NCBI GenBank assembly: GCA_026397505.1
Contig: JAPLUR010000010.1
Coordinates: 1-36,580 of the forward strand
DNA from: Candidatus Zixiibacteriota bacterium
Lineage (GTDB): Bacteria > Zixibacteria > MSB-5A5 > GN15 > PGXB01
Reading direction: 5' to 3'
Length of the DNA: 36,580 nucleotides
Part shown: positions 1-36,580 of the stretch, in pieces
Layout: each line of letters starts with the position of its first letter
How positions within the stretch are numbered: position 1 is the first letter of the stretch
Notes under the pieces: generated by a model
What the model saw: only the letters and a program-made list of their open reading frames with translations
Databases searched by the model: none
What the model was told of the DNA's origin: nothing
Program-made: the position numbers and the translations under genes

Positions 1-1
1 G

Positions 2-112
2 GATGTCTATAATGAGAAACGATTGCATTCCTCTCTGGGCTATCGACCACCCAACGAGTTCGAGGCCCTACTGAGGAACGAAAAAGTGAACCGCCAAACC
101 GTCCTACCCTAA
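2..112 (+). CDS. IS3-family transposase OrfB, C-terminal fragment (cut by window edge)
   Basis: The frame opening at base 2 reads DVYNEKRLHSSLGYRPPNEF and continues for 16 more residues to a TAA at 110-112. The YNxxRLHSSLGYRPP signature is the C-terminal end of the DDE integrase-core transposase encoded by orfB of IS3/IS150-type elements; it lies just after the catalytic glutamate. Only about 36 residues are visible because the gene starts before the window. Whether the full element is intact and active cannot be judged here. Confidence 0.85.
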   Translation, partial: DVYNEKRLHSSLGYRPPNEFEALLRNEKVNRQTVLP

Positions 113-114
113 CC

Positions 115-139
115 TGTCCAACAAAAGGGGTTCACTCCA
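115..139 (+). repeat. Terminal inverted repeat (right) of the IS3-family element
   Basis: This 25-bp segment begins three bases after the transposase stop. Its reverse complement starts TGGAGTGAACCCC and ends GTTGGACA, closely matching the general form of IS3-family ends. The stop codon of the neighbouring minus-strand gene (132-134) lies inside it. Confidence 0.7.
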
Positions 140-926
140 AACTCCCATCACTCGCTGCCGCACATATGATTGCAAGAATGGCTAGGAGGGCGGCTATGAT
201 AGCTACAAGTATCCAGGCGCTAACACTTATTCCCGCAGAGGCTAGAATTTTCGACGCCAAAATGGCCCAAGCGGGTGGACCGCACTCCCCTCGGAGATAG
301 TCAAATCCATGTTCGGAAGTATGGTCAAGGATGGACAGCTGCGCCTTTCTTGCCTTAACAGAAAATGCTTGAATGCTCACTAGGCTTGGCCCAACCGCGC
401 CAAAGAAATTATAATGAATTGGAGCGAAATGAATCCGAAACTCATCCAGCATTTCTCGCGTAGTACCGGCCCGGACGAAGAACCTTGTCGTCAACTGTGA
501 AAATGGGTGTTGCTCATTTTCAAGCACACCCATGATTGCAGGTAAGTGCTTTTCCATAACCTTGTCTAATCCTGACTCAACAAGTGCATCGCACATAGTA
601 TCAACGGCCTTAAATGCAGCTTCATAGTTCTTACGGCCCTCTGGAATGGACTTTCTAAATTTTTCCTCAAGTGTAGGCGCAAGTCGCCCTTTGCCAATCT
701 TAGTGGCCCACAGCCGGCGCTCACGCCTATGGAACTTGTTATACTCTTCCATGTTCTCTGCAAACGCGGTGAACGCGCCTGTAAAGGTCTCTGTATCCAA
801 GGCCCCGTACGCCTTCTTGAATAATGGGTCGACATACAATTTGTCAATGTTGTCTTTTAACGCCTCATATGCCGAGGCCAAAACTGGATATTCGTCCGAA
901 GGGATACTTAATACATCAAGAGGCAT
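132..926 (-). CDS. Unknown protein with C-terminal membrane anchor, 3' end altered by an IS insertion
   Basis: I do not recognise this 264-residue protein. Residues 1 to about 225 look soluble and mostly helical, rich in charged residues. Residues about 228-258 are a long hydrophobic stretch (ILVAIIAALLAILAII), giving a single C-terminal membrane anchor. The start is well supported: AAAGGAG sits seven bases before the ATG on the minus strand. The last two sense codons and the TGA stop lie within or straddle the IS inverted repeat, so the native C-terminus was probably longer or different and what is seen is a fusion to the IS end. No neighbour suggests a function. A tail-anchored or toxin-like effector is possible, but that is speculation. 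Confidence 0.6.
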   Translation of the reverse strand: MPLDVLSIPSDEYPVLASAYEALKDNIDKLYVDPLFKKAYGALDTETFTGAFTAFAENMEEYNKFHRRERRLWATKIGKGRLAPTLEEKFRKSIPEGRKNYEAAFKAVDTMCDALVESGLDKVMEKHLPAIMGVLENEQHPFSQLTTRFFVRAGTTREMLDEFRIHFAPIHYNFFGAVGPSLVSIQAFSVKARKAQLSILDHTSEHGFDYLRGECGPPAWAILASKILASAGISVSAWILVAIIAALLAILAIICAAASDGSLE

Positions 927-1968
927 CTTGACTTCTCCTTTCTTGCTTAAGTTTAAAATCTGTTTCTTGTGCCCAAAATACTGGTCACATAGTCAAAGGC
1001 GATATGTCTGATTTCTTTACTCCCGTGTTAATACCCATTGTTTGCCACATCCCGTCACGAGATCGCGGCGCAAAGATAGCGAGCATCCGTGTCAGATTCT
1101 GGCAGTGGAAAAACAACTTTTCTATTTTTCTTATGAAGCTTGATGAGTGATCACAGATTCCCAGGAACGCGTTGATATATAACCGGTAACGGGTAACCCC
1201 CAGCTTACTGGGGGACAGACGGGTGGCTTGAATCCCTTGCGCCTGTCCCGTACCCTTGGTCGGGGGTTTCGACACTTATCTGTGAATATTCCATTTCCCC
1301 TGCAAAATCACTATCAAACCGATGGTGATTTGGGCCTCGCCCCTCTTATAGAAAGAGTGCCTATTTAGATGTCCAAACGCGCAAAAATACTCACCGCCCA
1401 CCGGCCACCACCCGTTGCGGAAACCAGAATTCCGCATGCCCCCATTTTTATAAACAAACCCAAATTAATTGGCTTGTTTCTTTCCTCCCAATCTGTTTTC
1501 TGTCATGGTCTTAACACCCTATCCCACCCCGTATGAAATCACCCAAAAATTTCATAAAGCAAAGCCAAACTTCAGATCGCGTTGTGGTATATGCGCTTAG
1601 GCCGTTTTATGTTGGCTTTGCTCCCTTTACCCGCCTTCTCAATAAATGTTATATTATTAAGGGACAATGCCTTAGGCTATACTCCATCCCGCCCTGCTTC
1701 GCACATCATGGTCCGAACTCATTGGCCTCACCACCGAGATCTGCGCAAGAGGACCGGTGCCGAGTACATTTTAAAAATCGAAGAAACAAACCCAATTCGT
1801 GGGGTCGGCCTTTTCCGCCTAATTCATTGTTATCCATTATAGTGCCGGTAAACATCGCCCATTTTCTCAATCCCGACATTGAGTCCGGGGCTCACAACTC
1901 TACCTATGCTGACCACCCCCCATAAATCCGGTTGCAAATATGCGGTTCTGATGTATCTTTAGACCGAT
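927..1968. other. Long non-coding stretch with several perfect hairpins
   Basis: No convincing gene was found in about 1 kb: the open frames here lack ribosome binding sites and have implausible composition. Visible structure: CCCCCAG/CTGGGGG (1197-1203 with 1208-1214), GGGACAG/CTGTCCC (1212-1218 with 1243-1249), an outer GGGTA/TACCC pair (1191-1195 with 1251-1255), AAATCAC/GTGATTT (1305-1311 with 1325-1331) and TGCGGAA/TTCCGCA (1416-1422 with 1430-1436). The first two share bases 1212-1214 and so cannot form fully at the same time. Confidence 0.5.
1932..1959 (+). promoter_or_regulatory. Possible promoter giving a near-leaderless transcript
   Basis: TTGCAA (1932-1937), 16 bases, then TATCTT (1954-1959). 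The expected start of transcription, about 1966, is almost at the ATG of the following gene (1969), which has no Shine-Dalgarno sequence. The match is modest. Confidence 0.3.
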
Positions 1969-4098
1969 ATGGCCGCCGCGAAAGAAAAACCCAAAAGCTC
2001 CCGCAAATTAGCTCCTAATCTCCTCTTCTGGGTGCTTCTTGTGGTCATCGTCGCCGCCGGCATCTATCTCCGCCTGGCCAACCTTGATTCCGACCCGCCG
2101 ATCTATTTCGATGGTTACGGCCAGTCGCTCACCACCGACCCCTACCATTACGTGCTTCATGCCCGCAACCAGCTTCTTTTCGGCCAGAGCGACCCTTTCA
2201 ATCAGGAGCGCTGGCGGGTATTCGAGTACACGCTTGTATCGGGCTTAAGCTATGTCTTGTTTGCCCTTTTCGGTATCTCGCGTATCAACGCCAACCTGGC
2301 TGGCCTGATACCCTCGCTACTGGCCATATTTCTCTTTGCCGCGGCCATGCGGAAATTTGTCAGCCGCTGGGGCATGCTGCTCATCTTATTTCTTTTGCTG
2401 TCGAACAAGGTGCTTTATGTTTACGGACGGCTGCCATACACCGAAAACGGCCTTCTTCTGATAGCCGCCGCCCTGTTCTTTGTCTTTGCCTATTATCGCC
2501 ACCAACTCTGGGGCATTATCACCATGGGGGTGCTGGTTGCACTTGCAGGATTGAGTTGCAAAATATTCGGCTTTCTCCTGATAGTCCCGGTAATAGTCTC
2601 AATCTGGCTGGAAAGCGAACCGCGCAGGAAAAAGGATATTCTCACCGTCGTCGGCTCGACTCTGGCCGCAGTGCTTCTCTGGTTCATTCTTATCTTTGGC
2701 GGGAAATTCGGCGCTTTCACCGATTTCCTTTTCAAGCAAACAATCGGCCTTTATGGATTCCCCGAAGCTCTCAAATCGCCCCTGACCTTTATTGTCAAGC
2801 TAATCAGTTTCGGCAACGATTCACTTTTCTACTATCTCGGGCCGGCACTGAGCATCACCGGATTTCTGAGTCTTATAGTTCTGATCCGTTTCCATTCATG
2901 GAAAAGCCTCAAAGAAAATCTCCCGCTTCTATTCCTGATCGTCTGGTTTGTCGCCGGGCAGATATTCTTCATGCCGGAAAACTATCGTCCCCTTCGATAC
3001 ATTTTTATGCTCTATTTCCCCCTGGCAGGCTTGGCCGGGTATCTTTTCAGTCAGAAATTTGATCGGTTCAAGAAAATGCCGTCGCGAGAAGGGAAAATCT
3101 TCATAGCCGTGCTATTTCTTGCCTTCTGGATGACAATTGACCAGATCGCTTATAACGGCTATGCTATGTCGGGGAATCTGGCCGATAGTGAGAAAGATTC
3201 CGCCACGATTGTCCGGATAATGCTCGTGCCGGCGGCCTTGCTCACTTTCCTGGAGATCAGATATCATCTCATTCGCAGGGTGATTTCACTGCGATATGCC
3301 AAAGTAACCGCGTTCGTTTTGATTTCGGTCGTCGGACTTTGGAATTTCGGACAGGAATATAATCAATGGGAAAAGCAACGGGCTTATGCGAGCAAAGAGG
3401 CGGGCGAGGATTTGGCGCAGATACTGGGCGAAAATGCCGTTATCAGCGGCCCGTTGACCCCCACCCTGCTTCTGGAAAACAGGCTGAAGGGGCTGATCTA
3501 TGCGGCCGGAGTTTCTAATGATGACCCCGACCTTTTCCGGAAAATTCCTGTGACCCATATCGCAGTTGATGGCGGGGCATCCGGTATCTTGATCAAAGAG
3601 TTTCCCTATTTGGAGAAGGCAGAGAAGGTCACCGAGTACTGGATAAGGAATTCCGGCATTGTGCTGGTGCGAGTTACCGACCTGACCGGAAACGCCGCGG
3701 CCTCTTCCTATAAAATGACCGACTATGAAATCGGATGGCGTTTCAAAGAAGAAAAGCAGAATGACAGCGCCCTATTTTATATGGAGAGATTCGCCTCGAA
3801 GTACCCCAATAATAAGTCGGTTCTGAAGGCCATAAGCGATCTTTATGCACTGAGCGGCAAATTCGAACTAGGCCTTCAAGCACTTCAGAAGGCAGCAAAC
3901 CTCTATCCCGATGATTTCTCGGTCCAGTGGGCACTGGCAATTTACCTGCATAAGATGTATATCGGGAGCGGCGACAAGAGCTATCAAGTGCTGGCTTTTC
4001 AGGCCTATTTGAAAACTGTCGCCAAGAATCCTTACAAAGCGGATGAAATAAAATCAGTCTCGAAAAAAATCGCCGAGATGCGACTTGGCAATCAATAG
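1969..4098 (+). CDS. GT-C-type integral membrane glycosyltransferase with C-terminal TPR region
   Basis: A 709-residue polytopic membrane protein. After a short basic N-terminus (AAAKEKPKSSRK) comes a first membrane helix (about 18-35), then an acidic loop with D40, D42, D48 and D57 (DSDPPIYFDGYG...TTDPYHY). This resembles the catalytic first periplasmic loop of GT-C enzymes of the PMT/GT39 type that use lipid-linked sugars. About ten further hydrophobic segments follow up to about residue 460. A soluble domain follows, and residues about 585-690 form TPR-like helical pairs (YPNNKSVLKAISDLYALSGK, YPDDFSVQWALAIYLHK). Such proteins usually transfer sugars from polyprenyl phosphate to proteins or surface glycans. 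The acceptor is unknown and no glycan cluster adjoins it. No Shine-Dalgarno sequence precedes the ATG. Confidence 0.7.
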   Translation: MAAAKEKPKSSRKLAPNLLFWVLLVVIVAAGIYLRLANLDSDPPIYFDGYGQSLTTDPYHYVLHARNQLLFGQSDPFNQERWRVFEYTLVSGLSYVLFALFGISRINANLAGLIPSLLAIFLFAAAMRKFVSRWGMLLILFLLLSNKVLYVYGRLPYTENGLLLIAAALFFVFAYYRHQLWGIITMGVLVALAGLSCKIFGFLLIVPVIVSIWLESEPRRKKDILTVVGSTLAAVLLWFILIFGGKFGAFTDFLFKQTIGLYGFPEALKSPLTFIVKLISFGNDSLFYYLGPALSITGFLSLIVLIRFHSWKSLKENLPLLFLIVWFVAGQIFFMPENYRPLRYIFMLYFPLAGLAGYLFSQKFDRFKKMPSREGKIFIAVLFLAFWMTIDQIAYNGYAMSGNLADSEKDSATIVRIMLVPAALLTFLEIRYHLIRRVISLRYAKVTAFVLISVVGLWNFGQEYNQWEKQRAYASKEAGEDLAQILGENAVISGPLTPTLLLENRLKGLIYAAGVSNDDPDLFRKIPVTHIAVDGGASGILIKEFPYLEKAEKVTEYWIRNSGIVLVRVTDLTGNAAASSYKMTDYEIGWRFKEEKQNDSALFYMERFASKYPNNKSVLKAISDLYALSGKFELGLQALQKAANLYPDDFSVQWALAIYLHKMYIGSGDKSYQVLAFQAYLKTVAKNPYKADEIKSVSKKIAEMRLGNQ

Positions 4099-4286
4099 TC
4101 TTACCGCTTATTTTCATCTATCAACAGATATTTCCTATCGATTTTCACCTATCCACCCATTAGCATGAAACTTTTTTTGTGATTTCTGGTTTAATAGAGT
4201 ACTTAATTGACATAAAATTTTTTGGATTGCGAATTATGCTTTTGGCTTTCAAGGTCTTATATGATTTATTTTAAGAAAGTTTTTAG

Positions 4287-4316
4287 TTGACTTCCAATTT
4301 CAAAAAAGGGTACTTT
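4287..4316 (+). promoter_or_regulatory. Sigma70-like promoter for the small thioredoxin-like gene
   Basis: TTGACT (4287-4292), an 18-base spacer, then TACTTT (4311-4316), in an AT-rich gap of about 240 bases that otherwise shows no gene. It lies about 20 bases before the ATG at 4336, leaving just room for the GGTGAG ribosome binding site at 4327-4332. Confidence 0.45.
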
Positions 4317-4335
4317 ACCGCCGCGCGGTGAGATT

Positions 4336-4596
4336 ATGCAAATAGAAATAATCTATTCCAAAAGTAATGCCGACCACCTGAAGGCGGCATCATTTGTTCA
4401 TGAGGCGGTTCGAAACCTCGGTATTACGGCCATTATTACCGAGCATGAAGCTCAGATGCCGAATCCGAAGGTTATGGTCAATGGATTTGACCTGATTAAT
4501 TCGGTCAAGAAGATTGGCAACGGGGGAGAGGGTTTGACCATATCGTACGATTCGGTCGTGAAAGCCCTTGAGCGAACTGCCTGGGCCTGCATTTGA
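4336..4596 (+). CDS. Small thioredoxin-fold-like protein without the CxxC motif
   Basis: An 86-residue protein. The N-terminal strand (IEIIYS), the following helix, a second strand (ITAIITEHEA) and a PNPKVMVNGFDL segment match the layout of small glutaredoxin/thioredoxin-like proteins, whose equivalent reads like 'sPTvlVNGrdl'. In those proteins a CxxC follows the first strand; here the position reads SKSNAD, so no redox-active pair exists. The only cysteine is the penultimate residue. The start is supported by GGTGAG three bases before the ATG. It may be a non-redox binding protein. The fold assignment is inferred from a short sequence and is tentative. Confidence 0.55.
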   Translation: MQIEIIYSKSNADHLKAASFVHEAVRNLGITAIITEHEAQMPNPKVMVNGFDLINSVKKIGNGGEGLTISYDSVVKALERTAWACI

Positions 4597-4858
4597 ACTG
4601 ACCAGATTACTTTTCATCAATTGAAAATTCCGGGTTGAGCTATATTTGTATTTGGGTGCGTTCATTAGTGCTCAATGTCCCTTTCGGGGCGGAAGATCGA
4701 ATTTTGTACCGCGTGGTACGGTAATTGGACAATTTGGAGAAATTATATTTGGCGTAACCATATATCAATTAAGCTATTGGCCGGTCGGAAATACTTGGCA
4801 TGCAGTTTGATATCTACTTCGGCAAAAGATTTGGAGCTTAATGGAAAGGAGTAATATG
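4597..4858. other. Intergenic gap with a short inverted repeat
   Basis: No gene is seen. GTACC/GGTAC (4706-4710 with 4715-4719, loop GCGT) is followed by CGGTA, so TACCG/CGGTA can pair as an alternative. It could be an operator upstream of the lipoprotein gene, but nothing else supports that. Confidence 0.25.
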
Positions 4859-5944
4859 ATGTTTCGGAAAACTCTAATTCTACTTCTGTCAATTGGATTG
4901 ATTGCGCTTCTTGCCGGCTGTGGCAAGGACAGCACCTCCTCCAACTCCGAGGATTTAAACAAGATCGCCGCACAGTTCGGCGGTTTCACGCCCACCAATG
5001 AACTGCCTTATTTTGGAGATCCCACGCTGGCCGCCAAGCTGGGTGGAGATAAACCCTATGATGATCCTATTGCTGCCGGCGAGGATTCCCTGGTCGGCGA
5101 CACCGGCATCTCTCTGTATGCAATAAGGATTGTTTGGGGACGCCTGGCCTATGATTCGGCCTCAACCACGCCCACCGACTGGACCGGTTCTCTTAAAGTA
5201 TCCCGTGGGATTGAGATTCTGCGCCGCACGATAAATTTTGAACCGGCCAGAGATTCTATCCTCCCGCGGACCGATCGATCCCTTATCGAATGGGTTTCAA
5301 GAACCACCGTTTTCCATGATGGCATCTTTGTTAATGTTTTCGTTCCGCCGGCTGACAGCGGCGATACCAATACCTCTCCGGTCACTCTGACATTTGACAC
5401 GGCGCCGTTCAAAATCACCTTTAATATCGACCAGTTGAACGGGTTGGATACGGTCTATTATCTCAGCGATTCCAACGCTGTGGCGGTGCAGGCGTTCAGA
5501 TTTACCTGGCGATACTGCCCGAGAGGATTCCTGGCCGGTTTCTGGGGAACCGATGACAGCGGCAACGGGATTTTTTACGGCAACTGGATGACCTGCAATG
5601 GCAAGATTCTGGGCCAGGTAAAGGGGAAATGGGGCATTCCTGACAGTACCGGCGAAATCCAGCGGGTTTTTGTCGGCAAGTATATTGATATCAACGGCAG
5701 ATTCGAAGGGCTTTTGAAGGGAGATTATGGCCCGATGCCTAATATACATGCTTCTGAGAAGGCTATGTGCCGGGCAGGCGGATGGTTCAAGGGGAATTTC
5801 TATGACCGCGATCTGAATATTCTGGGCGACCTGCGGGGAAGATATAAATCGCACCCGCGCGATGCCGCCATGGGATTTTTCCACGGCCGATGGAAAGTCG
5901 CCTGCCGGTCAATTATTGGAAATGACATGGGGCCCGATTTCTAG
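4859..5944 (+). CDS. Predicted outer-surface lipoprotein with glycine-aromatic repeats, function unknown
   Basis: About 361 residues beginning MFRKTLILLLSIGLIALLAG followed by the lipobox cysteine C21, then a Ser/Thr/Asp-rich linker, so it is a lipidated exported protein. An upstream ATG at 4841 is in frame, but AAGGAG (4846-4851) lies downstream of it and seven bases before 4859, so 4859 (or 4856) is the likely start. The last third contains repeated short units in which glycine alternates with aromatic residues (AGFWGTDDSG, FYGNWMTCNG, VKGKWG, LKGDYG, FKGNFYD, LRGRYK, FHGRW), spaced roughly 10-25 residues and suggesting a regular beta-sheet surface somewhat like MORN repeats. A strong terminator follows, so it is monocistronic. 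I do not recognise the family. Confidence 0.75.
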   Translation: MFRKTLILLLSIGLIALLAGCGKDSTSSNSEDLNKIAAQFGGFTPTNELPYFGDPTLAAKLGGDKPYDDPIAAGEDSLVGDTGISLYAIRIVWGRLAYDSASTTPTDWTGSLKVSRGIEILRRTINFEPARDSILPRTDRSLIEWVSRTTVFHDGIFVNVFVPPADSGDTNTSPVTLTFDTAPFKITFNIDQLNGLDTVYYLSDSNAVAVQAFRFTWRYCPRGFLAGFWGTDDSGNGIFYGNWMTCNGKILGQVKGKWGIPDSTGEIQRVFVGKYIDINGRFEGLLKGDYGPMPNIHASEKAMCRAGGWFKGNFYDRDLNILGDLRGRYKSHPRDAAMGFFHGRWKVACRSIIGNDMGPDF

Positions 5945-5975
5945 GCTAATCCAACCATTTCCATAAAGATAAAAC

Positions 5976-6010
5976 AGCCGGTCGGTTAAACTGCCGACCG
6001 GCTCTTATTT
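5976..6010 (+). terminator. Rho-independent terminator after the lipoprotein gene
   Basis: A perfect 10-bp stem (AGCCGGTCGG at 5976-5985 with CCGACCGGCT at 5994-6003), an 8-base loop, then a short T-rich tail (CTTATTT). Confidence 0.75.
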
Positions 6011-6330
6011 GGGGCAAGATAGAATCCTTGAAGTCTCGATTTTGAAGAGAAACATAAACCTCCATTAAGTTGACCAATTACTCCACCGGCAGGTCCTGAG
6101 CGGGGGAGTCCGGCATTTTATTTAGGGAGGAAATAATGAGAAAGAGATTTTGTGGCATATGCCACGCAGGTGACAGTTGCTGACAGTTGGATTGACGATT
6201 GATTTCATCTCATTTATAGACATATAAAGATGAATAGTCTTTATTAATGGGGGGAGGCCAAAACACCATCAGTTTGATTGTGATTTTGCAGGGGGTGCTA
6301 TGAGGGATAAGGAGTTGCGAAAAACCGCCC
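6011..6330. other. Gene-poor gap with micro-ORFs
   Basis: No full-length gene is seen. It holds a 15-codon frame with an excellent ribosome binding site (6136-6183, listed separately) and another very short frame at about 6300 after GGGGG. It may be remnant coding DNA next to the accessory module. Confidence 0.4.
6136..6183 (+). CDS. Possible 15-aa peptide with CxxCH motif
   Basis: AGGGAGG (6124-6130) sits five bases before an ATG opening MRKRFCGICHAGDSC and then TGA. CGICH is the haem c-attachment pattern, but the peptide is too short to be a cytochrome. It could be a remnant of a multihaem cytochrome, a leader peptide or chance. The ribosome binding site is the only strong evidence for translation. 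Confidence 0.25.
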   Translation: MRKRFCGICHAGDSC

Positions 6331-6450
6331 GCGAATAGAGCTTGACTTTGGGCGGATGGCTGGTATTTTATGGCAGATTCGGTGGAAGATTACAGTTATT
6401 AATTTGCACCTGGGACAGGGATTGAGAATTCCAGCCTGTTGGGTGGGTTG
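6331..6450 (+). repeat. 120-bp dispersed repeat, copy 1 (upstream of the ATPase module)
   Basis: This aligns without gaps to 16269-16388. By hand count 93 of 120 positions match (about 78%), including identical blocks CTTGACTTTG and AATTTGCACC. Both copies lie on the same strand and end shortly before the start codon of a long accessory gene or its partner. The first 40 bases contain a promoter-like sequence. The antisense frame from the block's right end also reads similarly in both copies (THPTG..., QVQINNCN, PPNL, stop), with many differences at third codon positions. Confidence 0.85.
6342..6369 (+). promoter_or_regulatory. Promoter inside the 120-bp repeat, copy 1
   Basis: TTGACT (6342-6347), a 16-base spacer, then TATTTT (6364-6369) preceded by TGG (extended -10 character). 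Both hexamers are conserved in copy 2. Transcription would start near 6376, about 95 bases before the small gene at 6470. Confidence 0.5.
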
Positions 6451-6469
6451 CCGGTTGCAGAGGAAAGAT

Positions 6470-6670
6470 ATGCTTATGACGAAAGCTATTGAAATTGAAA
6501 AGACGCTGTGGGAACAAATCGCAGATGAAATGCTCGCCCGTTTGTCTCGCAGGGTTGAATTTGAGGGACAAAGTCTCGAAGCCATCAGACGAGCGGTCGA
6601 ATGTGGTGATCTGAAGAACCCGTCAAAGGTGGCTGAAGCGATTACACCCAAAGGATCGATTGAGCTATGA
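6470..6670 (+). CDS. Small acidic partner protein of the SMC-like ATPase
   Basis: A 66-residue helical protein starting MLMTKAIEIEKTLWEQ. GAGGAAAG ends four bases before the ATG at 6470; the in-frame ATG at 6476 is an alternative. Its stop overlaps the start of the following ATPase gene in an ATGA arrangement (6667-6670), so the two are very likely translationally coupled and made in step. No domain is recognised. The sequence is rich in Glu, Arg and Ala, with a central segment LSRRVEFEGQSLEAIRRAVE. Small coupled genes upstream of RecF/SMC-like ATPases often encode regulatory or complex subunits; that role is inferred here from position only. Confidence 0.65.
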   Translation: MLMTKAIEIEKTLWEQIADEMLARLSRRVEFEGQSLEAIRRAVECGDLKNPSKVAEAITPKGSIEL

Positions 6671-9129
6671 AGTTGATGGAACTTGAGATTTGGAATGTAA
6701 GGGGAATCCCTTACCTAAAGCTCACGCCAAACGGGAAAAACTTGCTAATATGGGGACCTAATGGGTGCGGCAAGAGTGCGGTAGTAGATGCCATCGATTT
6801 CCTGCTTACGGGACGAATATCGCGTCTGACGGGAAAGGGTACTGCAGGTTTGTCGCTAAGCAAGCATGGACCGCATGTTGATCACGAACCCGAGGACGCG
6901 AAGGTTCGTGCAGTCATAATGCTGCCTGACGGCGCGACCAATACGGAACTTGTGAGATCGATGGCGGCACCCAACCGGCTCGACTATGATCATAAATTGG
7001 AGTCATCTCTCAGTCCCATTCTCGCTACCGCTTCGCAGGGCCAACATGTTTTGACAAGGCGAGAGATACTGAAATATGTGACGGCGGAGTCTAGCAGTCG
7101 AGCACAGGAGATTCAGGATCTCCTGAACATTACTGAGATTGAGGATATCCGAAAAGCTCTTGTAAAGGTGGCTCATGAAACTGAGAAAGGGCTCCAAACA
7201 GCAAAACGTCTTGAGGATGCAGCAAAAGCGGCAGCAGGCGCAACTACCCTGTTGAAAACATACGAATCCACTGCCGTGCTTAACTTTGCGAATGATAATC
7301 GCGTGCTGCTGAAAGGTGCCACACTAAGCGATTTACACTCAACAACGTTGAAGGTGGGCATTACTGCGCCACCAGCTCCAAGCACTTCGATTTCTTACAA
7401 CGTTGCCATACTTGAGAAGGATATACAGGGCCTCAAGGATCAAATGTCCGGTGAGCGGCAAGAGGAGGCGGTAGGACTAGTACAGAATCTCACAGCAAAA
7501 GTCGCAGGGATATGTTCTGACCCAGAAGCACTACGTGCCCTCTCTTGTTTAAACTTGGTGGAACTAGGTATTGGTCTCATCGACGACTCCGACAGTTGCC
7601 CGCTGTGTGAAACTATGTGGCCGCCCGGAGAATTGCGGGCACTCCTGCAAAGGCGTCTCATTGCCGCACAGTCCACCAAGGAGCAAAAAGAGCAGATAAT
7701 GGAGCTGGCATCTAAATTGACGACACTCTTGAACACCGCGATTCTTGGAGTGGAATCAATTGTCAGGGTCGGGAAACTCTTGGCCCTGGATGTAGACGTG
7801 TCAGCGCTTGAGGTCAGATTAAGCACTCTAAAGGGACTCTCGCAAATCATTGCAGAGCCGATTGAGAAGTCTAATGAACTGGCCAATGCACCAACAATTT
7901 TGCGTGAGAATTTTCTCGCGGGGACCCTTGTAGATCGTCTCGAACATATTCGCGCGGTCGCAGAAGCGTCGTGCCCGAAACCAACACCTGAGCAGACGGC
8001 ATGGGATACCCTTACTCACTTGGAAGAGAACCTGAAGGCCTTAGAGAAGGCACAAGCAGATCTCACCAAGGCTGTACTCGCTCAGAAGAGAGCAGAATTA
8101 CTTCTCGCGGACTTCCTGTTAGCGCGTGATACAGTCTTACAAAGACTCTACGATAGCATACGCGATCGCTTTGTTGAACTTTACAGGCAACTTCACAAAA
8201 TCGATGAATCGGTTTTTGCGGCGACTATCGTGCCCGACGGCGCAGGGCTCGATTTCCAAGTCGATTTCTATGGTCGCGGGCTGCACCCCCCGCACGCACT
8301 CCACAGTGAGGGACACCAAGACAGTATGGGGCTTTGTCTCTACATGGCCCTTGCAGAGCGACTTACAAAGGGGCTAATCGACTTGACTATCTTTGACGAC
8401 GTAGTAATGTCAGTGGACGCGGATCACCGCCGCCAGCTTTGTGAGATGCTCGCTGGCGCTTTCCCCGAGCGCCAATTTCTTATTACAACACACGACAGAA
8501 CTTGGGCAAGCCAGCTTCAGTATTTGGGCGTTGTATCGAAGGCCGCGGTTTATGAGTTCACGAACTGGAACATTGCGTCAGGCCCCGCGGTGGATTTTGA
8601 TGAGGCAATTTGGGATCGCATTGATGAAGACTTGAAGGAAAATGCGGTATCGTCGGCAGCACATAAACTACGGTGGGGATCAGAACAGTTCTTCCAGCTA
8701 GTATGTGATGCACTTCGTGTGCCTGTCGTTTACACACTTGATGGAAAACACGAGCTGGGCGAATATTTGATACCGGCCATGAATTATTACAAGAGCCTTG
8801 TAGCCAAGGCACAAAAAGCAGCAAAGTCATGGGGAAATTCCGAACTTGAACAAGCCCTTGTTGAGATCGATAGTGTCAGGAGCGCGATATTTAGCCGAAC
8901 TCACGCGGAACAATGGGGGATCAATGCGAATGTGCACTACAACAATTGGGCTAACTTCACACCAAATGACTTTAGACCAATTGTAGAGGCGTTTGCAGAT
9001 CTACATGGACTGTTTAAGTGCAATAAATGTCAGTCATTACTCACACTCGCGATGACAGATATGAAACCTGTTACTGTAAAATGTCGTTGCGGTAATGTGG
9101 ATTGGAACTTACTGACAAAGAATGACTAA
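6667..9129 (+). CDS. RecF/SMC-like AAA ATPase with CxxC hook and C-terminal zinc ribbon
   Basis: An 820-residue ATPase of the RecF/SMC/Rad50-like class. It begins with a strand-rich segment leading to the Walker A motif GPNGCGKS (30-37). A long, partly coiled-coil middle contains CPLC at 311-314 at the turn, reminiscent of a Rad50-type zinc hook. The Walker B region is LTIFDDVV (D577, D578) and the H-loop TTHD carries H609. Residues about 640-780 are an extra helical domain, and the tail has two cysteine pairs (C785/C788 and C806/C808) typical of a zinc ribbon. The protein probably acts on DNA or RNA ends in the cytoplasm. Isolated ATPases of this design next to a small partner and mobile DNA are common in anti-phage systems, so defence is likely but unproved. 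It follows the 66-aa gene with a 4-base overlap. Confidence 0.8.
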   Translation: MKLMELEIWNVRGIPYLKLTPNGKNLLIWGPNGCGKSAVVDAIDFLLTGRISRLTGKGTAGLSLSKHGPHVDHEPEDAKVRAVIMLPDGATNTELVRSMAAPNRLDYDHKLESSLSPILATASQGQHVLTRREILKYVTAESSSRAQEIQDLLNITEIEDIRKALVKVAHETEKGLQTAKRLEDAAKAAAGATTLLKTYESTAVLNFANDNRVLLKGATLSDLHSTTLKVGITAPPAPSTSISYNVAILEKDIQGLKDQMSGERQEEAVGLVQNLTAKVAGICSDPEALRALSCLNLVELGIGLIDDSDSCPLCETMWPPGELRALLQRRLIAAQSTKEQKEQIMELASKLTTLLNTAILGVESIVRVGKLLALDVDVSALEVRLSTLKGLSQIIAEPIEKSNELANAPTILRENFLAGTLVDRLEHIRAVAEASCPKPTPEQTAWDTLTHLEENLKALEKAQADLTKAVLAQKRAELLLADFLLARDTVLQRLYDSIRDRFVELYRQLHKIDESVFAATIVPDGAGLDFQVDFYGRGLHPPHALHSEGHQDSMGLCLYMALAERLTKGLIDLTIFDDVVMSVDADHRRQLCEMLAGAFPERQFLITTHDRTWASQLQYLGVVSKAAVYEFTNWNIASGPAVDFDEAIWDRIDEDLKENAVSSAAHKLRWGSEQFFQLVCDALRVPVVYTLDGKHELGEYLIPAMNYYKSLVAKAQKAAKSWGNSELEQALVEIDSVRSAIFSRTHAEQWGINANVHYNNWANFTPNDFRPIVEAFADLHGLFKCNKCQSLLTLAMTDMKPVTVKCRCGNVDWNLLTKND

Positions 9130-9162
9130 GTATTCTCTTTAGCAACGTAGGTCTCTCTTGGC

Positions 9163-9660
9163 CTACTGGTTTTTCACTTTGCCAACCCAGGGCGGAGCCG
9201 AATCGATTGTCTGCCGAAGCATAAGATATAATTGGGCGGCATGATGCTGGACATGACGCATGGTATACAAAAGCAATTCAAAGTTGGTCAGTTCCGGCCT
9301 CTTGGAGCCACACGATTGATTGGCGGTCTCATCAGCCAGAGCCAGTATTGCCGCACGGCATTTCTCGCGTCCATGCTTGAGATAAGTATGAAGCTCCTCT
9401 TTGGAGTACACCCGCGGAGGAAGGACACCGGCCGGATCCATCTCCTCAAGACCAAAAGGGGCAGGAGGAGTAAACCGTTCCGCGGATTCCGACAAATAAA
9501 AATCAAGCCAGAAGAGGGTGTGGGAGGCCACATACCAATATTCCGGTTTTCGCGAGCGGTCGCCCCAAATTTTATCGGGGCAGGCGAGCAGGGCATTTTC
9601 AAGCATGTCAATGGCGGCTCCAAATTGCCGCCAAATGGTTGTTTTCCAATAGGTATCCAT
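9163..9660 (-). CDS. DinB-superfamily four-helix metal-binding protein
   Basis: About 165 residues from the ATG at 9660, which has TGGAG just upstream; a TTG at 9684 would add eight residues. The pattern MDTYWKTTIWRQFGAAIDML, then ASHTLFWLDFYLS with a histidine in helix 2, and MRHVQHHAAQLYLML with several histidines in a later helix, matches the DinB/YfiT-like four-helix bundle. In that superfamily three histidines bind a divalent metal. Members include thiol-dependent S-transferases and many unassigned proteins, so the reaction is unknown. The gene is transcribed divergently from the MsrB-MsrA gene and convergently with the ATPase gene, with only 33 bases between the latter two stops. Confidence 0.7.
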   Translation of the reverse strand: MDTYWKTTIWRQFGAAIDMLENALLACPDKIWGDRSRKPEYWYVASHTLFWLDFYLSESAERFTPPAPFGLEEMDPAGVLPPRVYSKEELHTYLKHGREKCRAAILALADETANQSCGSKRPELTNFELLLYTMRHVQHHAAQLYLMLRQTIDSAPPWVGKVKNQ

Positions 9661-9701
9661 ATTTCTCCATTTCTCCTGAGACAATTTGAATAAACATAAT
9701 C

Positions 9702-9720
9702 TGCGGGACGGTTGCCCGCA
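9702..9720. repeat. Short inverted repeat between divergent genes
   Basis: TGCGGG (9702-9707) pairs with CCCGCA (9715-9720) across a 7-base loop. It lies in the 210-base gap between two divergent starts, where an operator would be expected. No T-tract follows. The rest of the gap shows no gene. Confidence 0.35.
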
Positions 9721-9870
9721 ATCACTTTATAGTAAAGAATGATAGTCAAGACCGCCAGGGGGGCTTGGCCTGCGGGTCTGGAACTAATCACGCTCGGAGA
9801 TTGTTTTGCAGATAAATATATGGCCGTTGGCCCGGCTGGATTTTGCCCGGCTCAAGGATAAATTATTCTT

Positions 9871-10842
9871 ATGCAACTTGGAAAGAGTTATATATCGCTT
9901 ATGCTTCTGCTGGCCGTGGCGGTCACGGCGGCGGTGATCAGTTTCCCGTCGCGGCCATTGATATCCAAAGCGAATACCGAGGAGAATGCGATGACATACA
10001 ATAAATTGACACCGGAAGAAGAACGGGTGATTATTCACAAGGGAACGGAGGCGCCGTTCTCGGGGATATATTATAAGTACACCGCGGACGGCACGTATAC
10101 CTGCAGACAGTGCGGCGCGCCGCTGTTCAGTTCCAAAGACAAATTCGATGCCGGCTGCGGCTGGCCGAGTTTTGATGACGAAATTCCCGGCGCGGTCAAG
10201 CGAACGCTCGATGCCGATGGTATCCGCACCGAAATAACCTGCGCCCGCTGCGGCGCGCATCTGGGGCACCTGTTCGAGGGAGAGCAGATCACTCCCCAAA
10301 ATGCCCGCTATTGTGTCAATTCGATTTCGATGGATTTCACGCCGGTCGCACGGGGAACCAAAACCGATACGGCCTATTTTGCGGGAGGCTGTTTCTGGGG
10401 GACGGAGTACCTTCTTCAGCAGGCCGAGGGAGTACTATCGACACGGGTCGGCTATATGGGCGGCCACACGACCAATCCAACGTATGAAGAAGTCTGCGAT
10501 CATACTACCGGGCATGCCGAGGCGGTCGAGGTGGTATTCGATCCGGCCAAAACTGATTTTGAAACACTGGCGCGGCTGTTTTTCGAGATTCACGACCCGA
10601 CCCAGAAAAATCGCCAGGGGCCGGATATCGGCGATCAATACCGCTCGGCCATATTTTACAGGAATGAGATGCAGAAACAGATTGCCGAAAAATTGATTTC
10701 CATTTTGAAAGGGAAGGCGTACGATGTGGTCACCGAGGTGACCCCGGCCGAGAAGTTCTGGGAGGCGGAGCAGTATCATCAGGACTATTACGAGCATACC
10801 GGCAAACAACCATACTGCCATATATATAAGAAACGATTCTAA
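9871..10842 (+). CDS. msrAB: Bifunctional peptide-methionine sulfoxide reductase, MsrB-MsrA fusion
   Basis: A 323-residue protein that repairs oxidised methionine of both stereochemistries. Residues 7-25 are a hydrophobic signal or anchor. The MsrB domain (about 42-158) has the four zinc cysteines C78, C81, C124 and C127, the GCGWPSF motif, and catalytic C148 in RYCVNS. The MsrA domain (about 165-323) has catalytic C174 in GGCFWG. MsrB reduces the R-sulfoxide and MsrA the S-sulfoxide. The first ATG has only a distant AAGGA, whereas the internal ATG at 9991 (MTYNKLTPEE) is preceded by GAGGAG at six bases, so a second, cytosolic form lacking the export signal is plausible. The next gene starts about 60 bases downstream. 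Confidence 0.95.
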   Translation: MQLGKSYISLMLLLAVAVTAAVISFPSRPLISKANTEENAMTYNKLTPEEERVIIHKGTEAPFSGIYYKYTADGTYTCRQCGAPLFSSKDKFDAGCGWPSFDDEIPGAVKRTLDADGIRTEITCARCGAHLGHLFEGEQITPQNARYCVNSISMDFTPVARGTKTDTAYFAGGCFWGTEYLLQQAEGVLSTRVGYMGGHTTNPTYEEVCDHTTGHAEAVEVVFDPAKTDFETLARLFFEIHDPTQKNRQGPDIGDQYRSAIFYRNEMQKQIAEKLISILKGKAYDVVTEVTPAEKFWEAEQYHQDYYEHTGKQPYCHIYKKRF

Positions 10843-10900
10843 ATTATTGTCTTATCCGGGCCATAATTGAGTATATTCATGGTCGGAGAGATGAACGGCT

Positions 10901-11665
10901 ATGAGATTCACTAAGGCTATTGTGCGGATACCAGGCCCCAGCATGGTCGACGGCCTCAGCTCGGCCGGATTGGGCAAGCCGGACTATGAAAAGGCGCTGG
11001 CTCAACATGCCGCCTACATTGACGCGCTCAAATTGTGCGGCCTTGAGGTAACGATCCTGCCGCCCGATAATGCTTATTCTGATTCGACATTTGTAGAGGA
11101 TACCACCCTGCTGACACCCGCCTGCGCTGTTATCATGCGGCCGGGAGCGCCATCGAGACGAGGCGAGACCGAAACGATCGAAACAGCTTTGAGACCGTTC
11201 TATTCCAACATCGAACGAATCATCTCTCCCGGTACCGCCGATGCCGGCGATATCATGATGGTCGGAAACCATTTCTATATCGGCCTTTCGCAACGGACAA
11301 ACAGGGAAGGGGCGGAGCAGATTATCGGGATATTAAACAAGTATGATATGAACGGCTCCACAGTAACTCTCAAAAACGCCCTGCATCTCAAATCGGGCAC
11401 GGCCTATCTCGAAAATGAATTTATGGTTTTGGCGGGAGAATTTGTCGGACGGCCGGAGTTTACTAAGTACAGAGTAATTCCGGTTCATGATGACGAAATC
11501 TATGCGGCCAACTGCCTCTGGCTGAATGGAACGATATTGATAGCCGCCGGGTATAATAAAATAAAGAAGGCTGTTGAATCGTGCGGATACAAGACGATCG
11601 CGCTTGATATGTCGGAATTTCGGAAGCTCGATGGCGGCTTAAGCTGCCTTTCCCTGCGATTTTAG
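10901..11665 (+). CDS. Dimethylarginine dimethylaminohydrolase (DDAH)-family amidinohydrolase
   Basis: A 254-residue protein of the guanidino-modifying superfamily. Family landmarks are FVEDT (64-68), DAGD (114-117), GLSQRTN (128-134), the histidine in LHLKSG (H162) and the C-terminal cysteine in GLSCLSLRF (C249), which would form the covalent thiouronium intermediate. DDAH hydrolyses methylated arginine to citrulline and methylamines. In bacteria close relatives also act on arginine or other guanidines, so the substrate is not certain. It lies just after the MsrB-MsrA gene on the same strand and may share its transcript. GGAGAG lies upstream of the ATG at a rather wide distance. Confidence 0.88.
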   Translation: MRFTKAIVRIPGPSMVDGLSSAGLGKPDYEKALAQHAAYIDALKLCGLEVTILPPDNAYSDSTFVEDTTLLTPACAVIMRPGAPSRRGETETIETALRPFYSNIERIISPGTADAGDIMMVGNHFYIGLSQRTNREGAEQIIGILNKYDMNGSTVTLKNALHLKSGTAYLENEFMVLAGEFVGRPEFTKYRVIPVHDDEIYAANCLWLNGTILIAAGYNKIKKAVESCGYKTIALDMSEFRKLDGGLSCLSLRF

Positions 11666-11775
11666 GCGAAAAGAATCTTGAAGACGCGATGTCGGAAGTC
11701 AGATTACCTGCAGGCTCGATTTTCCGCTTGATCCACTGACTTATATGCAGTAAATTATCTTAGAAGATTATCATT

Positions 11776-11803
11776 TTGAGCTCTGCGCTCGGTAGTTTAT
11801 AAA
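11776..11803 (+). promoter_or_regulatory. Promoter for arsM
   Basis: TTGAGC (11776-11781), 16 bases, then TATAAA (11798-11803), 33 bases before the arsM ATG. The gap from the upstream gene (11666-11836) shows no other feature, and no ArsR-type inverted repeat is obvious. Confidence 0.45.
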
Positions 11804-11836
11804 TGATACCTCAACGGTGCAGGAAAGGAAAAATAT

Positions 11837-12649
11837 ATGGATTCTCCGGATAAGATCAAATCACTTGTGAAAAAGAAATATGGCCAGATTGCTTTGGCCA
11901 AGGACCCGGCCGGTTGCTGCGGAGGCGGCGATTGTTGTTCCGGCACGGATTTCACCGTGTTCAGTGATGACTACTCGAAACTTGAGGGTTACAATCGCGA
12001 GGCCGATCTCGGCCTGGGGTGCGGTATCCCGACCAAACATGCGCAGCTGAAAGAAGGGCAGATCGTTGTCGACCTTGGTTCCGGTGCGGGAAATGATGTT
12101 TTTGTGGCGCGGCGAATTGTCGGCGATAAAGGAATGGTAATCGGCATCGATATGACCGAAGCCATGATTGAAAAAGCGCGGGAAAATAATCTGAAGATGG
12201 GTTACACCAATGTCGAGTTTCGTCTGGGAGATATCGAAAGCCTGCCGGTGACGGAAAATACCGCGGACAGAGTCATAAGCAATTGTGTGCTGAACCTGGT
12301 GCCCGATAAAAGTAAGGCGTTCGGCGAAATTTTCCGGGTTCTTAAACCCGGCGGTCATTTTGCCATTTCCGATATCGTTATCGAGGGAGAACTGCCGGAG
12401 AAAATTAAGGCGGCGGCCGAAATGTATGCCGGGTGCGTGGCCGGAGCGATTAGCAAGAATGCCTATCTTGAGACAATTATTGCGGCTGGATTTTGCGACA
12501 TTGCGGTGGTCAGCGAAAAGAAAATCGAATTACCTGACAGCCAGCTGAGCAAGTATCTTGATGCTGAAGGTTTGCAGGGTTTCAAAAAATCGGGAGCGGC
12601 CATTTTAAGTGTAACGGTCGTGGGGAACAAGCCTTTGGGGACAGATTAG
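11837..12649 (+). CDS. arsM: Arsenite S-adenosylmethionine methyltransferase
   Basis: A 270-residue class I methyltransferase of the ArsM family, which adds methyl groups from SAM to trivalent arsenic, giving methylated and finally volatile arsines. The SAM-binding loop is VVDLGSGAGND (78-87), followed by IGIDMT. The arsenic-binding cysteines of the family are present in context: the N-terminal pairs C27/C28 and C33/C34, C62 in GLGCGIP, C150 in SNCVLNLVPD and C200 in YAGCVAGA. AAAGGAAA lies upstream of the ATG. No arsR, arsC or efflux gene adjoins it, so it is a stand-alone arsenic resistance gene with its own promoter. Confidence 0.93.
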   Translation: MDSPDKIKSLVKKKYGQIALAKDPAGCCGGGDCCSGTDFTVFSDDYSKLEGYNREADLGLGCGIPTKHAQLKEGQIVVDLGSGAGNDVFVARRIVGDKGMVIGIDMTEAMIEKARENNLKMGYTNVEFRLGDIESLPVTENTADRVISNCVLNLVPDKSKAFGEIFRVLKPGGHFAISDIVIEGELPEKIKAAAEMYAGCVAGAISKNAYLETIIAAGFCDIAVVSEKKIELPDSQLSKYLDAEGLQGFKKSGAAILSVTVVGNKPLGTD

Positions 12650-12757
12650 CCCACAGTCGCCCCGAAATTTGCCGCGTGCAGAATAAATCACCCGCCGAAA
12701 TCTTTGGGGAGCGAATCGACTATTTTCTCTCGCCGTCGGGAACCCTTGAGTTTCGTA

Positions 12758-12809
12758 GTTTTGTAGATCAATGACCCCTTGGGGTCTTGACATTGCGCCG
12801 CAGGCGCAA
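12758..12809 (+). repeat. Structured dispersed repeat, copy 1
   Basis: Bases 12758-12794 match the complement of 20904-20940 at 31 of 37 positions, beginning GTTTTGTAG. Inside, GACCCC TT GGGGTC is a perfect palindrome. A perfect 7-bp hairpin follows (TTGCGCC 12793-12799, GCA loop, GGCGCAA 12803-12809). Copy 2 has a hairpin of the same shape but different sequence at the matching place. It lies just downstream of arsM. Confidence 0.7.
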
Positions 12810-12959
12810 ATCTCCTCCGCGTCAGTGCAGTCGAGCAACCCGACGTTTCATATAATAATCTGCCGGGCACAAAACCTTTTTCATTTTCTTCCGTAATATT
12901 CTCATATTAAAGTATAGGTGGATATCTTCCATTTTCCTTTAAAATGACGGAGCCATTTC

Positions 12960-13115
12960 GTGAAGAAAAGAAATCTGGGTTACCTTGGCTTATTAGGGAT
13001 GCTCGGTATTTTTGGCATGCTGGGCATGATTCCCGGTTATGAGTCCCTCTACGGTCTCTATGGGCTTTACGGGCTATTCGCCCTTTTTGCATTTTTCAGA
13101 TATCCGGATAAATGA
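12960..13115 (+). CDS. 51-aa hydrophobic membrane peptide with YGL repeats
   Basis: A short gene starting GTG at 12960, preceded by CGGAG (12948-12952) at seven bases. The product begins MKKRNLGYLGLLGMLGIFGM and continues with a motif repeated as YGLYGLYGLF before the tail FRYPDK. The basic start, two hydrophobic stretches with a break at PGYES, and basic end suggest a small two-pass inner-membrane protein. Similar short glycine-leucine-rich proteins are found in the DUF3796-like group, but I cannot confirm membership. A likely terminator follows at 13176-13205, supporting a real transcription unit. Confidence 0.6.
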   Translation: MKKRNLGYLGLLGMLGIFGMLGMIPGYESLYGLYGLYGLFALFAFFRYPDK

Positions 13116-13154
13116 CCTGAAGAAACAGCCCTGCAATTCAAAATTCCCCCCGAA

Positions 13155-13171
13155 TTCCACCTATGGTGGAA
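13155..13171. repeat. Perfect short hairpin
   Basis: TTCCACC (13155-13161), TAT loop, GGTGGAA (13165-13171), located between the 51-aa gene and the terminator-like hairpin. Confidence 0.4.
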
Positions 13172-13175
13172 TGAG

Positions 13176-13205
13176 TGGGGGGGTTGACAATTCCCTCCCA
13201 TTTTA
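13176..13205 (+). terminator. Likely terminator after the 51-aa membrane peptide gene
   Basis: TGGGGGGG (13176-13183) pairs with CCCTCCCA (13193-13200), one G-T wobble, 9-base loop, then TTTTA. Confidence 0.45.
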
Positions 13206-13213
13206 CCGTGATC

Positions 13214-13233
13214 GGCGGGTTCTCAAACCCGCC
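13214..13233. repeat. Perfect 8-bp hairpin
   Basis: GGCGGGTT (13214-13221), CTCA loop, AACCCGCC (13226-13233), without a T-tract. It sits directly before a dispersed repeat (13248-13287), so it may belong to a REP-like unit. Confidence 0.45.
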
Positions 13234-13247
13234 GCCGTACGGTATTA

Positions 13248-13287
13248 CTTGTTCCGTCAGGTCTCGCTTCCGCCAATGCGGAATCTA
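13248..13287 (+). repeat. 40-bp dispersed repeat, copy 1
   Basis: Matches 14064-14103 at 37 of 40 positions in the same orientation, starting CTTGTTCCGTCAG. The two copies flank the SnoaL-like lipoprotein gene. Confidence 0.75.
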
Positions 13288-13338
13288 GTACCCTACGCAA
13301 CTGCAAACGAGAGAAACGGCAGGACTCGGCCGTAACGG

Positions 13339-13881
13339 TCATTTCTGCGTTGCGGCGCTGTCGGACGGCTTGGGCTTCTCCTGAAAATCCTCAAGCGCGT
13401 GAGAGAAATGCATCTGCCGGATCTTCCACTCGCCATCGATCTTCTCCAGCACGCCGGTCCAGCGGACATTTACCCAGTTCGCAGGCTGGCCGTTCCATTC
13501 ATTGAAATCATCGAGGTAGCAAGACCACCAGGCGCAATCGCCGGAGCCTGACAGAGTAATCCGCAAATCCTTGAACTCGGATCTGACGCCTTTGAAGGCC
13601 GGATTCATGAACACCTGCTCCGTCAACGACTTAAACGCCTCAAAACCCGAGATTGTGCCGGCGTTATCAGGAGAGAACCAGAACAGCGATGAGTCATTTA
13701 CGAAGCAACTGTAGGACAACTCCTTGTCCTTGTTCAGCACCCACCTGATTGAGTTCTTGACTACCTGTTCGACCTTAGCTTTCTCGGTCACGGGATCCAC
13801 TTTTTGAGCCATGGTGCCACATCCTCCAATCAACAGGAGAATAATGAGTGTGACGCACCCGTAATTCATGCGTTTCGTCAT
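13339..13881 (-). CDS. SnoaL/NTF2-like lipoprotein
   Basis: A 180-residue protein with a lipoprotein signal: basic start, hydrophobic run VTLIILLLIGG and lipobox cysteine C21. Residues about 33-165 have the layout of the SnoaL-like/DUF4440 branch of the NTF2 fold: a helix beginning EKAKVEQVVKNSIRWVLNKD, a 'shed blood' style beginning of the sheet with FWFSPDNAGTISGFEAFKSL, and a final strand pair WVNVRWTGVLEKIDGEWKIR. Such domains bind small ligands or act as enzymes, but no catalytic set is clear. A strong AAGGAGAT precedes the ATG on the minus strand. The gene stands alone, flanked by the two copies of a 40-bp repeat. Confidence 0.75.
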   Translation of the reverse strand: MTKRMNYGCVTLIILLLIGGCGTMAQKVDPVTEKAKVEQVVKNSIRWVLNKDKELSYSCFVNDSSLFWFSPDNAGTISGFEAFKSLTEQVFMNPAFKGVRSEFKDLRITLSGSGDCAWWSCYLDDFNEWNGQPANWVNVRWTGVLEKIDGEWKIRQMHFSHALEDFQEKPKPSDSAATQK

Positions 13882-14518
13882 TTCAGTATCTCCTTTCTAA
13901 GTTTTCTATTATTTTTGCGTCCACCCAATAGATTTATGTCGTCAAACAATTTGAACACGAACTTACTTCAAGTTAAGATGCTCCTTGCCTGATAGCAACT
14001 GTTTTTCGATATGATTCTCTCCTTTCCCCGATTGTTTCTATCTTGATTCGCTCTCTAATATTCCTTGTTCCGTCAGCTCTCGCTTCCGTCAATGAGGAAT
14101 CTACCCAGCTGTTTTTGATATACCTGGCCGGGTGAGAAGAAAAGAAATATCTCATAACAAGAATTCCAAAATAGAACAAATCATACTGACAGGAATTGAC
14201 AGGGGTTCAGTATATATTGCATATCAGTTTTGGCCATCTCGCAGGGAAAGTACAACAACCGCAAGTCAGCTTGGATTCATCGGGAAACGGTAATTACTGG
14301 AGGATGTTTAGGCAGTTGTCGCTGTGACATTACCGTAATGCTCCTGGTGGTCCATATTTTCGATGGCAATTTGCATTAAGGTTCTTTCGCCTTGTTGCCG
14401 AGAGCAGCCGACATCTCTCGACATAACTGGGATTGATTTGAAAAGGCTTAAACTATTTTGAGATACCGGAATGCCTGAAGGAATACAGGGATTTCGCCCA
14501 TAGGAGGTCTTAATTTTT
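13882..14518. other. Intergenic region upstream of the radical SAM gene
   Basis: About 640 bases without a convincing gene. It holds the second copy of the 40-bp repeat (14064-14103) and a TTGACA at about 14194 followed by an AT-rich run that could be a weak promoter. At 14502-14508 is AGGAGGT, the ribosome binding site of the radical SAM gene. No precursor-like peptide was found here. Confidence 0.45.
14064..14103 (+). repeat. 40-bp dispersed repeat, copy 2
   Basis: Three mismatches relative to 13248-13287, same orientation. Confidence 0.75.
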
Positions 14519-15919
14519 ATGGCAGATGAGTTAAAGCTGTCAAAATACAATCATTTCTTCAAGTTGGAAAACGGCAACTGGCTGGCATTTAATGCCTTGC
14601 GTTGTGGATTGGCGGAACTCGACCAACCCAGCTATGATAAGATCGCCATGTTTTCAGAGGGCAAAGAAACCCCGCACACTCCTGATAATGATGATTTGCG
14701 CAAAGATTTCATGAAAGGTGGATTTTTAATAGGATCGGATATTGAGGAAATTGACTTAATAAAATTTCGACATTATACCGCCCGTTTCGATGGCCGGCGA
14801 CTCGCACTCACTATTATACCCACCCTTGAATGCAATTTTGCATGCGATTATTGCTATGAAGACGCCCGACTTCATTCATTGCCGCCACATTGCGGAAGTA
14901 TAATGACCGATGAAGTGCATGATAATATTATCGGATTATGTGAACGTGAAATTTCGGAGGGATCTGCCTTCTCTGTTACATGGTATGGAGGCGAACCTTT
15001 GCTGGCGCCGCAAATCGTTGAGGAAATGTCCAATCATTTCATGAAAATTTGTGAGGCGAAGCAAAGTAAATATTTTGCCGGGATGGTGACCAATGGTTAT
15101 CTTCTTGACCAGGCCAATCTTGAATTGATTCTCAAAGCGAGAATAGCATTTCTTCAGATCACGGTTGATGGACCAAAGGAAGTTCATAATATTAGACGGC
15201 CTCTTAAAAATGGCGGAGGAACTTATGATCGGATTGTTGCCAATCTTGCCAATATCCCCGATAATGCTCCCATTATGCTATCAATACGCATAAATATCGA
15301 CAAGCGAAATCAAGAGAGCACTTCTCTTTTGCTTGAGGATTTAAAGAAAAGGGGATTTCACGAAAAACCCAATTTTCATCTTTGTTTGGGCCAGGTAATT
15401 CATTTATCAAAATCCTGCCCTGGTATCGCCGCGCAATGCATGATGACGGAGGAATTTTCCACTTTTTCAGCCAATACATACAAAATAGCCATGGATATGG
15501 GATTTAGAATCACGCATTACCCAATGATCATGATGAGCAACTGCGGCGCCATTCGCCGGGGTTCGGTCGTAATCGAACCAAATGGAAATATCCAGAACTG
15601 CTGGAATACCGTAGGTGAATCGGAACTGCGAACCGGGATTCTAACCCCCGAAGGGATTGAGTATAATCATAACTATGCTAAATGGTTGAGCTGGACCCCG
15701 TTCGAAAGCGATTGCAGAGAATGCAATATCCTGCCCATTTGCATGGGTGGGTGCCCGTACAAAAGACTATATCAAAAGAATGGTGCCTATGTTTGTAATG
15801 ATTTCTGTGCGAATTGGAAATACAATCTCATGTCTATGCTCAAGATTGTAAAAGAAGCAAAAGAACGCGGGCTTTGGCCTCAGGTCGAAAAGCGACCCCT
15901 TGTGGGTGATATCATATGA
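14519..15919 (+). CDS. Radical SAM/SPASM peptide maturase
   Basis: A 466-residue enzyme. Residues 1-90 resemble the precursor-binding N-terminus of peptide maturases (KYNHFFKLENGNWLAFNALR). The radical SAM motif ECNFACDYCY supplies C105, C109 and C112 for the SAM-cleaving 4Fe-4S cluster, and YGGEP (156-160) is the usual second motif. The C-terminal SPASM region carries C342, C361, C399, C402, C408, C412, C426 and C430, enough for two auxiliary clusters. Such enzymes install thioether, C-C or related crosslinks in ribosomal peptides. A strong AGGAGGT lies ten bases before the ATG. A Cys-rich peptide gene follows 67 bases downstream, so a maturase-substrate pair is the natural reading. No transporter or protease gene adjoins the pair. 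Confidence 0.9.
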   Translation: MADELKLSKYNHFFKLENGNWLAFNALRCGLAELDQPSYDKIAMFSEGKETPHTPDNDDLRKDFMKGGFLIGSDIEEIDLIKFRHYTARFDGRRLALTIIPTLECNFACDYCYEDARLHSLPPHCGSIMTDEVHDNIIGLCEREISEGSAFSVTWYGGEPLLAPQIVEEMSNHFMKICEAKQSKYFAGMVTNGYLLDQANLELILKARIAFLQITVDGPKEVHNIRRPLKNGGGTYDRIVANLANIPDNAPIMLSIRINIDKRNQESTSLLLEDLKKRGFHEKPNFHLCLGQVIHLSKSCPGIAAQCMMTEEFSTFSANTYKIAMDMGFRITHYPMIMMSNCGAIRRGSVVIEPNGNIQNCWNTVGESELRTGILTPEGIEYNHNYAKWLSWTPFESDCRECNILPICMGGCPYKRLYQKNGAYVCNDFCANWKYNLMSMLKIVKEAKERGLWPQVEKRPLVGDII

Positions 15920-15986
15920 AAAGCAATAATGCCTGTTCAGAACACAAAATCCTGAATCTCTATCATGTTTGAAAGGAGGTGACAAC

Positions 15987-16175
15987 ATGAATTGGTTGGT
16001 TGAACCGCCTGATGGTGGCGATGATCCATTGGACTGCGGGTCTAATGTTTGTATCATAAAGTTCTGCCCGATTGATGTATGTGCGGAGCTTTGCTTTCAC
16101 TGCCATTGCTGGCTCGATTGGCATATACCATGTGACATCTCTAATCCACCCCCTCGCCCGCCCAACGCTACATAG
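15987..16175 (+). CDS. Cysteine-rich putative RiPP precursor peptide
   Basis: A 62-residue peptide with an almost ideal ribosome binding site (AAGGAGGTGA, 15973-15982) four bases before the ATG at 15987. An upstream TTG frame is ignored because that binding site lies inside it. The N-terminus MNWLVEPPDGGDDPLD is acidic and cysteine-free. Then come eight cysteines at 17, 22, 27, 32, 36, 39, 41 and 49: four in exact CX4C steps, then CX3C, CX2C and CXC. The tail is proline-rich (NPPPRPPNAT). This layout, directly after a radical SAM/SPASM gene, fits a substrate for thioether formation of the sactipeptide/ranthipeptide kind. The class, cleavage site and activity cannot be read from the sequence. 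Confidence 0.75.
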   Translation: MNWLVEPPDGGDDPLDCGSNVCIIKFCPIDVCAELCFHCHCWLDWHIPCDISNPPPRPPNAT

Positions 16176-16268
16176 TGTATGGGATGGCTATGGATACGGG
16201 ATAAATCGGGTAACCCACCCGCCGCAAGCGGAATGATGACCTGACGGTTCTCTTAAGATTCTTTAAAA

Positions 16269-16388
16269 GCGAATTCAGCTTGACTTTGCGCCGAAAGTGG
16301 GTATTTTATATCAGATTTGGTGGAAAATTGCAATTATTAATTTGCACCTGGCCTAGAGTATTGGAATTCCCACCCGTTGGGTGAGTTA
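16269..16388 (+). repeat. 120-bp dispersed repeat, copy 2 (upstream of the STAND nuclease gene)
   Basis: Ungapped partner of 6331-6450 (93 of 120 positions). In this copy the end can fold as CACCC-GTT-GGGTG (16371-16383). It ends 37 bases before the ATG of the 1259-aa gene. Confidence 0.85.
16280..16307 (+). promoter_or_regulatory. Promoter inside the 120-bp repeat, copy 2
   Basis: TTGACT (16280-16285), 16 bases, TATTTT (16302-16307), the same hexamers and spacing as copy 1. The expected leader is about 110 bases, most of it repeat sequence. Confidence 0.5.
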
Positions 16389-16425
16389 CCAATTTGATTT
16401 GATGAATAATTAATTTAACGTTTAT

Positions 16426-19400
16426 ATGGACACTGTTTTTACAGTAACTGCGAATCACCTTTTTAACCTTGGGCCCCAAGACGCCGTTAATGTTGTGCGA
16501 CAATTGCTGTGGGCAGAGGCAACCGCAATCGGACTACCCAGATCTCAAATAAACGTTCCATTCAATATTAATGCTGCAGATGGCGGAATTGACGCCGAGG
16601 TTACTCTGCCACCAGGGCCTACATCTAAAGGCCTCCTGATCCAAGGCACCTGCAAATATCAAATCAAATCCGGTCCCATTCCTCGCCTTACTGACAAAGT
16701 GCTACGGGATCTTCTATATGAAAAACGCACAAAAGAGTTAAAAGGTGGCGTAAGGCATTGTTTTGAGCAGGGTGGCACTTTTGTCGCATTGCTGTTTGGT
16801 TGGGACAACCCCAGACATAACTTGGAGGATAAGATTTCCAAGATGACCGAAATCATCGAAAAGCAATATCCAGATTTGGGTCGAGTCAAGATCACAGTTT
16901 GGGGCCAAAACAAGATTGCCTCTCTCGTTTCGGTTTATCCATCAATTTCTTTGGCAATCACCAGTCGGGGCGGACTAATGCAAACTCACAAAAGATGGTC
17001 CGCAAACGCCAATATGTCCTATACATATTTCCCGACCTCAAACATTGACTCAATAATTAAGACAATCATCGACGAATTACTGTCCACTTCGCAGAATAAT
17101 CGAATTCATGTATTTGGCGACTCGGGTGTGGGCAAAACAAGAATAGTACTCGAAGCTACTAGAGACGAAAGAATCCAACCCCTTATTCTCTATTTCAGCA
17201 ATCCTGGCGATCTTCGGAATAGTGATTTATATCGCGAACTCGCAAAGGGCGATAACCCCTTTCGGTGCATTCTGATCGTAGATGAATGCTCACCGGAAAA
17301 AGGGTATGAATTAACCAATTTCCTTGGCCCAAATCGGCAAGGAATACGACTGATAACAATCAATGATGAGAGGGTTTCGAGAATATCAGGGACTGTAAAT
17401 ATCGGTGTTCCCCGATTACCACGTGAACAATCGATGGCCATTATTTCGTCCTATGGCATTGAGAGTGTTGATGCATCACGCTGGGCAGATTTTGTAGACG
17501 GATTTGCGCGAGATGCGCATGATGTCGGTCAACATCTTGTTGGCGAGGAACCAAATTTGCTCAAGAGTCCCGACATGATAAGGGTTTGGCAGAGTCGGAT
17601 ATCGATAAATTGTACTCCCGGGTCAAATGAGCACTCACGACGTGTTTTAGTACTACGCTGCTTGAGTCTATATAGACAATTTGGATTTGATTCAGATCAC
17701 TATAGGCGTCACAGGAATGTTATCTGCTCCAAAGTCCAAGAAATTGACTCTACTATCAGCAAACCTCAATTTGAATCAATAATCGTAAGCCTTCGTGACA
17801 TAGGCATCCTTAGAGGCGAATATGTGCTTCGTTTCACCCGCAAACTGATGCACTTAAGGATGTGGGTAGAATGGTGGGAACACTATGGGGGTACATACAA
17901 CTATAGCAGATTCGTTGAGGGCGTTCCTGACGATCTAATCGGTTGGCACAATGAAATGTTCACATACGCCGCCGAATCACCTACAGCAGAGAAGATTACT
18001 CGGGACCTACTCGGGCCTGATGGTGCTTTCCCTACTGGTGAATCGCTGAACTCAATGCTTTCGTCCCGCTTATTTTTTGCTCTGACAAATGCGGATTCAA
18101 CGGCAGCATGCGCCGCGTTGGAGAGAGCCATTGGTTCATGGAATGAAGACCAGTTGCGGCATTTTGAGGACGGAAGGCGGTACGTAGTATGGGCACTAGA
18201 GCGCATTGTTATTTGGAAAGAAACATTTGAGCGAGGTGCAAGACTCCTATTGGCCCTCGCACGAGCCGAGACAGAGGATGTGGCCAACAACGCAACTGGA
18301 GTGTTCGCGGAATTATTTGCCCCCGGTTTTGGCCGTCTTGCACCCACAGAAGTTCCGCCTATGAAGCGTATTACGCTGCTTCAGGAGTTGTTCGATTCGG
18401 GAAATCACGTTAATATTCGCATAGCTCTATTGGCCTGTGATAAGGCCCTAGGGACTCAAGGGGGTTTCAGAGAAGTTGGTCCCGAATATCAGGGCTTGAA
18501 GAAGTTGCCGGAATTATGGACGCCGAAAACCTGGGGCGAGTTGTACGAATATTATGAAACAGTTTGGAATTTGGTGTCTGCCCACTACGCCACACTGGAC
18601 ACTGAAAATGCCAAGAAAGGCATCGAAATACTTCTAAACAGGGCAAGGGGATTGGCACAGATACAGTATTTAGCGCCTATTGTTCAGAAGACCATGGAAA
18701 ACCTGGCCAGCTCCTACATGGTTGATAAGGAAGAGGTGGTCAAAGTAATTTTGCGAATTCTACACTATGATCGTAATATGGCTCCCCCCGATATAGTTGC
18801 TAAATGGGAAGAGATCCAAAAAGATATCGTTGGTTCAGACTTTAGTTCGCTCTTAAAACGATATGTTGGCATGTTCATATATGAAGACCACATTGATGAC
18901 AAGGGCAATAAAACTGATGTCGCTCGTGCCAGGATAGGCACACTTGCAGAGAAGGTAGCAGCGGAACCGGCATTGTTGAATTCAGAGCTTACCTGGTTGA
19001 TGACAGAAAAGGCGGCCCGTGGTGTTGAGTTTGGCTTTGATTTGGGCTCAATTGATACTGTGAATTCTTTTCTGCCATTACTTATTGAAAGTCAGAAGCG
19101 AGGCGATAACAGAGCATTTCTAGGGGGGTACTTCGCTGCTCTGCTTCATCGCGATGAAAGTCTTTGGGAGACAACACTCGAGGAAATTGCCAATGATGAT
19201 GAAACAGTCGGTTGGGTACCCGAACTGACTTGGCGCTCAGGTATCACTGACAGAGCAGCGAAGCGTATACTGGAACTCGCGGAGGCAGCAAAGATCCGCC
19301 CTGAAGATCTGGAGCCTTTCTCAAGAGGAGGAATTGCCAGAAAGATCGCTGAATCAATATTAATTGGGTGGCTTAGGTTCTTGCTGTCCCCCGGCAACAG

Positions 19401-20205
19401 GAAGTCGATTGCAATTGCTATGCAATTACATCATTATTACTATGCGTACCCCGAGCCAGTACGCACGATGCCACGAGATATAACTCTCGAGCTAATATTG
19501 CATGATTCACTGTTTGATTTGGACCAGAGGGATGAGTGGATTGCTCCTATCGTCGATGGCATCTGGGAGTGGACAGCACTCGCTCTGCTTTATCAGAATC
19601 CTGATATCGGTTTAGAAATCGCCAAGAAGTACATTGTTAATTTTGGATTGGAAGGGACGATAATTGGAGGATATCATTCGGGATCGCAGAGGGTTATGAA
19701 CGCAATCGCCGAGAGATTTCCTTCAGCAGTATGGCAGCTTGCCGTAAGAGAGATTGGTCCTCCTGTCACCGCAGTGGCATTCCACATCTCGCAATGGCTT
19801 AGGGGCGGCGAGTTCTCTCCGGCACCTCAGGGTGCGATGTATTTCTTTGATCGCACAGATATTTGGCGATGGGTTGACGCAAATAAAAATGAGAGAGCGC
19901 CTTATATGGCCTACATAGTCCCTCCAAGTCTTTCCAATCAAGGTGGCGTTACTAGTCTGGCTAGAGATGTCTTGGTCCGATATGGGGGTATTGAGGCTGT
20001 GCGAAATGAGTTCCATGCAAACTACGGGACCGAGGGATTTACTGGACCTGGTAGCCTACATTTTAGAAAGAAAAAGGCTGCTCTTGAACAGTTACGATCG
20101 ATTGAGCAAGATGCGAATGTGTTACAATGGTTAGATGAAGAGATTAAGTCTGTAGAGTACATCATCGAAAGAGAGAAGATCGAAGAAGAGCATAGAGGTT
20201 TCTAG
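16426..20205 (+). CDS. STAND-type NTPase with N-terminal PD-(D/E)XK nuclease region, likely anti-phage
   Basis: A 1259-residue protein in three parts. Residues 1 to about 185 look like a PD-(D/E)XK nuclease of the Mrr/Cap4 kind: E31 in the first helix, D56 in GGIDAEV, and Q79-x-K81 in YQIKSG. Residues about 200-470 are a P-loop NTPase of the STAND/AAA type, with Walker A GDSGVGKT (231-238) and Walker B ILIVDE (282-287). The remaining 780 residues are mostly helical and lack recognisable motifs, as expected for a sensor built of repeats. In known antiviral STAND (Avs) proteins the C-terminal part recognises a phage protein and NTPase assembly switches on an N-terminal effector. Architecture is the basis of the assignment here. 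The ATG lacks a clear ribosome binding site. Codon use is more A/T-ending than in the housekeeping genes, consistent with transfer. Confidence 0.8.
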   Translation: MDTVFTVTANHLFNLGPQDAVNVVRQLLWAEATAIGLPRSQINVPFNINAADGGIDAEVTLPPGPTSKGLLIQGTCKYQIKSGPIPRLTDKVLRDLLYEKRTKELKGGVRHCFEQGGTFVALLFGWDNPRHNLEDKISKMTEIIEKQYPDLGRVKITVWGQNKIASLVSVYPSISLAITSRGGLMQTHKRWSANANMSYTYFPTSNIDSIIKTIIDELLSTSQNNRIHVFGDSGVGKTRIVLEATRDERIQPLILYFSNPGDLRNSDLYRELAKGDNPFRCILIVDECSPEKGYELTNFLGPNRQGIRLITINDERVSRISGTVNIGVPRLPREQSMAIISSYGIESVDASRWADFVDGFARDAHDVGQHLVGEEPNLLKSPDMIRVWQSRISINCTPGSNEHSRRVLVLRCLSLYRQFGFDSDHYRRHRNVICSKVQEIDSTISKPQFESIIVSLRDIGILRGEYVLRFTRKLMHLRMWVEWWEHYGGTYNYSRFVEGVPDDLIGWHNEMFTYAAESPTAEKITRDLLGPDGAFPTGESLNSMLSSRLFFALTNADSTAACAALERAIGSWNEDQLRHFEDGRRYVVWALERIVIWKETFERGARLLLALARAETEDVANNATGVFAELFAPGFGRLAPTEVPPMKRITLLQELFDSGNHVNIRIALLACDKALGTQGGFREVGPEYQGLKKLPELWTPKTWGELYEYYETVWNLVSAHYATLDTENAKKGIEILLNRARGLAQIQYLAPIVQKTMENLASSYMVDKEEVVKVILRILHYDRNMAPPDIVAKWEEIQKDIVGSDFSSLLKRYVGMFIYEDHIDDKGNKTDVARARIGTLAEKVAAEPALLNSELTWLMTEKAARGVEFGFDLGSIDTVNSFLPLLIESQKRGDNRAFLGGYFAALLHRDESLWETTLEEIANDDETVGWVPELTWRSGITDRAAKRILELAEAAKIRPEDLEPFSRGGIARKIAESILIGWLRFLLSPGNRKSIAIAMQLHHYYYAYPEPVRTMPRDITLELILHDSLFDLDQRDEWIAPIVDGIWEWTALALLYQNPDIGLEIAKKYIVNFGLEGTIIGGYHSGSQRVMNAIAERFPSAVWQLAVREIGPPVTAVAFHISQWLRGGEFSPAPQGAMYFFDRTDIWRWVDANKNERAPYMAYIVPPSLSNQGGVTSLARDVLVRYGGIEAVRNEFHANYGTEGFTGPGSLHFRKKKAALEQLRSIEQDANVLQWLDEEIKSVEYIIEREKIEEEHRGF

Positions 20206-20287
20206 TTTACTTATTTTCCACCATTCGCTGTTCTTCCTTACGATCGCACGCCGTTAACCTTCTAAGAATCACTAGTAGCAGAAACAG

Positions 20288-20317
20288 GTCAGGATCTTTT
20301 TAGATCCTGACTTTTAT
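20288..20317 (+). terminator. Strong Rho-independent terminator after the STAND gene
   Basis: A perfect 10-bp stem (GTCAGGATCT 20288-20297 with AGATCCTGAC 20302-20311), TTTT loop, then TTTTAT. It would also function partly on the other strand, toward the minus-strand gene ending at 20352. Confidence 0.85.
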
Positions 20318-20351
20318 CTTAATTGGTGTGTTTGCACTTGATCGGGGACGA

Positions 20352-20804
20352 TTATATCTCATTCCGGCGGGATGTCCAATATGAATCGCTGAGGCCGCGG
20401 ACAAGCATAAAAACTGCCGCGGCAAGCAGGATAGGCGAGCTCCAGAATCCGGGCAAGATTCTCCACAGGAAAGCCGACCCAATCATGTGACCGCACGCAT
20501 TCAATATCATAAGTATACCCAGAACAGTCGTGAATCGCTGTACCAGCTTTCCGCCTCGGGCAACTACAGGTGTGAAGGCAAAGCCGGCAACAACTAAAAA
20601 GATCAGAGTTGCAAGCCAGAGTCGAAATGTGAATGTCGGCATTGGAAAGAATCCGAGACGCTGCCGGAGGCCGGTCACGACCTGATTGTAGAATGGCAGA
20701 AAATCTGTCATGGCTTCGTCAACCACGTGCAAAACTATGGCGGACATCATTAGCACCCATGCCATTACTTTCTTATTTTTGAACAATCCTCGCTTTGTAC
20801 TCAT
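20352..20804 (-). CDS. Membrane protein with HXXEE-like motif
   Basis: About 150 residues from the ATG at 20804, which has CGGAG seven bases upstream on the minus strand. A longer frame reaching 20900 runs into a dispersed repeat and is not used. Four hydrophobic segments are visible (about 13-27, 55-75, 90-110 and 118-136). HVVDE in the first helix and NACGH in the third recall the HXXEE membrane family (His and acidic residues facing each other within the membrane), but the match is short. The function of that family is unknown. The gene is separated from ispG by a structured repeat, so it may be transcribed alone. Confidence 0.6.
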   Translation of the reverse strand: MSTKRGLFKNKKVMAWVLMMSAIVLHVVDEAMTDFLPFYNQVVTGLRQRLGFFPMPTFTFRLWLATLIFLVVAGFAFTPVVARGGKLVQRFTTVLGILMILNACGHMIGSAFLWRILPGFWSSPILLAAAVFMLVRGLSDSYWTSRRNEI

Positions 20805-20886
20805 CAGGACTCCGAGGGTTGCGATACGACGAATAATTCCGTCAGGCAATCCCGACAGAGGTCGGGACTGACGGCGCGGTAAATTT

Positions 20887-20940
20887 GATTTGCTTCGCAA
20901 ATCATTGTCAGGACACTAAGGGGTCACTGACCTACAAAAC
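20887..20940 (-). repeat. Structured dispersed repeat, copy 2
   Basis: On the minus strand it starts GTTTTGTAG and matches 12758-12794 at 31 of 37 positions. It is followed by a perfect 7-bp hairpin, on the plus strand GATTTGC (20887-20893), TTC, GCAAATC (20897-20903). The hairpin bases differ from copy 1 while the stem is kept. Beyond it lies a further inverted repeat around 20850-20872 (CCCGACAGAGGTCGGG). Confidence 0.7.
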
Positions 20941-20983
20941 CAATGCCGGAATTCGAAACGCCGACCTGCAAATCCGTGACCTG

Positions 20984-22063
20984 CTATTTTCCGCCGGTCA
21001 ATATCTCAATTTCTTTCAGGAGCGCCGCCTCAAGGTCTTTTTCTTCCACCTTGCCGATAATCTCCCCTTTCTTGAACAGAATCCCCATGCCATCACCGCC
21101 GGCAATGCCGATATCAGCGGCGGCCGCCTCGCCGGGGCCGTTCACAATGCACCCCATCACGGCCACTTTGAGTGGTGTTTTATAGCGCCGCGTTTTCTGT
21201 TCGATCGCCTCGGCCAGCGGGATCAAATCTATCCGGCAGCGCCCGCAGGTCGGGCAGGCGATCACCTCCACCCCCTCTTTTTTCAGCTCCAGCGCTTTCA
21301 AAATCGCCTTGCCGACTCGCACCTCCTCGACCGGGTCGGCCGTCAGCGACACCCTGATCGTATCGCCGATACCATTGATAAGAATCGCCCCCAGCCCCAC
21401 CGCTGATTTGACCGTGCCGGTTGCCAGTGTCCCCGCCTCGGTGATCCCCAGGTGAAACGGATAGTCTATTTTTTCGGCCAGCATCATATGCGCAAAGTAG
21501 GCGGTATTGACATTGGTCGATTTCAGCGAAATAACGATATCATGAAAATCGATACTTTCCAGAATCTCAATCTGGCGAAGCGCCGCCTGCACAAACCCCT
21601 CGGGATGATCATGGCCGTATTTCTCAAGCAAGTCTTTCGGGAGCGAGCCGGAATTGACCCCGACCCGAATCGGTATGCCGGCATCTTTGGCCGCCCGGAC
21701 AATCTCTTTCACTTTCCAATCATCGCCGATATTGCCGGGGTTGATACGGATCTTGTCCACTCCCTGACGAATCGACTCCAGAGCCAGTTTATACTTAAAA
21801 TGGATATCGGCCACCAGCGGGATAGCAATTTGCGATTTAATCTCGGCCAACTTGGAAACAGCCTCATCATCGAGCACCGCCACCCGGACAATATCACACC
21901 CCTCGGCCTCGAGCCGCTTTATCTGGGCGACCGTGGCGGCGGTATCGCGGGTGTCGGTCGTGGTCATCGATTGGACTGATATCGGAAATCCACCGCCGAT
22001 TATGACTTTGCCCGCTTTGACAGCGCGGCTTTTTCTTCGGACCGGAGGATATTTCAGTTCCAT
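20984..22063 (-). CDS. ispG: 4-hydroxy-3-methylbut-2-en-1-yl diphosphate synthase
   Basis: A 359-residue IspG/GcpE, the penultimate enzyme of the MEP isoprenoid pathway. It reductively converts methylerythritol cyclodiphosphate to HMBPP in the cytoplasm. The N-terminal TIM-barrel half has the expected PISVQSMTTTDTRD and IRINPGNIG segments. The C-terminal 4Fe-4S site is made by the two cysteines of CPTCGRC and the cysteine of MGCIVNGPGE, with the conserved glutamate of that motif. This is the short bacterial form without the middle insert domain. A loose AAAGGT lies 11 bases before the ATG. It is divergent from the small gene at 22140, with a 76-base gap. Confidence 0.97.
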   Translation of the reverse strand: MELKYPPVRRKSRAVKAGKVIIGGGFPISVQSMTTTDTRDTAATVAQIKRLEAEGCDIVRVAVLDDEAVSKLAEIKSQIAIPLVADIHFKYKLALESIRQGVDKIRINPGNIGDDWKVKEIVRAAKDAGIPIRVGVNSGSLPKDLLEKYGHDHPEGFVQAALRQIEILESIDFHDIVISLKSTNVNTAYFAHMMLAEKIDYPFHLGITEAGTLATGTVKSAVGLGAILINGIGDTIRVSLTADPVEEVRVGKAILKALELKKEGVEVIACPTCGRCRIDLIPLAEAIEQKTRRYKTPLKVAVMGCIVNGPGEAAAADIGIAGGDGMGILFKKGEIIGKVEEKDLEAALLKEIEILTGGK

Positions 22064-22139
22064 ATACTTATTGACCTTTGAGCTTACCGGCTGTAATTTA
22101 CGCCTTTTACGACTAATATCAACTGAAAGTTGGTTAGCT

Positions 22140-22538
22140 TTGATCTGGCGGATTATCGGCGTTTTGGTTCTGGCGGCTCTGATTGTAACCGGATATCTAT
22201 GGATAAGAGACTGGAAAGAGCACCGTCTGCAAATTGAATACCGTCGCTATGCCGGAGCAATCACCGAAACCTCGGTTGCAGCCGAGCTTTACCGCAACAA
22301 GAAAGACTCTTTTTCGGTGGTCAGGGATTCGATATTGCGCAAGTACAATGTTACGGCAAAAGAAATGCTCGATTTCAAAGAGCGATTCAAAGATGATCAC
22401 GAGGAATGGGCCGTATTCTGGAAATATGTCACGGACATGACCGACAGCAGTGTCAAATGGTGGCAGGAAGAGTTGAGAAAGAGGGCAAAGATATCGGCCG
22501 ATTCAATCAGAGCTAAAGTTCAATCGGATTCTATTTGA
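22140..22538 (+). CDS. Small membrane-anchored protein, function unknown
   Basis: About 132 residues if the TTG at 22140 is used. The open frame extends further upstream but there it lies antisense to ispG and is not believed. The start is uncertain: no ATG and no clear ribosome binding site. Residues 1-20 form one membrane helix (IIGVLVLAALIVTGYLWI). The rest is a charged, helical, probably periplasmic domain with a tryptophan-rich stretch (EEWAVFWKYV, SSVKWWQEEL). The segment RNKKDSFSVVRDSILRKYNV resembles the helical domains of DUF4296-like envelope proteins, a weak impression only. Its 3' end overlaps the 3' end of yraN by 19 bases on the opposite strand. Confidence 0.5.
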   Translation: MIWRIIGVLVLAALIVTGYLWIRDWKEHRLQIEYRRYAGAITETSVAAELYRNKKDSFSVVRDSILRKYNVTAKEMLDFKERFKDDHEEWAVFWKYVTDMTDSSVKWWQEELRKRAKISADSIRAKVQSDSI

Positions 22539-22891
22539 AAAGCATCGGGGTAATGTTCTAATTTCCCCTCGAAAAAAGTTATCAGATCAAAGCGGAAATC
22601 AAATCCGATTAATTCGTGTTCGATAATGAACTGCTGCGCCGCCTGGACTAAATTTTCTCTCTTGTGGCGGTTGACCCATTCGCTGGGATGGCCATACTCA
22701 CCGCTCCGGCTTCCCTTGACCTCCACAAAGGCCACCAAGTTCTCTTTGGTTGCTATGATATCAATTTCTTTGTGGCCGGCCTGCCAGTTTCTTTCCAGAA
22801 TGCGGAATCCCTCCCTAACAAGAAATTCCTCGGCCAGCTTCTCAAAGCCCTCTCCTTTAGCCCGCGTGCTCTGTTTGGATTTCCGGTTCAA
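22520..22891 (-). CDS. yraN: YraN/UPF0102 family endonuclease-like protein
   Basis: A 123-residue member of UPF0102, a small PD-(D/E)XK-fold family present in most bacteria. Visible: RAKGEGFEKLAEEFL, EIDIIA with the catalytic-type aspartate, FVEVKGSRSG with the E-x-K pair, and the later helix starting NRHKRENLVQAAQQF. It is thought to act in recombination or DNA processing, but its role is not settled. It starts at a TTG 14 bases after the rnhB stop, so the two are one operon. The rnhB-yraN pairing is common and supports the call. Confidence 0.92.
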   Translation of the reverse strand: MNRKSKQSTRAKGEGFEKLAEEFLVREGFRILERNWQAGHKEIDIIATKENLVAFVEVKGSRSGEYGHPSEWVNRHKRENLVQAAQQFIIEHELIGFDFRFDLITFFEGKLEHYPDAFQIESD

Positions 22892-22905
22892 AGTGATGGG
22901 AATGA

Positions 22906-23556
22906 TTATTTGAGAATTTCCTCGACCGGGCGGAAAGTGCGACGGTGAATCTCGGTTGGACCGAACATCCGGAGTTCATCAAGATGTTTGGCCGTGGGGT
23001 AGCCGCGATGCTCCGAGAATGAGAATTCCGGGTAGAGTTCCTGATACTTGTCCATAATCCGGTCGCGGGTGACCTTGGCAATAATGGAGGCAGCCGAGAT
23101 GCAGGCGCAGATGGAATCTCCGCCGACAATGGCAAACTGGGGGATTTCCAGATTGGGGATAGTATGATTGCCGTCAACCAGAATCAATTCCGGCTTTGTC
23201 CCCAGCGATATGACCGCTTTGCGCATAGCCAGAAGCGAGGCGCGCAGGATATTGACCTGATCAATAGTGGCATTGTCGATAATACCGACGGCACAGACAG
23301 CGCCGGCGGCGGCGATATCATCGAATAGTTCCTCGCGCCGGCGCGGGCTCAGTTTTTTGGAATCATCAACACCGGGAATGACAACCCCTTTGGGAATGAT
23401 TACGGCGGCCGCTACCACCGGCCCAGCCAGCGGGCCCCGCCCGGCCTCATCAACGCCTGCAACAAAGTTGTATCCTTTGGCGCAGAGCGATTCCTCGATA
23501 TGGGCCAAATCGGGCATCAACCCGAACGAACGATTGATTTTCAGTGTGGTTGGCAT
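22906..23556 (-). CDS. rnhB: Ribonuclease HII
   Basis: About 216 residues from the ATG at 23556; GGTGAT precedes it and the in-frame GTG at 23562 would add only two residues. RNase HII removes RNA from RNA-DNA hybrids and initiates excision of single ribonucleotides in DNA. Signature motifs are GVDEAGRGPLAGPV with the first two metal-binding acids, LVDGN with the third, and GDSICACISAASIIAKVTRD with the fourth. It is the first gene of rnhB-yraN and has a good promoter immediately upstream. Confidence 0.97.
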   Translation of the reverse strand: MPTTLKINRSFGLMPDLAHIEESLCAKGYNFVAGVDEAGRGPLAGPVVAAAVIIPKGVVIPGVDDSKKLSPRRREELFDDIAAAGAVCAVGIIDNATIDQVNILRASLLAMRKAVISLGTKPELILVDGNHTIPNLEIPQFAIVGGDSICACISAASIIAKVTRDRIMDKYQELYPEFSFSEHRGYPTAKHLDELRMFGPTEIHRRTFRPVEEILK

Positions 23557-23574
23557 CAGCACATCACCAAATTT

Positions 23575-23602
23575 AATATAGTATCATTATTTTTCTAATC
23601 AA
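23575..23602 (-). promoter_or_regulatory. Promoter of rnhB-yraN
   Basis: On the minus strand, TTGATT (23602-23597), a 16-base spacer, then TATATT (23580-23575). Transcription would start about 12 bases before the rnhB ATG. The remaining gap up to 23790 shows no gene. Confidence 0.55.
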
Positions 23603-23789
23603 GCGAATTCTATATAGTCTATCGGCCAAATACAACCCCAATATGATATTTTTTTAAAGACATGGATAATGAATTGTCTTCCAAAGCAATCATAAGAAGC
23701 TCTCCTAATTCCTTTTCATGCCGAAATGATCCAACCGATTACCGAGATTGTCTGCCAATTTGGAACCGGGAGGAAAGCGATTTCAGGGC

Positions 23790-25235
23790 CTATTCAATCT
23801 TGGCGGAGTCCATTTTAAATTCCAGAAAGTCCAGAGTGAAATCAGCACCTATTTTTGTTGGCATTCTCTGAAGAGTAAAATAGTCTGGAGAGGAGTTTAT
23901 TTTAATATGGCCGGGACCGGCTATAAATTGCCCAACAGATGGATCAACTGCAACCCAGTCACCGATCCAAACCTCATTCCATATCTGACCGTGCCAGTAC
24001 GTAGTCATATATTTCTCGCCATAAGCAAATCTGGTGGGAATGCCTGCGGCTCGGGCAAGCGATGCAAATAGAATAGCCATTTCGCCGCAATTTCCCTGCT
24101 TGCGGAAAATAGTCTCGGACGCTTTTTGAAGCCCTGCCGCTGGATTATATTCAATGTTGGATGATATCCAGTCCAGAATATTCTTAACCACCTCATAGGC
24201 GTCCGTTACATTGCTGACGATATCGGCCGCCAGAGGCTTTATTTCTTCGCCAAAACGGACGAGTTCACTCTCCCCCAAGCAATCACTGTATTGATTGCCA
24301 GTTATGGGTAAAGGAAAAGTTACATTTTTCGGCTCAGGGCGGTTGATTTCCAATAAAGCGGCAAACCTTTTCGGGTACATGATTTCGATGCATTTCTGAT
24401 GATTATCCGTCAAATTGTTCATATACCTGAAAGTGTTCATATTGCAGGTAAATTGAATATAAGTCTGTTTCATTCTATCAAAATCACGGAATTGATACTC
24501 CGTAGATATCCTGCCTATATCATCACTCACAACATTTAAATAGTCGACATTTATGGCGGTTGCGGAATCGACCGCACGCTCTATAAAAGAAGCCCCACTA
24601 TCTTCAACCTCAATTTCTTTGATACCGCGACGCGTATCCAAGATGTAATTTATCTTTGAGCCGCGTAATAATATTGTGGCACTAACTGAGGTATCATTTC
24701 TTGCAGTGATTTTCACAGTAGCGGTATCCGGCTCCCATTCCCCCGGATTGAAAGCGTCGAATTTCCATTCATCCAAATCCTTATTTAAGAGAATCAAATC
24801 CGGGATGACAATATCGTAATATGCGTTATCGGCATCGAATTCCACGTCACAACATTCGCCTATAAGATCATCCCAACAATTCATCCATAAGTAACTATCA
24901 CCACAGCCGCCCTGCATATTGATACTTCTCGCCGGAGATGCAATACGATAGTGAAAACTCATTCCGTTCGCCGGTCTGAAGTCGGGGGTGACAAGAAAAG
25001 TCCCTTCCTCCACAATATCGCCCGGCAGAAACTGCCGCAGTTCAGGCTTTACATGTTTATTGTATCGATATTCCAGATTGCCGTCATCAAGCGTTCTTAT
25101 CTGTATATGCTCGTATCCGTATGCCTTACCATTTTGCTCCATTCTAAGCCAGTATTCCTTAAGCGGCGCGGCGCTTGTGCTATTGAGCACGAAGAAAAAG
25201 GCAATCAGAGCCAGTGTCAACAGTCTGTTTAGCAT
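23790..25235 (-). CDS. Secreted transglutaminase-like protein
   Basis: About 481 residues from the ATG at 25235 (GGGGT just upstream; a second in-frame ATG at 25247 lacks a binding site). Residues 1-23 are a signal peptide ending STSA-AP. The middle is a beta-rich region without known motifs. The C-terminal 150 residues are a transglutaminase-like cysteine protease core: the nucleophile in GNCGEM (about C383), then WHGQIWNEVW and WVAVDPS with the aspartate. Where the family usually has His-x-Trp, this protein has Gln-Ile-Trp, with a histidine two residues earlier. Several cysteines in the middle (GGCGDSYLWMNCW, GECCDVEF) suggest disulfides. It is probably periplasmic; the substrate is unknown. 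It is not clearly in an operon. Confidence 0.8.
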   Translation of the reverse strand: MLNRLLTLALIAFFFVLNSTSAAPLKEYWLRMEQNGKAYGYEHIQIRTLDDGNLEYRYNKHVKPELRQFLPGDIVEEGTFLVTPDFRPANGMSFHYRIASPARSINMQGGCGDSYLWMNCWDDLIGECCDVEFDADNAYYDIVIPDLILLNKDLDEWKFDAFNPGEWEPDTATVKITARNDTSVSATILLRGSKINYILDTRRGIKEIEVEDSGASFIERAVDSATAINVDYLNVVSDDIGRISTEYQFRDFDRMKQTYIQFTCNMNTFRYMNNLTDNHQKCIEIMYPKRFAALLEINRPEPKNVTFPLPITGNQYSDCLGESELVRFGEEIKPLAADIVSNVTDAYEVVKNILDWISSNIEYNPAAGLQKASETIFRKQGNCGEMAILFASLARAAGIPTRFAYGEKYMTTYWHGQIWNEVWIGDWVAVDPSVGQFIAGPGHIKINSSPDYFTLQRMPTKIGADFTLDFLEFKMDSAKIE

Positions 25236-25353
25236 TCTTACCCCCATGGTTCACGTTTAAAGCTAGATAATAAATATTACAAAATTCTCATATAACATCA
25301 ACCAATATTCCTCTTTTATATGAAATCTAGGCTCAAATCTATTGCGACCCATA

Positions 25354-26628
25354 CTATAGGACTATCGTATCATCCCGCCCCGGCCCGGTCGAAACCAGAG
25401 CGATGCCGACTCTTAGCTCCCCGGCTATGTACTTCAAGTAGTCCTGTGCCTTCTTTGGCAATCGGGCAAAATCGGTCACCCCGGTGGTGGAACTAATCCA
25501 TCCCTCAAATTCGCGATAGACCGGTTTGACATTCCACAGTTCGGCTATATCGAGCGGCACCTGGTCGACTGTTTTTCCGTTCGATTCATAGCCGACACAG
25601 ACTTTGATTTTCTCGAATTTATCGAGCACGTCGAGCTTGGTGAGGGCGATTTTTTCGATGCCATTGATACGGCAGGCGTAGCGGAGGGCGACCATATCGA
25701 GCCAGCCGGTCCGGCGCGGCCGCCCGGTGGTGGCGCCAAATTCGCCCCCGGCCTTACGGAGATGTTCGCCATCCTTGTCGATCAGCTCGGTCGGAAATGG
25801 CCCGCACCCCACCCGAGTGGTATAGGTTTTCACCACGCCGATAACCTCATCGATCATCTTTGGCCCCATCCCCAGCCCGGTGAGCGCCCCACCGACAGTG
25901 GTATTGGAAGAGGTTGTGAAAGGATAAGTTCCCAAATCAATATCCAGCATCGCCCCCTGCGCCCCCTCAAACAGAATCGATTTCCCTTCCTGATTATGCC
26001 GCTCCAGCTGAAAAGAAACATCAGCCGCCATCGGCTCGAGGATCGGAACCAATGCGAGAAGATCATTATATATCTTGTCGATATCGGCTCGTTCATCGGC
26101 AGAGCCGGAGAAGTATTCCGCTTTTATTTTCGGCTGAAGCTCCAGCTTCTTCTTCAATTTATCGGAATCAAAAAGGTCACTCAGGCGGATTCCACAGCGG
26201 TCAATCTTATCCCGATAGGCTGGGCCGATACCGCGCAGAGTCGTTCCGATACCATCGCCGCCTCGTTTCTTTTCATCGATACAATCAATCAGCTTATGAT
26301 AGGGAAGGACCAGATTGACGGCGGCTGAGATAAAGAGGCGCCCGGCCGTGCTGATTCCCTCATCGTGAAGCCACTGAAGTTCCTCCATCAGGCCAAACGG
26401 GTCGAGCACCACCCCATTGCCGATATAGCAGATCTTACCCGGATGAATCACACCCGATGGGATCAGGTGAAGAATATATTTCTTCCCACCGGCGATAATA
26501 GTGTGCCCGGCGTTGGCCCCGCCTTGGAAACGGGTGATGATATCTGCTTTCTCCGCCAGAATATCAACCACCTTCCCTTTACCCTCATCGCCCCACTGAC
26601 ATCCGACCACGATAACATTCTTACCCAT
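25354..26628 (-). CDS. purA: Adenylosuccinate synthetase
   Basis: A 424-residue enzyme joining IMP and aspartate with GTP, the first committed step from IMP to AMP. The N-terminal GCQWGDEGKGKVVD P-loop and catalytic aspartate, NAGHTI, and the later segments GTTLRGIGPAYRDK, EGAQGAMLDIDLGTYPF, TTRVGCGPFPTEL and TGRPRRTGWLD are all in place, as is the usual length. Its ATG overlaps the TAA of engB by one base (TAATG), so it is the last gene of lon-engB-purA and probably depends on translational coupling. Confidence 0.98.
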   Translation of the reverse strand: MGKNVIVVGCQWGDEGKGKVVDILAEKADIITRFQGGANAGHTIIAGGKKYILHLIPSGVIHPGKICYIGNGVVLDPFGLMEELQWLHDEGISTAGRLFISAAVNLVLPYHKLIDCIDEKKRGGDGIGTTLRGIGPAYRDKIDRCGIRLSDLFDSDKLKKKLELQPKIKAEYFSGSADERADIDKIYNDLLALVPILEPMAADVSFQLERHNQEGKSILFEGAQGAMLDIDLGTYPFTTSSNTTVGGALTGLGMGPKMIDEVIGVVKTYTTRVGCGPFPTELIDKDGEHLRKAGGEFGATTGRPRRTGWLDMVALRYACRINGIEKIALTKLDVLDKFEKIKVCVGYESNGKTVDQVPLDIAELWNVKPVYREFEGWISSTTGVTDFARLPKKAQDYLKYIAGELRVGIALVSTGPGRDDTIVL

Positions 26629-27203
26629 TATCTATCTCCCACTTTTTGTAAAATCCATTTCCAGACTTCCTTGACACCCATCCCGGAAAGTATCGAAAAC
26701 GGGACTGCGGGTAGTCTTAGAAGTTGAGTGGTTTCGTTGGTTTTACGGATTAAAGCACTCCTGCTCAATTTGTCGGCCTTGGTCAGAACGGGAAGGAAAT
26801 CCAGTTTCCTATTTTGCAGCCAGTCGACCAACATCAGGTCCATCTCGTTCAATTCCCGCCGGCAATCGAGCAAAAGTACCATTCCACACAGGTTTTCCAC
26901 CTCATTTACATACTTATCCACAAGTTTCCCCCAATCGTCTTTCACTTTTTGGGGGGCTCTTGCGTACCCATAGCCGGGGAGGTCGACAAAATAGTAGCGA
27001 TCTTCGATGAGGAAGAAGTTCAACGACTGGGTTCTTCCGGGTGTGCTTGAGGTCTTGGCCAGTCCTTTCCGGCCGACCAGATGATTAAGCAGGGATGATT
27101 TGCCGACATTGGAGCGCCCGGCGAAAGCCATTTGCAGGAGTCGATCATTGGGTATATTCCGGACATCGTAGTACGACCCGTGAAAAAGCGCCTTTCTTAT
27201 CAT
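26628..27203 (-). CDS. engB: Ribosome-biogenesis GTPase EngB/YsxC
   Basis: A 191-residue GTPase needed for late assembly of the large ribosomal subunit. G1 is GRSNVGKSS, G2 lies in STPGRTQ, G3 is DLPGYGYA and G4 is TKADK. The length and the first 25 residues before G1 match the family. It follows lon by 44 bases on the same strand and overlaps purA by one base. The region before its ATG lacks a clear Shine-Dalgarno sequence. Confidence 0.97.
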   Translation of the reverse strand: MIRKALFHGSYYDVRNIPNDRLLQMAFAGRSNVGKSSLLNHLVGRKGLAKTSSTPGRTQSLNFFLIEDRYYFVDLPGYGYARAPQKVKDDWGKLVDKYVNEVENLCGMVLLLDCRRELNEMDLMLVDWLQNRKLDFLPVLTKADKLSRSALIRKTNETTQLLRLPAVPFSILSGMGVKEVWKWILQKVGDR

Positions 27204-27247
27204 CTGTTTTTGGCTTGTCCAGAATAACCGGGCAAGTATAAGGAATT

Positions 27248-29653
27248 TTATTGGGTCCGGGTAGTTTCTTTTTTTCTTTTTTCCGCAGCCTTGGCCGGGG
27301 CTTTCTTTCGAAATCCCTGTTTGAAAGCCACCTTCAAGGCGTCCTCGACCTTCTTAATCGGCATCAGGTTAAGTCCGTGCAGCAGTTCGGTGGGGAGATC
27401 GGCAAGATCTTTCTTGTTTTTGAAAGGATAAAGAATATCGGTTATCCCGGATCTTTTGGCCGCCAGAAGCTTCTCATTTAGTCCACCGATAGCGAGAACA
27501 TCACCGCTCAAGGTTATTTCGCCGGTAAAGGCGAGGCTGGAGCGAATTGGCGTCTCGGTCAGAGCGGAAATCATAGCCAGCAGGATAGTAATTCCAGCCG
27601 AGGGGCCATCTTTAGGCACTGCTCCCTCCGGCGCATGGAGATGAATTTCCATTTTCTCAAAGAAATCGGAAGCCAAATTGAATCTGCCGGCATGGCTTCG
27701 GACATATGATAGCGCGGCGGAAGCCGATTCCTGCATGACAGTCCCGAGCCGGCCGGTCAGAGTCAGCTTAGAGGAGCCTTTCATGAGAGTTACTTCAATC
27801 GGAAGAAGCTCGCCGCCGAATTCGGTCCAGGCTAGGCCAACTGCGTACCCCGGTCCCGGACGGGCCTGAATATCTGTCGAAATATATTGCCGCACACCAA
27901 GATAAGATGAGGCTTTCGAAGCGCTGACAGGGAATCTGCGGCGCTTCTTCCCTTCCGCCAACTGCTGGGCGACTTTCCGCATAATCGAGGCCAATTGCCT
28001 CTCGGCCTCTCGAACCCCGGATTCCCGGGTGTAATATCTGATTATTTCTATCAGGGCACTGTCATTGAATTCAATATCAATACCCTCAAGACCCATTTCC
28101 TTTTTCAACTTTGGAATCAGGTATCCTTTGATAATTCCCAGCTTTTCATGCTCCAGATACCCCGGTAAGCGGATAATTTCCATCCGGTCGGCCAGCGGTC
28201 GCGGAATGCCGGAGACAGAATTGGCGGTAGTGATAAAAAGAATTCGCGAGAGGTCGAAATCGAGCTCGAGATAATTATCCGAGAAAGTGGCATTTTGCTC
28301 CGGATCGAGCACTTCCAGAAGCGCCGCCGCCGGGTCGCCGCGAAAATCAATGCCGATTTTATCAACCTCATCCAATAAGAACACCGGGTTAGCGGAGCCG
28401 GCTTTCTTGATCGATTGTATTATTCTGCCCGGCAGCGAACCGACATAGGTTCTCCTGTGCCCGCGAATTTCGGCCTCATCATGAATCCCGCCCAGCGACA
28501 TCCGAACAAACTTCCTATCCAATGCCCGGGCTATGGAGCGGCCTAAAGAGGTTTTCCCGACGCCCGGAGGCCCGACCAGGCAGAGAATCGGCCCTTTCAC
28601 CTTTTTTGCTATTTTCAAAACAGCGAGGTGCTCCAAAATCCGTTTTTTCGGTTTTTCGAGTCCGTAGTGGTCGCCATCAAGGATAGATTTTACTTCGGCG
28701 AAATTTCCTCTATCGGTCGTGACACTGTTCCAGGGTAATGATAATAGCCACTCGACATATGTTCTCAGAACTGCCGATTCGGCAGAATAAGGGTGCATTT
28801 TTGACAGCTTCTTAATATCCTCATCTGCCCGCTTTTTTACTTCCGGAGGCGCCGAAAGCTCCTCCAGCTTATCCTCAAGGTCCTCGACCTCATTGCCGAT
28901 ATCCTCCCCCTGCCCCAGCTCCTCTTTTATGGCTTTCAACTGCTGCTGGAGATAGAACTCTTTCTGATTGCGGGAGAGTGATTCGCGAACGGTGCCATCA
29001 ATTTTCTGCTCGATTTTAAGAATCTCAATTTCCGAGCGAAGAGTATCGCCCAGCTTAATCAACTGCGGTTTGACCGTCTCAAACTCCAGTATCTGCTGCT
29101 TGGTCTCCATTTTGAGCAGGATATGGGCGGCGATAGTATCGGCCAGCCGCTGGTAATCATCGATAGAGGAAATAGAGAAGAGAACCTCTTCGGGGATACG
29201 GCGGTTGAGACGCACATATTCGGAGAAAAGCTCACTGACAGTCCTTGCAAGGGCCTCGGTTTCGGTATCCTTGAAAGAATCGGCCGAGACTAACTGAAGG
29301 CGGGCGGTGTAGAACCCGCCGGTTTTATTGAAGGTCTTTATTCGGGCGCGGATTAATCCTTCAACCAGAACCTTTATGGTGCCGTTGGGGAGTTTCATCA
29401 CCTGGAGGATGCGGGCGACCACGCCGACCTGATGGAGATCCTCGAGGTTAGGAATATCGATCTCGGGGGTTTTCTGGGCGCAGAGGAAAATCTGCTTATC
29501 GAGAATCATTGCCTCCTGAAGGGCCGAGACCGTAAACTGCCGCCCAACCAGGAGGGGGTAAATCATATGGGGGAATATGACAATATCGCGCAGCGGCAGC
29601 ACCGGCAACCGCGACTTTATTTCGACTTTTTCTTCGCTGAAATCAAGTTTCAT
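27248..29653 (-). CDS. lon: ATP-dependent Lon protease
   Basis: An 801-residue Lon of normal architecture, a cytoplasmic protease for misfolded and regulatory proteins. The N-terminal substrate-binding domain starts [21 protein letters not shown] coiled coil follows around 210-280, then the AAA+ module with Walker A GPPGVGKT (361-368) and [10 protein letters not shown]. The protease domain has the catalytic dyad S685 (PKDGPSAGI) and K728 ([10 protein letters not shown]). The C-terminus is a lysine-rich tail ([13 protein letters not shown]). It is the first gene of lon-engB-purA, with a plausible promoter upstream; no HrcA CIRCE element is visible. Confidence 0.98.
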
Positions 29654-29691
29654 AATGATTCACTGCATTTAGGGTAATTCTGGGCATACAA

Positions 29692-29719
29692 CCTATAATC
29701 TAACTAATTTTCCGTTCAA
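29692..29719 (-). promoter_or_regulatory. Possible promoter of lon
   Basis: On the minus strand, TTGAAC (29719-29714), a 16-base spacer, then TATAGG (29697-29692), giving a leader of about 30 bases. Confidence 0.4.
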
Positions 29720-29731
29720 TGGGGATTTTTT

Positions 29732-29761
29732 TTGACGAATTATGGCATTGCCACCCATAAT
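29732..29761 (+). promoter_or_regulatory. Possible upstream promoter of the sensor kinase operon
   Basis: TTGACG (29732-29737), an 18-base spacer, then CATAAT (29756-29761). Weaker than the second promoter 58 bases downstream. Confidence 0.35.
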
Positions 29762-29790
29762 AAGAGATACGAAAATCCCTTTTTTTGAGC

Positions 29791-29819
29791 TTGACGGCGA
29801 GGATATATTTATCTATAAT
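29791..29819 (+). promoter_or_regulatory. Main promoter of the sensor kinase operon
   Basis: TTGACG (29791-29796), 17 bases, TATAAT (29814-29819): the best sigma70-type match in the window. The leader to the ATG at 29901 is about 75 bases. Confidence 0.65.
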
Positions 29820-29900
29820 TTAAAAAGGAATTTGCGCCAAGCCATGTGATCGCAGAGGATGCGGGAAGCCTTAGGGCAAAATAGAATTTGAAGCAAATCC

Positions 29901-32252
29901 ATGCACAAATCAAACATACCAAAGCTCACCGATGTTGTGACCGAGGATACCCTCAAGATATTCCTCCAAGGTTTTTTTCTCAATTCTGGACTAGCAGTCG
30001 GGATATATGTTGAGCCCGGTAGGCCGCCGATTTTGAATGAATCTGATTTGAATCCTATTTGTTTGCAGCACTATAACCAGGTTGGACGCGGGGGATGCTC
30101 GGAAAGAAATATAGCACTGGCAGCGCGGGTACTCATCGATACGGACAAAAAAGCATTAAAGGAATTGGAGAGTTGTCCTTTCGGTCTTCAGCATGTTGTT
30201 GAGCCAATTTGGTGTGCAGATAAGAAGCGAATTGTGGCTATTCTTTGCTTGGGCGGAGTACTGACAAATAAAGAAGAAGCAAAATCATTCTTGGAGAAAT
30301 TCACCATAGACCTCTATATGGACCAGATTAGCTTTAAGGATAGGGGAAAAAGACTAAAGGAATATGCCACAGACCTTCAGAATTATTATAATGCTCATTT
30401 GAAGATGATTGGCTACACAGATGACCGCCAAGCCCCCCCACCATATAATGCTGCACGTAGCGATATCCCGGAATTCCTTGATATAATCAACAATGACTTA
30501 GACGAGACTTTCGAAAGAATATTGTCATTTCTGAATACGTGGACTAATTCCCGTCTCTCAGCTCTATGCATACTTGACCCGCAAGCACCTTATAATGACC
30601 CAACAAATGACTATCTTGTTGTCCGGCATGTTGTGGGTCTAACCGAATTAGAATCTGAAAGAAAAAAGAATCTGAAAGGCCCCGAATTTCTGAAGGTTTC
30701 CGATAGCTTTGTAGGAAGGGCAATAATCAGTAAGAAAATCGATTATGTTGAGGATCTGAAACCTGAGGATTTCAAATGGTTTGAGGCGGTTAGAGAGTTG
30801 GATACAAGAAAAGCACTTGTAATACCACTCATTTTGCCTGATAATCGTTTAGTCTTAGGCGTATTAATCTGCTTCCCGGGTCGTGCGATATGGAGATCAA
30901 GATTACCAATGTTCGTATCATTCGCTCGTCGGGTCGCGGTTTCAATATATTCAGCAACGCGGAATGAATTATACAAGCGGAGTCGTATTTTCTCGAAAAG
31001 GCTTCTGGAAGTATCTTCTATGACGGGGATCGAATTTTATAGTGATATGGCCGAATTAATCCGCACGACACTTGATGCTGCCGCAGCATCAATATTCATT
31101 ATTGATCGCACTTCAAGATATTTAAGACTTGTAGGTACAACCGATCAAACGCAAAATGCCAAATATTTAGTTGGCAGTAGAATCTATAGAATTGGTGAGG
31201 GCATAACGGGCTTTATAGCAGCGGAATTAGCCAGAAGACCTTATGGCGAAATAGTATATAACCTTTATGACGATAAAAGGCGATCACCGAAATTTGAGGA
31301 ATACGTTCCAGAAACGCGTAACAACAGCCATTCTATGATGGCGACACAGGTGATTTCGCCCGGCGGCGAGGTTGTAGGTGTAATACGATGTGTCGACGTT
31401 GTACACAAATCAAATGCCGTTTTCAACTGTTTTAATCACTTCTATTTAGAAGGACTGCAGTTTTGGGCTGGTATTTTTGGCATTATTTACACTATGAAGG
31501 AAGGGGTTAGATTGAACCATGAATTTATGCTCACTTTTGTTCATGAATTTGGTTCGAGTCTTATGGGCCTGAGGAATAATTTAGAACTTGTGAAGAGAAA
31601 CATCGAAACTGGCAATTCAATTGTAGCCCTGCGTAAACTCGATGATGCTGTGATGCTTGCGGTTGATATTATGACACCCCCTCTTCAGGATGTAGAATTA
31701 ACCAGTCTTATTATGACAAAAGGTGAATGGAGTATAGAACAGCCGCGAGAAGAGGAGCTCTGGCTGGAGAAGGATATCCTAATGCCTATGAAGAACGCCT
31801 TTCAGGATGAAGCAAGACGCGAAAGGCATATTGATATTCACTATGAACCACTCCCTGTAAGTATCTTGGTAGACAGGAAACAGATAATACAGGTTTTCAG
31901 CAATCTCATACGCAATGCAATTAAGTACTCATTTGATCCTAAGAATAAAGCAGTAACACCCAATATGCTCGCGGATATAAAAATAAGACCATATTTCGAT
32001 GATCGAGGAGCACTTCATATCGATTTCGAGAACCAGGGTATAGGTATAGATGAGGACGAGAAGAAAGTCGTGTTCGAGCTTCACAGAAAAGGCAGAAACG
32101 CCGGTATACAGAGCGCCGGTGGACTTGGGCTGGGTTTATTCATATGCAAGACCATTCTGAGATTTCATGGCGGTGATGTTTTTGTGAAATCTGGCCATAA
32201 TCCAACGATCATAACAATGAGGCTACCTTCATTTAGAGTACTGCAACAATAG
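29901..32252 (+). CDS. Soluble PocR-GAF-GAF sensor histidine kinase
   Basis: A 783-residue kinase without membrane helices. Residues about 10-145 fit a PocR-type sensory domain, with cysteines C54, C66, C92 and C105 in the expected rhythm and the closing CLGGVLT; such domains are proposed to bind small molecules or metals. Two GAF-like domains follow (about 190-350 and 365-530). The phosphoacceptor region has HEFGSSLMGLRNNLE with H548. The ATPase part shows the N-box NLIRNAIKYS (N668, N672), DFENQGIGI and GGLGLGLFICK. It probably phosphorylates the receiver protein encoded 15 bases downstream. The start is placed at the only suitable ATG; no strong ribosome binding site is seen. Confidence 0.88.
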   Translation: MHKSNIPKLTDVVTEDTLKIFLQGFFLNSGLAVGIYVEPGRPPILNESDLNPICLQHYNQVGRGGCSERNIALAARVLIDTDKKALKELESCPFGLQHVVEPIWCADKKRIVAILCLGGVLTNKEEAKSFLEKFTIDLYMDQISFKDRGKRLKEYATDLQNYYNAHLKMIGYTDDRQAPPPYNAARSDIPEFLDIINNDLDETFERILSFLNTWTNSRLSALCILDPQAPYNDPTNDYLVVRHVVGLTELESERKKNLKGPEFLKVSDSFVGRAIISKKIDYVEDLKPEDFKWFEAVRELDTRKALVIPLILPDNRLVLGVLICFPGRAIWRSRLPMFVSFARRVAVSIYSATRNELYKRSRIFSKRLLEVSSMTGIEFYSDMAELIRTTLDAAAASIFIIDRTSRYLRLVGTTDQTQNAKYLVGSRIYRIGEGITGFIAAELARRPYGEIVYNLYDDKRRSPKFEEYVPETRNNSHSMMATQVISPGGEVVGVIRCVDVVHKSNAVFNCFNHFYLEGLQFWAGIFGIIYTMKEGVRLNHEFMLTFVHEFGSSLMGLRNNLELVKRNIETGNSIVALRKLDDAVMLAVDIMTPPLQDVELTSLIMTKGEWSIEQPREEELWLEKDILMPMKNAFQDEARRERHIDIHYEPLPVSILVDRKQIIQVFSNLIRNAIKYSFDPKNKAVTPNMLADIKIRPYFDDRGALHIDFENQGIGIDEDEKKVVFELHRKGRNAGIQSAGGLGLGLFICKTILRFHGGDVFVKSGHNPTIITMRLPSFRVLQQ

Positions 32253-32267
32253 TGAAAGGGTTGATGT

Positions 32268-32732
32268 ATGAATATTCTTTTTATAGATGATGATGATATA
32301 AGGACTGCGCCGTTGCGAGAAGGACTGCCATCGATGGGTGATTATTCGGTCACTCACATACGAAATCCAATAGAATCTATTGAAATTTTTGGTACTGATC
32401 CGAAGCAATTTCAATTGATCGTTGTTGATATAATGATGCCTCACTACGCTGCACCTGAATATAGGGATTTCTCGATACCCAAATATTTTCAGGACAACAA
32501 CGATGGCATTTATACTGGGCTCAAGGTACTGATGCAACTTGAGGCCATTATGATACAGTGGAGCATTTCAATACCAATAATTGTCCTGACTCACATACCG
32601 GACGTCAATAAATATATCACGGAACTTGTTGCATCCGGCGCTCTTTTGAAGCGGCCATCTGCTGTCTTGATAAAACCCGTCTTCATAAAAGATTTCGTAG
32701 ATGTTATCGAGAGGCTTGGCCAGCATGATTAA
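32268..32732 (+). CDS. Single-domain response regulator (receiver only)
   Basis: A 154-residue receiver domain without an output domain. The acidic triad is in FIDDDD (8-10), phosphoacceptor D54 in VVDIMMP, T108 in IVLTH and K136 in LIKP. About 20 residues between D54 and the following helix (HYAAPEYRDFSIPKYFQDNN) exceed the usual loop. Receiver-only proteins pass phosphate on or act by binding a partner; here the partners may be the two small membrane proteins encoded next. It follows the kinase by 15 bases with GAAAGGG upstream, and its stop overlaps the next start. Confidence 0.88.
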   Translation: MNILFIDDDDIRTAPLREGLPSMGDYSVTHIRNPIESIEIFGTDPKQFQLIVVDIMMPHYAAPEYRDFSIPKYFQDNNDGIYTGLKVLMQLEAIMIQWSISIPIIVLTHIPDVNKYITELVASGALLKRPSAVLIKPVFIKDFVDVIERLGQHD

Positions 32733-33225
32733 TGCAATAAGAGGTATCGTTAATAGATTGATTGGCAAAAACCGATTGGGGCATTATCGATATAAGGCAA
32801 TAAGAGATGTCATAATATGGTTCTTTTTCGGTGTTGTTTTTGGATTACTTCAACTCTGGATATCCATCCTAATACAATGGCTTGAGAAACCAAACGTTGA
32901 CATGTATGTTTATCTCCAGTCCGGCGTCATATTATTTTTTTGCTCAGGCATTGTAACCAGTAGTGCTAGCGAAATACTATTTGAAGATGATATTGACAAG
33001 AAAAGAAGGCGGAACATTGTATTTCACATTCTATTGCCAATGATATTTGTAGTATTTATTACTACGGTGTACTGCAGAATTATTGCGGGGCACATTGATC
33101 TAGTGAAAAATAACTGGTGTCAATTGGGGTCTTTTGCATATGCTTTGGCTTATTCCATCATAACAAGATTTCAATTGAACTATGTGAGATTCCGACGAAT
33201 TGAATATGGTGGTGCATCATGCTAA
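32725..33225 (+). CDS. Small four-helix membrane protein of the signalling operon
   Basis: About 166 residues from the ATG at 32725, which overlaps the receiver gene's stop by eight bases; an in-frame ATG at 32701 would extend the overlap. After a basic start (NRLIGKNRLGHYRYK) there are four hydrophobic segments: IIWFFFGVVFGLLQLWISIL, YLQSGVILFFCSGIV, ILLPMIFVVFITTVYC and FAYALAYSII. A charged cytoplasmic loop FEDDIDKKRRRN separates the second and third. I do not recognise the family. Tight coupling to the kinase and receiver genes suggests it is an output or sensor partner. Confidence 0.7.
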   Translation: MINAIRGIVNRLIGKNRLGHYRYKAIRDVIIWFFFGVVFGLLQLWISILIQWLEKPNVDMYVYLQSGVILFFCSGIVTSSASEILFEDDIDKKRRRNIVFHILLPMIFVVFITTVYCRIIAGHIDLVKNNWCQLGSFAYALAYSIITRFQLNYVRFRRIEYGGASC

Positions 33226-33605
33226 TATATATTACTAGCTTGCTCCTACTAATTGGCATCATACTATATGCTACGAGCACTTTCGCTAGATGGCAAGGAA
33301 TACGTCGCAATCCCCTATTGGCGATAAGGGATCCCATTAGATCAGTCGAATTAGAATATATCCGGATATTTTCAGACAGAAATAAGATTAACAAATACGA
33401 AGTAAGACGTAGTAAGGCATTTTATCAACTTGGCGATGACGAAGAGAAAATTCGTTCCATATATTATATTGCTTTTCTTGGAACCCTAAGCGATGTCGAG
33501 TTTTTAAATCGCGCAAGTCATGATATGGGGCAGAGTGAAGCGGTACGGCACGCAGCGACAAAAGCGATGGATCTTCTCTATGCACGGTACAAGCCGGCGC
33601 AATAG
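33219..33605 (+). CDS. Membrane-anchored protein with a helical cytoplasmic domain
   Basis: A 128-residue protein starting MLIYITSLLLLIGIILYATS, one membrane helix, followed by a charged helical domain (RSKAFYQLGDDEEKIRSIYY, SEAVRHAATKAMDLLYARYK) that could be a short HEAT-like pair. Its ATG overlaps the preceding gene's stop by seven bases, so it is the last of four coupled genes. I do not recognise the family. No terminator is obvious in the 144-base convergent gap that follows, which shows nothing else. Confidence 0.65.
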   Translation: MLIYITSLLLLIGIILYATSTFARWQGIRRNPLLAIRDPIRSVELEYIRIFSDRNKINKYEVRRSKAFYQLGDDEEKIRSIYYIAFLGTLSDVEFLNRASHDMGQSEAVRHAATKAMDLLYARYKPAQ

Positions 33606-33749
33606 GTTCAAAGCATGTTAGTTTATACTGGGTCTGTTAATACATCGCGTGAGCGGGTGTTTACAATTGAGGCGTAATGTGCTTCTGCCCCGCAAGGGTC
33701 CATGAAATTACCACAAAAATGTCAGGGTGCGTGGGTTTCAACCAGTGTC

Positions 33750-34781
33750 TCAGAATCCCGGGTGGAGAAGCTTGATAAGATAGAAACAGCCGGTGGCGAG
33801 CAGGGCCGAGGCTGGTATGGTGAAAACCCAGGCCCAGACAATCCGGCCGGCGACACCCCACTTAATCCCCGAAAGATTTGTCGTGGCGCCGACCCCCACA
33901 ATCGCGCCGGTAATCGTGTGCGTGGTGGAGACGGGAATGCCCAGGTGAGTCGCCATAAACAACGTGGCGGCGCCGGCAGTCTCGGCACAAAAGCCGCCCA
34001 CCGGTTTAAGCTTGGTGATTTTCATCCCCATCGTTTTCACGATTCGCCAGCCGCCGAAAGCCGTGCCCAGGCCCATGGCCAGATGACAGGACAAGATGAT
34101 CCACAACGTGTCGAGATTGGTGAGAGAGAGTTTGGTCTCCGGTTTCATGACTCCCCCGGCGATCAACAGCGCCATGATAATTCCCATGGTTTTCTGGGCA
34201 TCGTTACCGCCATGCCCCAACGAATAGAGCGCCGCCGATAACAACTGCCCCTTACGAAAAAGCTTGTCAACACTACTGGGCCGCCAGCGGCGGAATATCC
34301 AGAAGACAATTATCATGATAATAAAGCCAATTACCAGGCCGATAAGAGGTGCAAGGGGAATGAATTGAACAGTTTTCCAGATATTTCCCCAGCGGATAAT
34401 ATCCAATCCCTTATAGGCAAGGCCGGCCCCGGCAACCCCGCCGATCAGCGCATGCGAGGAACTGGTCGGCAAGCCCAGCCGCCAGGTGATCAGATCCCAG
34501 ACGATAGCTCCGAGCAGACCCGCCAGCACCACATAAACATAAACCGTGTCGTGGCCGTCTATCTTGATAATTTTGGCAATTGTGTCGGCCACGCGAGGCG
34601 CAAATATGAACATGGCGACAAAATTGAAAAAGGCGGCCCACCAGACAGCCACTCTGGGACTCAGCACCCGGGTAGAAACCACCGTGGCGATTGAATTGGC
34701 GGCATCATGGAAGCCATTGATGACATCAAAGATAAGGGCGACCGCAACCGTCCCGATGACGACAAACATTATTGGGGTCAT
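33750..34781 (-). CDS. pit: Inorganic phosphate transporter, PiT family
   Basis: A 343-residue polytopic protein, a low-affinity cation-coupled phosphate carrier of the inner membrane. The two inverted PiT signature repeats appear as DVINGFHDAANSIATVVSTR near the N-terminus and GIPVSTTHTITGAIVGVG in the C-terminal half, with GHGGNDAQKTMGI between. About ten hydrophobic segments are visible, including a run at FWIFRR before the central loop. The gene starts two bases after the stop of the DUF47 gene on the same strand, the standard pairing for this carrier class. Confidence 0.95.
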   Translation of the reverse strand: MTPIMFVVIGTVAVALIFDVINGFHDAANSIATVVSTRVLSPRVAVWWAAFFNFVAMFIFAPRVADTIAKIIKIDGHDTVYVYVVLAGLLGAIVWDLITWRLGLPTSSSHALIGGVAGAGLAYKGLDIIRWGNIWKTVQFIPLAPLIGLVIGFIIMIIVFWIFRRWRPSSVDKLFRKGQLLSAALYSLGHGGNDAQKTMGIIMALLIAGGVMKPETKLSLTNLDTLWIILSCHLAMGLGTAFGGWRIVKTMGMKITKLKPVGGFCAETAGAATLFMATHLGIPVSTTHTITGAIVGVGATTNLSGIKWGVAGRIVWAWVFTIPASALLATGCFYLIKLLHPGF

Positions 34782-34783
34782 GA

Positions 34784-35413
34784 TCAGGAGGCCTCGATCA
34801 CAATGCCTTCGATAATATTGGCTACATCCTCACAGCGGTCAGTGGCTGTCTCGAGACGTTCAAAGATATCTTTCCATTTTATCACCAGGACCCCATCGGT
34901 CTCTTCTTTGAAAAGCCTCGCCAGTGCCGTGCGCAAAACCTGGTCACCGGCATTTTCGGCCTCATAAATGGCGCGGCAGCACTTTTCAATGGCCTTTGCC
35001 CCCTTCTTCATATCGCGCAGATTGCCGATAGCAACATCAATCTCCGTAGTGGCTTTAATCAGCACTTCCGTGAAATTCTTCATTTCAGGACGCAGGTCTG
35101 TCAATTCATAGAGCATCATGCGCGAGGCGGTCGAGTCGATAGAGTCGATTATATCATCCAGACGTTTCATCAGGTGGAGAATTTCCGATCGGTCGATGGG
35201 CGTAATAAAAGTTCGATGAAGAGCATCGATGCATTTATGGGTGATATCATCCGCCTTGTGCTCGAGATCCTTAATGCGGCCGGCACGACTGGCCAGCTCC
35301 ATGGGATTCAGGGCAATGGCATGCAATTCCCGACATGCCTCAATTGACAATTTGCTGTGATGTTCGAAGAAATCGAAAAAACCGGTTTCCTTCGGCAGTA
35401 ATCTTTTAAACAT
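34784..35413 (-). CDS. DUF47/PhoU-like regulator of the PiT transporter
   Basis: A 209-residue helical protein of the DUF47 family (PhoU-related). It starts MFKRLLPKETGFFDFFEHHS and contains IKDLEHKADDITHKCIDALH, HLMKRLDDIIDSIDSTASRM and IEKCCRAIYEAENAGDQVLR, the metal-binding E/D-rich helix pairs of the PhoU fold. Members are encoded with PiT carriers and are thought to control their activity. CGGAG lies eight bases before the ATG. It is the first gene of the DUF47-pit operon. Confidence 0.93.
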   Translation of the reverse strand: MFKRLLPKETGFFDFFEHHSKLSIEACRELHAIALNPMELASRAGRIKDLEHKADDITHKCIDALHRTFITPIDRSEILHLMKRLDDIIDSIDSTASRMMLYELTDLRPEMKNFTEVLIKATTEIDVAIGNLRDMKKGAKAIEKCCRAIYEAENAGDQVLRTALARLFKEETDGVLVIKWKDIFERLETATDRCEDVANIIEGIVIEAS

Positions 35414-35645
35414 AAATGCTCCGAATATTCATTTCTGAGGACTCGCGAATTGATGGGTGGGGATAGTTTCTCATAAGCGGTCTGGAAATTAATGAAATCT
35501 CGACCGAATGTCAAAGGCATTGCGAAGTATATGGAGGCAAAGACGGAAGGGCTTACCCGCCGATACCACGCATTTTTGAGCCCTTCGGCGGAGTTAGCCA
35601 CCTGGCCGAAGATTGATGGAACTTAGCCCATATTAAAGTGTTTAA

Positions 35646-36580
35646 ATGCCTATGTCATCAAAGAAATTAGTTCACCTGATCCTGATATTATCAATCCTGG
35701 GGCTATCGGGGTTTCTCATCAATGGCTGTTCCAAGGGGAACGGAAGCCAGCCCGCCCGAGGTGGCGGTGGCGGGAAAAATATCGTGCCAGTGGAAGCTTT
35801 GGTTGTCAAACCTCAACTTCTCCGCAACACAATATCCACGACCGGAACGCTGTTGGCTAACGAGGAGGTCGAATTGCGGTCGGAAATTTCCGGCCGTGTT
35901 ACCGGGGTCTTTTTCGCGGAAGGAAAAAGGGTCAGAAAAGGGGAACCGCTTCTGAAAATTAATGACCGCGAATTGATAGCCCAGCTCAAGCGGAAAGAGG
36001 TCGAGGAAAAGCAGGCCTCGGTTGAAGAAGGCCGTCAGAAAAGACTCTTTGATATCAAAGTTATCAGCCAGGAAGATTATGATAGAACCCTCAACACGCT
36101 GAAAATGGTTCAGGCGGAAAAAGAGGCTATTGAGGCGCAACTGGCTAAAACGGAAATCACGGCCCCTTTCGATGGAACAATCGGATTGCGTTATATCAGC
36201 CAGGGTGGCTATGTCACACCCAGTGTGATGGTGGCCACGATGCGGGATACCGACCCGATGAAAGTGGAATTTTCGGTTCCGGAAAAATATGCCGGACAGA
36301 TTAAAAACGGCACCGAAATATCGGCGCGAATGGGCGATTCTCAGGAAGAACACAAAGGTGTCGATTATGCAGTGGAATCCAAAATCGACGCTGATACCCG
36401 CACCATCAAGTCGCGGGCGAAAATTGCCAACCCCGATGGAAACCTGATTACCGGATCATTTGCCAAAGTGGCGATCACGCTTGAGGAACTGCCGCAGGCG
36501 ATTGTCATTCCTTCCGAGGCGATCGTTCCGGAAATAAACGGCGAAAAAGTATATCTCTGCGATAACGGCAAAGCAAAATC
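35646..36580 (+). CDS. RND efflux periplasmic adaptor (membrane fusion) lipoprotein, 3' end outside window
   Basis: The frame from the ATG at 35646 (or the in-frame ATG at 35652) stays open to the last base, giving 311 residues. The start is MPMSSKKLVHLILILSILGL with a lipobox cysteine in INGC at residue 28, then a Gly-rich linker. The adaptor layout follows: a barrel-sandwich half (STTGTLLANEEVELRSEISG, VFFAEGKRVRKGEPLLKIND), a short helical hairpin, the second half (TEITAPFDGTIGLRYISQGG) and beta-barrel segments (VEFSVPEKYAGQIKNG, IVIPSEAIVP). Such proteins link an inner-membrane RND pump to an outer-membrane channel. The pump gene should follow beyond the window. The ribosome binding site is weak. 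The preceding gap (35414-35645) shows no gene. Confidence 0.9.
   Translation, partial: MPMSSKKLVHLILILSILGLSGFLINGCSKGNGSQPARGGGGGKNIVPVEALVVKPQLLRNTISTTGTLLANEEVELRSEISGRVTGVFFAEGKRVRKGEPLLKINDRELIAQLKRKEVEEKQASVEEGRQKRLFDIKVISQEDYDRTLNTLKMVQAEKEAIEAQLAKTEITAPFDGTIGLRYISQGGYVTPSVMVATMRDTDPMKVEFSVPEKYAGQIKNGTEISARMGDSQEEHKGVDYAVESKIDADTRTIKSRAKIANPDGNLITGSFAKVAITLEELPQAIVIPSEAIVPEINGEKVYLCDNGKAK

Follow-up and report, generated by a model that had tools for sequence, protein, structure and literature searches.

The window, that is, the whole stretch of 36,580 nucleotides analysed here, corresponds to contig C10 in a Candidatus Zixiibacteriota genome of 3.44 Mb, assembled in 147 contigs. Two open reading frames, both intact, both on the forward strand and separated by 67 nt, encode a radical SAM/SPASM peptide maturase and a short cysteine-rich peptide, with the following features:

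14502..14508, +, AGGAGGT ribosome binding site of the maturase gene, read from the sequence
14519..15919, +, radical SAM/SPASM peptide maturase of 466 aa, Clo7bot/TIGR04463-like, below the cut-offs of all specific NCBIfam families
14531..14785, +, RRE-like N-terminal domain, residues about 5-89, predicted to bind the leader (AlphaFold2 model and whole-length structural alignment)
14831..14854, +, CX3CX2C motif (C105/C109/C112) of the SAM-binding 4Fe-4S cluster, invariant in 31 maturases
15542..15808, +, SPASM domain, residues 342-430, with the ligands of two auxiliary Fe-S clusters
15972..15980, +, AAAGGAGGT ribosome binding site of the precursor peptide gene, read from the sequence
15987..16175, +, precursor peptide of 62 aa with eight Cys
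15987..16007, +, leader MNWLVEP; family motif M-x-[WYF]-[LIV]-x-x-P
16035..16133, +, Cys-rich core, residues 17-49

A longer reading of the peptide from TTG 15969 also exists. Because AAAGGAGGT occupies 15972-15980 and ends 6 nt upstream of ATG 15987, we took this ATG as the start. The preliminary description had called this ribosome binding site nearly perfect, and strong sites turned out to be general on precursor genes, GGAGG-type sites preceding nearly all homologous precursors.

Motifs, family profiles and predicted fold of the maturase

The enzyme had been described as a SPASM maturase with three SAM-cluster cysteines and eight more in the SPASM region, and both counts were borne out. 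The SAM-cluster motif is C105-X3-C109-X2-C112, and eight Cys occur from residue 342 on, arranged as C342-X13-G-X4-C361, C399-X2-C402-X5-C408-X3-C412, C426 and C430, so that the SPASM pattern CX9-15GX4C - CX2CX5CX3C - C is complete. PF04055 (Radical_SAM) matched with 54 bits (cut-off 29.5) and the NCBIfam SPASM domain TIGR04085 with 53.6 bits (cut-off 27). Among 31 maturases, C342, G356, C361, C399 and C402 are invariant, and C408, C412 and C430 are present in at least 90%.

Of the specific profiles, TIGR04334 (Clo7bot) scored best with 337.8 bits (cut-off 600), followed by TIGR04463 with 334 bits (cut-off 525). Lower scores were obtained with CefB (NF038107; 232.6 bits, cut-off 600), the geopeptide maturase profile (152 bits), PapB (NF047865; 121.1 bits, cut-off 340), anSME (92 bits, cut-off 349) and SCIFF (TIGR03974; 75 bits, cut-off 425). 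The top family profiles are mostly maturases acting on Cys-rich peptides. The search against maturase families, suggested earlier as a check, thus confirmed the general kind of enzyme, with all specific NCBIfam families below cut-off. Judged by these scores, the maturase belongs, in the broad sense, to the SPASM enzymes that mature Cys-rich peptides and to no named family among those tested. As enzyme and peptide both lie below every specific NCBIfam cut-off, we regard them as an unnamed subfamily of a known kind.

A single-chain AlphaFold2 model, computed from the 31-sequence alignment, had a mean pLDDT of 91 and a pTM of 0.90, with pLDDT values of 86-97 in the N-terminal part. In the model, the N-terminal 90 residues form four strands (5-7, 11-15, 21-25 and 30-34), two helices, a short strand and another helix (helices at 36-46, 55-66 and 77-89). 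This order is the one expected of a fused RRE, and on our own reading of the fold order we call the domain "RRE-like". Foldseek gave CteB (5WGG/5WHY) and TigE (8VPO) as the best matches of the model, then anSME and ChlB. With VIA-align, the alignments to CteB (Z 28, 405 residues, CteB residues 1-450) and TigE (Z 23.8, 399 residues, TigE 3-463) covered almost the whole length and included the N-terminal domain. The alignment to anSME (Z 28) begins at residue 93, which indicates that anSME has no such domain. CteB is a Cys-Thr thioether enzyme; the fold that the model shares with CteB, TigE and anSME does not reveal the reaction.

The source genome encodes four more full-length paralogous maturases with 34-37% identity, giving five parallel maturases. 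A shorter second radical SAM gene (about 350-370 aa) adjoins three of these paralogs (L003 390-1433, L004 356-1471 and G000:C125 near 46284, the last being L008).

Conservation of the leader and variation of the Cys-rich core

We searched the available genomes of the class, mostly draft metagenome bins, for orthologs. Searching at the rank of the phylum covered the same genomes as at that of the class. A single-sequence scan of the contigs found no maturase loci; a profile scan found them. Five orthologous maturases were recovered, in G007 (52% identity), G048 (50%), G006 (47%), G020 (45%) and G096 (44%); the G020 copy is interrupted by internal stops and the G048 copy is truncated by the contig end. 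Downstream DNA was readable at four of the five loci, and at all four a small ORF with the same start lies directly 3' of the maturase, so that the pairing in relatives that had been proposed as a check was observed. The leaders are MNWLVKP and MNWIVSP in G007, MTWIVEP in G006, MNWLVIP in G096, and MNWIAEP and MKWIVQP in G020, with two precursors each in G007 and G020. BLAST with the peptide alone against 60 related genomes gave no convincing ortholog (best E 0.014); the peptide orthologs were recognized only from small ORFs beside maturase orthologs.

In the tree, the window maturase groups with those of G007, G006 and G096 in a clade with a support of 100, and this subclade falls together with TIGR04463-type enzymes in a supported 17-row clade. 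Mean identity among the seven subclade peptides is 68% in residues 1-7, compared with 22% in the remainder and 14% there when Cys are left out. M1, W3 and P7 are invariant in an alignment of 13 peptides that includes all seven. Cys is the sole recurrent residue of the core, and the C17, C22 and C36 columns are invariant or nearly so in the same alignment. A leader that is kept while the core varies freely is the hallmark of RiPP precursors.

The Cys of the window peptide are at positions 17, 22, 27, 32, 36, 39, 41 and 49, with spacings of 4, 4, 4, 3, 2, 1 and 7. The preliminary description had reported this arrangement correctly (eight Cys within residues 17-49, the first four as CX4C, then X3, X2 and X1) and had taken the ladder as a defining feature. 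In random trials with 8 Cys in a 33-residue span and fixed ends, framed after the pattern had been seen, three consecutive X4 spacings arose in 0.3%, a non-increasing run over the first six spacings in 0.5% and any three equal spacings in 5.6%. The six ortholog peptides have irregular spacings (3,4,0,8,3,6; 4,5,4,2; 8,6,3,3,2; 4,0,3,6,2,4; 4,0,3,6,5; 7,17), and Cys at every fifth position was a conserved rule neither in the window peptide nor in any of these six. Since the orthologs do not keep the register, the spacing is a property of the window copy only, and the shrinking CX4C ladder was rejected both as the defining feature and as a recognition rule. To call CX4C spacing unlike every known system would also be too strong, because NCBIfam already holds the "Cys-every-fifth" pair CefA/CefB (NF038108/NF038107), although neither gene reaches the CefA/CefB cut-offs.

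To analyze the pairing more widely, we searched 41 Zixibacteria loci with a regular expression for the leader, requiring also a ribosome binding site and three or more Cys. In the 218.6 kb lying within 2 kb of a maturase there were 49 such peptides, compared with 2 in 374.4 kb of flanks; as the motif had been derived from near peptides at the same loci, this comparison is in part circular. All 49 are on the strand of the maturase; strand and distance bias were not used in defining the motif and are independent of it. The two flank peptides are both on the same strand of L188, beyond its other precursors, and shuffled loci gave 0-1. At least one leader-motif peptide occurs at 26 of the 41 loci; among the loci that have none, several fall in a different branch of the tree. 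The two genes are paired far more often than expected by chance. Outside the phylum, similar leaders also stand near maturases in Bacillota (MEWIVKP and MNWIVAP; elsewhere in that group MKFLVKP or MKYVVRP), Aminicenantes (MEWIVNP) and Thermus composti (MRWVVKP).

In a paralogous maturase clade, arrays of one to seven precursors with the leader M-x-[YF]-L-[IV]-x-P lie beside the maturase, for example in L168 (G000 contig C69, about 9477-10843, - strand); L170, L174, L176, L177, L179, L181, L183, L184, L186, L188, L190, L193, L194 and L196-L200, among others, also belong to this group. Most array precursors share a conserved C-terminal [CLM]YG[VIL], often followed by Pro. A constant C-terminal motif is unusual in a RiPP core.

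We compared the pair with the known systems. Like Clo7bot (TIGR04334/TIGR04333), it has a SPASM maturase of comparable length that aligns end to end and is adjoined by short Cys-rich precursors with a similar N-terminus, one ortholog peptide aligning weakly to TIGR04333 positions 1-19. Unlike Clo7bot, the window peptide has no TIGR04333 match (cut-off 31 bits), the maturase is far below 600, and the tree separates the window from the clade that holds the top-scoring Clo7bot-like enzyme, which comes from a Roseburia bin. As for TIGR04463, the 17-row clade contains a Thiothrix enzyme that passes the 525 cut-off, but no comparable leader peptide was found at most TIGR04463-type loci. CefA/CefB has in common with the pair the CX4C spacing and a SPASM maturase, and residues 17-44 of the window peptide align weakly to CefA (13.4 bits, cut-off 30), whereas the X4 register runs for only three steps in the window peptide and is absent from the orthologs. 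The ranthipeptide systems CteB/thermocellin (SCIFF) and PapB/freyrasin combine an N-terminal leader-binding domain, SAM core and SPASM domain with a Cys-rich substrate, an arrangement predicted for the pair as well; unlike PapA, the window peptide has no CX3D/E repeats. anSME has the SAM-SPASM core but lacks the N-terminal domain, and its substrate is a sulfatase. In a literature search with most subscription journals outside its scope, we found no work on Clo7bot, Cys-every-fifth, TIGR04463 or FlmE/OhkG.

Neighbouring genes and the protease/exporter module

At three of the four orthologous loci whose downstream DNA could be read (G007, G020 and G096), the peptide gene precedes genes for one or more Rce1-like (CAAX-type) membrane proteins, an ABC ATPase, an ABC-2 permease and a Yip1-domain protein. 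Pfam supplied these assignments for the proteins of G096 and for one Rce1-like protein of G007; the others were assigned by sequence resemblance and gene order. The module is absent at the window locus and in G006. It had been noted earlier that no transporter, protease or immunity gene is present; this holds for the window copy and G006 but not for the subfamily. Elsewhere in the source genome, the homologs of the ABC-2 permease and the Yip1 protein are distant (19-22% identity) and on other contigs, and two Rce1-like proteins are also encoded on other contigs, so processing in trans is possible.

Upstream of the G096 maturase lies a protein with TPR and sigma-54 activator domains (L162 5173-7326), and by sequence reading an apparently similar protein occurs in G048 on the opposite strand (L040 1-1375). 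Expression of orthologous maturase loci may possibly be under signal control. Because sigma-54 activators stand near two orthologs, we scanned for a sigma-54 promoter upstream of the window maturase and found none; sigma-70 promoter and terminator scans at the window locus gave no decisive match.

Other observations concern the surroundings of the pair. Directly after the peptide, a 1259-aa protein (16426-20205, +) matches the candidate defence protein PD-Lambda-4_A with 86 bits, best over its N-terminal 380 residues. An 820-aa SMC/AAA-like ATPase (6667-9129, +) has partial LmuB/PtuA-type defence matches of 67 bits at best. The maturase with its intergenic flanks (13882-16425) has a GC content of 40-43%, compared with 50-55% in the genes on either side and 46% in the PD-Lambda-4-like gene; the stretch 13882-16425 may be a variable island.

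Proposed mechanism, rival readings and significance

The analysis establishes the gene pair, the conservation of its leader, the co-occurrence of the two genes and the domain anatomy, together with a predicted fold of the maturase. The two adjacent genes very probably encode a small Cys-rich peptide and a radical enzyme that cross-links it. The likely form of this, in our view, is a minimal two-gene RiPP cassette, in which a leader-bound SPASM maturase closes Cys thioether rings in the core. The precursor N-terminus MNWLVEP would serve as the recognition leader and be bound by the RRE-like N-terminal domain. The radical SAM core would then generate a 5'-deoxyadenosyl radical and take hydrogens from residues in the Cys-rich part of the peptide; together with the pair of auxiliary SPASM Fe-S clusters, it would close several S-to-C bonds from Cys into thioether rings, at a loss of about 2 Da per ring. 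We based this mechanism on the established work on CteB and PapB, covering leader binding by the RRE, radical generation and thioether closure (PMC11002830). Ring topology may be set by leader-tethered action rather than by a fixed Cys spacing; the finding that PapB, given the leader, tolerates Cys-Xn-Asp with n = 0-6 (PMC9413430) fits the lack of conserved spacing in the ortholog peptides. At the three loci with the module, the Rce1-like membrane protease and the ABC-2 exporter probably trim and export the product. As the module is absent at the window locus, the product there would be exported by machinery encoded elsewhere or be retained in the cell.

The main rival keeps the same cassette but assigns it another radical chemistry, such as C-C or C-N bonds at core Trp, Phe or Asp, epimerisation, a cyclopropane or Cys-derived heterocycles, with the Cys left for disulphides or metal. 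SPASM enzymes of the superfamily have many outcomes (PMC11002830), and TigE and anSME fit the model about as well as CteB. Further, the G006 peptide has three Cys only, and the G007 maturase (L037, 150-1544) lacks one ligand Cys in the SPASM CX3C, reading CMGG-PY where CMGGCPY is expected, through either the clean loss of one residue or an error in sequencing; these two cases imply that Cys cross-linking need not be general. However, the closest families that have a name act on Cys-rich peptides, and the recurrence of Cys alone in the core, with its three near-invariant columns, also argues against the rival, which we consider unlikely. From sequence one cannot tell the residues that decide between a thioether, a C-C cross-link and other radical chemistry.

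That the cassette is a degenerate remnant, no longer functional after loss of the protease/exporter module, seems improbable to us: the module is missing here and in G006 though present in the other readable orthologs, and the G020 maturase is interrupted, but both window genes are intact, have strong ribosome binding sites and keep every ligand Cys. Still less credible is a metallothionein-like metal or redox protein lying beside a radical SAM gene of unrelated purpose. Eight Cys and three His in 62 aa would suit such a protein, and an ArsM-like methyltransferase and a methionine sulfoxide reductase fusion are encoded nearby in the window; at the orthologous loci, however, reading the ORFs by eye brought out no obvious arsM- or Msr-like gene. 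A Pfam search with the peptide gave no match, and so none to a metal-binding family, an outcome that the preliminary description had named as refuting. Pairing and leader are kept while Cys spacing is not, the reverse of what a metal site would predict, and on these grounds we rejected the metallothionein reading.

Returning to the thioether cassette, we also weighed a broader version of it, in which the MNW subclade would be a RiPP class of its own, as yet unnamed, in Zixibacteria. A leader of about 7 conserved residues would direct the maturase to cores whose Cys arrangement is almost unconstrained, yielding dense, nested knots of thioethers (with as many as eight Cys in 33 residues), and a dedicated Rce1-like/ABC-2/Yip1 module would be absent from this genome, leaving the product to act inside the cell. 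We hold this to be doubtful.

The subfamily is a new branch of a type of system already known, so the surprise is moderate. Nevertheless, these peptides are an unnamed Cys-rich radical-SAM subfamily from a phylum with few cultured members. Their leader is short and clear, several enzyme/substrate pairs are ready for use, and a protease/exporter module is linked to some of them. A core left free behind so short a leader would help in making cross-linked peptides.

Follow-up and report, generated by a model that had tools for sequence, protein, structure and literature searches.

Receiver-only response regulators are widespread, and for many of them no target is known. In Myxococcus xanthus, the single-domain response regulator EpsW is reported to stimulate the membrane enzyme EpsZ, a phosphoglycosyl transferase, apparently by direct contact (PMC12802240). 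The Dif chemosensory system drives EpsW (PMC12802240).

We analyzed an operon of a Candidatus Zixiibacteriota bacterium (GCA_026397505.1, contig JAPLUR010000010.1, positions 1-36,580, forward strand; this whole stretch of 36,580 nucleotides is referred to as the window). The operon is rare and represents an uncommon form of the well-known two-component system. By analogy with EpsW (PMC12802240), we propose a receiver-only regulator that would act post-translationally on a membrane protein. Unlike EpsZ, the candidate partner is a small transmembrane protein with a helical domain, encoded in the same operon, and the contact is a predicted one. The receiver resembles CheY and other stand-alone receivers in its fold, its intact D/D/T/K residues and its lack of an output domain. 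It differs from them in that some 28 conserved residues follow the phospho-Asp, a stretch that the matched solved receivers lack in part, and in sharing its operon with a dedicated kinase and a membrane gene. The kinase shares three aligned cysteines, a PocR-like profile, GAF domains and the absence of a convincing transmembrane segment with PocR/GAF histidine kinases (PF10114). However, it lies below the Pfam cut-off for PocR, and its operon partners are a receiver-only protein and a membrane-anchored domain. None of the literature titles and abstracts listed, with two of the lists limited to 15 of 63 and 10 of 33 papers, describes this operon.

Organization and occurrence of the operon

The features of the operon are as follows.

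29791-29819, plus strand: promoter-like site TTGACG-17-TATAAT, 11 of 12 consensus matches, about 80 bases 5' of the kinase ATG (a consensus match only)
29901-32252, plus strand: soluble sensor histidine kinase, 783 residues; GAF (two stretches) and HATPase_c above Pfam cut-offs
29934-30374, plus strand: PocR-like N-terminal sensory region with conserved C54, C66 and C92, from PocR HMM matches of the relatives and hhalign
30492-30950, plus strand: GAF domain 1, residues 198-350 (Pfam GAF_2 198-324, GAF 199-349)
31032-31490, plus strand: GAF domain 2, residues about 378-530, the second GAF stretch, with bounds from the relatives' matches
31542-31547, plus strand: candidate phospho-accepting histidine, H-box H548-E549, invariant in all three kinases
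31872-32228, plus strand: HATPase_c catalytic domain, residues 658-776 (Pfam E 5.7e-17)
32268-32732, plus strand: receiver-only response regulator, 154 residues, with D7, D8, D54, T108 and K136
32442-32525, plus strand: conserved receiver stretch, residues 59-86, right after the phospho-Asp strand; holds an insertion relative to solved receivers
32725-33225, plus strand: ORF3, membrane protein of 166 residues with 3-4 transmembrane segments predicted from hydropathy
33219-33605, plus strand: ORF4, 128 residues, one N-terminal transmembrane helix and a cytosolic helical domain, predicted from an AF2 model and homologues
33378-33590, plus strand: ORF4 C-terminal helical domain, possibly HEAT-like, residues 54-124, four helices in the AF2 model

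All four ORFs match the order and coordinates of a preliminary description of this DNA, and the gene overlaps that it reported are borne out by the sequence. The receiver and ORF3 genes share 8 bases, ATGATTAA, with the ORF3 start taken at 32725. The ORF3 and ORF4 genes share 7 bases, ATGCTAA. An alternative, longer ORF3 start at 32701 would give a 32-base overlap with the receiver gene. In a set of 1000 sequences generated by a first-order Markov model with the same 940-bp composition, ORFs of at least 166 codons occurred in none and ORFs of at least 128 codons in 8. The promoter-like site had been described as the best sigma70-type promoter in the window. Nothing outscores it in a scan of the window, but a minus-strand site at 20378 with a 16-base spacer scores equally.

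We surveyed homologous operons within one phylum (132 genomes) and found two relatives besides the window genome, referred to as G119 and G031. The kinase, the receiver subfamily and the ORF4 domain have one and the same distribution, limited to these three genomes. The probability of one three-genome set matching another is 2.7e-6, a value that is too favorable given that the genes adjoin in two of the three genomes. The G119 genes run kinase, receiver, ORF4-type, and the latter two overlap. One G031 contig ends with the kinase gene and a tandem pair of receiver genes, and the ORF4-type gene begins another; adjacency across the two contigs is likely. Two of the three genomes are drafts with 8% and 9% contamination, and their contigs might derive from other organisms.

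The preliminary description sought the same four-gene order in relatives and would have been contradicted by absence of the membrane genes there. In the two relatives sampled, such absence is seen for ORF3 but not for ORF4. No match to ORF3 was found in the other 131 genomes of the set, in plasmids or in phage records, and the G119 operon contains no counterpart of it; the ORF4 domain is present in both of the relatives available. We considered whether ORF3 supplies a half that the G119 membrane protein lost, and dropped this reading, as the two sequences show no similarity. Because ORF3 occurs only in the window genome, sequence comparison defines the conserved unit as three genes (kinase, receiver and ORF4-type), with ORF3 as a local addition. 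The system is patchily distributed and has probably moved horizontally.

The occurrence data bear on whether the membrane genes are incidental passengers, with the receiver serving as a phosphorelay shuttle or phosphate sink for another response regulator. The lack of conservation of ORF3 and the tandem receivers of G031 would fit such a role, and receiver-only proteins often lack a conserved neighborhood, as is said of archaeal ones in the part of a study cited here (PMC5847659). However, the genomes with the ORF4 domain are precisely those three that have the kinase and receiver, and its gene overlaps the receiver gene in G119. We regard this explanation as quite improbable.

The kinase and the receiver

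The window kinase is 45% identical to the G119 kinase and 48% identical to the G031 kinase over nearly the full length. Its peak hydrophobicity in a 19-residue stretch is at residues 306-324 (mean hydropathy 1.91). Since this stretch falls within GAF domain 1, it is not read as a transmembrane segment, in agreement with the earlier view that the kinase is soluble.

The earlier assignment as a PocR-type kinase holds only in a looser, PocR-like sense, through the relatives and a profile comparison, and not for the window protein alone, which has no Pfam PocR match at E≤1. A PocR search of the window's own genome gave none at E≤0.01. The PocR HMM matches the G119 and G031 kinases with E values of 3.1e-4 and 1.4e-3, and both scores (21.0 and 18.8 bits) fall short of the curated PF10114 cut-off of 23.9. 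In hhalign, the N-terminal region of the kinase matches PocR at 74% with an E value of 2.8e-5, and C54, C66 and C92 align onto three invariant cysteines of five PocR domains, in a comparison of small alignments (3 and 5 sequences). ‘PocR-like’ is a fair label for this region on such profile evidence.

GAF domain 2 is 56-64% identical in pairwise comparisons of the three kinases. The HisKA region gives a weak match, in the G119 kinase (E 0.18). HATPase_c scores 62.6 bits in the window kinase against a Pfam cut-off of 26.4. The nucleotide boxes, which we take to be N, G1 (here NxGxG) and G2, are kept in all three kinases.

The window receiver alone is below the Pfam receiver cut-off (23.3 vs 30.2 bits), and both full-length relatives exceed that of PF00072. 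Its AF2 model (pLDDT 85.6) has a receiver fold, with a Foldseek match to AdeR (E 1.6e-6). The acidic pair D7/D8, the phospho-Asp D54, T108 and K136 are retained in the alignment of all three full-length receivers. A domain search found no output domain, and in the model the protein ends at the last helix of the receiver. The claim that it lacks a DNA-binding output is therefore upheld.

Residues 59-86 are 61% identical in each of the three pairs of receivers, compared to 44-50% ahead of this stretch and 38-42% past it. The D54 strand is the only part that is higher, at 67-78%. Matches to solved receivers break off near profile position 61 and restart near 83-100, and the AF2 model contains an extra helix at 63-68. 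The subfamily is sharply set apart: its members match at E 2e-39 or better, whereas other receivers of the same three genomes match at 5e-4 or worse.

The membrane proteins

The preliminary description had predicted two small membrane proteins. ORF3 agrees with this, with three hydrophobic segments by hydropathy and perhaps a weak fourth on visual inspection. ORF4 agrees in part, as one transmembrane helix is predicted to be followed by a soluble domain. Its homologues are 41% identical over 88 residues in G119 and 40% over 78 residues in G031. Blocks across residues 61-120 have mean pLDDT values of 94-96 in the model. VIA-align matched the domain to HEAT-type and alphaRep segments, with a best Z of 10.6 over 68 residues at 1.5 Å; this is below the value of about 13 from which matches of helical models are trusted and within the range reached by common helical arrangements. 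Foldseek gave no match at E below 0.4 with the domain, and no Pfam HEAT match was found in ORF4 or its relatives. The model suggests that the domain is possibly a small, HEAT-like helical repeat; it may also belong to a helical-repeat family missing from the fold lists compared.

The G119 and G031 proteins contain two hydrophobic segments with an intervening loop. The similarity between them extends from the second transmembrane segment to the C-terminal domain, and the stretch between the segments is unaligned, suggesting that the conserved part acts in the cytosol. By eye, both contain a coiled-coil-like cytosolic stretch. Since window ORF4 lacks the second segment and the long stretch leading to the domain, it may work differently from its homologues.

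ORF4-type proteins might instead provide the input, with the C-terminal domain anchoring or tuning the soluble kinase at the membrane and the target of the receiver encoded elsewhere. The receptor-like layout of the G119 and G031 proteins (two segments, a loop and the coiled-coil-like stretch) is in line with this, as is a kinase with no convincing transmembrane segment of its own. However, the loop is not conserved and is absent from window ORF4, the kinase already holds three candidate sensor domains, and the membrane gene overlaps that of the receiver in G119. We consider an input role unlikely, although less so than passenger genes.

ORF4 is supported as the endpoint of the signal because its domain co-occurs with the kinase and receiver in three of 132 genomes, and because its gene adjoins and overlaps the receiver gene in G119. 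Judged from these comparisons, it is the likely partner of the receiver. The preliminary description had suggested that phosphorylation controls a membrane complex; of its two membrane proteins, the same observations favor ORF4 as the place where the signal would end, and not ORF3, which is unmatched in the other 131 genomes.

Wider searches and the proposed output

Alternatively, the operon might serve in defence or in envelope damage, with ORF3 and ORF4 forming a membrane effector that is triggered by the activated receiver. The patchy occurrence and the small membrane proteins would be consistent with this. The GC content also fits, at 0.408 in the operon vs 0.487 in the remainder of the window, with the lowest 1-kb value at 32501-33500 (0.382). 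Low GC is not peculiar to the operon, as 0.41-0.43 is reached elsewhere in the window. The database matches argue against a defence role. Among six proteins scanned with PADLOC, only generic matches to known anti-phage systems were found: those of the kinase (best E 5.4e-6) span the ATPase region only, and the G119 membrane protein weakly matches ZorA (E 0.011) outside the conserved C-terminal domain. Like the weak matches to PHROGs and to solved structures, weak PADLOC matches were set aside as helical, ATPase or receiver generalities.

Viral contigs contain no relative of the receiver, kinase or ORF4. In plasmids, no match was found to the window receiver or to the sensor part of the G119 kinase. 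Kinase matches in 25 plasmid records are partial, covering at most 32% of the kinase length with 26-37% identity in the best rows, and the G119 receiver has generic matches in 4 records (26-27% identity). The window's flanking genes are housekeeping by Pfam, and those in G031 and G119 have no apparent link to defence as judged by eye. A defence role is thus the least probable of the alternatives, and in our view very unlikely.

A scan of genome contigs gave only generic matches to the kinase, two in number (25% identity in L002, 30% in L003). Around a Paraburkholderia kinase match, no such operon was found in one annotated record. We rejected a location of the operon in a conserved lon-PHO4 interval: 28 lon-type loci in 26 other genomes, inspected with flanks up to 1.5 kb, lack the operon, PHO4 and DUF47 genes. 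The interval is not conserved, and no empty site was identified.

We propose a non-transcriptional two-component system, in which the receiver docks on a membrane-anchored adaptor and the output is a membrane complex rather than a promoter. We judge this proposal about evenly poised between right and wrong. From the gene content, shared occurrence and intact catalytic residues, together with the modeled domain folds, we infer the phosphotransfer, docking, signal direction, action of the membrane part and physiological output along the following lines. The soluble kinase would read a cytosolic signal, probably a small ligand, on its PocR-like and GAF domains, and phosphorylate its own histidine. 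The phosphate would then pass to the receiver at D54. In its phosphorylated state, the receiver would use the stretch beside D54, the α4-β5-α5 face or both as a docking surface, and dock on the ORF4-type cytosolic helical domain at the membrane. Docking would alter the state of the membrane part, which in G119 and G031 may be the protein with its two hydrophobic segments and in the window an ORF3-ORF4 pair.

More tentatively, and with rather less confidence than in the general proposal, the system may form a distinct class, in which a receiver with a dedicated output segment docks, when phosphorylated, on a HEAT-like membrane adaptor, the membrane part of which is exchanged from lineage to lineage (two transmembrane segments, or split as ORF3-ORF4).

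The ORF4 domain accompanies the receiver in all three of the 132 genomes that contain it, which directly names a candidate target, and it is small and soluble enough for binding tests. The membrane-anchored helical protein probably takes the signal to the cell membrane rather than to genes. If true, the known modes of two-component signaling without DNA binding would gain an output route directed at the membrane and an output segment carried by the receiver.

Gene order and composition of the operon

Reading of the sequence bore out the four-gene order claimed in the preliminary description, with overlaps of 8 and 7 bases.

29901-32252, + strand, kinase
32268-32732, + strand, receiver
32725-33225, + strand, ORF3, membrane protein of 166 residues
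33219-33605, + strand, ORF4, 128 residues, N-terminal transmembrane helix and C-terminal helical domain

A strong sigma70-like site is located about 80 bases upstream of the operon. The neighbors are lon on one side and a PHO4/DUF47 pair on the other, all three on the minus strand. The GC content is 0.408, versus 0.487 elsewhere in the window. The lowest 1-kb value of the window, 0.382 at 32501-33500, falls inside the operon; further stretches outside this minimum also reach 0.41-0.43. None of 1000 random sequences of matching composition contained an ORF of ORF3's length, and eight of 1000 contained one of ORF4's length or longer. Under codon statistics learned from the kinase, the coding frame ranked first of six for the receiver, ORF3 and ORF4, a result that is partly trivial because stops occur in the other frames.

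Elsewhere in the window, ORFs of 1259 residues (16426-20205) and 709 residues (1969-4098) have no Pfam match at E ≤ 1e-5. The former is followed by a strong, terminator-like hairpin (20286-20313; 12 pairs, 4-base loop, then a T-rich tail). A protein of 820 residues (6667-9129) matches SMC/RecN-type ATPases.

Kinase and receiver

The kinase was found in three of 132 genomes of the phylum, the window's own included (E ≤ 1e-14, up to seven candidates scored per genome). The same three contain the receiver (E ≤ 1e-10) and the ORF4 C-terminal domain (E ≤ 0.01). ORF3 was found only in its own genome among the 132 (E ≤ 0.001). The three genomes belong to three different families, and the kinase is absent at E ≤ 1e-15 from 14 other searched genomes of the window's family; the unit is therefore patchy. 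Both relatives are drafts, G031 contaminated at 8% and G119 at 9%.

Pfam places two GAF stretches and HATPase_c in the kinase. Its hydropathy peak (residues 306-324) falls within the first GAF domain, so no transmembrane segment was assigned. No variation occurs among the three kinases at H548, the candidate phospho-accepting histidine, at E549 or in the nucleotide boxes. The N-terminal 160 residues resemble a PocR sensory domain. This is supported at the profile level: against five PocR domains drawn from two related genomes the match reached 74% (E 2.8e-5), and the three conserved cysteines all aligned. The orthologues score just below the PocR cut-off of 23.9 bits (G119 21.0, G031 18.8). 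The window kinase has no Pfam PocR match at E ≤ 1, and a search of its genome for the PocR family found none at E ≤ 0.01. Simple hydrocarbon derivatives were reportedly predicted as PocR ligands by Anantharaman and Aravind in 2005. The second GAF domain (31032-31490) is the most conserved kinase domain, at 56-64% pairwise identity versus 50-56% for the catalytic domain, which may reflect a ligand in common or a structural function.

The receiver (154 residues) has a receiver fold. The acidic pair, the phospho-accepting D54, T108 and K136 are present, and are retained by both other full-length members. Residues 59-86, a 28-residue stretch following the D54 strand, are 61% identical in each of the three full-length pairs, compared to 44-50% on the N-terminal side and 38-42% on the C-terminal side; only the D54 strand alone is higher (67-78%). 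Alignments to solved receivers break off near position 61 and restart near 83-100, which places an insertion within this stretch. A short additional helix appears here in the receiver model, where confidence drops (mean pLDDT 62-67 over residues 61-80). Subfamily searches gave four matches in the three genomes at E 2e-39 or better, and the next only from 5e-4. Judged by sequence, these receivers are a separate subfamily.

ORF3 and ORF4-type membrane proteins

In G119, the kinase and receiver are followed by a 275-residue protein. The gene for this protein shares 20-23 bases with the receiver gene, the exact number varying with the ATG chosen, and is preceded by GAGGAG. In an 88-residue alignment, the protein's C-terminus and ORF4 share 41% identity. 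The G031 kinase is succeeded by two tandem receivers of this subfamily, the second broken off at the contig end (3874-4308 and 4370-4602 of contig L005). The first is 49% identical to the window receiver over its full length; the first 77 residues of the second are 55% identical, a figure not comparable with the full-length one. The G031 ORF4-type gene begins at base 2 of a separate contig, which fits, and does not prove, an operon split between contigs.

The G119 and G031 membrane proteins share a plan. An N-terminal hydrophobic segment is followed by a variable region and a second transmembrane segment, where their similarity begins; a long stretch, coiled coil-like by eye, then leads to the conserved C-terminal domain. 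ORF4 lacks the long stretch and consists of a single transmembrane segment and the C-terminal domain. ORF3 has three more hydrophobic segments, perhaps a fourth. The ORF4 model has mean pLDDT of 94-96 in ten-residue blocks from 61 to 120, and below 50 at residues 25-37. VIA-align placed residues 58-126 on HEAT-type solenoids, with epoxyqueuosine reductase at the top (Z 10.6, 1.5 Å, 68 residues), and also matched alphaRep proteins. For this domain, HEAT-like is only an interpretation placed on a small helical model, because Foldseek with the ORF4 model gave no match below E 0.4 and the best Z is under the level of about 13 advised for helical models.

Proposed coupling of the receiver to the membrane

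The conserved unit is the kinase, the receiver and the ORF4-type protein; ORF3 is a private addition of the window genome among those searched. The earlier view of the membrane genes as the output is thus partly right: it is supported for the ORF4-type protein, which lies within this unit, and not for ORF3, which the other searched genomes lack. The operon parts make up a full His-Asp pair that lacks a DNA-binding output, plus a conserved membrane-anchored cytosolic domain. The gene for this domain is linked to the receiver gene by direct overlap in G119, and in the window via ORF3 through two overlaps. Most simply, the phosphorylated receiver would dock on the cytosolic domain of the ORF4-type protein. 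EpsW and EpsZ (PMC12802240) are a reported parallel for a membrane protein being controlled by a receiver-only regulator. Control may instead run in the reverse direction, with the membrane protein positioning or tuning the kinase.
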